NCBI RefSeq assembly: GCF_002157685.2
Contig: NZ_AP026738.1
Span: 682,001-746,000 of the forward strand
DNA: 64,000 bases
Source of the DNA: Comamonas thiooxydans
GTDB lineage: Bacteria > Pseudomonadota > Gammaproteobacteria > Burkholderiales > Burkholderiaceae_C
Direction: 5' to 3'
Made by a program: the position numbers and the translations under genes. Every line of letters begins with the position of its first letter. The stretch's first letter is position 1. Shown here piece by piece: positions 1 through 64,000 of this stretch. Below the pieces are notes generated by a model. The model worked only from the letters and a program-made list of their open reading frames with translations, ran no database searches and was not told the DNA's origin.

Positions 1-915
1 GCCTTGATAGACCGCATCTTTGGCACGCAGGCACAGGAGGTGACGGCCAAGGAAGTACGCCAGCTGCGCCAGTCGCTCGAAAGAGTCCTCGGCCCGCGCG
101 AGGGCTGGGAGCTGGGTCTGCTGCGTGCCCTGTTCGATGCGCTGCTGGCCCGTGCCAGGCGCCGCCGCCGCACGGCCGACCATGAGCGCGTCTGGTTCAA
201 CCTTGCCGGCTGGTGTCTGCGCCCCGGCGTGGGTGCGGAACTCGATGGCTGGCGCATAGACCAGATCTGGGCCTTGTATGGCCAGGGCCTGGGTCATGCC
301 AAAGAGGCCGCCAACTGGACGGAGTGGTGGGTGTTCTGGCGCCGCGTGGCGGCGGGTCTGAACGAGGCCCGACAGATGGAGCTGCTCGAAGACGTGGCCG
401 GCCACATGCAGAAGGCCGTGCAGCAGAACACGCGCGGCAAATCCAGCCATGGCAGCTATGACGACATGTTGCGCCTGTTCGCGGCCATGGAGGCCGTGCC
501 CTGGCAGTACCGCCAGGAAATGGGGCAGTGGATGCTGCAGCGCCTCAGGCGCGAGGATGAAACCGTGCAGACCTGGTGGGCCATAGGCCGCCTGGCGGCA
601 CGCCAGTCGCTGGCCGCCAACGCCCATCTGGTGATGCCCCCCGAGGCGGCGCTGGAGTTTCTGAACGCCACGCTGGTCCAGGACTGGCGCAGGAACGAAA
701 CCGCCATGTTCGCTGCCGTGCAGATGGCCCGCATGACTGGCGACCGCGCGCGCGATCTGCCTGATGATGTGCGAGCACGGGTGCTGGAGAAGATGCGCGG
801 CAGCGGTGCCCCCGAGCGCTGGATGGCGATGGTCGAACAGGTGGTGCAGATGGAGGCCGAGGACCAGAAACGCAGCCTGGGGGATAGTTTGCCGCCGGGG
901 CTGGTGCTGCTGTGA
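1..915 (+). CDS. DnaK/Hsp70-related protein, C-terminal part (5' end outside window)
   Basis: The frame is open from the first base and no convincing start lies inside, so this is the 3' end of a longer gene; about 304 residues are visible. The segment has no ATPase motifs. It is helical and Trp/Arg-rich, and resembles the C-terminal domain (DUF3731) of long DnaK-related proteins, in which an N-terminal Hsp70 ATPase is followed by this extension. A chaperone role is family inference only. A hairpin at 986-1012 follows without a T-run, so termination there is doubtful. The call rests on remembered family resemblance. Confidence 0.6.
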   Translation, partial: ALIDRIFGTQAQEVTAKEVRQLRQSLERVLGPREGWELGLLRALFDALLARARRRRRTADHERVWFNLAGWCLRPGVGAELDGWRIDQIWALYGQGLGHAKEAANWTEWWVFWRRVAAGLNEARQMELLEDVAGHMQKAVQQNTRGKSSHGSYDDMLRLFAAMEAVPWQYRQEMGQWMLQRLRREDETVQTWWAIGRLAARQSLAANAHLVMPPEAALEFLNATLVQDWRRNETAMFAAVQMARMTGDRARDLPDDVRARVLEKMRGSGAPERWMAMVEQVVQMEAEDQKRSLGDSLPPGLVLL

Positions 916-1110
916 AGAGGCCGTGCCGCTGCGGGCAGGCGTGGGGTCACGGCATTTGCAGGAGGCTGCCACTGCCAAACGCGATGGCCGAACAGTGAGC
1001 GCTGTTCAGGCCGCCCGACCAGCGATGCAAGAATGGCCTGTTGCATGGGACGACAGGCCGGCATGGAGGGCTGGCAGCATCCATGTCCACCACCACAGGA
1101 AATGATTGCC

Positions 1111-2139
1111 ATGAAGTTTGAAGAAGCTGCGCGCACCGAGATGGCGCGAAACGCTGTTTTTATCTCCGGAACCCGACGCCGCCCGCTGCTGCTGGCGGCG
1201 CTGGCCGCCGTGGTGGCTGCTCCTCTGACGCAAGCCCTGGCGCAGGGCGGCAACTGGCCTGCCAAGCCGATTACCTTTGTCGTGCCCCAGGCACCGGGCG
1301 GTGCCAACGATGTGATTGCGCGTGCCGTGGCGCAGGGGCTGGAGAATTCGCTGGGCCAGCCCGTCATCGTGGAAAACCGCGCCGGCGCCAACGGTAATCT
1401 GGGCACGGGCCAGGTGGCGCGCAGCGCGGCCGACGGCTACACCTTTCTCGTGACGGCGCAAAGCGCCTACACCATCAATCCGGCGCTGTATTCCAGGGTG
1501 CCGTTCGATCCCATCAAGGATTTCACTCCCGTGATGCAACTGGCCGTCGCGCCTTATCTGCTGGTGGTGAATCCGAGCTTTCCGGCCAGGAACCTGGACG
1601 AGCTGGTGGCCTATGCCAAGGCGCATCCGGGCAAGGTGGAATACGCTTCTGCTGGCAACGGCACGCTCAACCATCTGCTGGGCGAGATGCTGAAAAAGCA
1701 GAAGAACGTGAACCTGCTGCATGTGCCTTACAAGGGAGCGTCGGCCGCCGCCACCGATGTGGTGGCCGGCCAGTTGCCGGTGACCTTCGGCAGCTTTCCC
1801 GGCGTGATGCCTTTTGTCAGCAGCGGCAAGCTGCGCGTGCTGGGCGTGGCGTCCGACAGGCCGACCTCGCTGGCGCCCGAGATCCCCGTGCTGGGCAAGG
1901 GACTGGCCGTGACCAGCTGGTACGGCTTGTTTGCGCCGGCCGGTACGCCGCAGCCCGTGGTGGACAAGCTCTATCAGGCCGTGAAGACCGTGCTGGCCAG
2001 GCCCGAGATGGCCGAGCGCCTCAAGACTCTGGGCGCCGAGCGCGTGGAGTCCACGCCGCAAAGCTTCAAGGCCATGCTGCCGGCCGAGCTGGCGTACTGG
2101 AAGCAGGTGGTCAAGGACTCAGGCGCGCATATCGACTGA
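1111..2139 (+). CDS. Bug/TctC-family periplasmic substrate-binding protein
   Basis: Predicted 342-residue secreted binding protein of the tripartite tricarboxylate transporter receptor family. The N-terminus has basic residues and a hydrophobic Leu/Ala stretch ending in an ALAQ-type cleavage site near residue 45. The mature protein starts with the typical WPAKPITFVVPQAPGG segment and later has the LLHVPYKG motif of Bug proteins. ATG 1111 is chosen because AGGA at 1097-1100 sits at good spacing; ATG 1102 and 1141 are also in frame. No TctA/TctB membrane genes are adjacent, so it is one of the orphan Bug proteins abundant in Burkholderiales. The ligand cannot be read from sequence. Confidence 0.85.
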   Translation: MKFEEAARTEMARNAVFISGTRRRPLLLAALAAVVAAPLTQALAQGGNWPAKPITFVVPQAPGGANDVIARAVAQGLENSLGQPVIVENRAGANGNLGTGQVARSAADGYTFLVTAQSAYTINPALYSRVPFDPIKDFTPVMQLAVAPYLLVVNPSFPARNLDELVAYAKAHPGKVEYASAGNGTLNHLLGEMLKKQKNVNLLHVPYKGASAAATDVVAGQLPVTFGSFPGVMPFVSSGKLRVLGVASDRPTSLAPEIPVLGKGLAVTSWYGLFAPAGTPQPVVDKLYQAVKTVLARPEMAERLKTLGAERVESTPQSFKAMLPAELAYWKQVVKDSGAHID

Positions 2140-2152
2140 AGGGGACGACAGC

Positions 2153-2578
2153 TTGTTGACACATCCGGCTACTGCTGGACCCTTTCGTCGCTCACGGATG
2201 GGATTGACCCTGCTCATTGCGGCGGTCATCGCCATCGGGCTGGCCTCGCGCCGGGGCTATGTGCCCTTTCCCGCCTGGCTGGGCAACTATCCGGGCGATG
2301 CGCTCTGGGCCTGGGTGGTGCTGCTGTGCGTGGCCTGGCTGCGGCCGGCTATCACGCGCGGCAAGCTCATGGCCTGCTCCCTGGTCATCGCCTTTGCCAT
2401 CGAGTTCCTGCAGCTCTATCAGGCCCCCTGGATGCAGGCCCTGCGCGCCAACAAGCTGGCCTATCTGGTGCTGGGCAATGGCTTCGATCCCCTGGATCTG
2501 CTGGCCTATGTTGTGGGCATCGGTGTGGGCGCCATGGTGGACCGGCTCTGGGAGAGGCCGCAGCGTCGCCTCGCCTGA
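2153..2578 (+). CDS. DUF2809 family small membrane protein
   Basis: A 141-residue protein with about four hydrophobic segments and the family-typical RRGYVPFPAWLGNYPGDALWA region near residues 33-53, followed by FAIEFLQLYQ and a C-terminal DPLDLLAYVVGIGVGA helix. TTG 2153 is taken as start because AAGGGGA lies about 8 bases upstream; ATG 2198 is the alternative and would remove 15 residues. It starts 13 bases after the Bug gene and may be cotranscribed. Function is unknown for the family; inner-membrane location is inferred from hydrophobicity. Confidence 0.7.
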   Translation: MLTHPATAGPFRRSRMGLTLLIAAVIAIGLASRRGYVPFPAWLGNYPGDALWAWVVLLCVAWLRPAITRGKLMACSLVIAFAIEFLQLYQAPWMQALRANKLAYLVLGNGFDPLDLLAYVVGIGVGAMVDRLWERPQRRLA

Positions 2579-2635
2579 GATGGCATGAAATGTGCTGGTC
2601 GTCCATGGCATCAACATGACGACAAGCACTACCCC

Positions 2636-3910
2636 ATGAAAACGCCTCTGCACTATCTGGTGGCTGCAAGGCAAAGCGAGATCGCCGAGCTGGAACAGAT
2701 CAGCCGCGCCAGCAGCCTGGTGGCGAGCGTATCCGAGCTCGTCCATGCGCTGCAAAAAGAGCGCGGTCTCTCGAATATCTTTCTGGTCAGCGGCGGAGCA
2801 CAGGCGCAGCAGAGCCTGCTCGATCATGGCCGGCATGTCGACCAGGTCATGGAGCGGGTCTGCCTCGCGCTTGAAGAGCTGGGCGCGCGGGCGCCAGGTG
2901 CGCATGGCGCTCGCCTGTTCAATGCGATCGCCAATGCGCTGCAAGGCTTTGAAGCCCTGCCGCTGCTGCGCCGCCGGCGCGATGGGCTGGAGCTCAGTGC
3001 CGAGGATTGCACGCAGGCGCTGATCCGCATGATTGCGGCCTGCCTGACCGTGGTGTTCGAGGCGGCGGACAGCGCTTGCGATCCCGATATCGCGAAATTG
3101 CTGGTGGCGCTGTTTCATTTCATGCAGGGCAAGGAACTGGCGGGCCAGGAGCGCGCCACAGGGGTCGCGGCGTTTACGGCAGGGGTCGGCAGGACGGAGC
3201 GTCAGCGCCATTGGCTGCATCTGATCGAGTCGCAGGAGCGCTGCTTTCAGGTGTTTGCAGACTTCGCCAGCCCTTCGGGGATGCAGCGCTGGCAGCAGCA
3301 ATGCGGGGCCTGTCCTGATATGACGGTGATCGAGCGGCTGCGCCGCCTGGGCTGCACGGCCGGTGACGGCCTGGCGCTGGACCGCAGCCTGAGCTCGCCT
3401 TGGTTCGAAGCCTGTTCCAGCCGGCTCGATGCCATGCACCAGATTGAGGCATTCCTGGCCGAGGAGCTGCAGGCCCAATGTCTGCGCAAGCTGGAGCAGG
3501 CCGGCGCCGCGCTCTGCCAGCAACTGGCGCTTCTGGAGATGCAGCCGCAGCCGGGGGCTCGCGCCGAAGCGGCTGCGGCCTTTCTGGGGGGCACGCAGTC
3601 AGCCGCCTCCTTGCCTGCGGAGGGCGCATACGGGCTGCAGCTTGAGAAGAGCATTGTCTTGCTGGTGCAGGAGCAGTCCATGCGGCTGCAGGACATGCAG
3701 ACCGAAATCGACAAGGCACGCGCCACGCTCAAGGAGCGCAAGACCATAGAGCGGGCCAAGGGCGTGCTGATGAACTACCGCCAGCTCAGCGAGGGCGAGG
3801 CCTACAAGCTGATCCGCCAGACGGCCATGAACCAGAACCGGCGCATGCTGGATGTGGCCGAGGCGATTCTGTCCACGGTGGACCTGCTGCCGGGCAGCAC
3901 CAATTCATAG
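2636..3910 (+). CDS. nasR: NIT-ANTAR nitrate-responsive transcription antiterminator (NasR type)
   Basis: A 424-residue regulator. The N-terminal two thirds is a nitrate/nitrite-sensing NIT domain, with the diagnostic LVHALQKERGLSNIFL stretch near residues 35-50. The C-terminal ~65 residues form an ANTAR RNA-binding domain (ERKTIERAKGVLMNYRQLSE, then a second and third helix). In Klebsiella NasR, nitrate binding lets ANTAR bind a two-hairpin leader RNA and prevent termination ahead of the nas genes. The same arrangement is here: two leaders with matching hairpins lie at 4026-4125 and 7539-7647. ATG 2585 is an in-frame alternative start adding 17 residues; 2636 fits the family N-terminus better. 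It lies on the same strand directly upstream of its predicted target. Confidence 0.88.
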   Translation: MKTPLHYLVAARQSEIAELEQISRASSLVASVSELVHALQKERGLSNIFLVSGGAQAQQSLLDHGRHVDQVMERVCLALEELGARAPGAHGARLFNAIANALQGFEALPLLRRRRDGLELSAEDCTQALIRMIAACLTVVFEAADSACDPDIAKLLVALFHFMQGKELAGQERATGVAAFTAGVGRTERQRHWLHLIESQERCFQVFADFASPSGMQRWQQQCGACPDMTVIERLRRLGCTAGDGLALDRSLSSPWFEACSSRLDAMHQIEAFLAEELQAQCLRKLEQAGAALCQQLALLEMQPQPGARAEAAAAFLGGTQSAASLPAEGAYGLQLEKSIVLLVQEQSMRLQDMQTEIDKARATLKERKTIERAKGVLMNYRQLSEGEAYKLIRQTAMNQNRRMLDVAEAILSTVDLLPGSTNS

Positions 3911-3994
3911 CCTTGACAGTGCCGTGTTTGTTGCGCTGCACCAAATATGGGCCAGAAACGGGGTCGCACAGCCTGCTCCGCCTCTGATCAAGGT

Positions 3995-4011
3995 CTGGCA
4001 TGGTTTGTGCA
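3995..4011 (+). promoter_or_regulatory. sigma-54 promoter of nrtA unit
   Basis: The sequence CTGGCATGGTTTGTGCA keeps the essential GG (3997-3998) and GC (4009-4010) at the correct spacing and differs from the consensus at two other positions. Counting from the -12 C places the transcript start near 4022, just ahead of the first leader hairpin. Nitrogen control through NtrC would be expected, as in Klebsiella nas; no enhancer site was identified. Confidence 0.7.
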
Positions 4012-4021
4012 TGACTGTTGA

Positions 4022-4125
4022 TGTCAAGCAGACCAAAGGCGGTCGCGCTTAAAGCGTTATTACGAGTGACCTGGGACAACGGCGTCCTTTTCTCCTCACA
4101 CCCGGGGAGGGAAGGGCGCCTTTTT
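4022..4125 (+). promoter_or_regulatory. ANTAR-target leader RNA with intrinsic terminator (attenuator) ahead of nrtA
   Basis: Hairpin P1: arm 4031-4034 GACC, hexaloop 4035-4040 AAAGGC, arm 4041-4044 GGTC, extended by AAGC 4026-4029 with GCTT 4047-4050. Hairpin P2: 4073-4077 GGGAC, hexaloop 4078-4083 AACGGC, 4084-4087 GTCC. Both loops have A at position 1 and G at position 4, the ANTAR recognition rule. The terminator has arms 4081-4095 and 4106-4120, 15 pairs counting G-U, then TTTTT at 4121-4125. Its 5' arm overlaps the P2 loop and 3' arm, so P2 and the terminator cannot coexist. Predicted: nitrate-bound NasR stabilises P1-P2 and allows read-through. Confidence 0.88.
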
Positions 4126-4169
4126 GTTTTCCGGATCGCCTTCACCACGATTCTTGATGGAGTTTTCTC

Positions 4170-5441
4170 ATGAGCCAGCGCCTTTCTTTGACTACTGCTC
4201 CCGTGCCGGAGCCCGTATCTGCCGGTGGCCGGCGTGAGTTTCTGCGCGTGGCCGGCGCCGCCGCCCTCTATGGCACGCTGGGCCACCATGGCGCCTGGGC
4301 CGCAGGCTCCGACGCGCCGGAGAAGAAAGAGGTCAAGATCGGCTTCATCCCGCTGACCGATTGCGCCAGCGTGGTCATGGCCTCGGTGCTGGGCCTGGAC
4401 CAGAAATACGGCGTGAAGATCGTTCTCAGCAAGGAAGCGAGCTGGGCCGGCGTGCGCGACAAGCTGGTCAACGGCGAGCTGGACTTCGCCCATGTGCTCT
4501 ACGGCCTGGTCTACGGCCTGCATCTGGGCGTTGGCGGCCCCAAGAAGGACATGGCGGTGCTCATGGGGCTGAACAACAACGGCCAGGCGATCACGCTGTC
4601 CAAGGCCCTGGCCGACAAGGGTGCGGTCGACGGAGCCAGCCTGGCCAAGGTCATGGCCAGGGAAAAACGCGAATACACGTTTGCCGGGACCTTCCCCACC
4701 GGCACCCATGCCATGTGGATGCATTACTGGCTGGCGGCTGCGGGCATCAACCCTTTGTCCGATGCCAAGCTGATCACCGTGCCGCCGCCCCAGATGGTGG
4801 CCAATATGCGCGTGGGCAATATGGATGGCTTCTGCGTGGGCGAACCCTGGAACCATCGCGCCATCATGGATGGCATAGGCATCACCGCCAACACCACGCA
4901 GGACATCTGGAAGGACCATCCCGAAAAGGTGCTGGGCACCACGGGCGAGTTCGCTCAGAAGAATCCCAATACCTGCCGCGCCGTGATGATGGCGATTCTC
5001 GAGGCCGGTCGCTGGATCGACGCCAGCCTGCAGAACAAGACGAAGATGGCCGAGACCGTGGCCCAGAAGTCGTACATCAACACCAGTGTGGACGCCATCA
5101 ATCAGCGCATTCTGGGCCGCTACCAGAACGGCCTGGGCAAGACCTGGGACGACCCCAACCACATGAAGTTCTTCAACGACGGGGCTGTGAACTTCCCCTA
5201 TCTGTCGGACGGCATGTGGTTCCTCACCCAGCACAAGCGCTGGGGTCTGCTCAAGGCCCATCCCGACTATCTGTCTGTGGCCAAGCAGATCAATCGCATC
5301 GACCTCTACCAGCAGGCGGCAAGCCAGCTCAAGGTCAGCGTGCCCAAAGATGTGCTGCGCACCAGCAAGCTGATCGACGGCGTGGTGTGGGACGGCAAGA
5401 ACCCTGCCCAGTACGCCGACAGCTTCAAGATCAAGGCCTGA
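4170..5441 (+). CDS. nrtA: nitrate ABC transporter substrate-binding protein (NrtA/NasF family)
   Basis: A 423-residue periplasmic protein with a twin-arginine signal (RREFLRVAGAAALYG, residues about 21-35) and cleavage after the AWA near residue 45. The mature part begins KKEVKIGFIPLTDCASVVMA, typical of CmpA/NrtA nitrate or bicarbonate binding proteins, and contains the long insertion ending at YQNGLGKTWDDPNHMKFFND. It would capture nitrate and deliver it to the permease encoded 26 bases downstream. Nitrate rather than bicarbonate or cyanate is inferred from the neighbouring nitrate and nitrite reductases and the nitrate-responsive leader. A GGAG lies about 8 bases before the ATG. Confidence 0.92.
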   Translation: MSQRLSLTTAPVPEPVSAGGRREFLRVAGAAALYGTLGHHGAWAAGSDAPEKKEVKIGFIPLTDCASVVMASVLGLDQKYGVKIVLSKEASWAGVRDKLVNGELDFAHVLYGLVYGLHLGVGGPKKDMAVLMGLNNNGQAITLSKALADKGAVDGASLAKVMAREKREYTFAGTFPTGTHAMWMHYWLAAAGINPLSDAKLITVPPPQMVANMRVGNMDGFCVGEPWNHRAIMDGIGITANTTQDIWKDHPEKVLGTTGEFAQKNPNTCRAVMMAILEAGRWIDASLQNKTKMAETVAQKSYINTSVDAINQRILGRYQNGLGKTWDDPNHMKFFNDGAVNFPYLSDGMWFLTQHKRWGLLKAHPDYLSVAKQINRIDLYQQAASQLKVSVPKDVLRTSKLIDGVVWDGKNPAQYADSFKIKA

Positions 5442-5467
5442 GGCCGCCACCTTAACGGAGAACCATC

Positions 5468-6460
5468 ATGGTCAGTGCCGTACTTCACTCACCGCTCGAA
5501 CTCGATCCCCCGCACGATCCGCAACTGGCAGCCCAGGCGGCCAATGATGCGCTGCTCGAAGCCTCAAAAGAGATAGCCGCTGGCACAGAACTTGTAAAGG
5601 CTGAAGTGCAAAAAGATATCAAACCCAAAGCGATAGCCACGGCTCCGGTTGCGGTGGCACCCAGCCGCTTGCGCCAATGGGCTGAACAGCTATTTGGTCA
5701 GGTCCTGCCTCCGGTGCTGGGGCTGGCGCTGCTGGTCGGCCTGTGGTCGCTGGTATCGAGCAGTACAGGCAAGAGCATTCCGACCCCGGCCGAGACCTGG
5801 GAGCAGGCCTTGCAGGTGTTCAGCGATCCCTTCTACCGCAACGGACCCAATGACCAGGGCGTGGGCTGGAATGTGCTGTCCTCGCTGCAGCGCGTGGCCC
5901 TGGGTTTCGGTCTGGCGGCACTGGTCGGCATTCCTTTGGGCTTCGTGATCGGGCGCTTCGGCTTTCTGTCGCGCATGTTCAATCCCTTGATCAGTCTGCT
6001 GCGTCCGGTGTCGCCGCTGGCCTGGCTGCCGATCGGCCTGCTGGTGTTCAAGGGCGCCAATCCGGCAGCCATCTGGACCATCTTCATCTGCTCGATCTGG
6101 CCCATGGTCATCAACACCGCCGTGGGCGTGCAGCGTGTGCCCCAGGACTATATGAATGTGGCGCGCGTGCTCAATCTGTCGGAGTGGAAGATCGCCACCA
6201 CCATTCTGTTTCCTGCCGTGCTGCCCTATATGCTGACCGGCGTGCGCCTGGCCGTGGGCACGGCCTGGCTGGTGATCGTGGCCGCCGAGATGCTGACGGG
6301 CGGCGTGGGCATAGGTTTCTGGGTCTGGGACGAGTGGAACAACCTCAACGTCAAGAACATCATCATCGCCATCTTCGTGATCGGCATCGTGGGCCTGGTG
6401 CTGGAGTGGGCCCTGGTCAAGCTGGCTTCGGCCTTTACGTTTGAAGAGGTCAAGACTTAA
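5468..6460 (+). CDS. nrtB: nitrate ABC transporter permease
   Basis: A 330-residue inner-membrane permease of the BPD_transp_1 family with about six membrane segments from residue 75 onward. The cytoplasmic EAA-type loop is near RVPQDYMNVARVLNLSEWK, and GTAWLVIVAAEMLTGGVGIGFW is typical of NrtB/SsuC-like permeases. The first ~70 residues are a hydrophilic Lys/Ala-rich extension. Part of it (about codons 35-60) is encoded by DNA that resembles the repeat found at 35905-35945, so the extension may be partly a captured repeat. CGGAG precedes the ATG. It is the second gene of the nrtA unit. Confidence 0.9.
   Translation: MVSAVLHSPLELDPPHDPQLAAQAANDALLEASKEIAAGTELVKAEVQKDIKPKAIATAPVAVAPSRLRQWAEQLFGQVLPPVLGLALLVGLWSLVSSSTGKSIPTPAETWEQALQVFSDPFYRNGPNDQGVGWNVLSSLQRVALGFGLAALVGIPLGFVIGRFGFLSRMFNPLISLLRPVSPLAWLPIGLLVFKGANPAAIWTIFICSIWPMVINTAVGVQRVPQDYMNVARVLNLSEWKIATTILFPAVLPYMLTGVRLAVGTAWLVIVAAEMLTGGVGIGFWVWDEWNNLNVKNIIIAIFVIGIVGLVLEWALVKLASAFTFEEVKT
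5563..5630 (+). repeat. intragenic copy of the AGCT/GCGCTT hairpin repeat inside nrtB
   Basis: Read on the minus strand, this stretch ends with a segment matching the 3' end of the repeat between the two cphA genes at about 18 of 21 positions (GCCAGCGGCTATCTCTTTTGA against GTCAGCAGCTATATCTTTTGA, with one extra base). It is more AT-rich than the surrounding gene. It is translated in frame as part of the NrtB N-terminal extension. Confidence 0.4.
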
Positions 6461-6467
6461 CCCACCC

Positions 6468-6545
6468 CTGAGCCGCGCCTTCGGGCGCGTCACCCCCTCA
6501 AGGGGGCACCACCGGTGGCCCGGCAAAGCCGGCGCCACGGTGGCC
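6468..6545. repeat. REP-like palindromic element between nrtB and nrtD
   Basis: Several nested inverted repeats occupy most of the gap between the permease and ATPase genes: a GCGCC/GGCGC hairpin near 6475-6492, CCCCCTC/AGGGGG near 6492-6508, then a CCGGTGG..CCACGGTGG region. It resembles the copies at 10300-10390 and 33215-33296. Such elements inside an operon may affect message stability; this is inference. Confidence 0.6.
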
Positions 6546-6569
6546 TCGGAAAAAAGCAAGGAGTACCTC

Positions 6570-7382
6570 ATGCATACATCTCTCAGCACCAAGTACATCG
6601 AGATCCACGGGGTGGAGCAGACCTTCAAGACGGCCAAGGGACTGTTTCCCGCACTGCGCGACATCAATCTGAACATTGCCAAGGGCGAGTTCGTCAGTCT
6701 CATCGGGCACTCGGGCTGCGGCAAGTCGACGCTGCTCAATCTGATTGCCGGCCTGACCATTCCCACGGGCGGTGCATTGCTGTGCGCCAACAAGGAAATC
6801 AAGGGCCCCGGGCCCGAGCGCGCGGTGGTCTTCCAGAACCATTCGCTGCTGCCCTGGCTGAGCTGCTGGGGCAATGTGCACCTCGCTGTGGAGCGTGTCT
6901 TCGGCAAGCGCGAAAGCAAGGCACAGCTGGCGCAGCGCACCGATGCGGCGCTGGCCATGGTGGGCCTCAGCCATGCGGCGCAAAAGCGCCCCGGCGAAAT
7001 CTCGGGCGGCATGAAGCAGCGCGTGGGCATTGCCCGTGCCCTGTCCATGGAGCCCCAGGTGCTGCTCATGGACGAGCCCTTCGGCGCTCTCGATGCCCTG
7101 ACGCGTGCCAAGCTGCAGGACGAGTTGCTGGAGATCGTGGCACGCACCCAGAGCACCGTGGTGATGGTCACGCACGATGTGGACGAGGCCGTGCTGCTGT
7201 CCGACAAGATCGTGATGATGACCAACGGTCCCGCTGCCACGATTGGCGAGGTGCTGCATGTGGAACTGCCACGCCCGCGCAGCCGGGTGGAGCTGGCTGA
7301 GGATGCCCGCTATCAGAGCTACCGCAAGGCCGTGATCGACTTTCTCTACACGCGTCAGGGCCACGTGGAAAAAGCGGCCTGA
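6570..7382 (+). CDS. nrtD: nitrate ABC transporter ATP-binding protein
   Basis: A 270-residue ABC ATPase with Walker A GHSGCGKST (about residues 46-54), the Q-loop in VVFQNHSLLPWLS, signature ISGGMKQRVGIARAL and Walker B VLLMDEPFGALD followed by the H-loop VMVTHDVDEA. It is the short NasD/NrtD type without a fused binding-protein domain. ATG 6570 is preceded by AAGGAG (6557-6562); longer in-frame starts upstream would run into the repeat element and are rejected. It completes the importer, probably as a homodimer driving two NrtB subunits. Confidence 0.92.
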   Translation: MHTSLSTKYIEIHGVEQTFKTAKGLFPALRDINLNIAKGEFVSLIGHSGCGKSTLLNLIAGLTIPTGGALLCANKEIKGPGPERAVVFQNHSLLPWLSCWGNVHLAVERVFGKRESKAQLAQRTDAALAMVGLSHAAQKRPGEISGGMKQRVGIARALSMEPQVLLMDEPFGALDALTRAKLQDELLEIVARTQSTVVMVTHDVDEAVLLSDKIVMMTNGPAATIGEVLHVELPRPRSRVELAEDARYQSYRKAVIDFLYTRQGHVEKAA

Positions 7383-7403
7383 GCCCTGGCCTGATATCTG
7401 CAG

Positions 7404-7430
7404 CATGGCGCCCCGGGGCGCCATGTTTGT
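7404..7430 (+). terminator. terminator after nrtD
   Basis: A perfect 11-base inverted repeat (CATGGCGCCCC at 7404-7414 with its complement at 7415-7425), folding with a CCGG-type tip, is followed by TTTGTTT. It separates the importer unit from the nirB unit, consistent with the new sigma-54 promoter at 7511. Confidence 0.75.
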
Positions 7431-7510
7431 TTGGTGCACAGCAAAGCGGCGCACAGGCACAAAGATGGTGCACATCGTCCCGGTCGGCTGCATTCCGCGA
7501 GACGGCAGAG

Positions 7511-7527
7511 CTGGCACGGCAATTGCA
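7511..7527 (+). promoter_or_regulatory. sigma-54 promoter of nirB unit
   Basis: CTGGCACGGCAATTGCA matches the -24/-12 consensus at every specified position (GG 7513-7514, GC 7525-7526). The transcript start is predicted near 7538. The next hairpin begins one or two bases later, the same geometry as in the nrtA leader. This is the strongest promoter in the window by consensus match. Confidence 0.88.
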
Positions 7528-7537
7528 TGTTTCCTGT

Positions 7538-7647
7538 CGTGGCCAAGGTCGGCCACCGGGTGATGGTGCAAGGCTGGATCAGAACCCAAAAGACAAAGAC
7601 GTCTACATGCTCATGCAAGTCATGAGGCATGCAGACGTCTTTTTTTG
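7538..7647 (+). promoter_or_regulatory. second ANTAR-target leader RNA with intrinsic terminator, ahead of nirB
   Basis: P1: GTGGCC 7539-7544, hexaloop AAGGTC 7545-7550, GGCCAC 7551-7556. P2: AGAC 7591-7594, hexaloop AAAGAC 7595-7600, GTCT 7601-7604. Both loops again have A at position 1 and G at 4. The terminator uses 7598-7615 (GACGTCTACATGCTCATG) against 7621-7639, with one bulged G and one mismatch, then seven T at 7640-7646. Its 5' arm overlaps the P2 loop and 3' arm. With the rest of 7383-7749 (terminator, promoter, about 100 bases of untranslated leader) this explains the only gene-free stretch over 300 bases. Confidence 0.88.
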
Positions 7648-7749
7648 TTGCCGGGCCGTCTCAGGACACAGGCGCTTCCTCGGAGGTGCAGCTGCCAAAC
7701 GCAGGGGTTCTGGGCGGGAGGCCTTTTTCGCAAGCCCACGGGGACTCAG

Positions 7750-10224
7750 ATGAAAAAATCCAAACTGGTCATGATTGGTAACGGAATGGCAGGCGTGCGC
7801 GCGCTGGAAGAGCTGCTGGCCATCGCCCCCGATCTGTACGACATCACGGTCTTCGGCGCCGAGCCGCATCCCAACTACAACCGCATTCTGCTGTCGCCCG
7901 TGCTCGCCGGCGAGCAGACGCTCGGCGATATCGTGCTCAACGACTGGTCCTGGTACCAGGACCACCATATCCTGCTGCACGCCGGCTATACCGTGACGGC
8001 CGTGGACCGGGCCCGGCGCACGGTACATGCGGTCAATGCCCAGGGCGAGAGTGCCAGCGCCGAGTACGACCGACTGATCATGGCGACGGGCTCCAAGCCT
8101 TTCATCCTGCCCATCCCCGGCAAGGACCTGGAGGGCGTGCTGGCCTACCGCGACATCGCCGACACCGAGGCCATGATCGAAGCGGCCAAGACACTCAGGC
8201 ATGCGGTGGTGATCGGCGGTGGTCTGCTGGGACTGGAAGCGGCCAACGGCCTCATGAAGCGTGGCATGCAGGTCACCGTGGTGCATGTCGGCGACTGGCT
8301 GATGGAGCGCCAGCTCGACGATCAGGCGGGCCGCATGCTGCAGAAATCGCTGGCCGAGCGCGGCATGCAATTCTGTATGCAGGCGCAGACGCAGGAACTG
8401 CTGGGCGACGAGGACGACGGGCGCAGTGGCCGCGTGCGCGCCGTGCGTTTCAAGGACGGCAGCGAGATCCCGGCCGAACTGGTGGTGATGGCCGTGGGCA
8501 TTCGTCCCAGCACCGAACTGGCCGAGTCCATGCACCTGCATGTGAACCGCGGCATCGTGGTCAGCGATACGCTGCAGACCGTGACCGATCCGCGCATCTA
8601 TGCCGTGGGCGAATGCGCGGCACACCGAGGCATTGCCTACGGGCTGGTGGCGCCCCTGTTCGAGCAGGGCAAGGTGCTGGCCAACCATCTGGCCGAGTTC
8701 GGCATCGGCCGCTACCTGGGCTCGCTGACCTCGACCAAGCTCAAGGTCACGGGCATCGATCTGTTCTCTGCAGGCGATTTCCAGGGCGGCGGCGATACCG
8801 AGGAAATTCTCATGAGCGACCCCTATGCGGGGGTCTACAAGAAGCTGGTCATCAAGGACGACAAGCTGGTCGGAGCCTGCCTGTACGGCGACACGGTGGA
8901 CGGCAGCTGGTACTTCAAGCTGCTGCGCGAGGGCCGCAGCGTGGCCGATATCCGCGACAAGCTGATGTTCGGCGAATCCAATCTCGGCGACACCGGCCAC
9001 CAGGGTCAGAGCAAGGCCGCGGCCATGGCCGACGGCGACGAGGTCTGCGGCTGCAACGGCGTGACCAAGGGCGCGATCTGCAAGGCCATCAAGGACAAGG
9101 GCCTGTTCACGCTCGACGATGTGCGCAAGCACACCAAGGCCAGTGCCAGCTGCGGCTCCTGCACCGGGCTGGTGGAGCAGATCATCATGTTCACGGCCGG
9201 CGGCGACTACTCGGCGGCTCCCAAGACCAAGGCCATGTGTGGCTGCACCGACCACGGGCACCAGGCCGTGCGCAATGCGATCGCTGAGCACAAGCTGCTG
9301 AGCACGGATGCAGTGTTTCGCTTCATGGAGTGGCGCACGCCCAACGGCTGTGCCTCCTGCCGCCCGGCCGTCAACTACTACCTGATCAGCACCTGGCCCA
9401 AGGAAGCCAGGGACGACCCGCAAAGCCGCTTCATCAACGAACGCAGCCACGCCAATATCCAGAAGGACGGCAGCTACAGCGTGATTCCGCGCATGTGGGG
9501 CGGCGAGACCACGGCCGCCGAGCTGCGCCGCATTGCCGATGTGGTGGACAAGTACCAGATCCCCACCGTGAAGGTCACGGGCGGCCAGCGCATCGATCTG
9601 CTGGGCGTGAAGAAGGAGGATCTGCAGGCCGTCTGGAACGATATCGGCATGCCCTGCGGCCATGCCTATGCCAAGGCGCTGCGCACGGTCAAGACCTGTG
9701 TGGGCAGCGAATGGTGCCGCATGGGCACGCAGGACAGCACCCAGATGGGCAAGGACCTGGAGCGCGCCATGTGGCGCATGTACGCACCGCACAAGGTGAA
9801 GTTCGCCGTCAGCGGCTGCCCGCGCAACTGCGCGGAGTCCGGCATCAAGGATGTGGGAATCATCGGCGTGGACTCGGGCTGGGAGATGTATGTGGGCGGC
9901 AACGGCGGCATCAAGACCGAGGTGGCGCATTTCTTCACCAAGCTCAAGACCGCCGAAGAGGTGATGGAGTACACGGGCGCCTTCATGCAGCTGTATCGCC
10001 TGGAAGGTTGGTATCTGGAGCGCACGGTGCACTACATCAACCGCGTGGGTCTGGACTATGTCAAGCGACGCATCCTCGACGATGCCGAGGGCCGCAGGGC
10101 GCTGTGGGAGCAGCTGCAGTTTGCACTGGATGGCGAGCCCGATCCCTGGTTCGAAGCCGACAAGGCGGCCGTGGATACGCGCCAGTTTCGGGCTCTGCCT
10201 GCTGATGTGTCAGTTATTGCCTGA
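7750..10224 (+). CDS. nirB: assimilatory NADH nitrite reductase, large subunit
   Basis: An 824-residue flavo-iron-sulfur enzyme that reduces nitrite to ammonium. Domains in order: FAD-binding VMIGNGMAGVRALEEL near residue 6; NAD-binding VVIGGGLLGLEAANGL near 157; two BFD-like [2Fe-2S] segments with CGCNG..CGSC and CGCTD..CASC between about 435 and 540; then the nitrite/sulfite reductase domain with the siroheme-[4Fe-4S] cysteines CVGSEWC and CPRNC near 655 and 695. ATG 7750 starts the family-typical N-terminus; in-frame upstream codons fall in the leader. It is controlled by the sigma-54 promoter and attenuator directly upstream. Called NasB in Klebsiella. Confidence 0.96.
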   Translation: MKKSKLVMIGNGMAGVRALEELLAIAPDLYDITVFGAEPHPNYNRILLSPVLAGEQTLGDIVLNDWSWYQDHHILLHAGYTVTAVDRARRTVHAVNAQGESASAEYDRLIMATGSKPFILPIPGKDLEGVLAYRDIADTEAMIEAAKTLRHAVVIGGGLLGLEAANGLMKRGMQVTVVHVGDWLMERQLDDQAGRMLQKSLAERGMQFCMQAQTQELLGDEDDGRSGRVRAVRFKDGSEIPAELVVMAVGIRPSTELAESMHLHVNRGIVVSDTLQTVTDPRIYAVGECAAHRGIAYGLVAPLFEQGKVLANHLAEFGIGRYLGSLTSTKLKVTGIDLFSAGDFQGGGDTEEILMSDPYAGVYKKLVIKDDKLVGACLYGDTVDGSWYFKLLREGRSVADIRDKLMFGESNLGDTGHQGQSKAAAMADGDEVCGCNGVTKGAICKAIKDKGLFTLDDVRKHTKASASCGSCTGLVEQIIMFTAGGDYSAAPKTKAMCGCTDHGHQAVRNAIAEHKLLSTDAVFRFMEWRTPNGCASCRPAVNYYLISTWPKEARDDPQSRFINERSHANIQKDGSYSVIPRMWGGETTAAELRRIADVVDKYQIPTVKVTGGQRIDLLGVKKEDLQAVWNDIGMPCGHAYAKALRTVKTCVGSEWCRMGTQDSTQMGKDLERAMWRMYAPHKVKFAVSGCPRNCAESGIKDVGIIGVDSGWEMYVGGNGGIKTEVAHFFTKLKTAEEVMEYTGAFMQLYRLEGWYLERTVHYINRVGLDYVKRRILDDAEGRRALWEQLQFALDGEPDPWFEADKAAVDTRQFRALPADVSVIA

Positions 10225-10299
10225 AACCGAGAACCTATTTCAATTTTTCAGCAATTTACGAACCTGGCGCGGCATAGCCAAGGGACGGCGAGCAAGGGC

Positions 10300-10390
10300 C
10301 TGGGCGGCCCCGCCGCCCCGCAGTGAGGCCGTCGTCCCCCTCCCGCGAAGCGAGAGAGGGGGAAGCCGCAAAGCGGCTCAGGGGGAGCTT
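10300..10390. repeat. REP-like palindromic element between nirB and nirD
   Basis: It contains CCCCCTC..GAGGGGG and GCCGC..GCGGC hairpins and the 18-base word GAGGCCGTCGTCCCCCTC (10325-10342), which recurs exactly at 33248-33265. It fills the gap inside the nir operon, and its right edge adjoins the nirD ribosome-binding site. Confidence 0.75.
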
Positions 10391-10401
10391 AGGAGATGCA
10401 A

Positions 10402-10800
10402 ATGAGCGAATGGATTTCTATCTGCATGATTGAGGACATCCCTGTGCTGGGAGCGCGCCGCGTGGCGCGTGCACAAGGGCTGGATGTGGCTGTGTTCCGC
10501 AATGCCGACGACGAGGTGTTCGCGCTGCTGGACCGCTGCCCGCACAAGGGCGGCCCGCTGTCGCAGGGCATTGTGTTCGGGCGCAGTGTGGCCTGCCCGC
10601 TGCACAACTGGACGATTGCACTGAGCAGCGGCGAGGCGGCAGCCCCCGACGAAGGCTGTACCCCGTACTTCAGCGTACGCGTGGAGAGCGGCGAGGTGCA
10701 GCTGCGCGCCGACGAACTGGCCAGCCGTGCGCTGGAGCAGCAGCGGCCGCATGCCGGTCCCGCACATTGCGCGGGCAAATCCGGCTGCGCCACGGCCTAG
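10402..10800 (+). CDS. nirD: nitrite reductase (NADH) small subunit
   Basis: A 132-residue Rieske-type protein. The [2Fe-2S] ligand motifs CPHKGGP and CPLHNW are present, matching NirD, which partners NirB. ATG 10402 is preferred over ATG 10396 because AGGAG at 10391-10395 would touch the earlier codon but has 6-base spacing to the later one. The C-terminal ~25 residues (LEQQRPHAGPAHCAGKSGCATA) extend past the usual fold and carry two additional Cys of unknown role. Confidence 0.93.
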   Translation: MSEWISICMIEDIPVLGARRVARAQGLDVAVFRNADDEVFALLDRCPHKGGPLSQGIVFGRSVACPLHNWTIALSSGEAAAPDEGCTPYFSVRVESGEVQLRADELASRALEQQRPHAGPAHCAGKSGCATA

Positions 10801-10807
10801 TGTCTCT

Positions 10808-10866
10808 GTTGATATGAAATGAATAGCTGCATGCGCTTGTTCAGAAAGCGTTACAGCATGATTTCA
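10808..10866. repeat. AGCT/GCGCTT hairpin repeat between nirD and nasA
   Basis: An imperfect hairpin, ATAGCTG..TGCGCTT, short loop, AAAGCGT..ACAGC, belongs to the same family as the elements at 35905-35945, 41806-41862 and 46858-46920. It is AT-rich against its surroundings. No promoter was recognised here, so nasA is probably in the nirB transcript. Confidence 0.55.
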
Positions 10867-10947
10867 CCGAAAGTCTGCCATGTGTGAGACCCAATCCAGC
10901 GGCCCTTGTTGCCGTGAATGTCGATTCCGCATCTTCTGGGGGACACC

Positions 10948-13809
10948 ATGAAAGAAACCAAGTCCACCTGCCCCTATTGCGGTGTCGGCTGCGGCGTGAT
11001 CATCGAATCCGATGGCCTGCAGATTACCGGCGTGCGCGGCGATCCCGAGCATCCTGCCAACTCGGGCCGTCTGTGTACCAAGGGCAGCACCCTGCATCTG
11101 ACGGCCGCGCTGGCCTATGCCCAGCAGGCCCGCTTGCTGCAACCCATGCGCAGGCTGGAGCGGACATCCACGCCGCAGGCAGCGAGCTGGGATCAGGCCC
11201 TGGATGAACTGGCGGCGCGTATCGCCGGCATTCGCGCCGAACATGGTCCCGATGCACTGGGTTTCTATCTCAGCGGCCAGCTGCTGACCGAGGACTATTA
11301 CGTCTTCAACAAGCTGGTCAAAGGCCTGCTGGGCACCAACAATCTCGACACCAATTCGCGCCTGTGCATGAGCAGTGCCGTGGCCGGCTACAAGGCCACG
11401 CTGGGCGCCGATGCACCGCCGGCCTGCTACGAGGACATAGACCTGGCCGGCTGCATGTTCATCACGGGTAGCAACATGGCCTGGGCGCATCCCATTCTGT
11501 TCCGGCGTGTGGAAGAGGCCAGGGCGCGCAATCCGCAACTCAGGATCATCGTGGCCGACCCGCGCCGTACCGAGACCGCAGAGCTGGCCGATCTCTATCT
11601 GCCGCTGCAGCCGGGCAGCGATGTGATGCTGTTTCACGGTCTGCTGCACACCATGTTGTGGGAGGGCTGGACGGACAGCGCCTTCATCGCCCAGCATACC
11701 AGCGGCTTTGCAGCGCTCAAGGAGCTGGTGCGCGAAGCCACGCCCGAGAAGGTCGCTGCCATCTGCGGCCTGCCCGTGGCGGACCTGTACCGGGCGGCGC
11801 GCTGGATGGCGCTGGGCGGTGCCCAGGAGCCGACGGACGTGCGTCGTCCCACGCTCAGCCTGTACTGCCAGGGTCTGAACCAGAGCCACAGCGGAACGGC
11901 CAACAATGCGGCGCTGATCAATCTGCATCTGGCCACCGGCCAGATCGGCAGGCCAGGCGCAGGCCCGCTGTCGCTGACGGGCCAGCCCAATGCCATGGGC
12001 GGGCGCGAGGTGGGCGGACTGTCCAATCTGCTGAGCGCGCATCGCGATCTATCCAACGCAGGGCACAGGGCCGAAGTGGCGCGGCTATGGGGTGTGGAGT
12101 CGATTCCGCAGCAGCCCGGCAAGTCTGCGCTGGAGATGTTCGAGGCTGCCGCCGACGGGCAGATCAAGGCCTTGTGGATTGCCTGCACCAATCCCGCGCA
12201 GAGCATGCCCGAACAGGCCATGGTGCGCAGGGCGCTGGAGCGTGCCGAGCTGGTGGTGGTGCAGGAGGCCTTTGCCGCGACCGAGACCACGGCCTATGCC
12301 GACTGGTTGCTGCCTGCCTCCACCTGGGGCGAGAAGCTGGGCACGGTCACGAACAGCGAGCGGCGCATCTCGCGGGTGCGCGCCGCCGTGGTCGCGCCGG
12401 GGGCGGCACGCCATGACTGGCAGATAGGCGTGCAGCTGGCGCGGCGTCTGGAACAGCATCTGCGGCCCTCGCTGCCAAGCCTGTTTCCCTATGACACGGC
12501 GAATGCCGATGCGGGAGCCGAAGCCGTCTGGAACGAGCATCGCGAGTCCACACGCGGGCGCGACCTGGATATCACGGGTCTGAGCTGGGCGGTGCTGGAG
12601 GTCAAGGGACCCCAGCAATGGCCCATGCCTCAAGGCGCCGGCCAGGGCCGGCAGCGTCTGTATGGCGATGCGTTGTTTGCGACCGAGGACGGGCGTGCGC
12701 GCTTTGATGCCCAGCCCTGGCAGGCGGTGGCCGTGCCGCGCGATGCACGGCATCCGTTCAGTCTCAACACCGGCCGCCTGCGCGATCAATGGCATGGAAT
12801 GACGCGCACCGGCCAGCTGGGGCGCCTGTTCGCCCATGTCAGCGAACCGCAGCTGCAGGTCAGTCCCCAGGACATGCAGCGCCTGCAGCTGCAGGACGGC
12901 GACCTGGTCCACCTGTCCAACCGCTACGGCGCCATCGTGCTGCCTGTGCAGGCGGAAGGGGGGCTGCAGCCCGCACAGCTCTATCTGCCCATGCACTGGG
13001 GCAGCATGTATCTGAGCGGTCTGGGCTCCAAGGGACAGCGGCTTGCGGGAGTCAACGCCCTGACCACGCCCGAGCGCTGCCCGCGTTCCAAGCAGCCCGA
13101 GCTCAAGCATGTGGCCGTCAGGCTGCTCAAGGCCGAGCTGCCCTGGACCTGTCTGGGCATGGCCTGGCTTGATGACCAGCAGGTGCAGTCGGTTCGGCAG
13201 GCCTTGAGCGAATTGATGGCCGAGTTCGACTTTGCCAGCTGCGTGCTGTTCGGACGCGCCGTGCCGCTGGAAAAAGCGGATCAGGGCCGCACCGGCGTGC
13301 AGTTCCGCGCGGCGGCCTATGCGCAGCCCGACGCCGAGGTGCTGGCGCGGCTGCATGGCCTGCTGCAACTCGATGGCCCGCAGGCCATGCGCTATGCCGA
13401 CGCGCGTCGCCAATGCAGCCGTGCCATGGCGATTGGCCGTCAGACCGGGGAGCCCAGGCTCGATGCCTTTTTGCTCTGCGGTGACGCCAGCGCCGGTCGC
13501 TGGCTGGGGCCGGTCCTGCGCGACGAGCAATCGGTGCAAAGCTATGGGCGTCTGCTGCTGTCCTCGGGTGCCAGGCCGCCCGCCGCCATGCCGGCCCGGT
13601 CGCCACAGATCTGTGCCTGCATGAATGTGGATGAGGCCAGCATCAGCTCGGCGCTGACCGTGTGCGATGGCTCCGCCGACGAACGGCTCGCGCAGCTCAA
13701 ATCTTCTCTGGGATGCGGCACGCGCTGCGGCTCCTGTATTCCCAGGATCAAGCAACTGGTGCATGCGACGCCTGCGCCGCAGTCGGCAGCTCTGCCGGTC
13801 GCTGCCTAG
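10948..13809 (+). CDS. nasA: assimilatory nitrate reductase, molybdenum catalytic subunit with C-terminal BFD domain
   Basis: A 953-residue cytoplasmic molybdopterin oxidoreductase. The N-terminal [4Fe-4S] ligands are CPYCGVGC at about residues 8-15 plus Cys near 45 (NSGRLCTKG). The molybdopterin domain includes CMSSAVAGYKATLGADAPP and FITGSNMAWAHP. The molydopterin-dinucleotide-binding domain follows at about 600-740 (LNTGRLRDQWHGMTRTGQ), and the last 65 residues form a BFD-like [2Fe-2S] domain (CACMN and CGTRCGSC). This is the NasA/NasC layout of bacterial assimilatory nitrate reductases. GGGGGA precedes the ATG. It needs bis-MGD, which links it to the putative Mo uptake operon downstream. 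Confidence 0.95.
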   Translation: MKETKSTCPYCGVGCGVIIESDGLQITGVRGDPEHPANSGRLCTKGSTLHLTAALAYAQQARLLQPMRRLERTSTPQAASWDQALDELAARIAGIRAEHGPDALGFYLSGQLLTEDYYVFNKLVKGLLGTNNLDTNSRLCMSSAVAGYKATLGADAPPACYEDIDLAGCMFITGSNMAWAHPILFRRVEEARARNPQLRIIVADPRRTETAELADLYLPLQPGSDVMLFHGLLHTMLWEGWTDSAFIAQHTSGFAALKELVREATPEKVAAICGLPVADLYRAARWMALGGAQEPTDVRRPTLSLYCQGLNQSHSGTANNAALINLHLATGQIGRPGAGPLSLTGQPNAMGGREVGGLSNLLSAHRDLSNAGHRAEVARLWGVESIPQQPGKSALEMFEAAADGQIKALWIACTNPAQSMPEQAMVRRALERAELVVVQEAFAATETTAYADWLLPASTWGEKLGTVTNSERRISRVRAAVVAPGAARHDWQIGVQLARRLEQHLRPSLPSLFPYDTANADAGAEAVWNEHRESTRGRDLDITGLSWAVLEVKGPQQWPMPQGAGQGRQRLYGDALFATEDGRARFDAQPWQAVAVPRDARHPFSLNTGRLRDQWHGMTRTGQLGRLFAHVSEPQLQVSPQDMQRLQLQDGDLVHLSNRYGAIVLPVQAEGGLQPAQLYLPMHWGSMYLSGLGSKGQRLAGVNALTTPERCPRSKQPELKHVAVRLLKAELPWTCLGMAWLDDQQVQSVRQALSELMAEFDFASCVLFGRAVPLEKADQGRTGVQFRAAAYAQPDAEVLARLHGLLQLDGPQAMRYADARRQCSRAMAIGRQTGEPRLDAFLLCGDASAGRWLGPVLRDEQSVQSYGRLLLSSGARPPAAMPARSPQICACMNVDEASISSALTVCDGSADERLAQLKSSLGCGTRCGSCIPRIKQLVHATPAPQSAALPVAA

Positions 13810-13845
13810 ATTTCAATGTCCGGCAATGCATATGAAAGGCCAGCC

Positions 13846-14670
13846 ATGACAAACAGCCATGCCACTTCCCTGTCGCCCGCGGGCCGTTGCTATCTGGTCG
13901 GTGCCGGCCCCGGCGATCCGGAGCTGCTCACGCTCAAGGCGCTGAGACTGATCCAGTCCGCCACGCTGCTGCTGGCCGATGACCTGGTATCCGCCGACAT
14001 CGTGAAGCTCGCCAGCGCAAGCGCCCGCATCGTTCATGTGGGCAAGCGCGGCGGGCGCGAGAGCACCTCGCAGGAATTCATCGAGAAGCTCATGATCATG
14101 GCGGCCCGCCAGGGTGAGCTGGTAGTGCGCCTCAAGGGCGGCGATCCCTTCATCTTCGGCCGGGGCGGCGAAGAGGTCGAGCATTTGCGCATGGCGGGCA
14201 TAGCCGTGGAAGTGGTCAACGGCATCACCGCCGGGCTGGCCGCAGCCACCAGTCTGGGCGTGCCGCTGACCCATCGGGACCATGCCCATGGCGTGGTGTT
14301 CATCACCGGCCATGCCAAGCCAGGCAGTGCCGGCCATGACTGGCAGCTGCTGGCCGGCACTGCCCGGATGCTGGGGCTGACGCTGGTGATCTACATGGGC
14401 GTTGCCACCGCCGCCCTCATCCAGCAGCAGTTGCTGGCAGGCGGACTGCCGGCATCTACTCCGGTGGCCCTGGTCCAGAGCGCCAGCCTGCCTGCACAGC
14501 AGCAGATCCTGACCGAGCTGGGGCAGATGACGCAGGCGCTGGCAAGCAGCGGACTGGGCAGCCCCTGCGTGTTCGTGGTGGGCGAGGTGGTCAGGCTGGC
14601 CGCATCGTCCGCCGAGGGCCTGGGCGGGCTGCTGGAGCAGGCGCAACTGCGCCGGGTCGTGGGCGCATGA
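13846..14670 (+). CDS. cobA: uroporphyrinogen-III C-methyltransferase
   Basis: A 274-residue SUMT that makes precorrin-2 from uroporphyrinogen III using S-adenosylmethionine, the first committed step to siroheme, the NirB cofactor. It shows the YLVGAGPGDPELLTLKA opening, the VRLKGGDPFIFGRGGEE motif at about 99-115, and the GITAGLAAATSLGVPLTHRD and VFITGHAK motifs. It lacks the CysG dehydrogenase/ferrochelatase domain. ATG 13846 has AAAGG at proper spacing; an in-frame ATG at 13816 is less likely. It is 36 bases after nasA and is probably the last gene of the nirB unit. Confidence 0.93.
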   Translation: MTNSHATSLSPAGRCYLVGAGPGDPELLTLKALRLIQSATLLLADDLVSADIVKLASASARIVHVGKRGGRESTSQEFIEKLMIMAARQGELVVRLKGGDPFIFGRGGEEVEHLRMAGIAVEVVNGITAGLAAATSLGVPLTHRDHAHGVVFITGHAKPGSAGHDWQLLAGTARMLGLTLVIYMGVATAALIQQQLLAGGLPASTPVALVQSASLPAQQQILTELGQMTQALASSGLGSPCVFVVGEVVRLAASSAEGLGGLLEQAQLRRVVGA

Positions 14671-14730
14671 GGTCGATTGCTGACAGCTGTCTCCCTTTTG
14701 TCTGAGTGCCGATCCCGCATGACTAGAATT

Positions 14731-14750
14731 TGTTCGGTAACCCCTGAACA
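14731..14750. promoter_or_regulatory. inverted repeat upstream of the aldehyde dehydrogenase gene
   Basis: TGTTC at 14731-14735 and GAACA at 14746-14750 form an inverted repeat immediately downstream of a TAGAAT that could serve as a -10 element (14724-14729). The placement suits an operator, but the cognate regulator is unknown and no -35 was identified. Confidence 0.3.
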
Positions 14751-14803
14751 TTTGTCACACCTGGTCGCGCCAGTCTGCAGGGGGATAGCGGCGGCCGACA
14801 CCT

Positions 14804-16258
14804 ATGAGTCATGCGATGAGCACTGCATATCCTGATACCCAGCTTTTGATCGACGGTCAGTGGCAGGACGCTGCCAGCGGCAAGAAAATTGATGTGCGCA
14901 ACCCGGCAACCGGCGAGGTGATTGGCCGCGTGGCCCATGCCGATATTGCCGACCTGGACCGCGCCCTGGCGGCGGCCGACAAGGGCTTTCAGGTCTGGCG
15001 CAAGGTGTCTGCCCATGAGCGCGGCGCCATCATGCGCCGTGCCGCAGCCCTGCTCAAGGAGCGTGCCGACGAGATCGCCGCGCTGCTGACGCAGGAGCAG
15101 GGCAAGCCGCTGGCCGAGGCCAAGGTGGAAATCATTGCCGGCGCCGGCATCATCGAATGGTTTGCCGACGAGGCTTTGCGTGTCTATGGCCGCATCGTGC
15201 CTTCGCGTCGCCCCGAACAGCAGCAGCTGGTGATCAAGGACCCCGTGGGCCCGGTCGCCGCCTTCACGCCCTGGAACTTCCCCGTCAACCAGATCGTGCG
15301 CAAGATCGGCGCGGCCCTGGCTTCGGGCTGCTCCTTCCTGGTCAAGGCCCCCGAGGAGACTCCAGCCTCCCCCGCGGCCCTGCTCAAGTGTTTCGTCGAT
15401 GCCGGCATTCCTGCCGGTGTGGTGGGCCTGGTCTATGGCAACCCCGCACAGATTTCCGAATATCTGATTGCCCACCCCGTGATCCGCAAGGTGACCTTCA
15501 CGGGCTCCACGGCCGTGGGCAAGCAGCTGGCAGCCCTGGCTGGCCAGCACATGAAGCGCTCCACCATGGAACTCGGCGGTCATGCCCCCGTGATCGTGGC
15601 CGAGGATGCCGACGTGCAACTGGCCGTCAAGGCCGCAGGCGCGGCCAAGTTCCGCAACGCGGGCCAGGTCTGCATCTCGCCCACGCGCTTTCTGGTGCAC
15701 AACAGCGTGCGCGAGGAGTTCACGCGCGCCATGGTGGCCCATGCCGAAGCATTGAAGGTCGGCAACGGCCTGGAGCAGGGCACGCAGATGGGCCCGCTGG
15801 CCAATCCGCGCCGCGTGACCGCGCTGACCCAGCTGATCCAGAACGCCGAGCAAAGCGGCGCCAAGCTGATGACGGGCGGCGCATCCTTTGGCTCTGCCGG
15901 CAACTTCTTTGCGCCCACGGTGCTGGCCGACGTGCCTCTGACGGCCGATATCTTCAACCAGGAGCCTTTCGGCCCCGTGGCGGCGATTCGCGGCTTCGAC
16001 AGGATCGAGGATGCCATTCAGGAGGCCAATCGCCTGTCCTATGGCCTGGCCGCCTATGCCTTCACGCGTTCGCTGAAGACGACGCACCTGCTGTCGCAGG
16101 ATGTGGAGGCCGGCATGCTGTGGATCAACCAGCCTGCTCTGCCATCGGCCGAGCTGCCCTTTGGCGGTATCAAGGATTCGGGCTATGGCTCCGAAGGCGG
16201 CCCGGAAGCGCTGGAAGCCTATCTGGTGGCCAAGGCCGTGGCGATCAGCTGCGTCTGA
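14804..16258 (+). CDS. NAD(P)-dependent aldehyde dehydrogenase, succinate-semialdehyde type
   Basis: A 484-residue aldehyde dehydrogenase. Features seen are [19 protein letters not shown] (cofactor domain), [11 protein letters not shown], catalytic Glu in [11 protein letters not shown] (near 260) and catalytic Cys in [12 protein letters not shown] (near 290), then [11 protein letters not shown] and [15 protein letters not shown]. This resembles GabD-like succinate- or oxoglutarate-semialdehyde dehydrogenases; the substrate is not certain. ATG 14816 is an equally possible start four codons later, and neither has a clear ribosome-binding site. It stands alone between the nitrate module and the TonB operon. 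Confidence 0.85.
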
Positions 16259-16277
16259 GTCTGCAAGGCGTCTGATG

Positions 16278-16303
16278 CAAGGCCACCCCAGGGTGGCCTT
16301 TTT
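16278..16303 (+). terminator. terminator after the aldehyde dehydrogenase gene
   Basis: The stem AAGGCCACCC with GGGTGGCCTT is followed by TTTTT at about 16299-16303, 20 bases past the stop codon. It isolates the dehydrogenase from the following operon. Confidence 0.85.
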
Positions 16304-16346
16304 CATGGGATGTGTATGCCGTGTGGCTTATGGAGACTGTTTGTCG

Positions 16347-16373
16347 ATCGTTATTCCATAAATGAATAGCGGT
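16347..16373. promoter_or_regulatory. ModE-like palindrome in the promoter of the TonB/ABC operon
   Basis: CGTTATTC (16349-16356) and GAATAGCG (16364-16371) are near-perfect inverted repeats. With flanks they approximate the E. coli ModE pattern ATCGNTATATA..TATATANCGAT, best in the outer half-site bases. A TAGAAT (16377-16382) follows and could be the -10 element, so a bound repressor would cover the -35/spacer region. This supports molybdate-responsive repression, but ModE itself is not in the window and the match is by eye. Confidence 0.45.
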
Positions 16374-16423
16374 GGCTAGAATCGACGGTTTTTTACATTC
16401 GACAACAAATTACAGCCCGCGCC

Positions 16424-18466
16424 ATGCCATTGCACTCCACGGTTTCCCAGATCCATCCTCCGAGTTTTGTTCTTCGCCGCAGCTGGTTGTGGGGCGCGCT
16501 GGCCATCGTGCCCATGGGCACGGCCTGGGCCCAGGGCGCAGCCGAGGCTGCGAGTCAGACCTTCACGCTGGGCACGGTGGAAGTCAGCGCGCGGCGCGAG
16601 GCCGAGGAGCTCGGGGCCGGCGACATGCAGCGCGTCGGCAGTGCCGAGATGGAGCGCATCAATGCCAGCACCGTGGCCGATGCCGTGCGCAATCTCCCCG
16701 GCGTGAGCCTGTCACGCAACAATCGCAACGAGGAAATGATCAGCCTGCGCGGCTTCGACTCGCGCCAAGTGCCCATCTTTGTGGATGGCGTGCCGCTGTA
16801 CGTGCCCTATGACGGCTATGTGGATCTGGGCCGCTTCACCACCTTCGACCTGGCCGAGATCAATGTGGCCAAGGCCGGTGCCTCGCTGCTGTACGGCCCC
16901 AATACGCTGGGCGGTGCCGTCAATCTGGTCACGCGTAAACCGGTCAAGCCCTTCGAGGGCGATGTGCGCCTGGGTGTGGGCAGCGGCGGCGAGCGCAGGG
17001 CGAGCTTCAACCTGGGCGGTAACCAGGGCAGCTGGTACTACCAGCTGGGTGCCTCCTACCTGGATGCCGATAGCTTTCCTCTGCCCCGGGGCTTCAGGGA
17101 TTACAAAAAGCAGCCCACCGATACCGGCAACAACCGCGAGAACGCGGACCGCACCGACAAGCGCCTGTCCTTCAAGCTGGGACTCACGCCCAATGCCACG
17201 GATGAATACGCCATCGGCTATGTGCGCCAGGAAGGCGAGAAGGGCAATCCCGTCTACACCGGTCAGTCCACGCAGAAGAACGCCGTGCGTTACTGGCGCT
17301 GGCCCTATTGGGACAAGGACAGCCTGTATTTCCTGAGCACGACCCGTTTGAACAGCAGCAATGTGCTCAAGACGCGCCTGTACCACGACACCTACAAAAA
17401 CGGTCTCGACATGTACAAGGACGCCAGCTACACGGCCCATGATCCGACCAGCAGCTACAAGGATGTGAGCAAGGGTGCCAGCGTGGAGTGGATCAACTAC
17501 GCCTTCTCCGGTCACGAGCTGCATGCGGCCTTCCATTACAAGCAGGACGAGCACACCGACGCGGCCTCGGGCAAGGACCCGCAGAAGCACTACCGCGATG
17601 TGACCACCTCGCTGGTGCTCGAGGATCACATTGCCCTGGCCGAGCGCTGGCGCCTGACGCTGGGCCTGAGCCATGACCAGCGCGACGCCAAGCAGGTCTA
17701 CCAGTGGCCCACGGGCTCGACCAGCGCCACCAACGGCCTGGCGCGCCTGAGCTATGCGCTCACGGCCCAGGGCGACGAGGTCTATCTGATTGCCTCGCAC
17801 AAGACCCGCTTTCCGACCATCAAGGACCGCTATTCGGCACGCATGGGAACGGCTCTGGCCAACCCCGACCTCAAGCCCGAGGTGGCCAACCATCTGGAGC
17901 TTGGCCTGAGCGGCAAGCCCTGGCAGGGCGGCAAGGGCCAGGCGGCGCTGTTCTACAGCCGGGTGCGCGACCAGATCCAGACCATGGTCGTGGACTCCAC
18001 GGCCTGCGGCGGCAAGACCTGCAACCAGGCGCAGAACGTGGGACGCACGCGCAATGCCGGTTTTGAGGTGTCGCTGGCGCAGCAACTGTCGGCCCAATGG
18101 GCTCTGCATGCGGGCTACACCTATCTGAGCCGCACGAATCTCAGCGACCGCAGCATCACCTTGACGGACACGCCGCGCCAGCGCCTGACTGCAGCCCTGC
18201 AATGGAATCCGCAGGCCCAGTGGCAGCTGCGCGCCGAGCTGGAGGCCGAGCAGGGCCGCAAGGTGCCGCTGTCGGCCAGTGGCCAGGCACAGGTCTATCA
18301 GATGGCCGGCTATGGCGTGGCCAATCTGCGCGCGCGCTATCTGCCACGTCCGGACACCACGCTGGATTTCGGCGTGGCCAATCTGGGCGACAAGTGGTAT
18401 CAGCTGGCCGACGGTCTGCCCATGCCTGGTCGCAGCTGGTACGTGAACCTGGGTTACCGATTCTGA
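16424..18466 (+). CDS. TonB-dependent outer-membrane receptor (putative molybdate/tungstate uptake)
   Basis: A 680-residue receptor. The signal peptide ends near residue 36 (GTAWAQ), followed by a TonB-box-like TLGTVEVSA, a plug domain (NLPGVSLSRNNRNEEMISLRGFDSR, then YGPNTLGGAVNLVTRKP) and a C-terminal beta-barrel ending in YVNLGYRF with terminal Phe. It opens a six-gene string with overlaps or gaps under 20 bases. That pairs it with an ABC importer, so the ligand crosses the outer membrane actively. The ligand is inferred to be a molybdate or tungstate species from the TupA-like neighbour, the ModE-like site and adjacency to nasA; a siderophore or cobalamin ligand cannot be excluded. Confidence 0.85.
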   Translation: MPLHSTVSQIHPPSFVLRRSWLWGALAIVPMGTAWAQGAAEAASQTFTLGTVEVSARREAEELGAGDMQRVGSAEMERINASTVADAVRNLPGVSLSRNNRNEEMISLRGFDSRQVPIFVDGVPLYVPYDGYVDLGRFTTFDLAEINVAKAGASLLYGPNTLGGAVNLVTRKPVKPFEGDVRLGVGSGGERRASFNLGGNQGSWYYQLGASYLDADSFPLPRGFRDYKKQPTDTGNNRENADRTDKRLSFKLGLTPNATDEYAIGYVRQEGEKGNPVYTGQSTQKNAVRYWRWPYWDKDSLYFLSTTRLNSSNVLKTRLYHDTYKNGLDMYKDASYTAHDPTSSYKDVSKGASVEWINYAFSGHELHAAFHYKQDEHTDAASGKDPQKHYRDVTTSLVLEDHIALAERWRLTLGLSHDQRDAKQVYQWPTGSTSATNGLARLSYALTAQGDEVYLIASHKTRFPTIKDRYSARMGTALANPDLKPEVANHLELGLSGKPWQGGKGQAALFYSRVRDQIQTMVVDSTACGGKTCNQAQNVGRTRNAGFEVSLAQQLSAQWALHAGYTYLSRTNLSDRSITLTDTPRQRLTAALQWNPQAQWQLRAELEAEQGRKVPLSASGQAQVYQMAGYGVANLRARYLPRPDTTLDFGVANLGDKWYQLADGLPMPGRSWYVNLGYRF

Positions 18467-19362
18467 TGGCCATGGAAAACCTGCTCCAGACACCGTTGGC
18501 GCGCCGTGAATGGTTGCAAGGCCTGGCCGCTCTGGGCCTGGCTGGAGGTCCGGCCCTGGCGGCCGAGTCAAAGCTGGCTTTGGGCACAGGCGTACAGGTG
18601 GCGGCCGTGGGCGGACTGGTGCTGTGCGGCGTGTGGCCGCGCGTGGCAGAGCAGGCCAGCCAGGCTCTGGCCATGCCGGTCACCACCGTGGCGGCAGCAC
18701 CCAAGGAGGGCGTGGTGCCCGCCTTCGCGCGCGGCGAGGCGCAGATGCTGCTGATCCACGCCAGCGACGAAGCCATGGCACTGGAGGCCAGCGGCATGGC
18801 ATCCGCCGCGCGTGTCTGGGGCTGGAACGAGCATGTGATTGCCGGACCTGCTCATGACCCCGCCGGCGTGCGTTCGGCCGCTGACGGCACGCAGGCGCTG
18901 CGGCGCATTGCCGAGACCGGCTCGCCCTTTATCGCGCTGCGCGATCCTGGCAGCTATACCGTGGTGCAGCGCCTGTGGCGGCGCGGCGGCATACGCCCCG
19001 ATGCGCGCTGGCTGCGCGCCGACACCGGCCCGCGCCCGCAGGCCGTGCTGGAGCTGGCGGCGCGGGAGCAGGCCTATGCCGTGGTCGGCCATATTCCCTT
19101 GGCCTTCGGCAAGATGGGCGCCCCCGGCATAGAGCTGCTGCTGCATGGCGATCCGCTGATGCGCAGACCCTATGTGCTGCTCACGCCGGGTCCGCTCCAT
19201 CCGGCCACGGTAGCGCAGCGCAGGGCGGTCAGTCAGCTGGCCGACTATCTGCTCTCGGCCGCCGGGCAACAGATACTCAGGAATGCCAACGGCAGCGACG
19301 GCACCTGGGTGTTTGCGCGCGACAGCGTGCCTGCGGGCATGAGTGCTGGCGCTGCTGGCTAG
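18466..19362 (+). CDS. TupA-like periplasmic binding protein lacking the canonical oxyanion motifs
   Basis: A 298-residue exported protein whose start overlaps the receptor stop (TGATG). The N-terminus has a Tat-like RREWLQGLAALGLAGG and ends near AALAAES. The body resembles tungstate-binding TupA: LLIHASDEAMALEASG, WNEHVIAGPAHDPAGV and ALRRIAETGSPFIALRD follow the TupA order. The usual TTTS segment and the SRGDxSGTH segment that hold the oxyanion are replaced (VAAVGGLVL and ALRDPGSYT). It could bind a modified ligand or act as an accessory. A second binding protein (19927-20979) in the same operon serves the ABC permease. Confidence 0.65.
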   Translation: MAMENLLQTPLARREWLQGLAALGLAGGPALAAESKLALGTGVQVAAVGGLVLCGVWPRVAEQASQALAMPVTTVAAAPKEGVVPAFARGEAQMLLIHASDEAMALEASGMASAARVWGWNEHVIAGPAHDPAGVRSAADGTQALRRIAETGSPFIALRDPGSYTVVQRLWRRGGIRPDARWLRADTGPRPQAVLELAAREQAYAVVGHIPLAFGKMGAPGIELLLHGDPLMRRPYVLLTPGPLHPATVAQRRAVSQLADYLLSAAGQQILRNANGSDGTWVFARDSVPAGMSAGAAG

Positions 19363-19381
19363 AGATCGTCAAAGGACCTGT

Positions 19382-19933
19382 ATGAGCTCCAACTCCAAAG
19401 TGCCGCCCCTGGCGGCGCTGATCTACCCGGATGACCAGCACGATATCGAGGCCTTGCTGGAGAGCGTGGCACGGCGGTTGCAGCAATCTGGCCGTAATGT
19501 GGGCGGGCTGGTGCATCACCAAAGCCACTATGCCAATGGCAACAAGTGCATGCGTCTGCTGGATCTGCGCAGCGGCCAGCAGTTCGAGATGACCGAGGAC
19601 CTGGGGGTCAGCTCAAAGGCCTGCAGCCTGAACCCGCAGGCCCTGGCCCAGGCCAGTGTGGTGCTGCGCCAGGCCTTGGCCGATGGTGTGGAGCTGGCCG
19701 TGGTCAACTGCTTCGGCCAGCTGGAAGCGGCGGGTGGCGGCTTTGTCCAGGAAATCGCAGGCCTGATTGGGGCAGACATTCCCGTCATTACTGCGGTCGC
19801 GGCGCGGCATGAGGCCGGCTGGCAGGCGTTTACGGGCGGAGACTTTGTCAGCCTGCCGGTGGATGAGGAAGCCGTGCTGCGCTGGTGCCTGCAGCAGTTG
19901 CAAACGCAGGGCACGGAAGACCTGCCATGCTGA
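19382..19933 (+). CDS. DUF2478 family protein
   Basis: A 183-residue soluble protein without a signal peptide. It opens VPPLAALIYPDDQHDIEALL, and has a mid-region NCFGQLEAAGGGFVQEI and a C-terminal GGDFVSLPVDEEAVLRWC; this pattern is what I recognise as DUF2478. From memory the family often sits near molybdenum transport genes; its biochemical role is unknown. AAAGGA precedes the ATG. It is the third gene of the operon, between two binding-protein genes, and overlaps the next by 7 bases. Confidence 0.7.
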   Translation: MSSNSKVPPLAALIYPDDQHDIEALLESVARRLQQSGRNVGGLVHHQSHYANGNKCMRLLDLRSGQQFEMTEDLGVSSKACSLNPQALAQASVVLRQALADGVELAVVNCFGQLEAAGGGFVQEIAGLIGADIPVITAVAARHEAGWQAFTGGDFVSLPVDEEAVLRWCLQQLQTQGTEDLPC

Positions 19934-20979
19934 CACGTCGCCAATGGCTGCATGGAGGCGCAGCGGTGCTGGCTTCAAGCCTGTACCAGGGTGCGTTATG
20001 GGCGCAGGACGGTCGCTTCGTCATTGCTGCTCGATTCGGCTCGCTGCCCGCAAGGCCGGGCCGGGTATTTGCCTCGGGGCCGCCGGCAGGCGTGCTGCTG
20101 GCGGCGCTGGCACCGCAGCAGCTGCTGGGCTGGCCCATGCAACTCAGCGATGCGGCGCGCGCCCATCTGGGAGCCCCACTGCAGTCCTTGCCCTATCTGG
20201 GGCGCCTGTCGGGGCGCGGCAGCACGCTGCCGCTCGAAAAGCTGCTGGCGCTGCAACCCGATCTGGTGCTGGACTCCGGCACCTCCGATGCCACCCATGT
20301 CTCTGCCGCCGAGCGTCTGGCGCGCCAGACGGGCCTGGCATGCGTGCTGGTGCAGGGCAGCCTGCCCGAGCACGCGCGCCAGCTGGGCGAGGTCGGAGCC
20401 CTGCTGGGCGCAGCCGAGCGTGGCGAGACCCTGGCCCGACATGCCGACGAAGTCGCCAGGCTGGTGCGCGCCGTGACCGCAGGGCTGGGGGAGCAGGCCA
20501 GGCCGCGCGTCTACCTGGGGCGCGGCGCCAACGGCCTGGAAACCGGGCTGGCCGGCTCCATCAATGTCGAGGTGATCGACTACGCTGGCGGCCGCAATGT
20601 GGCAGCCCAGGCCGGTACGGGTGGACTCACGCGTGTCTCCATGGAGCAGATCCTGGCCTGGGACCCCGAAGTCATACTGACCCAGGAGGCCGGTTTTGCC
20701 GAGCGCGTGCGCCAGGACCCCTTGTGGCGCGGCGTCAGCGCAGTGCGCAGCGGCCGTGTGCACTGCGCGCCCGTGCTGCCCTTCGGCTGGCTGGACGGCC
20801 CGCCCAGCGTGAACCGACTGATCGGCGTGCGCTGGCTGCTCGAAAAGCTGCATCCGGGCCGGCTCGCCCGGCAGGACGCAAAGCCCCTGGAGCAGGCGGT
20901 GCGTGAGTTCTATGCGCTGTTCTACGGCGCCCAGCTGTCGCCGGTGCAGTTGCGGGCGCTGCTGGACGCCGCGCGTTGA
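19927..20979 (+). CDS. periplasmic binding protein of the FecB/BtuF/MolA class
   Basis: A 350-residue class III binding protein. The N-terminus TRRQWLHGGAAVLASSLYQ is a Tat-like signal ending near ALWAQ. The mature protein has the two-lobe pattern of this class: RPGRVFASGPPAGVLLAALAP, then LEKLLALQPDLVLDSG, and in the second lobe MEQILAWDPEVILTQE with a conserved PLWRGVSAVRSGRVH ending. It pairs with the FecCD-type permease and ATPase downstream. This is the MolA/MolB/MolC layout, known in Haemophilus for molybdate and tungstate, but the same fold also serves iron chelates and cobalamin. Confidence 0.82.
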   Translation: MLTRRQWLHGGAAVLASSLYQGALWAQDGRFVIAARFGSLPARPGRVFASGPPAGVLLAALAPQQLLGWPMQLSDAARAHLGAPLQSLPYLGRLSGRGSTLPLEKLLALQPDLVLDSGTSDATHVSAAERLARQTGLACVLVQGSLPEHARQLGEVGALLGAAERGETLARHADEVARLVRAVTAGLGEQARPRVYLGRGANGLETGLAGSINVEVIDYAGGRNVAAQAGTGGLTRVSMEQILAWDPEVILTQEAGFAERVRQDPLWRGVSAVRSGRVHCAPVLPFGWLDGPPSVNRLIGVRWLLEKLHPGRLARQDAKPLEQAVREFYALFYGAQLSPVQLRALLDAAR

Positions 20980-20993
20980 AGGCGTGTGCCTGC

Positions 20994-22097
20994 ATGAAGT
21001 CCTTTGATTCCGGACCAGACGGTGAGCGTAGCCAAGGTGCTGCTCTGAGGGCGGACGCCAGCCAGTGCCGCCGGCGCGGCCCGGTGCGTGGGAACCTGGG
21101 TTGGTGGACAGCCCTGGTCTTGCTGGTTCTGGTGCTGCTGTGGGCGCTGGGTTCGGGCCAGTTTGCGCTCGCGCCGGCACAGCTGGCCGAAGCATTGTGG
21201 GCGCGTGCTACGGGGGCGGCGTCGCCGCTGCCGCCAGCGGCCGAAACCGTGCTCTGGAACATCAGGCTGCCACGCATCGCAGCCGGCATGGCGGTCGGTG
21301 CGATGCTGGCAGCGGCAGGCGCGGCCTACCAGGGCATGTTTCGCAATCCGCTGGTCTCGCCCGACATCCTGGGTGTTTCGGCCGGTGCCGGCCTGGGCGC
21401 CGTCGTCGCCATCTATCTGGGCCTGTCGATGTTCGCCGTGCAATGGCTGGCCTTTGGTGGCGGACTGGTCGCCGTGGCCGTCGTAGTGGCTATCAGCGCC
21501 TGCGTGCGCAGGCACGATCCGGTGCTGGTGCTGGTACTGGCCGGTATTGCACTGGGCGCCTTGCTGGGCGCCGGCATTGCCCTGATCAAGACCCTGGCCG
21601 ACCCGAACACCCAGCTGCCGTCCATCACCTTCTGGCTCATGGGCGGGCTCTCGGCCGTGACGCTGCAGGAAGTGGCCGCCACGGCGCCTGTGATGCTGGC
21701 GGCCCTGTTGCCCTTGCTGCTGCTGCGCTGGCGCATCAATCTGCTGGCTCTGCCCGATGAGGAAGCGCGGGCTCTGGGCGTGCCGGTCGGGCGGCTGCGC
21801 CTGGTGCTGGTGGTTTGCGCCACCCTGGGCACGGCGGCAGCCGTATCGCTGGCCGGCATCATCGGCTGGGTCGGGCTGGTGGTGCCGCATGTGGCGCGCC
21901 TGCTGGTCGGCCCTGATTTTGTGCGGCTGCTGCCGGCTTCAGCTCTGCTGGGTGCGGGCTTTGTGGTGGCGGCCGATACGCTGGCCCGCACCATGGCGCG
22001 CATCGAGCTGCCGCTGGGCATTCTGACGGCCCTGGTCGGTGCACCATTCTTTCTGTATCTGCTGGCCCGCACGGGACGCCGCGAAGGAGAGGGCTGA
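20994..22097 (+). CDS. FecCD/BtuC-family ABC permease
   Basis: A 367-residue inner-membrane permease with about ten membrane segments. Family motifs include LRLPRIAAGMAVGAMLAAAGAAYQGMFRNPL-type sequence (about residues 88-118), SPDILGVSAGAGLGA, GWVGLVVPHVARLLVG and a final GAPFFLYLL. ATG 20994 follows the binding-protein stop by 14 bases; an overlapping TTG at 20976 is less likely. The first ~35 residues are hydrophilic and variable. It would form a dimer fed by the preceding binding protein. Confidence 0.88.
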   Translation: MKSFDSGPDGERSQGAALRADASQCRRRGPVRGNLGWWTALVLLVLVLLWALGSGQFALAPAQLAEALWARATGAASPLPPAAETVLWNIRLPRIAAGMAVGAMLAAAGAAYQGMFRNPLVSPDILGVSAGAGLGAVVAIYLGLSMFAVQWLAFGGGLVAVAVVVAISACVRRHDPVLVLVLAGIALGALLGAGIALIKTLADPNTQLPSITFWLMGGLSAVTLQEVAATAPVMLAALLPLLLLRWRINLLALPDEEARALGVPVGRLRLVLVVCATLGTAAAVSLAGIIGWVGLVVPHVARLLVGPDFVRLLPASALLGAGFVVAADTLARTMARIELPLGILTALVGAPFFLYLLARTGRREGEG

Positions 22098-22852
22098 TGG
22101 CGGTGCTGGAGTTGCAAGGACTGCGCACCGGCCACGGTCGCCGCGTGGTCAGCGAAGCGGTGGACCTGTCCATTGCCGCCGGCGAGGTGCTGTGTCTGCT
22201 CGGCCCCAACGGCTGTGGCAAGACCACGTTGTTTCGCACGGTGCTGGGCCTGTTGCCGCCGCTGGCGGGTCGGGTGCTGGTGCAGGGGCAGCCGGTACAG
22301 CACTGGCCGCGTGCGGAGTTCGCGCGCCGCGTCGGCTATGTGCCCCAGGCCCAGGCCGGGGTGTTTGCCTTCGAGGCGCTGGATATGGTGCTCATGGGCC
22401 GCGCCGCGCGCCTGCCGCTGCTGGCCAGGCCCTCCGGCGTGGACCGGGTCATGGCACTGGCCTGCATGGAGCGGCTGCAGATCGTCCATCTGGCCGAACG
22501 CCGCTACACGGAGCTCAGCGGCGGCGAGCGGCAGCTGGTGCTGATTGCGCGCGCGCTGGCGCAGGAGCCGGCGCTGCTGGTCATGGACGAGCCCACGGCC
22601 AGCCTGGACTTCGGCAACCAGATCCGCGTGCTGGAGCAGATCGAGGCGCTGAGCGCCCAGGGCATGGCCATGCTGTTGTCCACCCACCAGCCCGAGCACG
22701 GCTTGCGCGTGGCCAGCCGGATTGCTCTGCTGGGCCATGGGCGGCTGCTGGGCGTGGGCGAGCCGCGCGCCGTGGCCACGCCCGCAGCGCTGGCTGAGCT
22801 CTATGGCGTTAGCGAGGCGGCGATTGCCGCCCATCTATCGGGCGGCCGCTGA
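22097..22852 (+). CDS. ABC transporter ATP-binding protein (FecE/BtuD/MolC type)
   Basis: A 251-residue ATPase with Walker A GPNGCGKTT, signature LSGGERQLVLIARAL, Walker B LLVMDEPTASLD and the STHQPEH H-loop. It overlaps the permease stop (TGATG). It is the last gene of the six-gene operon and is convergent with the FUSC gene, whose stop lies only 5 bases further on, so there is no room for a separate terminator. Confidence 0.9.
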   Translation: MAVLELQGLRTGHGRRVVSEAVDLSIAAGEVLCLLGPNGCGKTTLFRTVLGLLPPLAGRVLVQGQPVQHWPRAEFARRVGYVPQAQAGVFAFEALDMVLMGRAARLPLLARPSGVDRVMALACMERLQIVHLAERRYTELSGGERQLVLIARALAQEPALLVMDEPTASLDFGNQIRVLEQIEALSAQGMAMLLSTHQPEHGLRVASRIALLGHGRLLGVGEPRAVATPAALAELYGVSEAAIAAHLSGGR

Positions 22853-22857
22853 AGCGG

Positions 22858-24852
22858 TCAGCGCAACGCGGCGCTGGAGGCAAAGAAGGCCGGATGCTCG
22901 CGGATGTCCTGGGCAGCCAGTCGCAGTTGCAGCGCCTGCTCGGGCTGGCGCTGCTGTATGCGCCGGGCCAGGCCTTGCAGCAGCGGCACGGCCCTGGCGG
23001 GAGCACTGGGCAGTTGCTGCAGTCTCTGCAGCGCGCTGCGCACACCACGCAAGGTGCTTTCGGACAGGAGTGCATCCGCCTGCATCTGGTGCAGGATCAG
23101 CACGGCCTTGCCCACCCTCAACGCGGCCAGACCGCAGTCGGCCGCGTCCTGCACGGCGGGGGCGCTGACTTTTTCGGAGGCGCGCACCAGGCGCAGCAGG
23201 CGGTGGTAGAGGCGGGCGCGCCACACGCGCACGTCGCGGGCGTGCACCGGAGCGGAAGCCATGTCCTGCAGCTCGTGAACCATCATGGCGCGCAGGCCGT
23301 TGAGCCTGCCTTGCGCGGTGACGGGCAGGATGAAGCGATAGGCCACCCAGCCGGCCAGCGGGCCGGTGACGATGGCAAACGCCATGGACAGCGAGTGGCC
23401 CACATCGAGCTGGTAGGGAAAGTGCGGCGACAGCGCCAGCAGGATCACCATATTGCAGTCGAAGCCGTACAGCGTGGTGCGGCGGTGGCTGAGCAGCAAG
23501 GCGCCAACAAAGATGAAGGGCAGCATCATCAGCACCATCTGCAGCTGGCTGCTGGCGAACGGCCAGGCAAACCACTGGCAGGCCAGTGCCACGCCGGCGC
23601 CCATGGCCTGGCCCAGAATCACAAAGCGCATGGTGAAGACCGGGTTCTCGAACGAGGAAAACACGGTGATCATCACCGACAGGCCCAGCAGCATGTAGGC
23701 GCCACCATGCCAGCCCGTGACCACCCAGACCAGTCCGACCAGAAAGATGGCGCTGAAGGCCCGCAGCATGGCCCGGCGCGCGCCCACCCAGTCGCTGTGC
23801 AGGACCACGGGCAGCTGGCGTGCGCGATGGTGGGCCGGCAGCGTCAGGTCGCTGGCGGCCACGAAATGGGCCTGCAGGGCCAGGCCGATATTGCCCAGGA
23901 TTTCCTCGGCATGGCCCCAGCCTGCGGCCGCGCTGCGGGCCGTGGCAATGGCATCGATGGCGGCCAGCGGTGCAGGCTGGGTTTCCAGCAGCTTGGCGGC
24001 CTGCTCCAGTGCGGCCGTCATGATCCGGGCCTGCTCGGCCGTGAAGGCGGGGGTCAGGGTCTTGCCCGTGCTGTCGCGCAGCCAGAGCAGGGCCGAGATC
24101 TGGGTGTTGATCAGGCGGCGCAGCGCCCGCACGGCGCGGCGCGAGCGCTGCGATCCGGCGGCATGCGGGTCCAGTCCTTCCTCGATGGCGGCCATCACGG
24201 CCAGTCGCTCGGCCAGGTCCCTGGGGCTGAGTGCGCTATGCCCGCTGGCCGTGGCCTGTGCCGCATCGGCGATGTCGCGCAGCAGGCGGGCGCAGAGTCG
24301 TCGCACCCTGCCGTCGCCGGGTATTTCGGCGCCCACGGGCGTGAACAGCCAGCCCACGACAAGGGCGGTGGCCACGCCGGTCAGCGCGGTAAACAGGCGA
24401 TCCCAGCCTAGCGCGTAGACATGGGCGGGGTTGCCGTTGTCCAGCAAGGCCACCATGGAGGCCGAATAGCCGGCCAGCATCGTGCCGTAGGAGGCAAAGC
24501 TGCGCTGCAGATTGCCCAGACCCGCGCAGATGCCAATCCACACCGCCAGTCCTGTGACCAGCCAGAGCAGATCGCCATTTGCCACCAGTACCAGCACCAC
24601 GCCGGCGGCCGTGCCGAGCAGCGTGCCCGTGGTACGGAAAAAGCTTTTCTCCAGCAACTGGCCGCGCAGCGGCTGGGAAGCGGCCCAGACCGTCATGCCT
24701 GCCCATTGCGGGTGTTCCAGCCCCAGGGCCCAGGCGGCGAACACGGCAATACAGGCTGCAAAAGCCGTGCGCAGATGCTGGCGCAGGCGGGCGCTGTCAA
24801 AGCCCCATCGCGTGGCGCTCTCCAGCAGACGGTCGTAGGCAGCCACGCTCAT
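22858..24852 (-). CDS. FUSC family inner-membrane protein (aromatic-acid/toxin efflux type)
   Basis: A 664-residue protein with two blocks of membrane segments separated by a cytoplasmic helical domain, as in YccS/YhfK/AaeB-like FUSC proteins. The first block opens LRTAFAACIAVFAAWALGLEHPQWAGMTVW; the second has SAIFLVGLVWVVTGWHGGAYMLLGLSVMI. Its ATG overlaps the stop of the MarR gene by four bases, so regulator and transporter form an operon. Efflux of small acids or drugs is family inference. No membrane-fusion partner (AaeA type) is next to it. Confidence 0.8.
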   Translation of the reverse strand: MSVAAYDRLLESATRWGFDSARLRQHLRTAFAACIAVFAAWALGLEHPQWAGMTVWAASQPLRGQLLEKSFFRTTGTLLGTAAGVVLVLVANGDLLWLVTGLAVWIGICAGLGNLQRSFASYGTMLAGYSASMVALLDNGNPAHVYALGWDRLFTALTGVATALVVGWLFTPVGAEIPGDGRVRRLCARLLRDIADAAQATASGHSALSPRDLAERLAVMAAIEEGLDPHAAGSQRSRRAVRALRRLINTQISALLWLRDSTGKTLTPAFTAEQARIMTAALEQAAKLLETQPAPLAAIDAIATARSAAAGWGHAEEILGNIGLALQAHFVAASDLTLPAHHRARQLPVVLHSDWVGARRAMLRAFSAIFLVGLVWVVTGWHGGAYMLLGLSVMITVFSSFENPVFTMRFVILGQAMGAGVALACQWFAWPFASSQLQMVLMMLPFIFVGALLLSHRRTTLYGFDCNMVILLALSPHFPYQLDVGHSLSMAFAIVTGPLAGWVAYRFILPVTAQGRLNGLRAMMVHELQDMASAPVHARDVRVWRARLYHRLLRLVRASEKVSAPAVQDAADCGLAALRVGKAVLILHQMQADALLSESTLRGVRSALQRLQQLPSAPARAVPLLQGLARRIQQRQPEQALQLRLAAQDIREHPAFFASSAALR

Positions 24853-25340
24853 GCGCGCTCCTCGGTGCCGGGGTGGGCTTGGGCCGAGTGCTGCTCGTGC
24901 ATCTGCTCGATGCGGGCGCGAATCTTGTTGACGCCGTCCAGCATGGCCTCGACCTCGGAGTCCTGCAGGTCTTGCAACAGACTGAGTTCGGCCTCCAGCA
25001 TGGTGGCGCGGATGCTGTCCACGGCGCCATTGCCTTCGGCCGTGAGAAAGATGCGCTTGCTGCGGCGGTCGGCCGCATCGGCGCGGCGCTCCACCCAGCC
25101 CTTGCCTTCGAGAATGTCCAGCAGGCGCACCAGGCTGGAGCCGTCCAGGCCCACGCGCTCGGCCAGTTCCTTTTGCGTCACGCCGTCGCCCCAGGCGCGC
25201 AGGTGCAGCAGCGGCGTCCAGGTGGCGTCGGTCAGGCCGCTGGCGGCCAGCTGTTCTTCGACAAAACGCCGCCATTGGCGGGTCAGGGTGACCATGAGAA
25301 AGCCCAGGCGGTCGCGGGAAGGTGCATCGGCAAAAGACAT
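24849..25340 (-). CDS. MarR family transcriptional regulator
   Basis: A 163-residue winged-helix regulator. The DNA-binding part TQKELAERVGLDGSSLVRLLDILEGKGWVERR and the wing DRRSKRIFLTAEG are typical of MarR. ATG 25340 is preferred over an in-frame codon 36 bases upstream because the latter lies in the AT-rich putative operator at 25360-25376. It probably represses itself and the FUSC gene that follows with a 4-base overlap; the inducer is unknown. Confidence 0.9.
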   Translation of the reverse strand: MSFADAPSRDRLGFLMVTLTRQWRRFVEEQLAASGLTDATWTPLLHLRAWGDGVTQKELAERVGLDGSSLVRLLDILEGKGWVERRADAADRRSKRIFLTAEGNGAVDSIRATMLEAELSLLQDLQDSEVEAMLDGVNKIRARIEQMHEQHSAQAHPGTEERA

Positions 25341-25359
25341 GGGTGGAATTTTGATGCTT

Positions 25360-25376
25360 TTGCAATTAATTTGCAA
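25360..25376. promoter_or_regulatory. probable MarR operator
   Basis: Two TTGCAA palindromes (25360-25365 and 25371-25376) separated by TTAAT give a 17-base near-symmetrical site about 20 bases upstream of the marR-family start, in an AT-rich patch. Size and position fit an autoregulatory MarR operator. Confidence 0.5.
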
Positions 25377-25434
25377 TTCAAACTAATTGAGTCTGCATTG
25401 ATATATAGGGTATTCCCTTGCTATCGTGCTGCAT

Positions 25435-25463
25435 AAAAAAAGAGAGCGACAAGCGCTCTCTTT
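25435..25463 (-). terminator. terminator after yeiH
   Basis: Stem AAAGAGAGCG (25439-25448) with CGCTCTCTTT (25454-25463), loop ACAAG. On the minus strand the hairpin is followed by a T-run complementary to 25435-25441, as expected downstream of the yeiH stop at 25522. Confidence 0.85.
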
Positions 25464-25521
25464 CAAAGGGTTTCAGACCTGTAGATTTTCTAGTTCTAAT
25501 CCAGTCAGGCGCGAGCCGCTA

Positions 25522-26610
25522 TCAAAACAGTGTTGGAATCCAGAGATTCAGTACCAGGCCGGCGACCAGCAGCCAGGCGAACAGAGCCAGGGCCAGAATC
25601 AGGGGCTTGGTGCCGGCAGCACGTACGGCGCGGATATGGGTGGTCAGGCCCAGAGCGGCCATGGCCAGGGCCAGCAGTGCGTTGTCGAGTTGAATGCCGA
25701 CGCTGACCACTTCCTTGGGCAGCACGCCCAGGGAGTTGACGCCGGCCATGGCCACGAAGCCCACGGCAAACCAGGGAATGGTGATCCGGCTGGCGGGCTG
25801 GCCGTTGTTCACACCCAGGGCCCGTTCGCTGCGTGTCAGCCACATGGACAGCACCAGCAGGAAGGGCGCCAGCATCATTACGCGCACCATCTTGGCGATC
25901 ACCGCCGTATCGGCGGCCTGGCTGCCGATGGCTTCGCCGGCGGCCACCACCTGGGCCACCTCATGCACGGTGGAGCCGACGAAAACGCCGTACTGCTGCA
26001 TGCTGGTGTCTATCCAGCCGTACTCGACATTCCAGTGGAACAGCGCCGGGTAGAGAAAGGTGCCGATGGTGCCGAACACCACCACGGTGGCCACGGCCAC
26101 GGCCACGTCCTCGGCACGGCCCTTGACCACGGGTTCGGTGGCCAGCACGGCAGCAGCGCCGCAGATGGAAGCGCCGGCCCCCACCAGCATGGTGGTGCGC
26201 TTGTCCATGCCCAGCAGCTTCTGGCCTATCCACTGCGCCAGCAAAAAGGTGCTGGACAGCACCAGCGCATCGATCACCACACCGGCCATGCCGACCTGGC
26301 CGATGTCCTGGAAGGTCAGGCGCAGACCGTAGAGCACGATGCCGGTGCGCAGCAGGCGGGCCTTGGTGAAGGCGATGCCGCTGGCACACTGGCTGGCGAT
26401 GGCCGGGTAGACGGTGTTGCCGACCAGCAGACCGATGATGATGGCCAGCGTCAGCGCGCTCAGGCCGTTGTTCTTGATGACCGGAAACTGCGCGGCCCAG
26501 GTGGCCACGGCGGCGATGGCGCCCGCCAGCAGCAGGCCGGGAACCATCCCGCCGGTTTTGTGCATCCAGCCTTGCGAGGGTGCGGAGTTTTTCAGTGTTG
26601 TAGTGTTCAT
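25522..26610 (-). CDS. yeiH: YeiH family putative sulfate exporter
   Basis: A 362-residue membrane protein with ten or so hydrophobic segments and the family blocks LTLAIIIGLLVGNTVYP, LLRTGIVLYGLRLTFQDIG, GAGASICGAAAVLATEPVVK, STVHEVAQVVAAG and a C-terminal MAALGLTTHI. The CGAAA box and the histidine after STV are conserved in this UPF0324/PSE family. ATG 26610 has AAAGG upstream; an in-frame ATG 27 bases earlier is less likely. It is transcribed divergently from a YeiE-like LysR gene, the arrangement known from enterobacteria. The transported substrate is not established by sequence. Confidence 0.88.
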   Translation of the reverse strand: MNTTTLKNSAPSQGWMHKTGGMVPGLLLAGAIAAVATWAAQFPVIKNNGLSALTLAIIIGLLVGNTVYPAIASQCASGIAFTKARLLRTGIVLYGLRLTFQDIGQVGMAGVVIDALVLSSTFLLAQWIGQKLLGMDKRTTMLVGAGASICGAAAVLATEPVVKGRAEDVAVAVATVVVFGTIGTFLYPALFHWNVEYGWIDTSMQQYGVFVGSTVHEVAQVVAAGEAIGSQAADTAVIAKMVRVMMLAPFLLVLSMWLTRSERALGVNNGQPASRITIPWFAVGFVAMAGVNSLGVLPKEVVSVGIQLDNALLALAMAALGLTTHIRAVRAAGTKPLILALALFAWLLVAGLVLNLWIPTLF

Positions 26611-26678
26611 CGGGACCTTTCGCAGCAGGCAAGACAACAGGTCTGATTGCCGGCATGGAGGTCACTTTAGATTTCTTG

Positions 26679-26694
26679 GTTATATTTGTATAAC
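26679..26694. promoter_or_regulatory. LysR-type operator between yeiH and yeiE
   Basis: A perfect inverted repeat, GTTATA (26679-26684), TTTG, TATAAC (26689-26694), lies in the AT-rich centre of the divergent region and fits the T-N11-A rule for LysR regulators. It is 69 bases upstream of yeiH and about 180 bases from the yeiE start. Confidence 0.6.
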
Positions 26695-26872
26695 TAATAG
26701 TTTTTGTAAGATCAACCTATAAAACAGGTAGATTGAGCTTTTTGCCTCCTGCAATTCGACTCAATCATTGACCGGATGAGCCGGTGCTGGAGGGGCTGTG
26801 CCCGTTTTTGGCTGGTAGGCCAGGGCTGCTGGCGAGCCTGTTGTCATCGATACGAAACTACGAATCATCGTC

Positions 26873-27817
26873 ATGCTGCACCTCACCTTGCGTCAGTTCG
26901 AGATCTTCTGCGCCGTGGCCCAAAGCGGGACCACGGTGGCGGCTGCAGAGGCCGTGGCGCTCTCGCAGTCGGCCACCAGTGCCGCGCTGCAGCAACTGGA
27001 GCAGGGCCTGGGCGTGCAGTTGTTCGAGCGCGTGGGCAAGCGCCTGGTGCTCAACGATGCGGGCCGCGCGCTGCTGCCCCAGGCCCTGGGCGTGCTGGAG
27101 CAGGCAAGAGGCATAGAGCAGACGTTTTCCGCGCGTGCGGCCAATATGCCGGTGCGCCTGCGCGTGGCGGCCAGCACCACCATCGGCACCTATGCGCTGC
27201 CCGAGGTGCTGGCGCGGCTGGCACGCTCGCATCCGCTGGTGCGCGTGGACCTGCAGATCGCCAACACCCAGGAGGTGGGCGAAGCCGTGCTGGCCATGGA
27301 GGTCGACATGGGCCTGATCGAGGGCAGCAGCCACTGGCAGGGGCTGGAGGTCGAGCCCTGGCTGCGCGACGAACTGGTCATCGTGGCATCGCCGCAGGAC
27401 CCGCTGGCCGAGCAGGCGCGCAGCAAGCCGCTGGGCGTGGCAGCGTTGCGCAAGGCGGCATGGCTGCTGCGCGAGGCGGGATCGGGCACGCGCGAGATGG
27501 TCGAGCATGCGCTGCTGCCGCATCTGCACCAGTTGCCTGCGACCGCCACGCTGGGCAGCTCCGAGGCGATTGCACGCTGTGTCGAGCAGGGGCTGGGCAT
27601 CAGCTGTCTGTCGCGCGTGCTGGTGCAGTCACAGTTGCAGGCTCGTGCGCTGGAAATCCTGCCCACCACCTTGCCGCGCATGTGGCGCAACTTCTCTCTG
27701 GTGCAGCGCGCCGGAAAGCGTCGCTCGCCCGCGCTGCAGGCCTTTGTCGATGCCTGCAAGGCCGGCGAGCCGCCGCCGCTCGAGCCGTCCGCAGCCCAAG
27801 CGCCAAACATGCTGTAG
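26873..27817 (+). CDS. yeiE: LysR family regulator, YeiE-like
   Basis: A 314-residue LysR protein. The N-terminal winged helix LTLRQFEIFCAVAQSGTTVAAAEAVALSQSATSAALQQLEQGLGVQLFER-type region occupies residues 4-55; the effector domain starts near RLRVAASTTIGTYALPEVLA and includes VDMGLIEG and LLREAGSGTREMVE. The SQSATSAAL helix and the neighbouring divergent yeiH support YeiE over other LysR groups. It probably controls yeiH through the palindrome at 26679-26694. The C-terminus carries a short Pro-rich tail. Confidence 0.85.
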   Translation: MLHLTLRQFEIFCAVAQSGTTVAAAEAVALSQSATSAALQQLEQGLGVQLFERVGKRLVLNDAGRALLPQALGVLEQARGIEQTFSARAANMPVRLRVAASTTIGTYALPEVLARLARSHPLVRVDLQIANTQEVGEAVLAMEVDMGLIEGSSHWQGLEVEPWLRDELVIVASPQDPLAEQARSKPLGVAALRKAAWLLREAGSGTREMVEHALLPHLHQLPATATLGSSEAIARCVEQGLGISCLSRVLVQSQLQARALEILPTTLPRMWRNFSLVQRAGKRRSPALQAFVDACKAGEPPPLEPSAAQAPNML

Positions 27818-27956
27818 CGCTTGAATGACAGTCGCAGACAGCTATGGTTTTCTTGACAATGATTTTGCTTGCGGCGGCGGGTTTTGCCCCTATATTGGAT
27901 AGACAAGTCGGGTGCGGGTTGCACAGCGCCGGCTTCCACAAGCAGGGAGGAACACC

Positions 27957-28178
27957 ATGAAAACCATCGATGAAATGCTGCACCTGGACCTGCTCACTCA
28001 TGAACAGCATCTGCAGATCAGCCACTGGATCGACGATGCGCAGTCCCCCGAGGCCATTTTGCAGATGCCTGCCGGACTCTGGCAGGCCGTGGAGCGCGCC
28101 AGCCAGGCCATGGGCGTGAACGAGGATTTGCTGCGCCCGCCGGCGCTGGACGCTGGCGGCCTGACTTTCAGTCAGTAG
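27957..28178 (+). CDS. small conserved-looking hypothetical protein, 73 residues
   Basis: A small acidic soluble protein starting MKTIDEMLHLDLLTHEQHLQISHWI and ending LTFSQ. A strong AGGGAGG ribosome-binding site sits 7 bases before the ATG, which argues for real translation. No signal peptide, membrane helix or metal motif is visible. Its N-terminus is helical with alternating Leu/His and might mediate binding. Not recognised; function unknown. Confidence 0.6.
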   Translation: MKTIDEMLHLDLLTHEQHLQISHWIDDAQSPEAILQMPAGLWQAVERASQAMGVNEDLLRPPALDAGGLTFSQ

Positions 28179-28216
28179 GTCGCGGGGCCTGGCCTTGAGC
28201 TAAAACTGCCTCAAAC

Positions 28217-28247
28217 GCAGGCTGCACAAGCGCAGCCTGCTCTGATT
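28217..28247. terminator. terminator between the small protein gene and creA
   Basis: GCAGGCTGC and GCAGCCTGC arms (about 28217-28240) enclose a 6-base loop, then TCTGATTTT follows. It lies between convergent genes; the T-rich side favours the plus-strand gene. Confidence 0.7.
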
Positions 28248-28248
28248 T

Positions 28249-28749
28249 TCATTTCAGCGGGATCGTCGTTGTCTGCGGCACTGCCACGGCGGTGACGCTG
28301 TTCTGGGGCGAGCCCTCGATCACCCGATCCGAGTAGGTCATATAGATCAGGGCGTTGCGCTTGGCATCCACCATGCGCACCACACGCAGGCGCTTGAACA
28401 GCAGCGAGGTACGCTCGGTAAACACCTCTTCCTGTTGCCTGAGCGGCGCGGGGAACTGGATATTGCCCGTGGCCTGACAGGCAATCGACGCTTCCGAGCG
28501 ATCCTCGGCCAGGCCCAGGCCGCCCTTGATGCCGCCGGTCTTGGCGCGCGAGACATAGCAGGTCACGCCCGGCACCTTGGGGTCGTCATAGGCATCGACC
28601 ACGATTTTGTGATCCGGACCAATCCACTTGAAGACGGTGTCCACGGCGCCGATCTGTTCGGCATGGCTCATGCCGACAAAGGCCATGGTTCCTACGGTGG
28701 CGGCCGCAACGGCCAGAACGGCGGAGAGCAATTTCATGGTGGTGCGCAT
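28249..28749 (-). CDS. creA: CreA family periplasmic protein
   Basis: A 166-residue exported protein. The signal peptide runs to about residue 30 (VGMSHAEQ); the mature part has [44 protein letters not shown] sequence characteristic of CreA, with conserved cysteines at VTCYVS and SIACQA. The molecular role of CreA is not known. It stands alone, divergent from the MFS gene, with an unusual 14-base palindrome just upstream. Confidence 0.9.
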
Positions 28750-28759
28750 ACAGTGAATT

Positions 28760-28773
28760 AAGGGTTAACCCTT
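28760..28773. promoter_or_regulatory. perfect 14-base palindrome upstream of creA
   Basis: AAGGGTTAACCCTT is fully self-complementary and lies 10 bases upstream of the creA start, followed on the plus strand by TTGAC. It could be an operator in the creA leader or promoter; nothing in the window identifies the binding protein. Confidence 0.4.
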
Positions 28774-29023
28774 GACTTTTAACAGGGCATTGTGTCCCGG
28801 ACAAGGGATTTGCAGCCGGCCTTAGGACAATACCGGCTGCTGCAGAGCTTTCTGTATTGCATCACGGTTTGCCCCGGCCTGCTGGCGGGCGCCGGCAGCT
28901 GAGACGCTGCCACAGGCATGACATAGCGCATGCCGGACTTCCGAACTCCCTCTTTGATCAGCGACGGCCCCTCGGGCAGTGGCTCCATGCAAGTGCCGCA
29001 TCCGCCGGATGTGGCCGTTATCT

Positions 29024-30223
29024 ATGTCGGTGAACGTTTCCGCGCCCGGTCTGAGCGCTTCTTCCCTGTTGCTGATGGCACTGGCCTGCGGCCTGTGTGC
29101 GGGCGGCAATTATTTCAACCAGCCGCTGCTGCACTCGATTGCCGCTCATTTCTCGGTCAGCGAGTCCGCGGCCGCGACCAGCGTGACGCTGGCCCAGGTC
29201 GCTTATGCGGCAGGCCTGCTGCTGCTGGCCCCGCTGGGCGACAAGCTGCAGCGCCGCGGCCTGGCCGTGAGCCTGATGCTGCTGGCGGCCCTGGGGCAGG
29301 CGCTGTGCGGCCTGGCGGGCCAGTTCGATCTGTTTCTGCTGGGCACGCTGATGGCCGGTCTGTTCTCGGTTGCGGCTCAGGTGCTGGTGCCCATGGCGGC
29401 GGCTCTGGCCCAGCCGGGTCAAAGCGGGCGGGCCGTCGGTTGGGTGATGAGCGGCCTGCTGCTGGGCATCTTGCTGGCGCGCAGCGTGGCCGGCATGGTC
29501 TCGGACGCCTGGGGCTGGCAAGCCGTCTACCAGGGCGCTGCGCTGGTGATGGCCGTGGTGGCGCTATGGCTGTGGAAGGCGCTGCCGGCATCGCGCAACC
29601 CCAGCCCTGTCAGTTATCCACAGGTGCTGAGAAGCATGTGGCATCTGCTGCGCAGTCAGCCGGGTCTGCGCCAGCGCACCCTGGTCAGCGCGCTGGCGTT
29701 CGCCTCGGTCAGCGTGCTGTTCTCGACCATGGCGCTGCAGTTGTCCAGCGGTCCCCTGGGCCTGGATGACGGGCAGATCGGCTTGATCGGTCTGGCAGGC
29801 GCGGCCGGTGCCCTGGTGGCCACGCAGGCGGGGCGACTGGTGGACAAGGGCCTGGGCCGCGTGAGCTGCGCCATCGGGGCGCTGGCTCTGCTGCTGTCCT
29901 GGCCTCTGCTATGGGTGGGCGGAGCGCATCTGGGCTGGTTTGTGCTGGGCATGGTGGTGATCGATCTGGGCCTGCAATGCCTGAACATCACCAACCAGGC
30001 CACGGTGGCCCAGTTGCTGCCCGCAGCGCGCGGTCGCATGAATGCCGTCTACATGACGGGCTATTTCACGGGCGCGGCAGCGGGCTCGGCGCTAGGCACG
30101 CTGGCCTGGCGCATCGACGGTTGGCAAGGTGCCTGCGTGCTGGGCCTGGCCCTGGCACTGCTGGCGTGCCTGGGCACTTTCAGGATGCGCAAGACCCATG
30201 GCCTGGTGGCCAGGCTGGCCTAG
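29024..30223 (+). CDS. MFS transporter
   Basis: A 399-residue carrier with about 12 membrane segments. The N-terminal half has GLCAGGNYFNQPLLHSIAAHF and the loop 2-3 motif APLGDKLQRRG characteristic of major facilitator proteins; the second half has GRLVDKGLGRVS. It resembles sugar-efflux/NepI-like or YnfM-like exporters, but the substrate cannot be named. ATG 29024 is chosen because it directly precedes the first hydrophobic stretch; GTG 28979 and ATG 29009 are in-frame alternatives. The gene is convergent with the broken TonB receptor. Confidence 0.83.
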   Translation: MSVNVSAPGLSASSLLLMALACGLCAGGNYFNQPLLHSIAAHFSVSESAAATSVTLAQVAYAAGLLLLAPLGDKLQRRGLAVSLMLLAALGQALCGLAGQFDLFLLGTLMAGLFSVAAQVLVPMAAALAQPGQSGRAVGWVMSGLLLGILLARSVAGMVSDAWGWQAVYQGAALVMAVVALWLWKALPASRNPSPVSYPQVLRSMWHLLRSQPGLRQRTLVSALAFASVSVLFSTMALQLSSGPLGLDDGQIGLIGLAGAAGALVATQAGRLVDKGLGRVSCAIGALALLLSWPLLWVGGAHLGWFVLGMVVIDLGLQCLNITNQATVAQLLPAARGRMNAVYMTGYFTGAAAGSALGTLAWRIDGWQGACVLGLALALLACLGTFRMRKTHGLVARLA

Positions 30224-30235
30224 AGCCGCCGGCGT

Positions 30236-32542
30236 CTAAAGATCCCAGCGCAGTGAGGCACTAAAGGTTCTCTGCGGATAGGGATGGAAGTTCCAGTACT
30301 TGGCATTGTTGGCGTTGTCTATGCCGAAGGCCGCCGACAGTTGCTTGTCGATCTGATAGCGTGCCCGCAGATCGACGCTGAAATACTGGCTGGCGCCCAT
30401 ATAGGTGTCGGCATGCACATCGCTGTTGTCCAGATTCGAGTACTGGCGTCCGCTGTAGCGCGCGGCCACCGTCAGGGCCCAGCGTTCATCGGGCTTGTAG
30501 GTGGCCCAGGCCGTGGCACGCCAGCGTGGCACACGCGGCTGCCATTTGCCGACGCTGGCCGGGTTGGCGGCATTGGCCGTGATGCGCGAGTTCGCCCAGG
30601 TCAGGCTGCCGCCCAGGTCCAGCCCGCGAATCCACACCGACTGCGTCGAGTAGGCCAGCTCCAGCCCCGAGGTACGGACCTGATCCACGTTCTGCACCGC
30701 AGAGACGGTGGTGCCGGCAATCAGCTGGCTGTAGAGCGCATCGCGCGTGCGTTCATGGAACCAGGTGGCGCGCAGCAAACCATTGCCCAGATCCTGCTCG
30801 GCCGTCAGCTCGCCCGTCCAGGACTTTTCTGGTTTCAGATTCGGGTCGTTGATGAAGGACAGCGCACCGCCCGAAGTCGCGCCATACAGCTCGCCCACGG
30901 TGGGAAAGCGCACGGCCCGGCCCAGCGATGCCTTGAGCGTGGTGTCGCGGGCCAGCTGTTAGGCCAGCGCGGCCTTGGGCGAGAAATGCGATTCGCTGCG
31001 CTGGACGTAATTCAGCTGGCTGCTGGCCGTGGCGGTGTGGCCCTGGCTGGCTGTCCAGTCCTCCCAGCGCAGGCCCAGCACTGCCTTCCAGTCCCTGGTC
31101 AGCTGCCAGCTGTCCTGTGCCCAGGCATAGCGGGTCTCGGCCCTGCCGCCGACCTGGCTGACGACAGCCTGCTCGTTGGGCGGGCCGGACTGCCAGTCGC
31201 CCAGCACGTTGTATTTGCTGATGTTCAGCCGGTAGGCATCGCGGCCCAGGCCGAAGTCCACGATATGTGCGCCTTTCATTCCCTGCGGCCGCCATGTGCC
31301 CTTGGCGGCCAGCGTGTTCCAGCCCGTGCCGTCCTGATCCTGCAGCGTGCCCTTGCCGCCCAGATTGGCAGCCGGCTGGGCCACGGTGGGCACGCGCTGC
31401 TGATCCTTGCCGTAGTCGTACAGGCTGGCGCTGAGCTCCCAGTCAAACTCGCCCTGGGCATGACTTTTGAGCGAGACCCCGTGCATGGTGTGGGTCTGCT
31501 GGTCCTGGCTCAGTCCGAAGGCGGTATCGGCCAGCTTGTAGGTCTTGCCGTCGATATTGATGTTGCCGCTGTAGATGGGCTGGCCGTCAGGCCCGCGCAG
31601 ATAGGTCTGTGAGCTGCCCTTGGCGCTGTTCTGCCACCAGCCCAGCGTGTAGCTGGCGCGCAGCGTGGGCGTGATGTCATAGGCCAGCTTGATCTTGGCG
31701 TGATCCTGCCGGGTGCGGTACTGCGTGCCGGCGCCCAGGATGTACCAGGGCTGGTTGGTGATATTGAGCCCGGCAATGGCGCCGGTCACGGGCGTGCCGG
31801 CACCGCCCGCCACGCCGGCGGACTGCAGCGCGGTGGGGAAGGTCATGGGCTGGCCCTGGCTGTCGCTGCGACTCAGGTTGATCCAGTACGACCAGTCCCC
31901 GCTTCTGCTGCCTATGGAAGCGCTGGTATTCCAGCTACGGTAATGGCCGCTGCTGCCCAGCACGTCGGCGCTCTGTTGGGCATAGCCGGCCGCCACATGG
32001 GCTTCGAGCTTGTCGGGCATGCGCGTCACATAGTCCACCACGGCACCGGCGGAGTTGCCGGGGTAGGCGGCCGAGAACGGGCCGTACATGACGTCGACGC
32101 GTTCGATCTCCTCGGGCGTCACCAGGCCCCAGCGCGGCGCATAGTTGCTGCCGTTGGCAATGCCATTGCCCAGATAGTTGGACAGCAGAATGCCGTCAGC
32201 ATAGACGGCCGAGCGCGCGCTATTGCCCGTGCCCGAAGCCCGCGTGGAGAGGATGGCGTGGTTGTAGTCGCCGATATAGCGCTTGCGCACCAGCAGGCTG
32301 GGCAGATATTTGAGCGCGTCCTCGCTGTCTGTGGCATTGATGCGGGTCTCGATCTCCTCGCGCGTGATGCCTTCGATGGTGGTCGGAATCTGCGTGGGCA
32401 GCGAGCTGGGCTGACCGCCGTTGACGGTGACCACGCCCAGGGTCTTGGAGCGCTCGGGCAGGTCAGCGGAATCGGTCGAGGTCTGGGCCAGGCACGGCCA
32501 TGCAATACCACTGACCACCAGTGGCAGAAAAATCTGTTTCAT
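30236..32542 (-). pseudogene. TonB-dependent receptor interrupted by an in-frame TAA
   Basis: The frame runs 769 codons in one phase but contains a TAA at 30961-30959, 527 residues in. Upstream: signal peptide (IAWPCLAQ), plug domain with LKYLPSLLVRKRYIGDYNHA, SARSAVYADGILLSNYLG and PEEIERVDVMYGPFSAAYPG. Downstream, in the same frame, the barrel continues QLARDTTLKASLGRAVRFPT and ends YPQRTFSASLRWDL. The stop falls where an aromatic residue would be expected, so a single base change from Tyr (TAC/TAT) explains it. A 527-residue product would lack the last third of the barrel. Either a recent pseudogene or a base-call error. Substrate unknown. Confidence 0.8.
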
Positions 32543-32626
32543 GAATGCTTACCTTGGGACGTGGTTGTCCCTATGAATCTGATAGCGGCCAGCGCAGATC
32601 GGAGCTGCGCTAGAGCCCGAAATGGT

Positions 32627-33034
32627 TCAGAGGTAAGCGGGAGGCGGCCCGCGCGCGGGCAGGGGCGCGGCGGTGATGGCGGCGATGCGTGCCCGCTCCA
32701 CGGGCTGCAGCGCATGCCACAGCGGCGACTCGGTAGGGGGCGGCAGCTGCAGCGCGGGCGGAGGCGGTGCTGCATGGGGCAGGCACATGGGGCAATCGAG
32801 GTGGCCCGCACCCAGAACGCTGCCGCCGTCTTCGCCCTTGACGATCAGCTTGACCGCGCCGGTGCTGGTGCAGATCAGCTCAAACCCCTGAGACTGGATC
32901 AGCGGCGCGGCAGCCGCCACGCCCATAGACAGTGCCAGCCATGCCAGCACGCACCGGCCCAGCAGGCAGGTGGCTATGCGGTGAAGCTGTTGCAAGGTCA
33001 TGGGGCGGGCGGTGCTGATATGCGTCCGCATCAT
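32627..33034 (-). CDS. DUF2946-like small exported protein
   Basis: Up to 135 residues. After a basic N-terminus comes one hydrophobic segment (LAWLALSMGVAAAAP), then FELICTSTGAVKLIV and HLDCPMCLPHAAPPPP, the Cys plus CxxC-His pattern of DUF2946 proteins, and a Pro-rich tail. Such proteins are often encoded before TonB receptors and are suspected in metal handling; here the receptor just downstream is the broken one. Starts at 33034, 33031 or 33001 are all possible. No strong ribosome-binding site is visible. Confidence 0.65.
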   Translation of the reverse strand: MMRTHISTARPMTLQQLHRIATCLLGRCVLAWLALSMGVAAAAPLIQSQGFELICTSTGAVKLIVKGEDGGSVLGAGHLDCPMCLPHAAPPPPALQLPPPTESPLWHALQPVERARIAAITAAPLPARGPPPAYL

Positions 33035-33110
33035 ACGGCGTCTGCCGCCTCAGACCATGCGTGAAAACCGCCGCGCAAGACCTGTCGCAGGTGCAAAGTG
33101 CTGTGACTTC

Positions 33111-33138
33111 AAATACAAAACCCGGCGCAAGGCCGGGT
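33111..33138 (-). terminator. terminator after cphA
   Basis: CCCGGC (33121-33126) and GCCGGG (33132-33137), extended by one pair, form a hairpin. On the minus strand it is followed by TTTTGTATTT (complement of 33111-33120). It is about 160 bases past the cphA stop, beyond the repeat element. Confidence 0.75.
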
Positions 33139-33214
33139 CGGTATGGAGATGCCGAGGGTTCATGCACGGCTCCTGGGCTGGAATATGGGCACTCGCTCAA
33201 GCGAGAGATGGCAA

Positions 33215-33296
33215 GCAAGAGCCTAGCCGGCCGCGCCGCCTCGCGGCGAGGCCGTCGTCCCCCTCAGGGGGAAGGCGCGTCAGCGCCTCAGGGGGT
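33215..33296. repeat. REP-like palindromic element downstream of cphA
   Basis: Contains GCCGCCTCGCGGC, CCCCCTCAGGGGG and GGCGC..GCGCC palindromes, and shares the exact 18-base word GAGGCCGTCGTCCCCCTC (33248-33265) with the nirB-nirD element. The last bases touch the cphA stop codon. Confidence 0.75.
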
Positions 33297-35866
33297 CACT
33301 GTCCATTCACATGCTTGCGCAGATGCTCCAGCGCTTCCTCCACCTGATCCACCAGCACCAGGCACAGGTCGCCGGGCTGCAGGCGGGCCAGAGCATGGTC
33401 GATGGCGAGGAACTCGCCATGGATCTCTGTGCTGTAGCTGGTGCGCGGCGCGCCTTCCAGGCCCTTTTTCAGCAGGGCCAGCACTTCTCCATCCACGCGG
33501 CCACGTTGGCAGGCGTCCTGATAGAGCACCACATCGTCGAACACCTTGCCCAGAATCTGGGTCTGCTCGGTGATGTCCTGGTCGCGGCGGTCGCCGGCGC
33601 CCGAAATCACCACGCTGCGGCGCTTGGCGGGCATGGCTTCCACGGCCTGCGACAGCGCGCGGATGGCGTCGGGGTTGTGGCCGTAGTCGGCAATGATGGT
33701 GGCGCCCTTGTAATCCATCACATTGAAGCGGGCAGGGGCGTTGTCGCTGTCGTTGAGGAAGCCGGCCAGACCACGGCGAATGGTCTGCCAGGGCAGGCCT
33801 GCGGCCCATGCGGCGCCGATGGAGGCCATGACGTTTTCCACCTGGAAGGTGATGGTGCCATTGCGGGTCAGCGGAATGTCGCGCAGTGCAATGCTCTCGC
33901 GCCAGGAACCTTCCGCGGCCACGATGGCATCGCCATCGACATAGACCACGCGGCTGCCCTGGGCACGGTGCGTGGCCATGACGGGGTGGTGGCGGTCGGC
34001 TGCAAAGAAGATGACCTTGCCAGGGCAGACATGGGCCATGGCCGCGACCAGCGGGTCGGCGGCGTTGAGCACGGCATAGCCCGTGGGGGCCACGTTCTGC
34101 ACGATGACGCGCTTGAGCACGCCGACATCTTCCTTGGTGGTGATGAAGTTCAGGCCCAGGTGGTCGCCTTCGCCCACATTGGTGACTACGGCGACCTGGC
34201 AGCGGTCAAAGCCCAGGCCTTCACGCAAGATGCCGCCGCGTGCGCATTCCAGCACGGCCGCATCGGTCTCGGGGTGGGCCAGGGCGTTGCGTGCACTCTT
34301 GGGGCCGGAGCAGTCGCCGCTGTCGATCTGGCGGCCATTGACGTACACGCCATCGGTGTTGGTCATGGCGGTGCGCCAGCCATGCGAGGTGAACAGATGG
34401 GCGATCACGCGCGTGGTCGTGGTCTTGCCGTTGGTGCCGGTGACGGCGACCAGGGGGATGCGGCCGTCGTCGCCGGGCGCGAACAGCTCGTCCACCATGG
34501 GTACGCCCACGTTGCGGGGACGGCCGAAGGAGGGTGCCAGGTGCATGCGCAGGCCGGGGGCGGCGTTGACTTCCACGATGCCGCCGCTTTGCTCTTCCAG
34601 AGGCTTGAGCATGGTTTCGCAGACCACGTCCACACCGCAGATATGCAGACCGATGGTCTGCGCGGCCTCGATGGCACGGGCGGCTATTTCGGGATGCACG
34701 TCATCGGTCACATCGGTGGCGCTGCCGCCGGTGGACAGATTGGCGTTGTTGCGCAGCACCACGCGCTGGCCCTGGGCGGGCACGCTGTCAGGCGTCAGGC
34801 CTTCGCTGGCGATGCGGGCGATGGCGATATCGTCCAGGCGCACCTTGGTCAATGCCGTGCCGTGGCCGGAGCCGCGGCGGGGATCCTGGTTGACGATGTT
34901 CACCAGCTCGCGGATGGTGTGCTGTCCGTCGCCCAGCACCTGGGGCGGCTCGCGGCGGGCGGCTGCCACCAGCTGGCCGCCGACGACCAGCATGCGGAAG
35001 TCATGGCCGGGCAAAAAGCGCTCGACGAGGATCTCGTCGCCAAATTCGCTGGCGGTCTTGTAAGCGGCTTCCAGACCTTCGCGGGTGGTGATGTTCACCA
35101 CCACGCCCTTGCCCTGGTTGCCGTCCTGGGGCTTGACCACCACGGGCAGACCCACTTCCAGGGCCACGGCCCAGGCGTCTTCCACGTCGGTGACGGGGCG
35201 GCCCATGGGCACGGGCACGCCGGCTGCGTGCAGCAGGCGCTTGGTCAGGTCCTTGTCCTGTGCAATGGATTCGGCCACGGCGCTGGTGGAGTCGATCTCG
35301 GCGGCCTGGAAGCGGCGCGCACGCGAGCCCCAGCCCAGTTGCACCAGCGAACCGGTGGTCAGGCGGCGGAAGGGAATGCCGCGTGCCACGGCGGCATCGA
35401 CGATGGCGCCGGTCGAGGGCCCGATACGGTCGTCCTCGTCCAGCTCGCGCAGCTCGGCAATCGTGGCGTCGGCGTCGAAGGGCGTGTCGTTCAATGCGGC
35501 CTGAATCAGGGCTTCGGCGCGCTCCATGGCCAGCTTGCCCACGGATTCTTCGGTGTACTCGACCACCACCTGGAAGGTGCCGTGCTCCACGGTCTCATGG
35601 GTGCGGCTGAAGGTGACGGGGCAGCCCGCCTGGGCCTGCAGCGACAGGGCGGCGACTTCCAGCACATGGGCCAGCGACAGGCGCTGGTCCGCGCCATGCG
35701 GCTGCAGCGTACCGATGGTGGGGAAACGCGCACGCAGCTTTTCTTCAAAGCCGGGCATGGCGGTGTACAGCAGCTCGCTGTCTTCACAGTGCACGATGGC
35801 TTCGATGGCGGTGCTGCGGGTCCAGAGGTTGGGGCCGCGCAAGGCTCGGTTGCGAGTGATCTGCAT
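33296..35866 (-). CDS. cphA: cyanophycin synthetase (CphA1 type)
   Basis: An 856-residue enzyme polymerising Asp and Arg into cyanophycin. The N-terminal domain is followed by an ATP-grasp domain (VVVKPQDGNQGKGVVVNI near residues 250-267, and EVNAAPGLRMHL near 450), which adds Asp to the backbone. The C-terminal Mur-ligase-like domain starts near 490 with an intact P-loop VTGTNGKTTTTR and contains NVGEGDHLG and GDRRDQD; it adds Arg. Both active sites look complete. The gene lies 96 bases downstream of a second synthetase gene on the same strand. It provides a storage form of nitrogen, matching the nitrate and ammonium uptake genes nearby. Confidence 0.95.
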   Translation of the reverse strand: MQITRNRALRGPNLWTRSTAIEAIVHCEDSELLYTAMPGFEEKLRARFPTIGTLQPHGADQRLSLAHVLEVAALSLQAQAGCPVTFSRTHETVEHGTFQVVVEYTEESVGKLAMERAEALIQAALNDTPFDADATIAELRELDEDDRIGPSTGAIVDAAVARGIPFRRLTTGSLVQLGWGSRARRFQAAEIDSTSAVAESIAQDKDLTKRLLHAAGVPVPMGRPVTDVEDAWAVALEVGLPVVVKPQDGNQGKGVVVNITTREGLEAAYKTASEFGDEILVERFLPGHDFRMLVVGGQLVAAARREPPQVLGDGQHTIRELVNIVNQDPRRGSGHGTALTKVRLDDIAIARIASEGLTPDSVPAQGQRVVLRNNANLSTGGSATDVTDDVHPEIAARAIEAAQTIGLHICGVDVVCETMLKPLEEQSGGIVEVNAAPGLRMHLAPSFGRPRNVGVPMVDELFAPGDDGRIPLVAVTGTNGKTTTTRVIAHLFTSHGWRTAMTNTDGVYVNGRQIDSGDCSGPKSARNALAHPETDAAVLECARGGILREGLGFDRCQVAVVTNVGEGDHLGLNFITTKEDVGVLKRVIVQNVAPTGYAVLNAADPLVAAMAHVCPGKVIFFAADRHHPVMATHRAQGSRVVYVDGDAIVAAEGSWRESIALRDIPLTRNGTITFQVENVMASIGAAWAAGLPWQTIRRGLAGFLNDSDNAPARFNVMDYKGATIIADYGHNPDAIRALSQAVEAMPAKRRSVVISGAGDRRDQDITEQTQILGKVFDDVVLYQDACQRGRVDGEVLALLKKGLEGAPRTSYSTEIHGEFLAIDHALARLQPGDLCLVLVDQVEEALEHLRKHVNGQ

Positions 35867-35904
35867 AGTGTTTCTTTCAGCTGAATTTCAAGCTTTTTCT
35901 TGGC

Positions 35905-35945
35905 CTGACGCTTTTGTGGAAAGCGTCAGCAGCTATATCTTTTGA
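35905..35945. repeat. intercistronic hairpin repeat between the two cphA genes
   Basis: A perfect 10-pair hairpin, CTGACGCTTT (35905-35914) with AAAGCGTCAG (35920-35929), loop TGTGG, then AGCAGCTATATCTTTTGA. It belongs to the AGCT/GCGCTT repeat family. No T-run follows on the minus strand, so it is not an obvious terminator for the upstream cphA paralogue. Confidence 0.65.
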
Positions 35946-35962
35946 AGCGTTTTATGGGGCAA

Positions 35963-38143
35963 TCAAGCCTGGTATTCAAAGGTCTTGATGCCGGCGCCGA
36001 TCAGCTCGGGAGTGATGTCCAGCGCCCAGGCGGTAGCAATCGCGGCCAGCAGTGCGCTGGTCTCGGGGCGCTTGCCGCCGGCCAGGGACAGCGCTTCCAG
36101 CGTACCCAGCACCCGTTCCTGGGTGCCGGTGGCCAGCACCACGTTGTTGCCCTTGAGGAAGACGGCGCGGCCGCCTTCATGACGGGCTTCGGTATTGGCG
36201 CGGTGGGCGGCGACAAATTCATTGTCGGCGCCGGTGGCGTACAGAATGACTTCGCCGTCGCAGAGCTCGGCCAGGTCGGCCACTTCGGGCAGGTCGGCAT
36301 TGAGCACGCCCGCGCCTTCGTCCAGCACCACGTCGATCTGGGTGCGCATCACGCGGCGCATCTGGCCGGGCTCCAGCACATCGTGATCGGCCAGCTGCTC
36401 GTAGCCGTCCATGTCGGTGACCACGCCGACCAGGCAGCGGTCATAGGCCAGGCCTTCTTCCAGAATGGAGCGGGCCGTGGTCTGAATGACGGCGGCTTCG
36501 GCCAGACGGTTGGTCAGCAGACGATGGGCACCGGCCCAGTTGGCGGTATTGGTCTTTTGCGTATGGCGATTGGCGAGGAACATGCCTTCGCCGCTGGCCA
36601 CGCCGGTCAGCTTGCCCGACAGCTGCAGCAGCCAGCCGACCAGACGCGAAATGAAGGCGTTGTTGCGCGTGCCCACGATGCCGACAACGGGGATGCGACC
36701 GGCACCGGCACCGTCTTCACGGGGGAAGAGATGGTCGGCAATGGCCATGCCCACGGGGCGCGGTGCGCCGCTGGTGGGCTTGAGGTGCATCAGCAGGCCA
36801 GGGCCGGCGTTGACTTCGAGAATCGCTCCCTGGCCCTGCATGGGCTTGGAAACATCCTTGAGGATCATGTCCATGCCGGCGATGTCGAGGCCAACGATCT
36901 TGGCGGCCAGCACGGCGTAGTAAGCCACGTCGGGGTGCACGTCGTCCAGGCAGTCGATGGCCATATTGCCGTTGCGCTGCAGCAGCACGCTCTGACCCTG
37001 GGGAATCACGCTGTCGGGCGTCACATGCTGGCGGTTGAGTTCCAGCTTCACGGCGCCGGCTTCCAGATTGATCCAGTCCAGCGGGTATTCCTGCTCGGGG
37101 CCGCGGCGCGGGTCCTGGTTCAGCACTTCCACCAGCTCGCGCAGCGTGGCGTTGCCGTTGCCGTAGACGGAAACCGTCTCGCCCTTGGTGGCTGCCACCA
37201 CCTTGCCGCCCACGACCAGCAGGCGGTGCTCCACGCCGTCGATGAATTTTTCGACGATCACGTCCGAGCCTTCGGGCTGGGCCAGTGCAAACGCGGCCTT
37301 GATGTCTGCTTCCTTGGACAGCTCCAGGGTCACGCCACGGGCATGGTTGCCGTCCGAAGGCTTGACGGTCACGGGAAAGCCGATGTCCTGCGCCACTTCC
37401 CAGGCTTCCTCGGGCGATGCCACGATCTGGCCTTCGGGCACGGGCACGCCGCAGGCGGCCAGCAGGCGCTTGGTGAAGTCCTTGTCCTGGGCAATGCCTT
37501 CGGCGATGGCGCTGGTCTGGTCGGACTCTGCCGTCCAGATGCGGCGCTGTGCCGCGCCATAACCCAGCTGCACCAGATTGCCGTCATTGAGGCGGATATG
37601 GGGAATGCGGCGCTCGCTGGCGGCATCGACGATGCAGCCGGTCGAAGGGCCCAGGTAGCGGTCGTTGATGGCCGTCTTGATGGCATGTACGGCGGGCTTG
37701 AGGTCGAACGGCTCGTCATTGATGGCCGCCATCAGCAGCTTGTGCCCATATTCCAGCGCCACGCGGGCCACGGCTTCTTCAGGGCAGCGGAACACCATGC
37801 GGTACACGCCACGCCTGGAGATTTCGCGGGTCTGACCGAACTCGGCGGGCATGCCGGCCAGGTTCAGCAGTTCGATGATGACATGCTCCATCACATGACC
37901 CATCCAGGTGCCGCCTTCCAGGCGCTGGATGAAGCCACCGCGCTCGCCGACGCCGCAGGTGTGCTCGATCAGGTCGGGCAACCAGCTGGTCAGGCGCTCG
38001 TTGAGGCCGGGGATCTTGTTGGACGGATAGTCTTCCAGCTCTCCCAGATCCAGCCAGACCTCCAGTACCGGGCGGTAGGTCCAGACACTGGGGCCACGCA
38101 GGAAAGTTGTGCGCAAGAGTTGGATGTCGTTGAATTTCGCCAT
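35963..38143 (-). CDS. second cyanophycin synthetase paralogue with degenerate Mur-ligase P-loop
   Basis: A 726-residue CphA homologue. The ATP-grasp domain is conserved (VTVKPSDGNHARGVTLEL near 265; EVNAGPGLLMHL near 475). Where CphA has GTNGKTTTTR this protein reads VGIVGTRNNAFISRL (about residue 510), so the nucleotide-binding Lys/Thr are gone, and the C-terminal domain is about 130 residues shorter. Cyanobacterial CphA2, which joins beta-Asp-Arg dipeptides at one active site, also retains only the ATP-grasp site; this protein may work similarly or assist CphA. ATG 38143 is chosen at the family start; 22 upstream in-frame codons look non-coding. Confidence 0.85.
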   Translation of the reverse strand: MAKFNDIQLLRTTFLRGPSVWTYRPVLEVWLDLGELEDYPSNKIPGLNERLTSWLPDLIEHTCGVGERGGFIQRLEGGTWMGHVMEHVIIELLNLAGMPAEFGQTREISRRGVYRMVFRCPEEAVARVALEYGHKLLMAAINDEPFDLKPAVHAIKTAINDRYLGPSTGCIVDAASERRIPHIRLNDGNLVQLGYGAAQRRIWTAESDQTSAIAEGIAQDKDFTKRLLAACGVPVPEGQIVASPEEAWEVAQDIGFPVTVKPSDGNHARGVTLELSKEADIKAAFALAQPEGSDVIVEKFIDGVEHRLLVVGGKVVAATKGETVSVYGNGNATLRELVEVLNQDPRRGPEQEYPLDWINLEAGAVKLELNRQHVTPDSVIPQGQSVLLQRNGNMAIDCLDDVHPDVAYYAVLAAKIVGLDIAGMDMILKDVSKPMQGQGAILEVNAGPGLLMHLKPTSGAPRPVGMAIADHLFPREDGAGAGRIPVVGIVGTRNNAFISRLVGWLLQLSGKLTGVASGEGMFLANRHTQKTNTANWAGAHRLLTNRLAEAAVIQTTARSILEEGLAYDRCLVGVVTDMDGYEQLADHDVLEPGQMRRVMRTQIDVVLDEGAGVLNADLPEVADLAELCDGEVILYATGADNEFVAAHRANTEARHEGGRAVFLKGNNVVLATGTQERVLGTLEALSLAGGKRPETSALLAAIATAWALDITPELIGAGIKTFEYQA

Positions 38144-38368
38144 GTTGATCAGCGGATAGGAATGAGGAGAGCAGGTTTTCTTAAACTCCTGCCCCTGATA
38201 GGTTGGCATTGTGCGCCCAGAATCTGCATTGTGAAGCTTGTCAGCCTAAATGCAGGTTCGCGCGTTAACCAGGGTGTATCGGACGTCAGGCGCAGCCATA
38301 TTCACCATGCCGAAGCGGTTGCCCGCATGACTCTTGGAGCCGCCATCGGCGGAGAAAAATAACTCAAC

Positions 38369-40666
38369 ATGCAACATCACCATACTGTGGACGCCTCGGC
38401 AGTCTTCGCCGGCCCCCTGGGGGGCGAGCTGCGAGCAAGACTCGCTGAACATGAAAACGTATTAGCCGTCGTCCCGGTTGACCTGAGTGCGGATTTGCAG
38501 TTCGGCAGCGGCCTGCTGGCCCTGACCCAGGAGCGTCTGCTGGCCTGTGATCCCCAGACCCGGCAGTGGCGTGCATGGGCCCTGGCGGTAGATCAAAGCC
38601 TGCGCCTGCAGGATCATGGCGGTGTGGGCAACCTGGAACTGCATGACAGGAGCGCGCGTCTTGCACAGTGGCTGATCACGCTGAAGCATCAGACCTCCAT
38701 GCTGCAGCTGATGCAGCAGTTCGACCGCCAGCGCGAGCGCATCGCCCGTCAGGAGGCCTATAGCGCGGTCAGCGAAGAGGATGTGGCGCATTGCCCGGTC
38801 TGCCACTCGGTGCTGCCGCCCGATACCGAAGAATGCCCGGCCTGCGCACGCCAGCAGGCGCCCCAGACCTCCACCTGGGTGCTGCTGCGCCTGTGGCGTT
38901 TTGCCAAACCCTATCAGGGCCAGTTGCTGCTGGGCTTCTTGCTGACCCTGGCCACCACGGCGGCCCAGTTGGTGGCGCCTTATCTGACCATCCCGCTGAT
39001 GGACAAGATCCTGATTCCGTTCCAGAACGGCGAAAAGATCAACCGGGATCTGGTTTTCTTCTATCTGGGCATGCTGCTGCTGTCGGCGCTGCTGGCCTGG
39101 GCATTGGGCTGGGCACGTACTTTCGTGCTGGCCAAGGTGTCCGAGCGCATAGGCTCCAATCTGCGCACCACCACCTACAACCACTTGCTGAACCTGTCGG
39201 TGGATTACTACGGCAGCAAGCGTACGGGGGATCTGATGGCGCGTATCGGTGCCGAAACCGATCGCATCAATCTGTTTCTGTCGCTCAACGCACTTGATTT
39301 TGCAACCGATGTGCTGATGATCGTGATGACGTCGGCCATCCTGTTCTCCATCAACCCCTGGCTGGCGCTGGTCACGCTGGTGCCGCTGCCCTTCATCGCC
39401 TGGATGATCCATACCGTGCGCGACCGTCTGCGCACCGGCTTTGAGAAGATAGACCGGGTCTGGTCCGAGGTGACCAATGTGCTGGCCGACACCATTCCCG
39501 GTATCCGCGTGGTCAAGGCTTTCGCCCAGGAAAAGCGTGAAGCCGACCGCTTTGCCGACGCCAACCTGATCAATCTGCAGGCCAACGACAAGGTCAACAA
39601 GACCTGGTCGCTGTTCACCCCCACGGTGACGCTGCTGACCGAGGTCGGCATTCTGGTGGTCTGGGGCTTCGGCATCTATCTGGTGGCCGGCGGCTCCATC
39701 ACGGTCGGTGTGCTGACCGCCTTCATCGCCTATATCGGTCGTTTCTATACCCGCCTGGATTCGATGAGCCGCATTGTCTCGGTCACGCAGAAGGCGGCTG
39801 CCGGTGCCAAGCGCATCTTCGACATCCTCGACCATGTCAGCAATGTGCCCGAGCCCAGCAACCCCGTGAAGCTGCCCGGCAAGGCCAAGGGTGCCATCAC
39901 CATGGAGGATGTGGGCTTTCGCTACGGCAGCCGCGCCGTCATCAAGCATCTGAACCTGCAGATCAAGCCCGGCGAGATGATCGGCCTGGTCGGTCACAGC
40001 GGCTCGGGCAAGAGCACCCTGGTGAATCTGATCTGCCGCTTCTACGACGTCTCCGAGGGCTCCATCCAGCTCGACGGCGTGGACGTGCGCCGCATGTCTG
40101 TGTCCGACTACCGCAGCAATATCGGCCTGGTGCTGCAGGAGCCCTTCCTGTTCTTTGGCACGATTGCCGAGAACATCGCCTATGGCAAGCCCGATGCCAC
40201 GCGCGAGGAAATCGTGGCCGCGGCGCGTGCCGCCCACGCCCACGAGTTCATCCTGCGCCTGCCTCACGGTTATGACTCCCTGGTCGGCGAGCGTGGCCAG
40301 GGCCTGTCGGGTGGCGAGCGCCAGCGCATCTCCATCGCGCGTGCGCTGCTGATCGATCCGCGCATCCTGATCCTCGATGAAGCCACCTCGGCCGTGGATA
40401 CCGAGACCGAAAAGGAAATCCAGAAGGCGCTGGACAACTTGGTCCAGGGGCGCACCACGATCGCCATTGCCCACCGCCTGTCCACCTTGCGCAAGGCAGA
40501 CCGTCTGGTGGTCATGGATCGTGGCGAAATCGTCGAAGTGGGTCCGCACGACGAGCTGATGGACCTCAAGGGCCATTACTTCCGCCTGTACGACGCGCAG
40601 GCACGCCGTGCCGAAGAGGATGCACAAGCGGCCGGCCTCAAGCTGCAGACCAAGGAACCCCAATGA
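38369..40666 (+). CDS. ABC exporter with N-terminal zinc-ribbon extension, cyanophycin-associated
   Basis: A 765-residue half-transporter. Residues 1-170 are a soluble extension with two CxxC pairs (CPVCHSVLPPDTEECPACARQ-like, residues about 148-168) that look like a zinc ribbon. About 180-480 are six membrane helices of an ABC exporter (VGVLTAFIAYIGRFYTRLDSMSR). The nucleotide-binding domain has GHSGSGKST, LSGGERQRISIARALLIDPR and ILILDEATSAVD. The gene is divergent from the cphA paralogue and overlaps the DUF1854 gene by 4 bases. Genes of this type are annotated as cyanophycin-metabolism-associated in related genomes (from memory), but the transported molecule is unknown. Confidence 0.88.
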   Translation: MQHHHTVDASAVFAGPLGGELRARLAEHENVLAVVPVDLSADLQFGSGLLALTQERLLACDPQTRQWRAWALAVDQSLRLQDHGGVGNLELHDRSARLAQWLITLKHQTSMLQLMQQFDRQRERIARQEAYSAVSEEDVAHCPVCHSVLPPDTEECPACARQQAPQTSTWVLLRLWRFAKPYQGQLLLGFLLTLATTAAQLVAPYLTIPLMDKILIPFQNGEKINRDLVFFYLGMLLLSALLAWALGWARTFVLAKVSERIGSNLRTTTYNHLLNLSVDYYGSKRTGDLMARIGAETDRINLFLSLNALDFATDVLMIVMTSAILFSINPWLALVTLVPLPFIAWMIHTVRDRLRTGFEKIDRVWSEVTNVLADTIPGIRVVKAFAQEKREADRFADANLINLQANDKVNKTWSLFTPTVTLLTEVGILVVWGFGIYLVAGGSITVGVLTAFIAYIGRFYTRLDSMSRIVSVTQKAAAGAKRIFDILDHVSNVPEPSNPVKLPGKAKGAITMEDVGFRYGSRAVIKHLNLQIKPGEMIGLVGHSGSGKSTLVNLICRFYDVSEGSIQLDGVDVRRMSVSDYRSNIGLVLQEPFLFFGTIAENIAYGKPDATREEIVAAARAAHAHEFILRLPHGYDSLVGERGQGLSGGERQRISIARALLIDPRILILDEATSAVDTETEKEIQKALDNLVQGRTTIAIAHRLSTLRKADRLVVMDRGEIVEVGPHDELMDLKGHYFRLYDAQARRAEEDAQAAGLKLQTKEPQ

Positions 40667-41154
40667 TCGAAGCTCCCCAATCCAATCTGAGCGGCATGCA
40701 GCTGGAGCGCAACGCCCATGGCCGTCTGGTGCTGACGCTGGGCAACGGCCTAGTCTACGAAGCCGTCGTTCCCGTGCGTGCATTCCCGATTGCCGCGCCT
40801 GCCGAAGGACTGTCGCTGATCGCCGCCGATGGCAAGGAAGCGTTGTGGGTGGCCCGCATGGCCGACCTGCAGCCCGAGCATCGTCAGCTGATCGAGCAGG
40901 ACCTGGCCGTGCGGGAGTTCGTGCCGACCATCGAGCGCATCCTCAAGGTCTCGAGCTTTTCCACCCCCAGCACCTGGGAGCTGCAGACGGATCGAGGCCT
41001 GACGCATATGGTGCTCAAGGCCGAGGAAGATATCCGCAAGCTGGCCGGGCGCACCCGACTGCAGATTACGGGCCAAGATGGCGTGCAATACCGGATTCCC
41101 GACAGCAGCAAGCTGGACAGGCATTCGCGCAAGCTGCTGGAGCGCTTTCTGTAA
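40663..41154 (+). CDS. DUF1854 family protein, cyanophycin-associated
   Basis: A 163-residue soluble protein without signal or membrane segment. Features are LERNAHGRLVLTLGNGLVYEAVVPVRAFPI, the central EREFVP-like VREFVPTIERILKVSSFSTPSTWEL and a C-terminal GVQYRIPDSSKLDRHSRKLLERFL, a pattern recognised as DUF1854. Its start overlaps the ABC exporter stop (ATGA), implying a shared operon and likely a shared function. No catalytic motif is visible. Confidence 0.82.
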   Translation: MIEAPQSNLSGMQLERNAHGRLVLTLGNGLVYEAVVPVRAFPIAAPAEGLSLIAADGKEALWVARMADLQPEHRQLIEQDLAVREFVPTIERILKVSSFSTPSTWELQTDRGLTHMVLKAEEDIRKLAGRTRLQITGQDGVQYRIPDSSKLDRHSRKLLERFL

Positions 41155-41175
41155 GCTGTGCCGCGCAACTATTTC

Positions 41176-41207
41176 AAGGGCTTCGCATAATCGCGAGGCC
41201 CTTTTTT
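41176..41207 (+). terminator. terminator after the DUF1854 gene
   Basis: AAGGGCTTCGC (41176-41186) pairs along its length with GCGAGGCCCTT, with one G-U pair, and is followed by a T-run to 41207. Confidence 0.88.
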
Positions 41208-41359
41208 GTATCAAATTGCGCAGGGGTGCTTGATATATATAGGCTAATAGCTATCAAAATAGGATTGAAAATAATCCTACAGTTTTCTCAAGCGTGGCCG
41301 ATAACAGGGCGAGATAGCTGTTTTTCCGCCTGCACCTTTTTACTGCCGAGGGCCAAGCC

Positions 41360-41797
41360 ATGCAAATTCCACCTCTAGACCGGACACAGACGCCCTGGCG
41401 TACCCAGGGTGCGGATTTGTATTCCACAGGCGCCTCTGGCGCCGCACCGGTGCGCCCCGTGAATGCGGTGAATGCCACGGAGTCGGTGGACAAGATTGGC
41501 GAAGGCCGCACGGTGCGCGAGCCCGAGAAGCCTTCGGCTCCCGATACCGAAAACCGCGACTGGACGCTGGCCGAGGAGGTCAAGCAGAAGGAAGAGGTCG
41601 AGGAGCCGCCCAAGGAGCCGATCTCCAAGCAGCTGATCGAGTTCATCCAGTCCATGTGGCGCGCCAGTGCCCAGGCGGTGGAGCAGGCGCAGGAAACCAG
41701 CAAGTCGGAAGATCTGCTGCAGAGCAAGCAGACGGCGCGCAATGAGCCGCTGACTTATTCCGAACCCCGGATAAAGCGCAGCGGCAACGCCAAGTAA
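41360..41797 (+). CDS. hypothetical low-complexity protein, 145 residues
   Basis: A hydrophilic, Pro/Glu-rich protein, apparently largely disordered in residues 1-85 (PEKPSAPDTENRDW, EVKQKEEVEEPPKEP), with one amphipathic helix near LIEFIQSMWRASAQAVEQAQ and a basic C-terminus. No signal peptide or known domain is recognised. It stands alone between the cyanophycin-associated pair and an EF-hand gene. Codon use looks ordinary for the window, which favours a real gene. Function unknown. Confidence 0.6.
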   Translation: MQIPPLDRTQTPWRTQGADLYSTGASGAAPVRPVNAVNATESVDKIGEGRTVREPEKPSAPDTENRDWTLAEEVKQKEEVEEPPKEPISKQLIEFIQSMWRASAQAVEQAQETSKSEDLLQSKQTARNEPLTYSEPRIKRSGNAK

Positions 41798-41805
41798 GCG
41801 ATTGC

Positions 41806-41862
41806 TTTTATTTTGAGAGCTGATTGCGCTTGATATTCAAGCGCTTCAGCTATTTTTATATC
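41806..41862. terminator. long hairpin of the AGCT/GCGCTT repeat family acting as shared terminator
   Basis: AGCTGA and GCGCTTGA arms pair with TCAAGCGC and TCAGCT around a TAT loop (about 41818-41852), followed by TATTTTTATAT. It sits between convergent genes and has T-rich or A-rich flanks on both sides, so it can terminate both. Confidence 0.7.
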
Positions 41863-42309
41863 TTATTTGCCTTCAGGATCAGCGCTGTCAGCTTCTGATT
41901 TGTGAGCATCGTCCTTGGCTGGTGCAGCTGCCACGGCTTCCGCGGCCTTGGCCTTTTCACGCGCAGCCCGGTATTTGACGGCAAAGGCGCGCACTTCCTC
42001 ATAGGTGACAAAGCCGTCCTTGTTGGTGTCGGTTTCGTCAAAGGCGGCGGCCAGCTTGGGGATGATGGCCACTTCCTTGCGGCTGAGCTTTCCATCCTGA
42101 TTGAAGTCCAGCATCTTGAACTGCTGCTGGGCCTTGATCTCGCCTTTGGAGAGCTGGGTTCCCTGTCTTTCCGCCACCTTGTCGCCGGCGGATTCCTCGG
42201 CGCGCACCGTGGGTAGCAGCAGCACGGCGCTGGTCAGCAGCACGCCCATGGCGGTCTTCATGACCGAGCTGCTGCGTGCGACGATGGGGTGGTTCTTGGC
42301 TTTTGACAT
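41863..42309 (-). CDS. exported EF-hand protein
   Basis: A 148-residue protein with two calcium-binding loops, DFNQDGKLSRKE and DTNKDGFVTYEE, about 25 residues apart, and an Ala/Lys/Asp-rich tail. Residues 17-38 (MKTAMGVLLTSAVLLLPTVRA) look like a signal peptide. Translation may therefore begin at that internal Met (42261) rather than at 42309; neither has a clear ribosome-binding site. Calcium binding is inferred from the canonical D-x-[DN]-x-DG loops. The role is unknown. Confidence 0.8.
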   Translation of the reverse strand: MSKAKNHPIVARSSSVMKTAMGVLLTSAVLLLPTVRAEESAGDKVAERQGTQLSKGEIKAQQQFKMLDFNQDGKLSRKEVAIIPKLAAAFDETDTNKDGFVTYEEVRAFAVKYRAAREKAKAAEAVAAAPAKDDAHKSEADSADPEGK

Positions 42310-42401
42310 AGCGGTACAGATGAGGGCCATGGCGGCATTCTCAAGCTCCGTCCCGCCGCACTTTCAAAGTTTTGCATTCGCTTGCCGGACTTTGCCAAGT
42401 T

Positions 42402-43319
42402 TTACGTAGGCAGCGCCGCCTTGTCGTGGGCAATGCCGCTGCGCACATGGCCCGAGGGAACATGCCCGGCCGCATTGCGCACATGGCCGGTCTGGTCGTC
42501 GAAGAAGAAATCGGGCTCGAACTCGCGCAGAAACCCGCCCTTGGCCAGTCCGCCGAGGAACATGGCTTCATCGACATCGATCTTCCAGTCCATCAGCGTA
42601 TTCAGCGCGCGTTCATGGGCCGGGGCGCTGCGCGCCGTGACCAGGGCCGTGCGCACGCGCATGCCGGCCACATCGGCCTGCTGCAGCCGGTGCAGGGCGG
42701 CCAGCAGCGGCTTGAACGGGCCTTCGGGCAGTGGCTGGGCGGCTTTCTCCAGCTCATGCTGCTGGAAAGCCTCCAGGCCCTGGGCCTGGAAGATGCGCTC
42801 GGCCTCGTCGGAAAACAGCACGGCATCGCCGTCGAAAGCGATGCGCACTTCGCGGGGATGGCTGCTGCTGGCACGCATGGAGTCGGTGAACACATGGGCG
42901 GCCGGGTAGCCCAGCTGCAGTGCCTGGGTCACGTCGTCGGCATTCGCCGACAGAAACAGCTGGGCTCCCAGCGGGCGCAGATAGCCGAAGGGGTCGCGTC
43001 CTTGGGTGAACACGCCGCGCTGTATGGAGTGCAGGCCGTGGGCCTGGGCAGAGCGGAAGACGCGCATGCCGCTGACGGGGTCGTTGCGCGAGAGCAGCAC
43101 CACTTCCACATGCTGCTGTGCCTCGGTGTTGAAGGCCAGCAGCTTCTTGACCAGCGAGAAGGCCACGCCGGGCGCGGCAGGCACGTTGAGCCGCTCGCGC
43201 TGCAGGCGCAGATAGCTCGCCGGGTCGCTGTCCTCGAAGAGGCGGTTTTCCTCCTCGAAATCGAACAGGGCTCGCGAGGAGATGGCAACGACGAGCTTGT
43301 CGTTCAGGGTCATGGCCAT
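42402..43319 (-). CDS. 5'-nucleotidase (cytosolic cN-I-like family)
   Basis: A 305-residue protein resembling the bacterial members of the cN-I 5'-nucleotidase family (Pfam 5-nucleotidase). Recognisable segments are LVVAISSRALFDFEEEN, LVKKLLAFN, VEVVLLSRNDPVSGMRVFRS, IAFDGDAVLFSDEAE (HAD-like acidic motif) and EAMFLGGLAKGGFLREFEPDFFFDDQ-type ending. It would dephosphorylate nucleoside monophosphates in the cytoplasm. It is monocistronic, and no regulatory site was seen. Confidence 0.82.
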   Translation of the reverse strand: MAMTLNDKLVVAISSRALFDFEEENRLFEDSDPASYLRLQRERLNVPAAPGVAFSLVKKLLAFNTEAQQHVEVVLLSRNDPVSGMRVFRSAQAHGLHSIQRGVFTQGRDPFGYLRPLGAQLFLSANADDVTQALQLGYPAAHVFTDSMRASSSHPREVRIAFDGDAVLFSDEAERIFQAQGLEAFQQHELEKAAQPLPEGPFKPLLAALHRLQQADVAGMRVRTALVTARSAPAHERALNTLMDWKIDVDEAMFLGGLAKGGFLREFEPDFFFDDQTGHVRNAAGHVPSGHVRSGIAHDKAALPT

Positions 43320-43380
43320 GGCGGTACGGCTTTAAGCGGATGTGCAGACAAGCTCCGATGATACGCAGGCCGCCTGGCCC

Positions 43381-44583
43381 TCACCAGTTGGCTTCGCGCT
43401 CGGGCGTGGCACTGATGTGGTGTATGGACAGATCGGCCCCGTCGAACTCCTGCTCCTGGCTCAGGCGCAGCCCCATGGTCTTCTTGAGCAGGCCGTAGAC
43501 CAGCAGACCGCCCAGCGCGGCCCAGGCCACGCCCATCAGCGTGCCTATGAGCTGGGCCAGCGGATGCACGCCGCCAAGCCCGCCCAGCGCCTGCGTGCCG
43601 AAGATGCCGGCCGCAATGCCGCCCCAGGCACCGCACAGACCGTGCAGCGGCCACACGCCCAGCACATCGTCGATCTTCCATTTGTTCTGCGTCAGCGTGA
43701 ACATGAAGACAAAGATGGCGCCTGCGGCAGCCCCCACGACGAGGGCCCCCAGAGGATGCATCAGATCCGAGCCCGCGCAGACGGCGACCAGGCCGGCCAG
43801 CGGGCCGTTGTGCACAAAACCCGGGTCGTTTTTGCCCACTGCCAGGGCTGCCAGCGTGCCGCCCACCATGGCCATCAGCGAATTCACGGCGACCAGGCCG
43901 GAGATCTTGTCCAGGTTCTGGGCACTCATCACATTGAAGCCGAACCAGCCCACGATCAGAATCCAGGCGCCCAGCGCCAGAAAAGGAATGCTGGAGGGTG
44001 GTGTGGCGGCAATCGCTCCGCCCTGGCGGTAACGGTTGCGGCGCGGGCCCAGCAGCAGCACGGCTCCCAGGGCGATCCAGCCGCCCACGGCGTGCACCAC
44101 CACGCTGCCGGCAAAGTCATGGAACTCGGAGCCGGTCAGCGCCTTGATCCAGGCCTGGACGCCGAAATGCTGGTTCCAGGCAATGCCCTCGAAGAAGGGA
44201 TAGATCAGGCCCACGATCATGGCCGTGGCGATCAGCTGGGGCCAGAACTTGGCGCGCTCGGCAATGCCGCCCGAGATGATGGCGGGAATGGCGGCGGCAA
44301 AGGTCAGCAGAAAGAAGAACTTGACCAGGCCGTAGCCGTTGAGCGCAGCGAGCTGCTCGGCGCCCACGAAAAAGTGCGTGCCGTAGGCCACGCCATAGCC
44401 GAGAGCGAAATAGACCACGGTGGAGACCGAGAAGTCGACCAGGATCTTGACCAGGGCATTGACCTGGTTCTTGCGGCGCACGGTGCCCAGCTCCAGAAAA
44501 GCGAAACCGGCGTGCATGGCCAGGACCATGACGGCGCCCATCAGAATGAACAGGGCATCCGCGCCCTGTTTTAGTGCTTGCAT
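43381..44583 (-). CDS. amtB: ammonium channel AmtB
   Basis: A 400-residue Amt/Rh channel with about 11 membrane segments. Signature regions include ADALFILMGAVMVLAMHAGFAFLE, the DFAGSVVVHAVGG block (periplasmic gate and conserved His), GFNVMSAQN, and HPLGALVVGAAAG with GLCGAWGGIAAGIFG near the second conserved His. It conducts ammonium across the inner membrane. The usual partner glnK is not adjacent; the neighbour upstream is gspF. A sigma-54 promoter candidate lies 74-90 bases upstream, so nitrogen limitation is the likely signal. Confidence 0.95.
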   Translation of the reverse strand: MQALKQGADALFILMGAVMVLAMHAGFAFLELGTVRRKNQVNALVKILVDFSVSTVVYFALGYGVAYGTHFFVGAEQLAALNGYGLVKFFFLLTFAAAIPAIISGGIAERAKFWPQLIATAMIVGLIYPFFEGIAWNQHFGVQAWIKALTGSEFHDFAGSVVVHAVGGWIALGAVLLLGPRRNRYRQGGAIAATPPSSIPFLALGAWILIVGWFGFNVMSAQNLDKISGLVAVNSLMAMVGGTLAALAVGKNDPGFVHNGPLAGLVAVCAGSDLMHPLGALVVGAAAGAIFVFMFTLTQNKWKIDDVLGVWPLHGLCGAWGGIAAGIFGTQALGGLGGVHPLAQLIGTLMGVAWAALGGLLVYGLLKKTMGLRLSQEQEFDGADLSIHHISATPEREANW

Positions 44584-44656
44584 GAAAACGCTCCAGCTGA
44601 AATTTGCTATTTATTGGTGCGAAATTGAGGGAAATACCCGCAATGCACTAAAAGAA

Positions 44657-44673
44657 AGCAAGAATTGCGCCAA
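44657..44673 (-). promoter_or_regulatory. probable sigma-54 promoter of amtB
   Basis: On the minus strand TTGGCGCAATTCTTGCT has GG and GC at the required spacing and differs from the consensus at two inner positions. The predicted transcript start is near 44647, giving a leader of about 64 bases before amtB. No NtrC enhancer was firmly identified. Confidence 0.6.
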
Positions 44674-44682
44674 GCTGGAGTG

Positions 44683-44716
44683 GGCGCTTCCGCACCGCTG
44701 CGGGCGCGGAAGCGCC
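44683..44716 (-). terminator. strong hairpin overlapping the gspF stop
   Basis: An 11-pair stem, GGCGCTTCCGC (44683-44693) with GCGGAAGCGCC (44706-44716), begins at the gspF stop codon. There is no T-run after it on the minus strand, so termination efficiency is uncertain. It lies just upstream of the amtB promoter and may insulate it. Confidence 0.45.
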
Positions 44717-45939
44717 TATTTGACGAACTGGTTGAGCTGGATGATGGGCATGAGCACGGCCAGCACGATGAGCATGACCACCAGTCCCATGACGGCGATG
44801 AGCAGCGGCTCGAGGATCGTGGCCAGGTGCATGGCGCGGCGCTGGACCTCGGTGGACAGCTGGGTGGCGGCACGCTGCAGCATCAGCGGTAGCTGGCCCG
44901 TCTGCTCGCCCAGCCGGGCGAACATGGCGACCAGGCCCGGAAAGCGCTTCTTCTGAGCCAGGGCCGAGGCCAGTGGCGCGCCTTCGCGCACCAGTACCAG
45001 GGCATCCATGGCATCGGCGCGCAGGGCGCGGTTGTTCAGCGTCTCGGCCGCGGCCTGCAAGGCCTTGAGAATGGGCACGCCCGCTCCGGCCAACATGGCC
45101 AGGGTGCCGGCAAAGCGCGCCGCGTTATAGCTGCGCGAGAGCCGGCCTATGAGCGGCAGACGCAGCCACTGGGCATCGAAGCGCTCGCGGAATGCCTCGT
45201 TCCTGAGCGCCAGCCGAAAGCCCACGGCAGCCAGCAGCAGCACGGCCAGCATGAACCAGCCGTAGTGGCGCACAAAGTCGCTGATGCCGAGCATGACCAC
45301 GGTGAGAAACGGCAGCGCACGCTTGGTGCCGGCAAACACGCCGGCCACCTGCGGCACCACATAGCTGACCAGAAAGATCACGATGACGATGGCCACCAGC
45401 GTCACGATGGCTGGATACAGCGAGGCGCCGATGAGCTTGGATTGCAATGCCTGGCGCGCCTCCAGGTCGTCGGCCAGGTTTTCCAGCACCGGACCCAGAC
45501 TGCCGCTGGATTCGCCGGCGCCGATCACGGCGCAGAAGATATCGGAAAACTCGCGCGGATGCTGTTCCAGCGCCCTGGCAAAGCTGGAGCCGGCATTGAC
45601 CTCGGCCCTCAGCGCTGCAACCAACTGATGCTGGCGTTCGTCCTCGGCTTCCTCGGACAGCGCGGCCAGTGCGCGCTCTATGGGCAGGCCGGAGCTGACC
45701 AGGCCCGAGAGCTGGCGGGTCCATACCGCGAGGCTGGTGGAGTTGAAGACCGGGCGCGTGAACCATCCGGAAGCGCCGGTGCGGCCCTGGCCCTTGCCTG
45801 CGGCGACGGGCTCGACCTGCAGCGGCACCAGGGCCTGGCTGCGCAGCTGGCTGCGCGCGGCACGGGCGTTGTCGGCTTCCAGGGTGCCCTTGCGGGTCTG
45901 GCCCTGGGCATCCAGGGCTTCAAAGGTAAAGGCGGGCAT
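44716..45939 (-). CDS. gspF: type II secretion inner-membrane protein GspF
   Basis: A 407-residue GspF/PilC-family protein: N-terminal MPAFTFEALDAQGQTRKGTLEADNA, two T2SSF domains each of about 120 residues, and three membrane segments (near 170-190, 220-240 and 375-395). The second domain has PFLTVVMLGISDF-type sequence and the final helix MGLVVMLIVLAVLMPIIQLNQF. GspF anchors the GspE-GspL assembly platform. Unlike most T2SS loci it is alone, 7.3 kb from the rest of the gsp genes, but on the same strand. Confidence 0.92.
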   Translation of the reverse strand: MPAFTFEALDAQGQTRKGTLEADNARAARSQLRSQALVPLQVEPVAAGKGQGRTGASGWFTRPVFNSTSLAVWTRQLSGLVSSGLPIERALAALSEEAEDERQHQLVAALRAEVNAGSSFARALEQHPREFSDIFCAVIGAGESSGSLGPVLENLADDLEARQALQSKLIGASLYPAIVTLVAIVIVIFLVSYVVPQVAGVFAGTKRALPFLTVVMLGISDFVRHYGWFMLAVLLLAAVGFRLALRNEAFRERFDAQWLRLPLIGRLSRSYNAARFAGTLAMLAGAGVPILKALQAAAETLNNRALRADAMDALVLVREGAPLASALAQKKRFPGLVAMFARLGEQTGQLPLMLQRAATQLSTEVQRRAMHLATILEPLLIAVMGLVVMLIVLAVLMPIIQLNQFVK

Positions 45940-46099
45940 GCGCGAATCGATCTGACGGGTGAGGGGTTAATGCAGATAGTAGCGACTAATGATGTCAGCA
46001 CTTCGGCGTTTGAGAGAGCGAGCCCGGCTTGACGCAGGTCATGACTGCCGCGGCCGGGCTCGGCACAATGGTCTGCCGATTCAAGAATGCGAGGTTTCG

Positions 46100-46849
46100 A
46101 TGCTCAAGGACAAGGTTGCATTGGTGACGGGGGCTGCATCCGGCATAGGCCGCTGTGTGGCGCTGACATGGGCCAGGGAAGGCGCGCGCGTGGTGCTGGC
46201 CGACCTCAACGAGGAGCAGGGCCAGGAGACCGCAGCCCTGGTGCGCGAGCTGGGCGCAGAGGCACAGTATCTGCGCGCCGACGCCGGCAGCGCGGCGGAC
46301 CATGAAGCGCTGGTGGCCTTGACCATGCGCCACTTCGGCCGCCTGGACGTGGCCTGCAACAACGCCGGCATCGGCGGCGTCAGCGCGCCCACGGCCGACT
46401 ATCCGCTGGATGCCTGGGAGCAGGTGCTGCGCGTCAATCTCTCTGGCGTCTTCTATGCCTGCAAATACCAGATAGCCGCCATGCTGCAGGGCGGCGGCGG
46501 CTCCATCATCAATATGGCGTCCATCCTCGGTGCCGTGGGCTTTGCCAACTCTGCGGCCTATACAGCCGCCAAGCATGGCGTGCTGGGTCTGACCAAGGCG
46601 GCAGCACTCGAATATTCGGCCAGGGGCGTGCGCGTCAATGCCGTGGGACCGGGCTTTATCCAGACCCCCATGATCAGCGGTCTGGAGCAGGATCCGGCCA
46701 CGCATGCGGCGCTGGTGGCGGCCCATCCCATGGGGCGCCTGGGCCAGCCCGAAGAGATTGCCGAGCTGGTGGCCTGGCTGGCCAGTGACCGCGCGTCGTT
46801 TGTGACGGGCGCTTATTACCCGGTCGACGGCGGTTACTTGGCGCGCTGA
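46100..46849 (+). CDS. SDR family oxidoreductase
   Basis: A 249-residue classical short-chain dehydrogenase/reductase. The cofactor motif TGAASGIG is at about residues 11-18, Asp after the second strand (VLADLNEEQ) suggests NAD, followed by NNAGIGG, the catalytic Ser (NMASILG), YxxxK (YTAAK) and the PGFIQTPM segment. The substrate cannot be deduced. ATG 46100 is the family start; an upstream in-frame extension is unlikely. It is a single gene between gspF and a convergent glutathione transferase. Confidence 0.9.
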   Translation: MLKDKVALVTGAASGIGRCVALTWAREGARVVLADLNEEQGQETAALVRELGAEAQYLRADAGSAADHEALVALTMRHFGRLDVACNNAGIGGVSAPTADYPLDAWEQVLRVNLSGVFYACKYQIAAMLQGGGGSIINMASILGAVGFANSAAYTAAKHGVLGLTKAAALEYSARGVRVNAVGPGFIQTPMISGLEQDPATHAALVAAHPMGRLGQPEEIAELVAWLASDRASFVTGAYYPVDGGYLAR

Positions 46850-46857
46850 GTGGTTTG

Positions 46858-46920
46858 CAGCGGTTTGCTATAGGTTTTGATTGCCCTGCGCTTGACTGGC
46901 AGGCGCTACGGGCGAAAACC
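46858..46920. repeat. hairpin repeat between convergent SDR and GST genes
   Basis: GGTTTTGATTGCCC pairs with GGGCGAAAACC around a GCGCTT/GGCGC core. It is a member of the AGCT/GCGCTT repeat family and probably terminates both genes. Confidence 0.5.
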
Positions 46921-47577
46921 TTAAACGACTGGCGCCATGGCTGCGGCTTGCATATCGCCGTCGATCTCGTCGGCGCGCACCGAGGCTGCACGCTGCAGCA
47001 GCGGCGTGGCATAGGCCTCGAATTCGGGCCGCTTGGGCAAGCTGCCATCCATCATGCTCCAGCCGATATAGCTGGCCAGATACAGATCGGCGGCTGTGAA
47101 GTGGTCGCCGCATACATAGCGTTTGCCGGCCACCGCATGCAGCAAGGTGTTCAGCACGTCGTCAAAGCGGCCAAAGCCCGCGCTCATGGCCTGCTGATGA
47201 GTTTGCGATTGCAGCCAGCCTTCGTTGCGGGCGGTTGTGACGGCCTCCACCGGCCCGGCGACAAAGAACAGCCAGCGAAAGTAGCTGGCGCGCTCCGTGC
47301 TGCCCATCGCCGGGGCCAGTCGTTTCTCGGGGAAAAGCTCGGCCAGATAGGCGAGGATGGCTCCGGTCTCGGTGACCACGGCATCGCCATGCTGCAGCGC
47401 CGGGACCTTGCCCATGGGGTTGATGGACAGGTACTCGGGCGACTTCATCTCGGGCCCGAATTCCAGGTCAACGGTTTCATAGTCGGCACCGCATTCCTCC
47501 AGCATCCAGCGCACCATGCGGGCGCGTGATCTGGGGTTGCTGAAAAAGCGCAGCTTGGGCTGTTGAGATGTGGACAT
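46921..47577 (-). CDS. glutathione S-transferase family protein
   Basis: A 218-residue protein with a thioredoxin-like N-terminal domain (LRFFSNPRSRARMVRWMLEE, then the glutathione-binding GKVPALQHGDAVVTETGAIL with the TETGAI motif near residue 65) and an all-helical C-terminal domain containing GDHFTAADLYLASYIGW. The substrate is unknown. AAGGAG precedes ATG 47577. It is 93 bases downstream of a WYL regulator on the same strand, which may control it. Confidence 0.9.
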   Translation of the reverse strand: MSTSQQPKLRFFSNPRSRARMVRWMLEECGADYETVDLEFGPEMKSPEYLSINPMGKVPALQHGDAVVTETGAILAYLAELFPEKRLAPAMGSTERASYFRWLFFVAGPVEAVTTARNEGWLQSQTHQQAMSAGFGRFDDVLNTLLHAVAGKRYVCGDHFTAADLYLASYIGWSMMDGSLPKRPEFEAYATPLLQRAASVRADEIDGDMQAAAMAPVV

Positions 47578-47670
47578 TGCGGCTCTCCTTGGCGGGTTGT
47601 TGTGACATGGCAAAAACGCCATGCAGCCAATGTAGGAGTGGGGGCTGACAGTTTCTGTCAGCAGCGCCTC

Positions 47671-48360
47671 TCAATCCAGCGTGTAGCCGGTTTCGTCCAG
47701 CCAGCGCTGTATCAGCGCCTGGCGCCTTTGTGGATAGCGTTCGCCCAGATCCTCCAGCGCATCCACGCGGTCGGCGCGAAAGTGACGAAAGGCCTGGCGC
47801 AACTCGCACCAGGCCGACACCACGCGGCTGCGCTCGAAATAGGCCATGGCAAACGGCCAGATCCGGCGCTGGCTTGGCACGCCATGCTGGTCACGGTAGT
47901 GCAGCACGACCTTGTGTTCGGCGCGGATGGCGCGGCGCAGCGCGGCCTGCCAGGGCTCGGCCGGTGGGTCTGTCTGCATATTGGGAACCAGCAGACCGCT
48001 GGTGTCGACGGCGATACGCAGCTCCAGCGGCAGCGCCGAGCGTATGCGGTCCATGGCGGCGGTGGCGGCCTGGGCCAGTTGCGGATCGGCCTGCAGGCTG
48101 GCCCAGCGAGCGCCCAGCAGCAGCGCCTCCAGCTCGTCGGCGTTGAACATCAGAGGGGGCAGCAAAAAGCCGGGCCGCATCTCGAAGCCTATGCCGGGGT
48201 CGCCCAGAATGTCGGCGCCCTGAGTACGCAAGGTGGCGATGTCGCGGTACAGCGTGCGCAGGCTGACGCCCAGCGCCTGGGCCAGCTCGGGCCCGGTCTG
48301 CGGCTGACGGGCGCGGCGCAGCGTATCCAGCAATTGCAGCAGACGGGCGGAGCGGCTCAT
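47671..48360 (-). CDS. WYL-domain transcriptional regulator (YafY type)
   Basis: A 229-residue regulator with an N-terminal HTH_11 domain (RLLQLLDTLRRARQPQTGPELAQALGVSLRTLYRDIATL-like, residues 4-42) and a C-terminal WYL domain (VVLHYRDQHGVPSQRRIWPFAMAYFE..RVVSAWCEL). Such proteins bind a small molecule or nucleic acid through WYL. ATG 48360 is chosen over an in-frame upstream codon. It probably regulates the glutathione transferase gene downstream or itself; the effector is unknown. Confidence 0.87.
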   Translation of the reverse strand: MSRSARLLQLLDTLRRARQPQTGPELAQALGVSLRTLYRDIATLRTQGADILGDPGIGFEMRPGFLLPPLMFNADELEALLLGARWASLQADPQLAQAATAAMDRIRSALPLELRIAVDTSGLLVPNMQTDPPAEPWQAALRRAIRAEHKVVLHYRDQHGVPSQRRIWPFAMAYFERSRVVSAWCELRQAFRHFRADRVDALEDLGERYPQRRQALIQRWLDETGYTLD

Positions 48361-48427
48361 GGGCAAGATTTCAGAGGTGAACGACGCTGGAGTTTGGCAT
48401 GCTCTCATGCCAGTGCAGCCGGTTTGT

Positions 48428-48486
48428 CGTTATCCCTGAGCTTCCTCCTCCCGCGCAGCGAAAGAGGAGGGAGTTGCCAGGACCGC

Positions 48487-48490
<4 letters not shown>
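48428..48490. repeat. REP-like element at the 3' end of the LLM oxidoreductase gene
   Basis: TCCCGCGCAGCGAAAGAGG with flanking CTCC/GGAG arms parallels the nirB-nirD element (TCCCGCGAAGCGAGAGAGG), and both end in a CGCTCAGG or GGCTCAGG word. The right edge overlaps the stop codon of the gene at 48487. Confidence 0.55.
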
Positions 48491-49494
<1,004 letters not shown>

Positions 49495-49539
49495 GGCGTT
49501 TGATCTATATGATTTTGATAGCTTGCAGTGCTTTGTGAG

Positions 49540-49824
49540 TCAGCGCTTGCGGCCTACTTCACGTCCAAAGACAATGCCGACCAGCACGCCCCAGGCCAGC
49601 AGCACGGCGGCCATGGCGTAGTAGGTGCTGCCGGCCTGCATGGCGAATACCGAGCCCAGCAAGGCCACCAGCGCCGCCATGCGGATCACGCGGCGCAACT
49701 GGTCCACGGGCAGGCGGGCCTTGAGGTTGAACAGCACGGCAAGGCTGATGACAGCCAGGGCGATCAGCAGCAGAAACAGGTCGCCGCCATAGGGCTGGAC
49801 GGAGGTGCGAAGGTTTTCAAGCAT
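49540..49824 (-). CDS. small membrane protein of unknown function, 94 residues
   Basis: Three predicted membrane segments (about residues 15-33, 48-65, 68-85) with short basic loops and a C-terminal GREVGRKR. Not assigned to a family. It lies upstream of the LLM gene on the same strand; its 3' end runs into a repeat element that also forms the gap to that gene. Length and composition look genuine, but conservation could not be tested. Confidence 0.55.
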   Translation of the reverse strand: MLENLRTSVQPYGGDLFLLLIALAVISLAVLFNLKARLPVDQLRRVIRMAALVALLGSVFAMQAGSTYYAMAAVLLAWGVLVGIVFGREVGRKR

Positions 49825-49877
49825 GGCAACGATTCTGGCAAAGGCTCAATGACCGCTGCTGACTGAGGCCATGCATG

Positions 49878-49901
49878 AAAAAAGCCCACCGCGAGGTGGG
49901 C
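49878..49901 (-). terminator. terminator after the large lipoprotein gene
   Basis: GCCCACC (49884-49890) and GGTGGGC (49895-49901) enclose GCGA. On the minus strand this is followed by six T (complement of 49878-49883), 20 bases past the stop at 49921. Confidence 0.9.
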
Positions 49902-49920
49902 CTTGCTGCGATGCGGGGAG

Positions 49921-51873
49921 TCAGTTCAGGCCGAGGGCGGCAAGCAGCGCATCGGCGGCCGTGCCATTGAGCCGCTGCTGATTGCTGACCATCTGCTTGT
50001 CCCGATAGCCGACATAGGTGATACCGCCCCGTTCGACGAACAGGCGGTAGTTCTGGAAGTTGCTGGAATTGAGCTGGGTGGGCTCCTGTGCGAAGCGCAG
50101 CACCTTGGCATCTGCCTGCGTGGCGATGCTGTAATTGCTGACCAGGATCGTCTTGCAGGTGGACACTCCGTTGATGAACAGGGTCCGGCTGCTGGGCAAG
50201 GTGCTCATATCGCCCTCGCATTCATAAAAGTGCGCGCGCTGCTCGCCGCCGTTTTCAAGACCGACCATATAGCGCTTGTAGGCAGCGCTGCCATCGGGCT
50301 TGAGATAGTCGCGGCGGCTGACCAGCACGCGCGAGTTGTTGCCGTGCACATCGGCGGCCGAGACATTGGGCGCGAAGTCGCCGGCGTTCCAGGCGATGAA
50401 CTCCGCAAGCGTCGCGCTGCGCCAGGTGCTGGAGTCAGGGTTGTTCGGTGCGTCGGCACGGGGAATGGTGGCACGGTTGCCGTTGTTGCTCAGGTAGTAG
50501 TCGCTGCCGCCCAGGTCGGTGACGGTGCGATAGCTGAGCGTGGAGCCGGTGGGGAAGGTCGTTTCGGCGGGAACCTGATCGGGCCTGGGGCCCCAGTTGG
50601 AAAAGCTGCCATCGGCTGCGTCCTGCCAGGGGGCGGAACGGATCTCGGTGACGATATCGCGCATCTTCAGGCCGGCGATATTGCGCACGCTCTGCTTGGC
50701 CCTGCTGACCAGGCTCTTGCAATACAGGGATTCGGTTTCGCCGCTGGCGAGGCTGGTGACCTGCTGCACGAAATCGGTGGGGCAGGCAAACCATTCGCTG
50801 CCGGTCCAATAGATCTGCGGCCTTGTCCAGGGCTGCTCCTGGCCGCTGACCACGCGCTCGCGGAATTCCGTGAAATAGCGTTTGCCGTTGGCATCGGGCG
50901 TGTTCTGTTCGGCCGTGGCTTCGAAGGCGCGAATGTAGTAGTTGCTGGTGTCGGTAAAGCTGAGCCAGCGCAGCTGCGTGCTTGCCGTGGGGCCGCCGGC
51001 CTCGGGAGTGCTGGCTTGCGACTGCATGGCTGCGATCAGGCCCACATTGCCGGCCGTGACGCCCGAAGCGTTGGCAACTTGCCGGGCGGCGGTTTCCATG
51101 GCGGATTGCTTGTCCTTCATGGAGGTGCTGGTGTCGCTGAGGGCGGGGTTGTCCAGCACGGCCGTGGCCAGGGTTTGCAACTGCTGCAGCAGCACGCTGT
51201 TGACGGCGGCGTTGAGCTGCACCGAAGTCAGCGGCGCGCCGTCGACGCCTGTGGCACCGGCCGTGTTGGTGAGCTGGGTCTGGGTGGTCACCACGATCAG
51301 GCGCGCCATGGTGGCGGCCAGCTTGCCAGCGTCGCTGCTGTCCTGGGTGAAATCCGCCAGCGCCGAAGTACCCAGGCCCAGCTGGCTCTGGATGGCCGCT
51401 GCCGCATCGCTGGTGCTGCTGCCCGTGGCCTGGCTGTGCGCCTGAACCAGGGTGCTCAGCGGGCTGACGACGCCAGGCTGATCGGCGGGCGCTCGCAACA
51501 TGAAGGCCACGGGAACGGCGCCGGTGTCGGCATCGACGGAGTCCTTGGTGACCAGGCCCAGAATCGGGAACTTGCCCACATCGGCCTCGGGCACTTCCAG
51601 GCTCGCCTGACCGGCGGCATTGGTGACGGCACTGGGCTCCCCTGTGTCGCAGCTGCCGTTGTCGTTTCTGTCCATGCAGATCCTGACGTTTTGCAAGGCG
51701 CCGTCTATCACGGTGGTGGAGATCGACTTTGTGGCCGGAGCCGGGGCGGGCGACGGAGCAGTAGAAGCGCTGTCGCTGTCGCCACCGCAGCCGGCAATGG
51801 AGGCAATCAGGACCAGGGTGCCCAGGGACACTGAGCGGCGGATGAATGGTGTGGTGGTGGGTGTTTGTGACAT
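49921..51873 (-). CDS. large uncharacterised lipoprotein
   Basis: A 650-residue protein with signal peptide and lipobox (LIASIAGC, lipidated Cys near residue 29), then a Ser/Ala/Pro linker. Residues about 60-85 contain DRNDNGSCDTGEP, an Asp/Asn-rich loop resembling calcium-binding repeats, in a beta-rich segment that looks like a carboxypeptidase-regulatory-like fold. The middle (150-300) is helical and Ala/Thr-rich; the C-terminal half has several Cys (WFACPTDF, SLYCKS, FYECEGD, VSTCKT) and no recognised catalytic motif. It lies between the gspF and gsp main blocks, so secretion to the cell surface is a possibility only. Function unknown. Confidence 0.75.
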   Translation of the reverse strand: MSQTPTTTPFIRRSVSLGTLVLIASIAGCGGDSDSASTAPSPAPAPATKSISTTVIDGALQNVRICMDRNDNGSCDTGEPSAVTNAAGQASLEVPEADVGKFPILGLVTKDSVDADTGAVPVAFMLRAPADQPGVVSPLSTLVQAHSQATGSSTSDAAAAIQSQLGLGTSALADFTQDSSDAGKLAATMARLIVVTTQTQLTNTAGATGVDGAPLTSVQLNAAVNSVLLQQLQTLATAVLDNPALSDTSTSMKDKQSAMETAARQVANASGVTAGNVGLIAAMQSQASTPEAGGPTASTQLRWLSFTDTSNYYIRAFEATAEQNTPDANGKRYFTEFRERVVSGQEQPWTRPQIYWTGSEWFACPTDFVQQVTSLASGETESLYCKSLVSRAKQSVRNIAGLKMRDIVTEIRSAPWQDAADGSFSNWGPRPDQVPAETTFPTGSTLSYRTVTDLGGSDYYLSNNGNRATIPRADAPNNPDSSTWRSATLAEFIAWNAGDFAPNVSAADVHGNNSRVLVSRRDYLKPDGSAAYKRYMVGLENGGEQRAHFYECEGDMSTLPSSRTLFINGVSTCKTILVSNYSIATQADAKVLRFAQEPTQLNSSNFQNYRLFVERGGITYVGYRDKQMVSNQQRLNGTAADALLAALGLN

Positions 51874-52046
51874 GGCAGCCTTTGGTTGATGGAGTGGCTG
51901 CCGTTGTTTGTAAGCACTTGTTGTCGCGAAAACATCACCAAAATGGGTGAAGGGTTTGCAGCTATTTCAAAGTGTGAGTAAATGAAATGAATCCCCAGCG
52001 AAGCTCCATGAGGTGCTTGCTGTGGCGAGCCTTGGAAGGAGGCTCT

Positions 52047-53225
52047 ATGGCGGTAGCGCATCTGCCTTTGATGTTGCAGGAACGGTTGCCCGCATTGATT
52101 GCGGCCATCTACGAGTCGGCACTGGAGCCGGCGCGCTGGCAGGGCTTTCTGGCCTTGTTCGGTGAGGCCCTGCGTTCACCGGCCAGCGTGATCTGGGCCA
52201 ACGACTTCGCGCAGCGGACGGTGGATCTGGACGGGGGCTTCGGCACTTTCGGCGCCAGTCAGGGCTTTGCCGCCGCCGAACTCGAAAGCTTTGCCGCGCA
52301 CTACTGTCAGTGCAATGTCTGGCTGCAGGACCAGAGCCTGCATAGACCGGGCACGGTGGTGAATTCCTCCACCCTGTTTCCCGACCGCAGCCTGCCGGGT
52401 ACCGAATGGTATGGCGACTGGCTGCAGCCTCAGGATCTGTTCTATTCCTGCGCGGCCGTGGTCGACAACCAGCACGATCGCTCGTTCAATATCACCGTCG
52501 TCAGGCCGCATGCGGTGGGGGCCTACAGCGCCGAAGAGCTGGGCCTTGTGCAGCAACTCATGCCGCATCTGCAGACCGCCTTTGCGATGCACCGACGCCT
52601 GTACCGCACCCAGGCATTGCTCAATGCGTCGCTGGCCGTGCTGGAGGATCTGCCGCTGGGCGTGGTTCTTCTGGACGAACGTGCGACCGTGATGCATGCC
52701 AGCACACGGGCCTTGCGCCTGATGGAGCAAAGCCAGCTGATGTATCGCAGGGCCGACGAGAGCCTGCATGCCACCAATGCCGCAGACCAGCGCTGGCTGC
52801 AGAAAGCCATGCGGGACTGTGTGGCCACGGGGGTGGGCAAGGGGCAGCAGCACGGCCGGGCCAGCCGCTTCACGGGGCTGGCCGGACAGCAGTTGCAGGT
52901 CATGGTGTCGCCCTTGCCCGTACACAGCAGTCCCTATGGCGAACGCAGTGCCGCCATGCTGCTGATCAGCGACCCGGCACTGAGCATTCCCTCGCTGCAG
53001 GAGTTGCTGCGCAATCTGTACCGGCTCACGCTGGCAGAAGCTCAACTGGCCCAGGCGCTGATCAACGGCTGGACCCTGCAGGAGTTCGCCGAGAGGCAAG
53101 GCCTGTCCATCCATACCGCGCGTTCGCAGTTCAAATCGGCGGCGGTCAAGGTCGGCGTGGGGCGGCAGGCTGATTTCGTGCGGGTGCTGCTCACGGGTCC
53201 CGCCCTGCTGCGCTGGCGCGAGTGA
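52047..53225 (+). CDS. LuxR-type helix-turn-helix transcriptional regulator
   Basis: A 392-residue regulator. The C-terminal ~60 residues form a LuxR-like HTH (LTLAEAQLAQALINGWTLQEFAERQGLSIHTARSQFKSAAVKVGV-type). The N-terminal part has a GAF/PAS-like sensory region with the DLPLGVVLLDERATVMHAS segment near residue 205. AAGGAGG precedes ATG 52047; an earlier in-frame ATG at 51987 lacks such a site. It is divergent from the large lipoprotein gene and convergent with gspE, and could regulate either; the signal is unknown. Confidence 0.82.
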   Translation: MAVAHLPLMLQERLPALIAAIYESALEPARWQGFLALFGEALRSPASVIWANDFAQRTVDLDGGFGTFGASQGFAAAELESFAAHYCQCNVWLQDQSLHRPGTVVNSSTLFPDRSLPGTEWYGDWLQPQDLFYSCAAVVDNQHDRSFNITVVRPHAVGAYSAEELGLVQQLMPHLQTAFAMHRRLYRTQALLNASLAVLEDLPLGVVLLDERATVMHASTRALRLMEQSQLMYRRADESLHATNAADQRWLQKAMRDCVATGVGKGQQHGRASRFTGLAGQQLQVMVSPLPVHSSPYGERSAAMLLISDPALSIPSLQELLRNLYRLTLAEAQLAQALINGWTLQEFAERQGLSIHTARSQFKSAAVKVGVGRQADFVRVLLTGPALLRWRE

Positions 53226-53228
53226 GCC

Positions 53229-54590
53229 TCAGTCCCGCGTGACGCGCATGACCTCGGCCTGGGTGGTGATGCCTTCGCGCACCAGGCGTTCGCCATCCTC
53301 GCGCATGAGCTGCATGCCTGCCGCCATGGCAGTCTCGCGGATCTCGGCCTCGCTGGCGCCGCGATGGATCTGGGCGCGAATGGCGTCGTCCACCGCCAGC
53401 AACTCGAAGATGCCGGTCCGGCCCCGGTAGCCGCTGGGCTCGCTCTGGTCGACCTTGCGTACCAGGCGCTGCGCCAGCACCCCCAGCAGCGAGGACGACA
53501 GCAGAAAGGGCTCGACCCCCATGTCGATCAGGCGGGTGACGGCGCTGGGTGCGTCATTGGTGTGCAGCGTGGCCAGTACCAGGTGGCCGGTGAGCGAAGC
53601 CTGGATGGCGATCTGCGCGGTTTCGAAGTCGCGGATTTCGCCGATCATGATCACGTCCGGGTCCTGGCGCAGCAGGGCGCGCAAGGCCTTGGCAAAGGTC
53701 AGCTCGATCTTGGCGTTGACCTGGGTCTGGCCCACGCCGGCCAGCTCATATTCGATGGGGTCTTCCACCGTCATGATGTTGCTGTGGCTGGCGTCCATGC
53801 GCTGCAGCGCGGCGTAGAGCGTGGTGGTCTTGCCCGAGCCCGTGGGCCCGGTGACCAGCACGATGCCGTGCGGCTGCGCCGTGAGATGGGTGAAGCGCCT
53901 GAGCGTCTCGCCGCCCATGCCCACGGCTTCCAGGCTGAGCTTGCTCTCGCTCTTGTCCAGCAGGCGCAGCACGGCGCGCTCGCCGTGGGCGCTGGGCAGG
54001 GTGGAGACGCGCACGTCAATGGCTCGCGTGCCCAGGCGCAGGCTGATGCGCCCGTCCTGGGGCAGACGCTTCTCGGCGATGTCCAGGTCGGCCATGATCT
54101 TCAGGCGGCTGATCAGGGCGGCGTGCAGGGCGCGATTGGGCTGCACCACCTCGCGCAGATCGCCGTCCACGCGAAAGCGCACGCTGGAATGGCGCTCGTA
54201 GGGCTCGATGTGGATGTCCGAAGCGCCGTCGCGTGCCGCCTGCGTGAGCAGGGCATTGAGCATGCGGATGATGGGGGCGTCGTCGGCGGTTTCCAGCAAG
54301 TCCTCCACAGCTGGCAGGTCCTGCATCATGCGCGTCAGATCGGCATCGGACTCGACCTCGCTGACCACCATGGCCGCGCTGGAGTCGCTTTGCGCATAGG
54401 CCGCGCTGATGCGGTGGGCCAGAGCGCCGCTGTCCAGCAACTGCCAGCGTTGCACCGCATGCTTGCGCTGCACTTCGGAGATGGCCGACCAGTCGGGTTG
54501 CGGACCATGCCAGAGCACGGGCTCCTGGCCGTCATCCTCGATCAGCAACTGGCTGCTGCGGGCAAAGCCATAGGGCAGGGGGTAGCGCAT
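53229..54590 (-). CDS. gspE: type II secretion ATPase GspE, lacking the tetra-cysteine zinc domain
   Basis: A 453-residue secretion ATPase with Walker [13 protein letters not shown] (near residue 213), Asp box, Walker B-like [29 protein letters not shown] and the His box [14 protein letters not shown]. In typical GspE a loop with two CxxC pairs lies between LAQRLVR and GYRGRTG; here these blocks are joined by only KVDQSEPS, with no Cys. The N-terminal GspL-binding region is short. It ends the minus-strand gsp run and lies 13 bases after gspD. ATP hydrolysis should be intact; platform coupling may differ. Confidence 0.92.
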
Positions 54591-54603
54591 GCGTGGCCTT
54601 CGC

Positions 54604-56985
54604 TTACAGGGTGCCCGGGGGCAGGGTGGCGGGCGTCACAGGCGTCACGGTCACAGGCTGGCCGTTCACCGTGGGCTGGCCAGGGCGCGTGAAGTCCACG
54701 ATCTCGGGCTTGGCCCCGGGAACGATGGTCACATTGGGCGCGCTTGCCGGTGCAGCACCGCTGGATGCGGGCAGCAAGGGCGCGGCATTGACATTGCGCA
54801 TCAGCAGATTGGGGTCGGGCTGCACGGTTTGCTGCATGCCGCGAATGGACTCATAGCGGTCCTGCGAAAGCTGGCTGGTGGAGTTGGCGTCACGCAACAC
54901 CGTGGGGCGCAGAAACACCATCAGATTGGTTTTCTTGCGCTCGCGGCTGGTGTTGCGGAACAGATTGCCCAGCAAGGGAATGTCGCCCAGCAGCGGCACG
55001 CGTTCCTGGCTCTGGCTGTATTCGTCGGCAATCAGGCCGCCCAGCACCACGATGGCACCGTCCTCGACCAGTACATTCGACTCGATGGAGCGTTTGGTGG
55101 TGGTGGCACCGGACTGTGCATTCGCTGTGCCCTGCTTGACTGCCGAGTTCTCCTGGTAGACGGCCATCTTGATAGTGCCGTTCTCGTTGATCTGCGGACG
55201 GATCTTGAGCAGCGTACCCACATCCTTGCGCTCATAGGTAGTGAAGGGATTGACCGAGCCCGAGGTGCCGGCGGTGTTGGTGTAGGAGCCTGTGGGGAAG
55301 GGCACGTTCTCGCCCACCATGATGCTGGCCTCCTCGTTGTCCAGCGTCATCAGATTGGGCGTGGAGAGAATGTTGGTGTCGCCGTCGCCCTGCATCAGGT
55401 TGACCAGGGCACCCAGGCTGGTGTTGCCGTTGACGTTCTGGGTGAAGCCCAGGTTCATGCCCTTCATGCCGCCGATCGCCGAGGCCTGACTGTCGGTGAG
55501 GGGCGTGCCGTTGACCAGATTGCCCACGGCACCCGACAGGCCGAAGATGTTCGAAATGCCGCTGATGGAAGTGCCGTTGCCGAGCACGCCCAGTACGCGG
55601 CCGTTGTTGCGGATCACCGAGCTCCATTGCACGCCGAGCTGGGCGGCCTTGTCGGCGGAGACTTCGACAATCAGTGCTTCGATTAGCACCTGGGCGCGGC
55701 GGCCGTCGAGCTTGTCGATGACGGTGCGCAATTGACGGTACAGCGGGCCAGGGGCGGTGATGATCAGCGAGTTGGTCGTGGGGTCGGCCTGGATCATGCC
55801 GCCCGTGGAAGGTTGCTGGGCCGTGCCAAAGCGTGAGCTGGGGCCGCTGTTGCCACCGCCCAGGCCTACGGTAGCGCTGCCGTCCGTGCCGCGTGAAATC
55901 ACGGGCTGGGAGCTGGCTGCATTCGTGGTCGAGCCGGCGGCTGCCGTCATGCCCGGCTGGCCGCCCAGGGCGGTGCTGGCACTGGTCTGGGCGTTGATGG
56001 CGGCACGCAGCGTGGCGGCCAGGGACACCGCGTCGGCGTTCTTGAGATACACCACATGGATGTTGCCGTCGTCACCGTTGCCCGTCATGGCCGGCTGGTC
56101 CAGACGCGCGATCAGCGAGCGGATCTGTGACAGCTTGGCCGGGTTGGCCGCACGGATCAGCACCGAGTTGCTGCGCGGCTCGGCCAGTATGGAGGTGCGG
56201 AAACTGGTGTCCGCCTGACCTGCTGCCGCGCCGGCTCCTGCCTGGATCACGCCGGCGGCGGTGGCAGAGCCGCCTTCCATCAGACGGTTGACCAGGGCCA
56301 CCATGTCGGCTGCCACGGCATGGCGCAGCGAGATGACTTCCACCTCGGTGGCGTTGGATACATCGGTGCTGGCGATGATGCGCGAGATGCGCTGCAGATT
56401 GTCCGCGTAGTCGGTGATGATCAGCGAGTTGTTGCCGGGGTTGACGTTGATGGTGTTGTTGGGGCTGATCAGCGGCCGCAGCACGGGCACCAGATTGTTG
56501 GCGTTCTCGTAGTTGAGCTTGAAGATCTGCGTGACGATCTGTCCGCCGCCAGCCTGACTGCCGCGTCCGCCCTGACCGACGGAGACCTCGCTGGACTGCA
56601 GCTTGGCATCGGCTTCGGGAATCACCTTGAACAGACCTGCCGACTCCGTCACTGTGAAGCCCTGCATGCGCAGTGCCGCCAGGTATTGCTGATAGGCAGT
56701 GGCAGGCGAGACGGCCTTGTCGGTCAGCAGCGTGATCTGGCCCTTGACGCGTGGATCCACCACCACGTTGCGATTGGTGATGGCGGCCATGGCGCGCGAC
56801 ACGGCCTCGATATCGGCATTGGTGAAGTTCAGCGTGACCGGCTCGCCTGGTCGCAGACTAGGAGTGGCATTCGCTTGTCCGCTCTGGGTTTGAGCATGAA
56901 TAGGTGCTGAAATGCAGACGGCAAGCGAGGCAACAGCTATCGAATGCAGTGTGTTTTGCCAGGCGGTGCGTGAATGCTGAGTCAT
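54604..56985 (-). CDS. gspD: type II secretion outer-membrane secretin GspD
   Basis: A 793-residue secretin with signal peptide ([12 protein letters not shown] region), N0 domain ([24 protein letters not shown]), three N1-N3 repeats (for example [24 protein letters not shown] and [16 protein letters not shown]), a Gly/Ser-rich insertion near 350-400, and the secretin pore domain ([25 protein letters not shown] and [15 protein letters not shown]). It forms the outer-membrane channel. The C-terminal extension is Pro/Ala/Thr-rich. It follows gspN with a 3-base gap. Confidence 0.94.
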
Positions 56986-56988
56986 GTG

Positions 56989-57819
56989 TCAACCAAAGGT
57001 GATGATGGAGCGCGCACCCTGGCGGCGCCCCAAGATATTGAGCAAATTCGACAGAGCGGCTTCGCGCTCGGGGCTGGCAGAGGCTTCGCCCCTGAAATGC
57101 AGGCGCGAGCCCACCCATTGGCCCTGGCCGCTGAGCTGCAGGTCGCCGCCCAGCGTGGTCAGATTCAGCTGGGCATTGTCTCCGCCCTGTATATCGAGGC
57201 GGTAGCTGCCCAGGGGCTTGAGCGACGACAGCCTGGACGATACGGCCAGGGCTTCGAGCCGCGTCAGCCCCTGGCTGTTGGCCCGGCCGGCGCGATATTG
57301 CAGTGTCAGCCCGACGGTGGACAGGCGCAACTGGCCCTGCAGGGCCACGGTGTTCCAGGGCGTGCCAAGGCCGGCCAACAGGTCGGCTGGCAGCTGCAGC
57401 ACGCTGTCCTTGACGCGCACCGTCATGGCGTTCCAGCCCGGCTGCAACTGAGCCAGCAAAGGCGTGTCGGTGCAGCAATCGCTTTGCAGGCTGATGCTGG
57501 CGCCGCTCAGCCCGGGTCGCAATGTCCAGTTCAGGCGAGTGGGCAGGCTGCTCTGGTCCTGGCTGTCCTTGCCGCCCGTGAGCACCAGCCTGGCCGAGCC
57601 ACGCCAGAGCGTGCCGCGCGGCTCCTGCAGCTGTACCTGGTTGGCGGTGGCAGATTGCACGCCGGCCGCCAGCCAGGCCGCCGGGGCCTGGATCAGTACC
57701 GTCAGCAGAGCACCCAGCAAGGCACCGCCCACTGCCCAGCGGCGCGGCGAACGCGGATCGCCTGCATCGCGCTGTCTGCGCAGGGCTTGGCTGGCGGGGC
57801 GTGATCGGGACAGTTTCAT
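56989..57819 (-). CDS. gspN: type II secretion protein GspN
   Basis: A 276-residue GspN-family protein: a cationic N-terminus, one membrane segment (VGGALLGALLTVLIQAPAAWLAAGV, about residues 29-53), then a periplasmic beta-rich domain with WRGSARLVL and LDIQGGDNAQLNLTTLGGDLQLSGQGQW. GspN is an accessory component found in a subset of T2SS. It lies between gspM and gspD. The C-terminus is close to the gspD start. Confidence 0.85.
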   Translation of the reverse strand: MKLSRSRPASQALRRQRDAGDPRSPRRWAVGGALLGALLTVLIQAPAAWLAAGVQSATANQVQLQEPRGTLWRGSARLVLTGGKDSQDQSSLPTRLNWTLRPGLSGASISLQSDCCTDTPLLAQLQPGWNAMTVRVKDSVLQLPADLLAGLGTPWNTVALQGQLRLSTVGLTLQYRAGRANSQGLTRLEALAVSSRLSSLKPLGSYRLDIQGGDNAQLNLTTLGGDLQLSGQGQWVGSRLHFRGEASASPEREAALSNLLNILGRRQGARSIITFG

Positions 57820-57828
57820 GGCCTGGGC

Positions 57829-58371
57829 TCAGTTCTGCCCGCCCGCGTTGCCGGGCAAATCGAGCAGCAGATTGCCGCTCCAGCGCGTGACGGCGGCGCC
57901 GTCGACGCTTTCGCCGAGGACGCGGTTGAGCTTCATCTCGGCCACCGAGGCATGGCTGTTATCACGCACCTGGGCTAGCCAGCGGGCCAGGGCGGGAGCG
58001 GCGGCATTGCTCAGGCTGACCTGGGCACGGTCGCCCAGCCACTGCAACTGTGCGCTGCTGCCGAGTTCGGTCTTGAGCGACTGCTCCAGCTGCGTGCGCG
58101 CATCGGTGCTATTGCCCTGCGGCTGCTGGCGCAGTAGCTCGGCCTGGGCCTGCATCTGCAGCATGTTCTGCAGCTCGCGCTCCGCTGCCGCATGGCGCGC
58201 GGGGGCCGTGCGCAGGCTGTGCACGGCCGGTGCCAGCGCCACCCACCAGAGCAGGGCCAGCAGCACGACGCTGGCGGCGATCAGCAACAGATTCTGTTCG
58301 CGCTGGGCCAGGGCGCTCCAGCGCTGGCGCAGCGGAGCCAATGCGGCGTTCAAGGCGTTTTTCTGCTTCAT
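57829..58371 (-). CDS. gspM: type II secretion protein GspM
   Basis: A 180-residue bitopic inner-membrane protein: a membrane segment at about residues 26-45 (LLLIAASVVLLALLWWVALAPA), a periplasmic coiled region and a ferredoxin-like C-terminal domain (LEQSLKTELGSSAQLQWLGDRAQVSL). GspM partners GspL in the assembly platform. Its start overlaps the gspL stop by 4 bases. Confidence 0.88.
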   Translation of the reverse strand: MKQKNALNAALAPLRQRWSALAQREQNLLLIAASVVLLALLWWVALAPAVHSLRTAPARHAAAERELQNMLQMQAQAELLRQQPQGNSTDARTQLEQSLKTELGSSAQLQWLGDRAQVSLSNAAAPALARWLAQVRDNSHASVAEMKLNRVLGESVDGAAVTRWSGNLLLDLPGNAGGQN

Positions 58372-59594
58372 GGCCTAGCCTTTGCACTCAGCACCAGATC
58401 TGTTCCTTCGCGTTGCAGCATATAGCCATTGGCCTGCAGACTTTGCTGTGCGTCGCCCAGTGCTTCGGGACTCAGGTCCAGGCCCGAGATACGCAGCTGC
58501 TTGTCCTGGTATTGCAGGCTCTTGGCATTCTGCACGCCCTGAATGCTGGCGCTTGTAGCCAGCAGGGCTTCAAGGTCGCTGGCGGACAGTGCGCCGGAGT
58601 TGCTGCGCAGCAGATCCAGTTCGCGTTGCATCTGTACCGGAGCATCGATGATGACGGGCACGTGAGGGAAGGTGGTCTGAAGCACCTGCTTGGCCTGCTG
58701 CTGGCGCAGTTCGATGGCACGGTTTTCCCTGAAAGCCCAGGCGTTGAGTCCGGCCAGTTGGGCGACGACGGCAATGCCAGCTGCCCAGCGTGCAGCGCGC
58801 CATTGCGGGGCCTTGGCAAAACCATGCCAGGCATCGAGCAGGCGCCGCTTGGCGCGGGTGCTGCCGCCCAGGTCCAGATCGAACTGGGCCAGGTCGCCGG
58901 CGTAGCCATGGCTTTGCAGCAGCCGCTGGGCGGCGGTGAAGATACTGACCGGGCGCTGCAGTGTCTCCGCGCTGTGTGCCAGGTGGGGTTCGGCCAGCAC
59001 TGGCAGATCCTCGGGCAGGCGAGCCAGCAGTGGCTGCAACAGGCCGGCATCGGCATGCTGGGGCAGGACGACGAGGCAGGCCTGTTCATCCAGTCCGGTG
59101 GCGCTCAACTGGGGCTGGGTGCTGTCGCCCGACAGAAGCAGCTGGGCCTTGCTGCTTGGCCATTGTTCGGGCACCAGGCGGCTGGCGGCATGACCCTGCT
59201 GCTCCAGGGCCTGCAGATGGGATTGCAGCCAGCCCTTGTTGCAGGCGGCCACCCAGCAGGTCTGACCCGTCGCCGAGCCAGCGTCCAGTGCCAGGTGCAT
59301 GGCGGCTGGCTCATCGAGCAGTTTTTCTTCCAGCAAACCCTCGAGCACGGCGCGCAGACGCTGCTGGCGCCGGCTTTGTACATTCAGTCCCAAAGGCAAG
59401 GTGACGGCATGCCAGGACAGCTGAGCTGCCGGGATGACGGCGGTGACCTGGGTCGTGCGGCCCGTGGCCGGCAGCAGGGACGCCGCAGCCTGGCCGCTGC
59501 GCAGAATGCTTTGGCCATCGTCGCTGACGACGTATAGATATTCCGTGGCGGAGTTGGCGGGCTTCGCCGACAGCTGTATTAGCAATGTGCTCAT
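58368..59594 (-). CDS. gspL: type II secretion protein GspL
   Basis: A 408-residue protein with an actin-like cytoplasmic domain (residues 1-250, TQVTAVIPAAQLSWHAVTLP), a membrane segment near 258-275 (RWAAGIAVVAQLAGLNAWAF) and a periplasmic ferredoxin-like domain (ISGLDLSPEALGDAQQSLQANGY). GspL recruits GspE to the membrane and binds GspM. It overlaps gspM and follows gspK after 45 bases. Confidence 0.88.
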   Translation of the reverse strand: MSTLLIQLSAKPANSATEYLYVVSDDGQSILRSGQAAASLLPATGRTTQVTAVIPAAQLSWHAVTLPLGLNVQSRRQQRLRAVLEGLLEEKLLDEPAAMHLALDAGSATGQTCWVAACNKGWLQSHLQALEQQGHAASRLVPEQWPSSKAQLLLSGDSTQPQLSATGLDEQACLVVLPQHADAGLLQPLLARLPEDLPVLAEPHLAHSAETLQRPVSIFTAAQRLLQSHGYAGDLAQFDLDLGGSTRAKRRLLDAWHGFAKAPQWRAARWAAGIAVVAQLAGLNAWAFRENRAIELRQQQAKQVLQTTFPHVPVIIDAPVQMQRELDLLRSNSGALSASDLEALLATSASIQGVQNAKSLQYQDKQLRISGLDLSPEALGDAQQSLQANGYMLQREGTDLVLSAKARP

Positions 59595-59639
59595 GAGGGA
59601 AGATGCAGCATTCTATGGGGGCAGTGTGACATCAGGGTG

Positions 59640-60698
59640 TCAGGGTCTGGCAACTGCGGGCATACCCCAGTCGGCATGCTCTTGCCACAGGGTAGTCACG
59701 CTCATGCCCTTGCGCTGAATCAGTGAGCGCTGACTCAAGACGTTGTCCCCGAGGCGCAGACGACCGCGGGCTTCGAAATAGCTGGTGGTCACGGAGTGTG
59801 TGGCACTGTTGAAGACGCCGCTCAGGCCTATGGCCGCAGCCGCTGCATTCAGGGACTTGAAAGGCGAGGCGCCGCGCAACTGCACCAGCTGGTTGGCACG
59901 GGCCCAGTCCAGATCCTCGGTGCTGGCCCAGATGACCTCGGCGCTGGCCGTGTTGAGATTGACCATGGTGCGCTCGGGCAACAGTGAGACATAGGGCTCG
60001 ATGCGCGCGATGATGCGCGGATCGACGCCCAGCCAGCCCAGCTGCCCGACCGTGCGCGGCATCAGCGGCGCTGTCTGGCTCTTGCCGCGCATGGCTTGCT
60101 GCAAGGCCGTGGCGATCTGCATGGCGGAGCTGCCGGGCAGGCCCAGGCGCTCGAACAGGCGCAGAAAAGGCTTGAGGTTTTCCTCCTTCACGCTCGAATC
60201 GGCCCCGCTGAGCAGATTGCGCAGATTCAGGCGCGACTGCAGATCCACGATCTCGCCCGAGAGAAAAGCGTCCTGCATGTCGGCAAGACCGTCATCGACC
60301 TGGCTGACATTGTTCTTGGCTGCCAGAAATGTGGACAGGCGAGCCTCCTTCAGCGGCACCGCCCAGGGCTCGCCCAGATGATCGACCGGGTTGCTGCGGT
60401 TGGCGCGCGAGTCCTCCTGCAGCACCACGCGCGACCAGTCCAGCGCACCCAGCAGCAACCAGTTGGCCTGCACGCGATTGCGTTCGGCGGTCTCGATTTC
60501 AACATCGCGCCATTGCTGCCAGAGCGCGGCCGAGGCCAGGGTAGCAACCAGCACCACCGTCAGCATGGCCGCCAGCAACGCTGCACCGCGCTGGCGCGTG
60601 CGCCTGAAACTGGAGCGCCCCAAGCCGGAAACCCCGAGCAAGGGCCGCCCCGCAGCGATGGGGTGGGAAGGCGCGAAGCGACTCAGGGGGGATTTCAT
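59640..60698 (-). CDS. gspK: type II secretion minor pseudopilin GspK with repeat-encoded N-terminus
   Basis: A 352-residue minor pseudopilin. The prepilin-like segment RQRGAALLAAMLTVVLVATLASAALW lies at about residues 35-60; the large globular domain contains EIVDLQSRLNLRNLL and MVNLNTASAEVIWASTEDLDWARA, typical of GspK. The start overlaps the gspJ stop (ATGA). The first ~30 residues (SPLSRFAPSHPIAAGRPLL) are encoded by a REP-like element, making an unusually long leader before the peptidase site. There is no other ATG before the pseudopilin motif. Confidence 0.9.
   Translation of the reverse strand: MKSPLSRFAPSHPIAAGRPLLGVSGLGRSSFRRTRQRGAALLAAMLTVVLVATLASAALWQQWRDVEIETAERNRVQANWLLLGALDWSRVVLQEDSRANRSNPVDHLGEPWAVPLKEARLSTFLAAKNNVSQVDDGLADMQDAFLSGEIVDLQSRLNLRNLLSGADSSVKEENLKPFLRLFERLGLPGSSAMQIATALQQAMRGKSQTAPLMPRTVGQLGWLGVDPRIIARIEPYVSLLPERTMVNLNTASAEVIWASTEDLDWARANQLVQLRGASPFKSLNAAAAAIGLSGVFNSATHSVTTSYFEARGRLRLGDNVLSQRSLIQRKGMSVTTLWQEHADWGMPAVARP
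60625..60695. repeat. REP-like element inside the 5' end of gspK
   Basis: It shares CGAGCAAGGGCC and GCCGCCCCGCAG words with the nirB-nirD element and GAAGGCGCG..AGCG..CTCAGGGGG with the cphA-downstream element. It is translated as part of the GspK leader. Confidence 0.6.
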
Positions 60699-61387
60699 GA
60701 TCGTGAGTTGGAGCGCAGCGGGTTGACCCAGTCCACCGTCATCACGCCGTTGAGCGCGCGGCCGGGCGGCAGGGTCAGCTCGATGCGTATGCCGTCGGGC
60801 ACCGTCGGCAGCACGGCATTGCCGTCGCTGCCGACGCTGCTGCCGTCATCGTCGCCCTGATCGCTGGACTGCGGGTTGGTCCAGGCGTTGCTGCGGTAGT
60901 AGTAGACGCGCCACAGATCAAGCGGGATCAGCACGGTCTCGCGGCGCATCTGGTCGCTGGAGGGGTTGCGGCCCCATTGGGCCGCCTGGTTCCAGGCATC
61001 GTTCCATTCGCTGACCGTGCGCGCGGGCAGCGATTGCCAGCGCACCCATTGGAAGCGGCCGTCCACATTGCGTCGGCTCCAGGCCACGATGAGCGCCCCG
61101 TTGTCGACGGCGGCACTGGTCTTGCGCGTCAGGCGCAGCACCTGGCCGTCCCAGTCCAGCACCTGGCGACCCTGCAGCGGCATCAGCGCGTTGAGGTCGG
61201 CATTCCACTGGGCCAGCACGGTCTGCATGACGGCGTGCTGCTCGCCCTGCTCGCGCGTCACCTCCTGCGCTCTCAGCATGCCGTCGATGCCGCGCCAGCT
61301 CATGATGGACAGCAAAGCCATGGCGGCCAGGGCCACCAGCAGCTCGATCAGCGTGAAACCTTGGCTTCTGTTGCGCATGCTGCTCAT
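60695..61387 (-). CDS. gspJ: type II secretion minor pseudopilin GspJ
   Basis: A 230-residue pseudopilin. The prepilin site is SQGFTLIELLVALAAMALLSIMSWRG at about residues 8-33, with Glu at position +5 of the mature protein; a globular domain with LNALMPLQGRQVLDWDGQVLRLTR and WRVYYYRSNAWTNP follows. Part of the pseudopilus tip complex with GspI and GspK. It overlaps gspK by 4 bases. Confidence 0.9.
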   Translation of the reverse strand: MSSMRNRSQGFTLIELLVALAAMALLSIMSWRGIDGMLRAQEVTREQGEQHAVMQTVLAQWNADLNALMPLQGRQVLDWDGQVLRLTRKTSAAVDNGALIVAWSRRNVDGRFQWVRWQSLPARTVSEWNDAWNQAAQWGRNPSSDQMRRETVLIPLDLWRVYYYRSNAWTNPQSSDQGDDDGSSVGSDGNAVLPTVPDGIRIELTLPPGRALNGVMTVDWVNPLRSNSRS

Positions 61388-61390
61388 GAT

Positions 61391-61756
61391 TCAGTAGCGA
61401 CCGACAATGGTAGAGACGCGCAGCACCGCAGCCGCTTCGGAAAACACCTGAGCATCCACGCGCCTGAAACTGGGATTGGGCGTGGGGCGCACGCTGAGCT
61501 GTACCTGCATCTGTCTGCCGGCCTGCTGGCACTGGATGGTGGTGTCGCCGACGGCAGGCATCTGATTGAACAGGCGCAGTCGCACCAGTTCGTTCTGTGC
61601 GCATAGCTGGGCCAGGATGACGTCGGACTGGCGCTGGGCATTGCGCGTCAGGGCGCTGCTGGCCTGAAGTCCAGCCAGCAGGGTGATGCCGACGATACCG
61701 ACCGCGACCAGTACCTCGATCAGCGTGAAGCCGCGTTGCTGCTGGGCGGGCTTCAT
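61391..61756 (-). CDS. gspI: type II secretion minor pseudopilin GspI
   Basis: A 121-residue pseudopilin with QQRGFTLIEVLVAVGIVGITLLAGLQA at the N-terminus and a compact C-terminal domain (LCAQNELVRLRLFNQMPAVGDTT). ATG 61756 overlaps the gspH stop by four bases and gives the normal short leader; a longer in-frame start upstream lies inside gspH and is rejected. Confidence 0.9.
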   Translation of the reverse strand: MKPAQQQRGFTLIEVLVAVGIVGITLLAGLQASSALTRNAQRQSDVILAQLCAQNELVRLRLFNQMPAVGDTTIQCQQAGRQMQVQLSVRPTPNPSFRRVDAQVFSEAAAVLRVSTIVGRY

Positions 61757-62277
61757 GGCGTCACCTGCTGGCTTTGAATGCTGAACGGGCGCAGCCCGTC
61801 GGTGGCCAGTTGCAGCGGCGCCGAGCTGCTGCCGGGCAGCGACAAGGTAATGCTCTGCCTTGGAATCAGCGGCTCCGGCCCCAGCACCACGGGTGTATTG
61901 GGCTGCACCAGCACAGGAGTCTGAAGCCATTGCGTGGGCATCTTGACGTTGGGTGGCAGGCCTTCAAACCGGAAGCCCTGCGGCATCGGGCGCCAGACCA
62001 CCAGCGTGCCGTTGGTGCGGGCCTGGGCGCGTGCCGACTCCAGCAGCGTGGCCAGGCGCTGGGCTTCGCGCTCCAGCTGCTGCTCTCCGCTGTCTCGTAT
62101 GGCCAAGCTCACGCCGGCCGTTGCCAGTGCCATGATGGAGATGACCACCAGCAACTCCAAGAGTGTGAAGCCTCCCTGAAGCGTTGTGCGCCTTCCTCTG
62201 CGGGGGGCGGCCGCCTGTGCAGCGGGGCGCCCCTGGTGGGCCGTCCCTGTGACCGAGCGCGCCAGCATTACAGGCAT
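61753..62277 (-). CDS. gspH: type II secretion minor pseudopilin GspH with extended leader
   Basis: A 174-residue pseudopilin. The prepilin site LQGGFTLLELLVVISIMALATAGVSL starts near residue 33, so the leader is about 35 residues, far longer than usual. The leader (TGTAHQGRPAAQAAAPRRGR) is encoded by GC-rich palindromic DNA resembling the REP-like elements nearby. The mature domain has LAIRDSGEQQLEREAQRLATLLESARAQA as in GspH. It overlaps gspI. Confidence 0.87.
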   Translation of the reverse strand: MPVMLARSVTGTAHQGRPAAQAAAPRRGRRTTLQGGFTLLELLVVISIMALATAGVSLAIRDSGEQQLEREAQRLATLLESARAQARTNGTLVVWRPMPQGFRFEGLPPNVKMPTQWLQTPVLVQPNTPVVLGPEPLIPRQSITLSLPGSSSAPLQLATDGLRPFSIQSQQVTP

Positions 62278-62284
62278 TTGATGC

Positions 62285-62392
62285 GTGCGGGGTTGCCGCC
62301 GGGCCGCCCCAAGGCAAACCCCGGCGCCAGCCGGTCAGGCCCCCCTCGGGGGGCAGCGACCACACGCAGTGAGGGAGCGTGGGGGCTCATTG
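62285..62392. repeat. REP-like palindromic region between gspG and gspH
   Basis: Contains GCCGGGCCGCCCC, CCGGCGCC..GCCGG and CCCCCCTCGGGGGG palindromes and a GTGAGGGAGCGTGGGGGCTCA end. It resembles the elements in gspK and between nrtB and nrtD. No gene is seen here. Confidence 0.55.
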
Positions 62393-62845
62393 CTATTGCC
62401 AGGAGCCGATATCCGCATCCTTGCCTTCGCCGCCGGCCTTGCCGTCAGCGCCCAGGGACATGATGTCGATGGGGCCCTTCACGCCGGGATTCAGGTACTG
62501 ATAAGGATTGCCCCAGGGATCGTTGGGCAGCTTTTCCAGATAAGGCTTCCAGTTCTGCGGAGCGGGGCCGGTGGTGGGCTTGACCACCAGCGCCTGCAGA
62601 CCCTGCTCGGCCGTTGGATAGCGCTGGTTGTCGAGACGGTAGAGCTTGAGTGCCTGGTTGATATTGGCGATATCGGTCTTGGCTGCGGTCACGCGGGCAT
62701 CGTCGGCGCGGTCCAGCACATTGGGCACGATAAGCGCTGCCAGCACGCCAATGATGACCAGCACCACCATCAATTCGATCAGGGTAAAGCCGCGTGATGC
62801 GGCGTGGCGAATAGCAGACATCGGATGACGGCAGTTGGTGCTCAT
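62393..62845 (-). CDS. gspG: type II secretion major pseudopilin GspG
   Basis: A 150-residue major pseudopilin: SRGFTLIELMVVLVIIGVLAALIVPNV (prepilin site near residue 18), the conserved DIANINQALKLYRLDNQRYPT and NPYQYLNPGVKG, and the C-terminal calcium-site type LGADGKAGGEGKDADIGSW. A start at 62821 would shorten the leader to the usual size. It is the first gene of the minus-strand gsp run, divergent from gspC. Confidence 0.95.
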   Translation of the reverse strand: MSTNCRHPMSAIRHAASRGFTLIELMVVLVIIGVLAALIVPNVLDRADDARVTAAKTDIANINQALKLYRLDNQRYPTAEQGLQALVVKPTTGPAPQNWKPYLEKLPNDPWGNPYQYLNPGVKGPIDIMSLGADGKAGGEGKDADIGSWQ

Positions 62846-62930
62846 TGGAAACTGTAGGAAAAATGCAGTATTGCACCATCATAATCTTCGAATGCGACTG
62901 CAATCTTTCAATACCGGTCAGGGCCTTTCC

Positions 62931-63362
62931 ATGCCGGTCAAACTCACGAACCTGCTGCTGTGGGCGATTGCCGCTGCGGTGGTGGTGTTCTGGATACTCC
63001 GGTTCGTCGGCAGTGCCAGTGAGCAGTTACCCTCGGTCGTGCCTGCTCAGCCGGTACAGGCCAATGCCCAGGCCATGGCCAAGGCTTTGGGGGCGGTCGC
63101 CGCGCCTGTCGCCGCCGTGGCCGCACCAGTGGCCAGCCGCTATGCGCTGCTGGGGGTGCTGGCAGGGCATGAAACAGGCGGCGGTGCCGCCGTGATTGCC
63201 GTGGAAGGCAAGGGCAGCAAGGCCGTGCGTGTGGGCGAGGCCGTGGAGGAGGGCGTGATTCTGCAATCACTGGCGGCGCGCGAAGCGCGACTGGGCCCCG
63301 CCAACGGGCCGACCAGCACGGTGCTGCAATTGCCCAGGCCGCCCATGGCGGCATTCAACTGA
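62931..63362 (+). CDS. gspC: type II secretion protein GspC (short, without PDZ domain)
   Basis: A 143-residue bitopic protein (156 if ATG 62892 is used): membrane segment LLLWAIAAAVVVFWILRF at about residues 8-25, an Ala/Val-rich linker, then an HR domain SRYALLGVLAGHETGGGAAVIAVEGKGSKAVRVGEAV ending in LPRPP. The usual C-terminal PDZ or coiled-coil region is absent. It faces away from the gspG promoter and is the only gsp gene on the plus strand. GspC links platform and secretin. Confidence 0.85.
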   Translation: MPVKLTNLLLWAIAAAVVVFWILRFVGSASEQLPSVVPAQPVQANAQAMAKALGAVAAPVAAVAAPVASRYALLGVLAGHETGGGAAVIAVEGKGSKAVRVGEAVEEGVILQSLAAREARLGPANGPTSTVLQLPRPPMAAFN

Positions 63363-63918
63363 GTTCGAGCTGCAGCCACTGTCCATAGGCGGGCGCTGGC
63401 AAGGTCCATTCATGGCTTTGCGGCAGCCGGTGGCCATGTTGTAGCAGCCACTGCGCACAGCGTGCCACACCGGCATGGCAGATCCACACCATATGCTCGC
63501 TGTCGCTGCTGAGCGCGTCCTGCAGTGCTTCGTGGACGCGCTGCAGCATCTGTGCCAGTGATTCGCCCTCGCCGGGTGCGTGCCGCGCCAGATCGTGCGC
63601 CCAGGCACCGATGGCAGCTTCGCCGATGTCATTCCAGCGCAGGCCTTCCCAATGCCCGAAGTCCATCTCCAGCAGTCTGCCGTCGGGAGTGGAGACGAAA
63701 TCCGGCTCCAGTACCTGCAGATCCAAAGCCAACTGCTTGCATCTTTTTAGCGGCGAATGCCGGACCTGCAGCCTGCCATGCAGGGGCTGCAGAGATTGCT
63801 GAAGGGCCTGAGCGGCTTGTCGGGTGGCCTCTGCATCGGCGGCGATATCGAGGCGGCCGTAGCAGCGCTCTGTATCGATCAAGGGGCGTGCGTGGCGCAC
63901 CAGCCATAGTGTTTTCAT
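63355..63918 (-). CDS. histidine phosphatase family protein, CobC-like
   Basis: A 187-residue phosphoglycerate-mutase-like phosphatase. The LVRHARP box (catalytic His near residue 8), LLEMDFGHWEGLRW (Glu/Trp motif) and VWICHAGVARC (second catalytic His) are visible. It resembles alpha-ribazole-5'-phosphate phosphatase (CobC) of cobalamin nucleotide loop assembly; other small-molecule substrates are possible. Its 3' end overlaps gspC by 8 bases tail to tail. An upstream frame ends 3 bases before its ATG. Confidence 0.82.
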   Translation of the reverse strand: MKTLWLVRHARPLIDTERCYGRLDIAADAEATRQAAQALQQSLQPLHGRLQVRHSPLKRCKQLALDLQVLEPDFVSTPDGRLLEMDFGHWEGLRWNDIGEAAIGAWAHDLARHAPGEGESLAQMLQRVHEALQDALSSDSEHMVWICHAGVARCAQWLLQHGHRLPQSHEWTLPAPAYGQWLQLELS

Positions 63919-63921
63919 GCC

Positions 63922-64000
63922 TCAGAACTTGTTTGCGATCTCTACGCAGCCGCGTTGGAGCGCAATCGGGATGAGTTCGAAGCGATGGCTCGCCGCTTGC
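63922..64000 (-). CDS. possible 3' end of an unidentified gene at the window edge
   Basis: On the minus strand a frame enters from beyond 64000 and ends with TGA at 63924-63922, reading RFELIPIALQRGCVEIANKF before the stop. It is 3 bases upstream of the CobC-like gene, the spacing of an operon. Only about 25 residues are visible, so no family can be named; a cobalamin gene would fit the neighbour. Confidence 0.35.
   Translation of the reverse strand, partial: QAASHRFELIPIALQRGCVEIANKF

Follow-up and report, generated by a model that had tools for sequence, protein, structure and literature searches.

Organisation and genomic setting of the operon

We analysed a window of 64,000 nucleotides from Comamonas thiooxydans (positions 682,001 to 746,000 of NZ_AP026738.1), whose parent contig is a single 5.91-Mb chromosome of 5,914,097 bases. 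Within the window six genes form one tight run, all on the forward strand and with zero internal stops on reading of the sequence, and encode a TonB-dependent outer-membrane receptor, a TupA-like periplasmic protein, a DUF2478 protein and the binding protein, permease and ATPase of a MolABC-like importer (Table 1). The receptor and TupA-like genes overlap by 1 base and are followed, after a gap of 19 bases, by the DUF2478 gene, which itself overlaps the MolA-like gene by 7 bases. The MolA-like and permease genes overlap by 4 bases, or are separated by 14 bases if the permease starts at the ATG, while permease and ATPase again share 1 base. A six-gene operon with overlaps or gaps of less than 20 bases had been proposed in the first-pass annotation of this DNA, and coordinates, strand and Pfam matches confirm it.

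Table 1. Features of the locus, with positions counted from the first base of the window
Feature	Position	Strand	Details
ModE-like operator palindrome, predicted	16349..16371		CGTTATTCCATAAATGAATAGCG; 52 bp ahead of receptor ATG
TonB-dependent outer-membrane receptor	16424..18466	+	680 aa; PF07715 78.6 bits (cut-off 23.9), PF00593 124.9 bits (cut-off 27)
TupA-like periplasmic protein	18466..19362	+	298 aa; Pfam SBP_bac_11
DUF2478 protein	19382..19933	+	183 aa; PF10649 164.9 bits
MolA-like periplasmic binding protein (Peripla_BP_2)	19927..20979	+	350 aa; PF01497 79 bits
MolB-like FecCD/BtuC-type permease	20976 (TTG) or 20994 (ATG)..22097	+	PF01032 291.3 bits
MolC-like ABC ATPase	22097..22852	+	251 aa; PF00005 109.5 bits
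Molybdopterin oxidoreductase, probably assimilatory nitrate reductase	10918..13809	+	PF00384 223 bits; beside NirB, NirD and nitrate-transporter genes
FUSC family gene, convergent, first gene 3′ of the operon	22858..25365	-	Family match

On its 5′ side the operon is preceded by nitrate-transporter genes, the genes for NirB, NirD and the molybdopterin oxidoreductase, a uroporphyrinogen methyltransferase gene and an aldehyde dehydrogenase gene. Among NCBIfam models the oxidoreductase scored best with formate dehydrogenase alpha (480.2 bits), followed by NasA (431.8 bits) and NasC (430.2 bits), all below cut-off, and it is called a nitrate reductase because of its nitrite-reductase and nitrate-transporter neighbours. 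The earlier description of the operon as next to nitrate reductase is correct as to the setting but loose in its wording, with the methyltransferase and aldehyde dehydrogenase genes lying between and the identity of the reductase taken from its neighbours. That annotation began the locus at 16347, just 5′ of the ModE-like box, and did not name the box.

A ModE-like operator in the control region

The palindrome ahead of the receptor gene has a close counterpart on the same chromosome between modE and modA, where the intergenic box reads CGCTATTCCATCAATGAATAGCG and is identical to the operon box at 21 of 23 positions. A joint pattern built from both boxes and allowing up to three mismatches occurred at only these two places chromosome-wide (none for a reversed-pattern control), and its shuffle expectation inside the window was 0.00. 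The E. coli ModE consensus is given as ATCGNTATATA-N6-TATATANCGAT (PMC545781); the arms CGNTAT and ATANCG of this consensus agree in the Comamonas boxes, which differ from it in their inner part and in their CG-to-CG spacing (23 versus 24). A generic pattern, CGNTAT-N11-ATANCG, was dropped as genome-wide evidence, being too loose with 6 places in the genome versus 4 for its control, and it is therefore the specific box match alone that has genome-wide weight.

The regulator gene divergent from modA (modA profile score, 252.1 bits) encodes HTH_1 (43.9 bits) and TOBE (52.1 bits) domains, which are the DNA-binding and molybdate-binding domains of ModE, and matches TIGR00637 at 89.5 bits, below the cut-off of 98.5. 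A second ModE-type match lies elsewhere in the genome (80.2 bits), and with two such matches we infer rather than observe which regulator acts on the operon. A scan for promoters and terminators around the box called neither, and an inverted repeat followed by T residues was read, by eye only, at about 16280-16304. As judged from its sequence, the operon promoter is one with a predicted operator of the ModE regulon.

The receptor clade and its genomic neighbours

Plug and barrel domains of a TonB-dependent receptor were both recognised well above their cut-offs (Table 1), while no NCBIfam model reached its cut-off among the 25 of 31 matches listed. We counted the ModE-like box in a stretch of at most 450 bases around the start of the receptor gene at 27 related receptor loci, the window included. 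An exact box was present at 18 of the 27 (dinucleotide-shuffle mean 0.000, maximum 0), and 24 had a box when one mismatch was allowed (shuffle mean 0.33, maximum 3); 1,265 regions drawn at random from these loci yielded 1 exact box and 10 with at most one mismatch. The 27 loci are not independent, as they include five near-identical Comamonas loci and two loci (L073 and L075) from one genome; leaving out the five Comamonas loci, the counts become 13 and 19 of 22. No box was found in this region at L084, L183 and L184, the last of which carries an exact box beside the start of a second receptor gene. The genome of C. thiooxydans itself contains 36 plug matches, from which 30 loci were listed, one being the receptor of the window. 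The 29 others listed carried no exact box, and a one-mismatch box was present at two. In a FastTree phylogeny of 419 columns, for which receptors of the same genome were the only outgroup, the 27 receptors cluster together, apart from these 29, with support of 1.000.

Relatives of the operon were found within the family and beyond it. Searching with the binding protein gave 18 named loci, eight of which, from Comamonas, Delftia, a Burkholderiaceae MAG and another Comamonadaceae, have all or part of the receptor cluster. The TupA-like gene is not common to all relatives: it was not found in L026, nor in L028, where genes for MolB and MolC were not found either. At class level the receptor was detected at E values up to 1e-60 in 7 of 369 genomes, including the genome under study and a second of the same genus. 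The recurring neighbours among relatives are molybdenum and tungsten transport genes, with nitrate-reductase matches in only a few. Four of the remaining five, which are from other families, illustrate the range of arrangements, the fifth being L182, described below. In L104 modE is divergent from a receptor-DUF2478-MolABC series and an exact box lies close to the start of the receptor gene, and in L185 an exact box is followed by receptor, MolA, MolB and MolC genes with one unassigned frame between. L184 combines modB/modC, MolABC parts, a receptor and modE in one cluster. L183 has TupA-, TupB- and TupC-like genes followed by the receptor, the TupB- and TupC-like calls coming from ModB and ModC profiles and its TupA containing the TTTS motif.

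These observations bear on whether the receptor could serve iron-siderophore, haem or other metallophore (Fe, Co, Ni) uptake under ModE control, or a shared iron and molybdenum system. Such an assignment would agree with matches to siderophore and haem receptor models, all below their cut-offs, with the prediction of a Fur-linked TonB cluster for iron and molybdenum in Acidithiobacillus ferrooxidans (PMC2631029), and with one member of the clade, L182, which has an SBP_bac_6-type neighbour, no molybdenum-gene match in 18.5 kb and only one-mismatch boxes. Against this, the clade recurs beside modABC, modE and MolABC, and in one case beside TupABC-like genes, while among the own-genome receptors listed only that of the window has the exact box, making an iron or metallophore role improbable. 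We propose the receptor as one for molybdenum or tungsten, or for a chelate of either.

Metal-oxyanion systems overlap in specificity, which could allow vanadate or another molybdate-like oxyanion to be the real substrate. In Azotobacter vinelandii, TonB receptors dependent on VnfA1 are described in operons with ABC components (PMC9542535), lending such a substrate some precedent. ModE-type control and ModABC, MolABC and TupABC-like partners point instead to molybdenum or tungsten, and we regard vanadate as highly improbable.

A MolABC-like inner-membrane importer

The three distal genes encode the components of an ABC importer. Among PDB relatives the MolA-like protein was closest to 4pag (E 4.7e-35) and 4ovk (E 3.8e-14), with HI_1472 third (E 1.7e-12), and its nearest named loci are from Comamonas at 91-95 % identity. 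The permease is a FecCD-type protein closest to MolB among solved structures, HI1471 (2nq2) ranking first of eight at an E value of 1.7e-65, ahead of a haem permease (2.3e-53) and BtuC (1.2e-39). The ATPase contains Walker A (GPNGCGKTT), signature (LSGG) and Walker B (MDEP) motifs. A Peripla_BP_2 protein, a FecCD-type permease and an ABC ATPase are thus shared with MolABC (MolBC-A) of Haemophilus influenzae, for which molybdate-dependent repression of molB is mentioned (PMC4031551). The Comamonas operon differs in its binding protein, for which 4pag and 4ovk are closer matches than HI_1472, and in the addition of a TonB receptor, a DUF2478 protein, a TupA-like protein and the preceding ModE-like box.

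A TonB receptor combined with a BtuC-type importer is also the classic layout for uptake of vitamin B12, and cobalamin or corrinoid transport of the BtuB-BtuF-BtuC-BtuD type had been offered as an alternative in the first-pass annotation. In keeping with it, the best-scoring NCBIfam model of the permease is BtuC, at 250.6 bits (cut-off 461), and that of the ATPase is a corrinoid ATPase, at 189.8 bits (cut-off 537), both far below cut-off. The receptor, however, scored 112.9 bits with the BtuB model TIGR01779 against a cut-off of 599.7 and so falls outside curated BtuB, the permease is nearer to MolB than to BtuC, and the control region carries the ModE-like box. No Rfam family matched within the window at gathering scores, hence no cobalamin riboswitch lies there. 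The genome has four at other sites, and three of these have another Peripla_BP_2 gene within about 4.2 kb. Such riboswitches are common at B12 uptake loci but not required there. The cobalamin alternative has lost ground on this comparison and we set it aside as scarcely credible.

The TupA-like protein is a divergent relative of TupA

Phmmer related the TupA-like protein to the TupA structures 3lr1 (E 6.4e-14) and 5my5 (E 1.2e-11), and its predicted fold is nearest to 3muq, 3lr1 and 5my5. TupA is described as having a TTTS motif and conserved Arg118, Thr124 and Asp170 (PMC5517513). The TTTS motif is absent from the TupA-like subfamily, which has VGG at its place in 33 of 35 members and SGG or IGG in the other two, and canonical TupA identity was rejected on this motif. 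The three conserved residues have no aligned counterparts in the subfamily, the aspartate region is changed, and the arginine loop reads RDPGS (34 of 35 members) where TupA has RGDxSGT. In common with TupA, the histidine of an LLxH stretch is nearly invariant. The operon thus shares with TupABC a protein of TupA fold and lacks TupB and TupC. Calling the protein TupA-like, as had been done earlier, is sound as to fold and relatedness but claimed too much, the protein being one of a divergent subfamily. From the alignment, RDPGS may replace the arginine loop, and such a shortened loop would keep an oxyanion-binding role possible.

DUF2478 and its wider occurrence

The PF10649 match upholds the earlier assignment of the third protein to DUF2478, to which we add that it has a THEP1-type NTPase fold without a P-loop, the window's protein having no Walker A motif of the form GxxxxGK[ST]. 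DUF2478 was found in 26 of 299 family genomes, in 36 of 398 genomes of a phylum sample and in two methanogen control genomes. We surveyed 26 hits within the family outside the own genome, with 8.7-18 kb around each; two are from one genome, and L066 and L067 appear to duplicate L024 and L026. A receptor was present at 15 of the 26 places, all 15 with MolA, MolB and MolC matches and 10 with matches to modA and modB or to modE (one weak modE match left out), and was missing within the surveyed sequence at the other 11.

Beyond the family, we looked at 44 further DUF2478 loci from other families and classes (L104-L109, L137-L174). Several molybdenum or tungsten transport matches were present in three (L104, L106 and L108) and a ModE-like match in one (L149), five (L138, L143, L145, L154 and L170) had only ATPase matches that may be generic, and the other 35 had no match of these three kinds. 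Since most of these loci are without molybdenum or tungsten transport matches, DUF2478 is not tied to this operon. A Pfam scan of 79 neighbouring proteins, run as one artificial alignment with an 80th (L160:2054-5788) left out, found MoCF_biosynth in four and a MobA-like transferase in three; because carbonic anhydrase was likewise found in four, these neighbours are only a hint.

Proposed function

Taken together, the operon is very probably a ModE-controlled, TonB-energised system for acquisition of molybdenum or tungsten. This reading draws on its gene content and structure, the identity of its box with that of the modA promoter, the recurring neighbourhood and the single receptor clade, all of them features of the sequences themselves. 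A molybdenum or tungsten substrate had been put forward at first on inference, and it gains independent support because the box resembles that of modA and because the neighbours of the receptor clade include modABC, modE, MolABC and TupABC-like genes.

We infer a scheme that covers ModE binding, substrate, energy coupling, direction of transport and the roles of the two accessory proteins. When molybdenum is plentiful, ModE-molybdate would occupy the palindrome and repress the operon, as expected from ModE biology; when it is short, repression would be lost and the operon expressed. The receptor, powered by TonB-ExbBD, would then move scarce molybdenum or tungsten species across the outer membrane, and the MolA-like protein would hand them to MolBC for ATP-driven entry into the cytoplasm, where the metal could be used by enzymes with a molybdenum cofactor, the nearby reductase among them. 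The TupA-like protein, with its altered binding site, may act as an optional helper in the periplasm, and DUF2478 is probably a pseudo-NTPase of the cytoplasm with a part in handling or releasing the metal.

Chelates are the classic cargo of TonB receptors and FecCD/BtuCD-type importers. Here, molybdate or tungstate may travel in complex with a small chelator such as a catecholate, made by this organism or by other microbes, with DUF2478 or the TupA-like protein releasing the metal. Such molybdophore uptake would be a version of the molybdenum/tungsten explanation and not its opposite, and we hold it as a tentative reading that falls somewhat short of probable. It accords with the divergence of the TupA-like protein from oxyanion-binding TupA and with the low affinity for molybdate attributed to Haemophilus MolBC-A (PMC4031551), an affinity that would allow the true cargo to be a chelate. 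It is opposed by the scan of window proteins, in which no chelator-biosynthesis gene appeared, and by L183, where the receptor is paired with a TTTS-type and hence oxyanion-type TupA. On a broader scale, a ModE-controlled TonB-dependent pathway for molybdenum and tungsten across the outer membrane, present in several families of the class and carrying a molybdate or tungstate chelate, is quite possible without our counting it as likely. Chelated cargo, if real, would explain both the chelate-transporter appearance of MolABC-type importers and the low affinity of MolBC-A for free molybdate.

In a microgravity study of Comamonas testosteroni, mopIII, two genes labelled modB and JMRS01_240067, an iron-complex permease, were reported as up-regulated, and the same table has haem and other iron genes up together with them (PMC10781756). 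JMRS01_240067 may by its locus number correspond to the operon permease, and we do not count it as evidence.

Relation to known systems and implications

The usual view is that molybdate enters by diffusion through porins (PMC8264917). A dedicated route across the outer membrane has been proposed for Pseudomonas aeruginosa in T6SS-ModA-IcmP, which as reviewed involves a secreted ModA and outer-membrane IcmP with no TonB receptor named (PMC8602904), whereas the Comamonas operon has one. The nearest prior art is the A. ferrooxidans cluster, predicted in 2008 to import iron and molybdenum and likewise comprising outer-membrane receptors, a TonB system, ABC parts and a ModA-like binding protein (PMC2631029). 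It differs in the Fur box of its figure legend, in two receptors with predicted siderophore affinity and in a tie to nitrogenase, and its description does not name ModE control, DUF2478 or MolABC. The Comamonas operon adds putative ModE control; we found no ModE-controlled TonB receptor for molybdate described in the open-access literature searched, although an earlier prediction of one may exist. With the ModABC/ModE regulon the operon shares an operator almost identical to the box at the modA promoter of its own genome, but the genes beneath it encode an outer-membrane TonB pathway with a FecCD-type importer and not ModABC. With BtuB-BtuCDF and siderophore TonB systems the operon has in common the layout of TonB receptor, periplasmic binding protein and BtuCD-type importer, and it is distinguished from them by the ModE-like box, the lack of a cobalamin riboswitch and a receptor clade separate from the 29 other own-genome receptors listed.

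The operon gives DUF2478 a testable role near molybdenum genes. If the proposed function is correct, molybdophore uptake would become directly testable, the genes and the operator being named and growth on nitrate offering a readout, and receptors at present named only as generic, siderophore or iron-complex receptors would be re-labelled. A dedicated, energised outer-membrane route under ModE would add the group-6 metals to TonB transport.

Binding proteins and ModE-like boxes

Both periplasmic binding proteins of the operon open with twin-arginine-like signals, read by eye as ARREWLQ and TRRQWLH, and their start regions look as if the two proteins would be exported by the Tat route. ARAGORN also places a tRNA-Sec within the first part of the MolA-like gene, a call that is probably spurious.

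ModE-like palindromes occur at further loci. An exact one lies at the start of a MolA-like binding-protein gene in three of four Erwinia loci (L035, L036 and L037), none of which has a MolB or MolC match within the locus; in L035 the MolA-like gene adjoins genes for prephenate dehydratase and prephenate dehydrogenase. The chromosome carrying the window has a second ModE-type DNA-binding match, whose locus (L009) contains a ModE-like palindrome with one mismatch.

Coordinates of the features described
Feature	Position	Strand	Remarks
Twin-arginine-like starts	window 18466-18520 and 19927-19990		
tRNA-Sec call	window 19937-20032		
Second plug-domain match	window 32039-32392 (contig 714039-714392)	minus	frame only 529 aa
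Second ModE-type match	G000:C1:5059344-5059616		80.2 bits, 148-aa frame
Exact palindromes, Erwinia	L035:8108, L036:7927, L037:7729		
Second TonB-receptor barrel gene	L184:10733-12988		exact box at 10729

Related gene neighbourhoods and further receptors

DUF2478 precedes TupB-, TupC- and TupA-like genes in L106 and L108, loci from two genomes of the same genus, which belongs to a family other than that of the window, and TupA of both retains an STTS motif. The window itself contains a second plug-domain match. The relative locus L184 has another TonB-receptor barrel gene, its second, which bears an exact ModE-like box and is followed by a MolA-like gene. An SBP_bac_6-type binding protein comes after the clade receptor in both L182 and L183, a neighbour that may mark a sub-branch with a different cargo.
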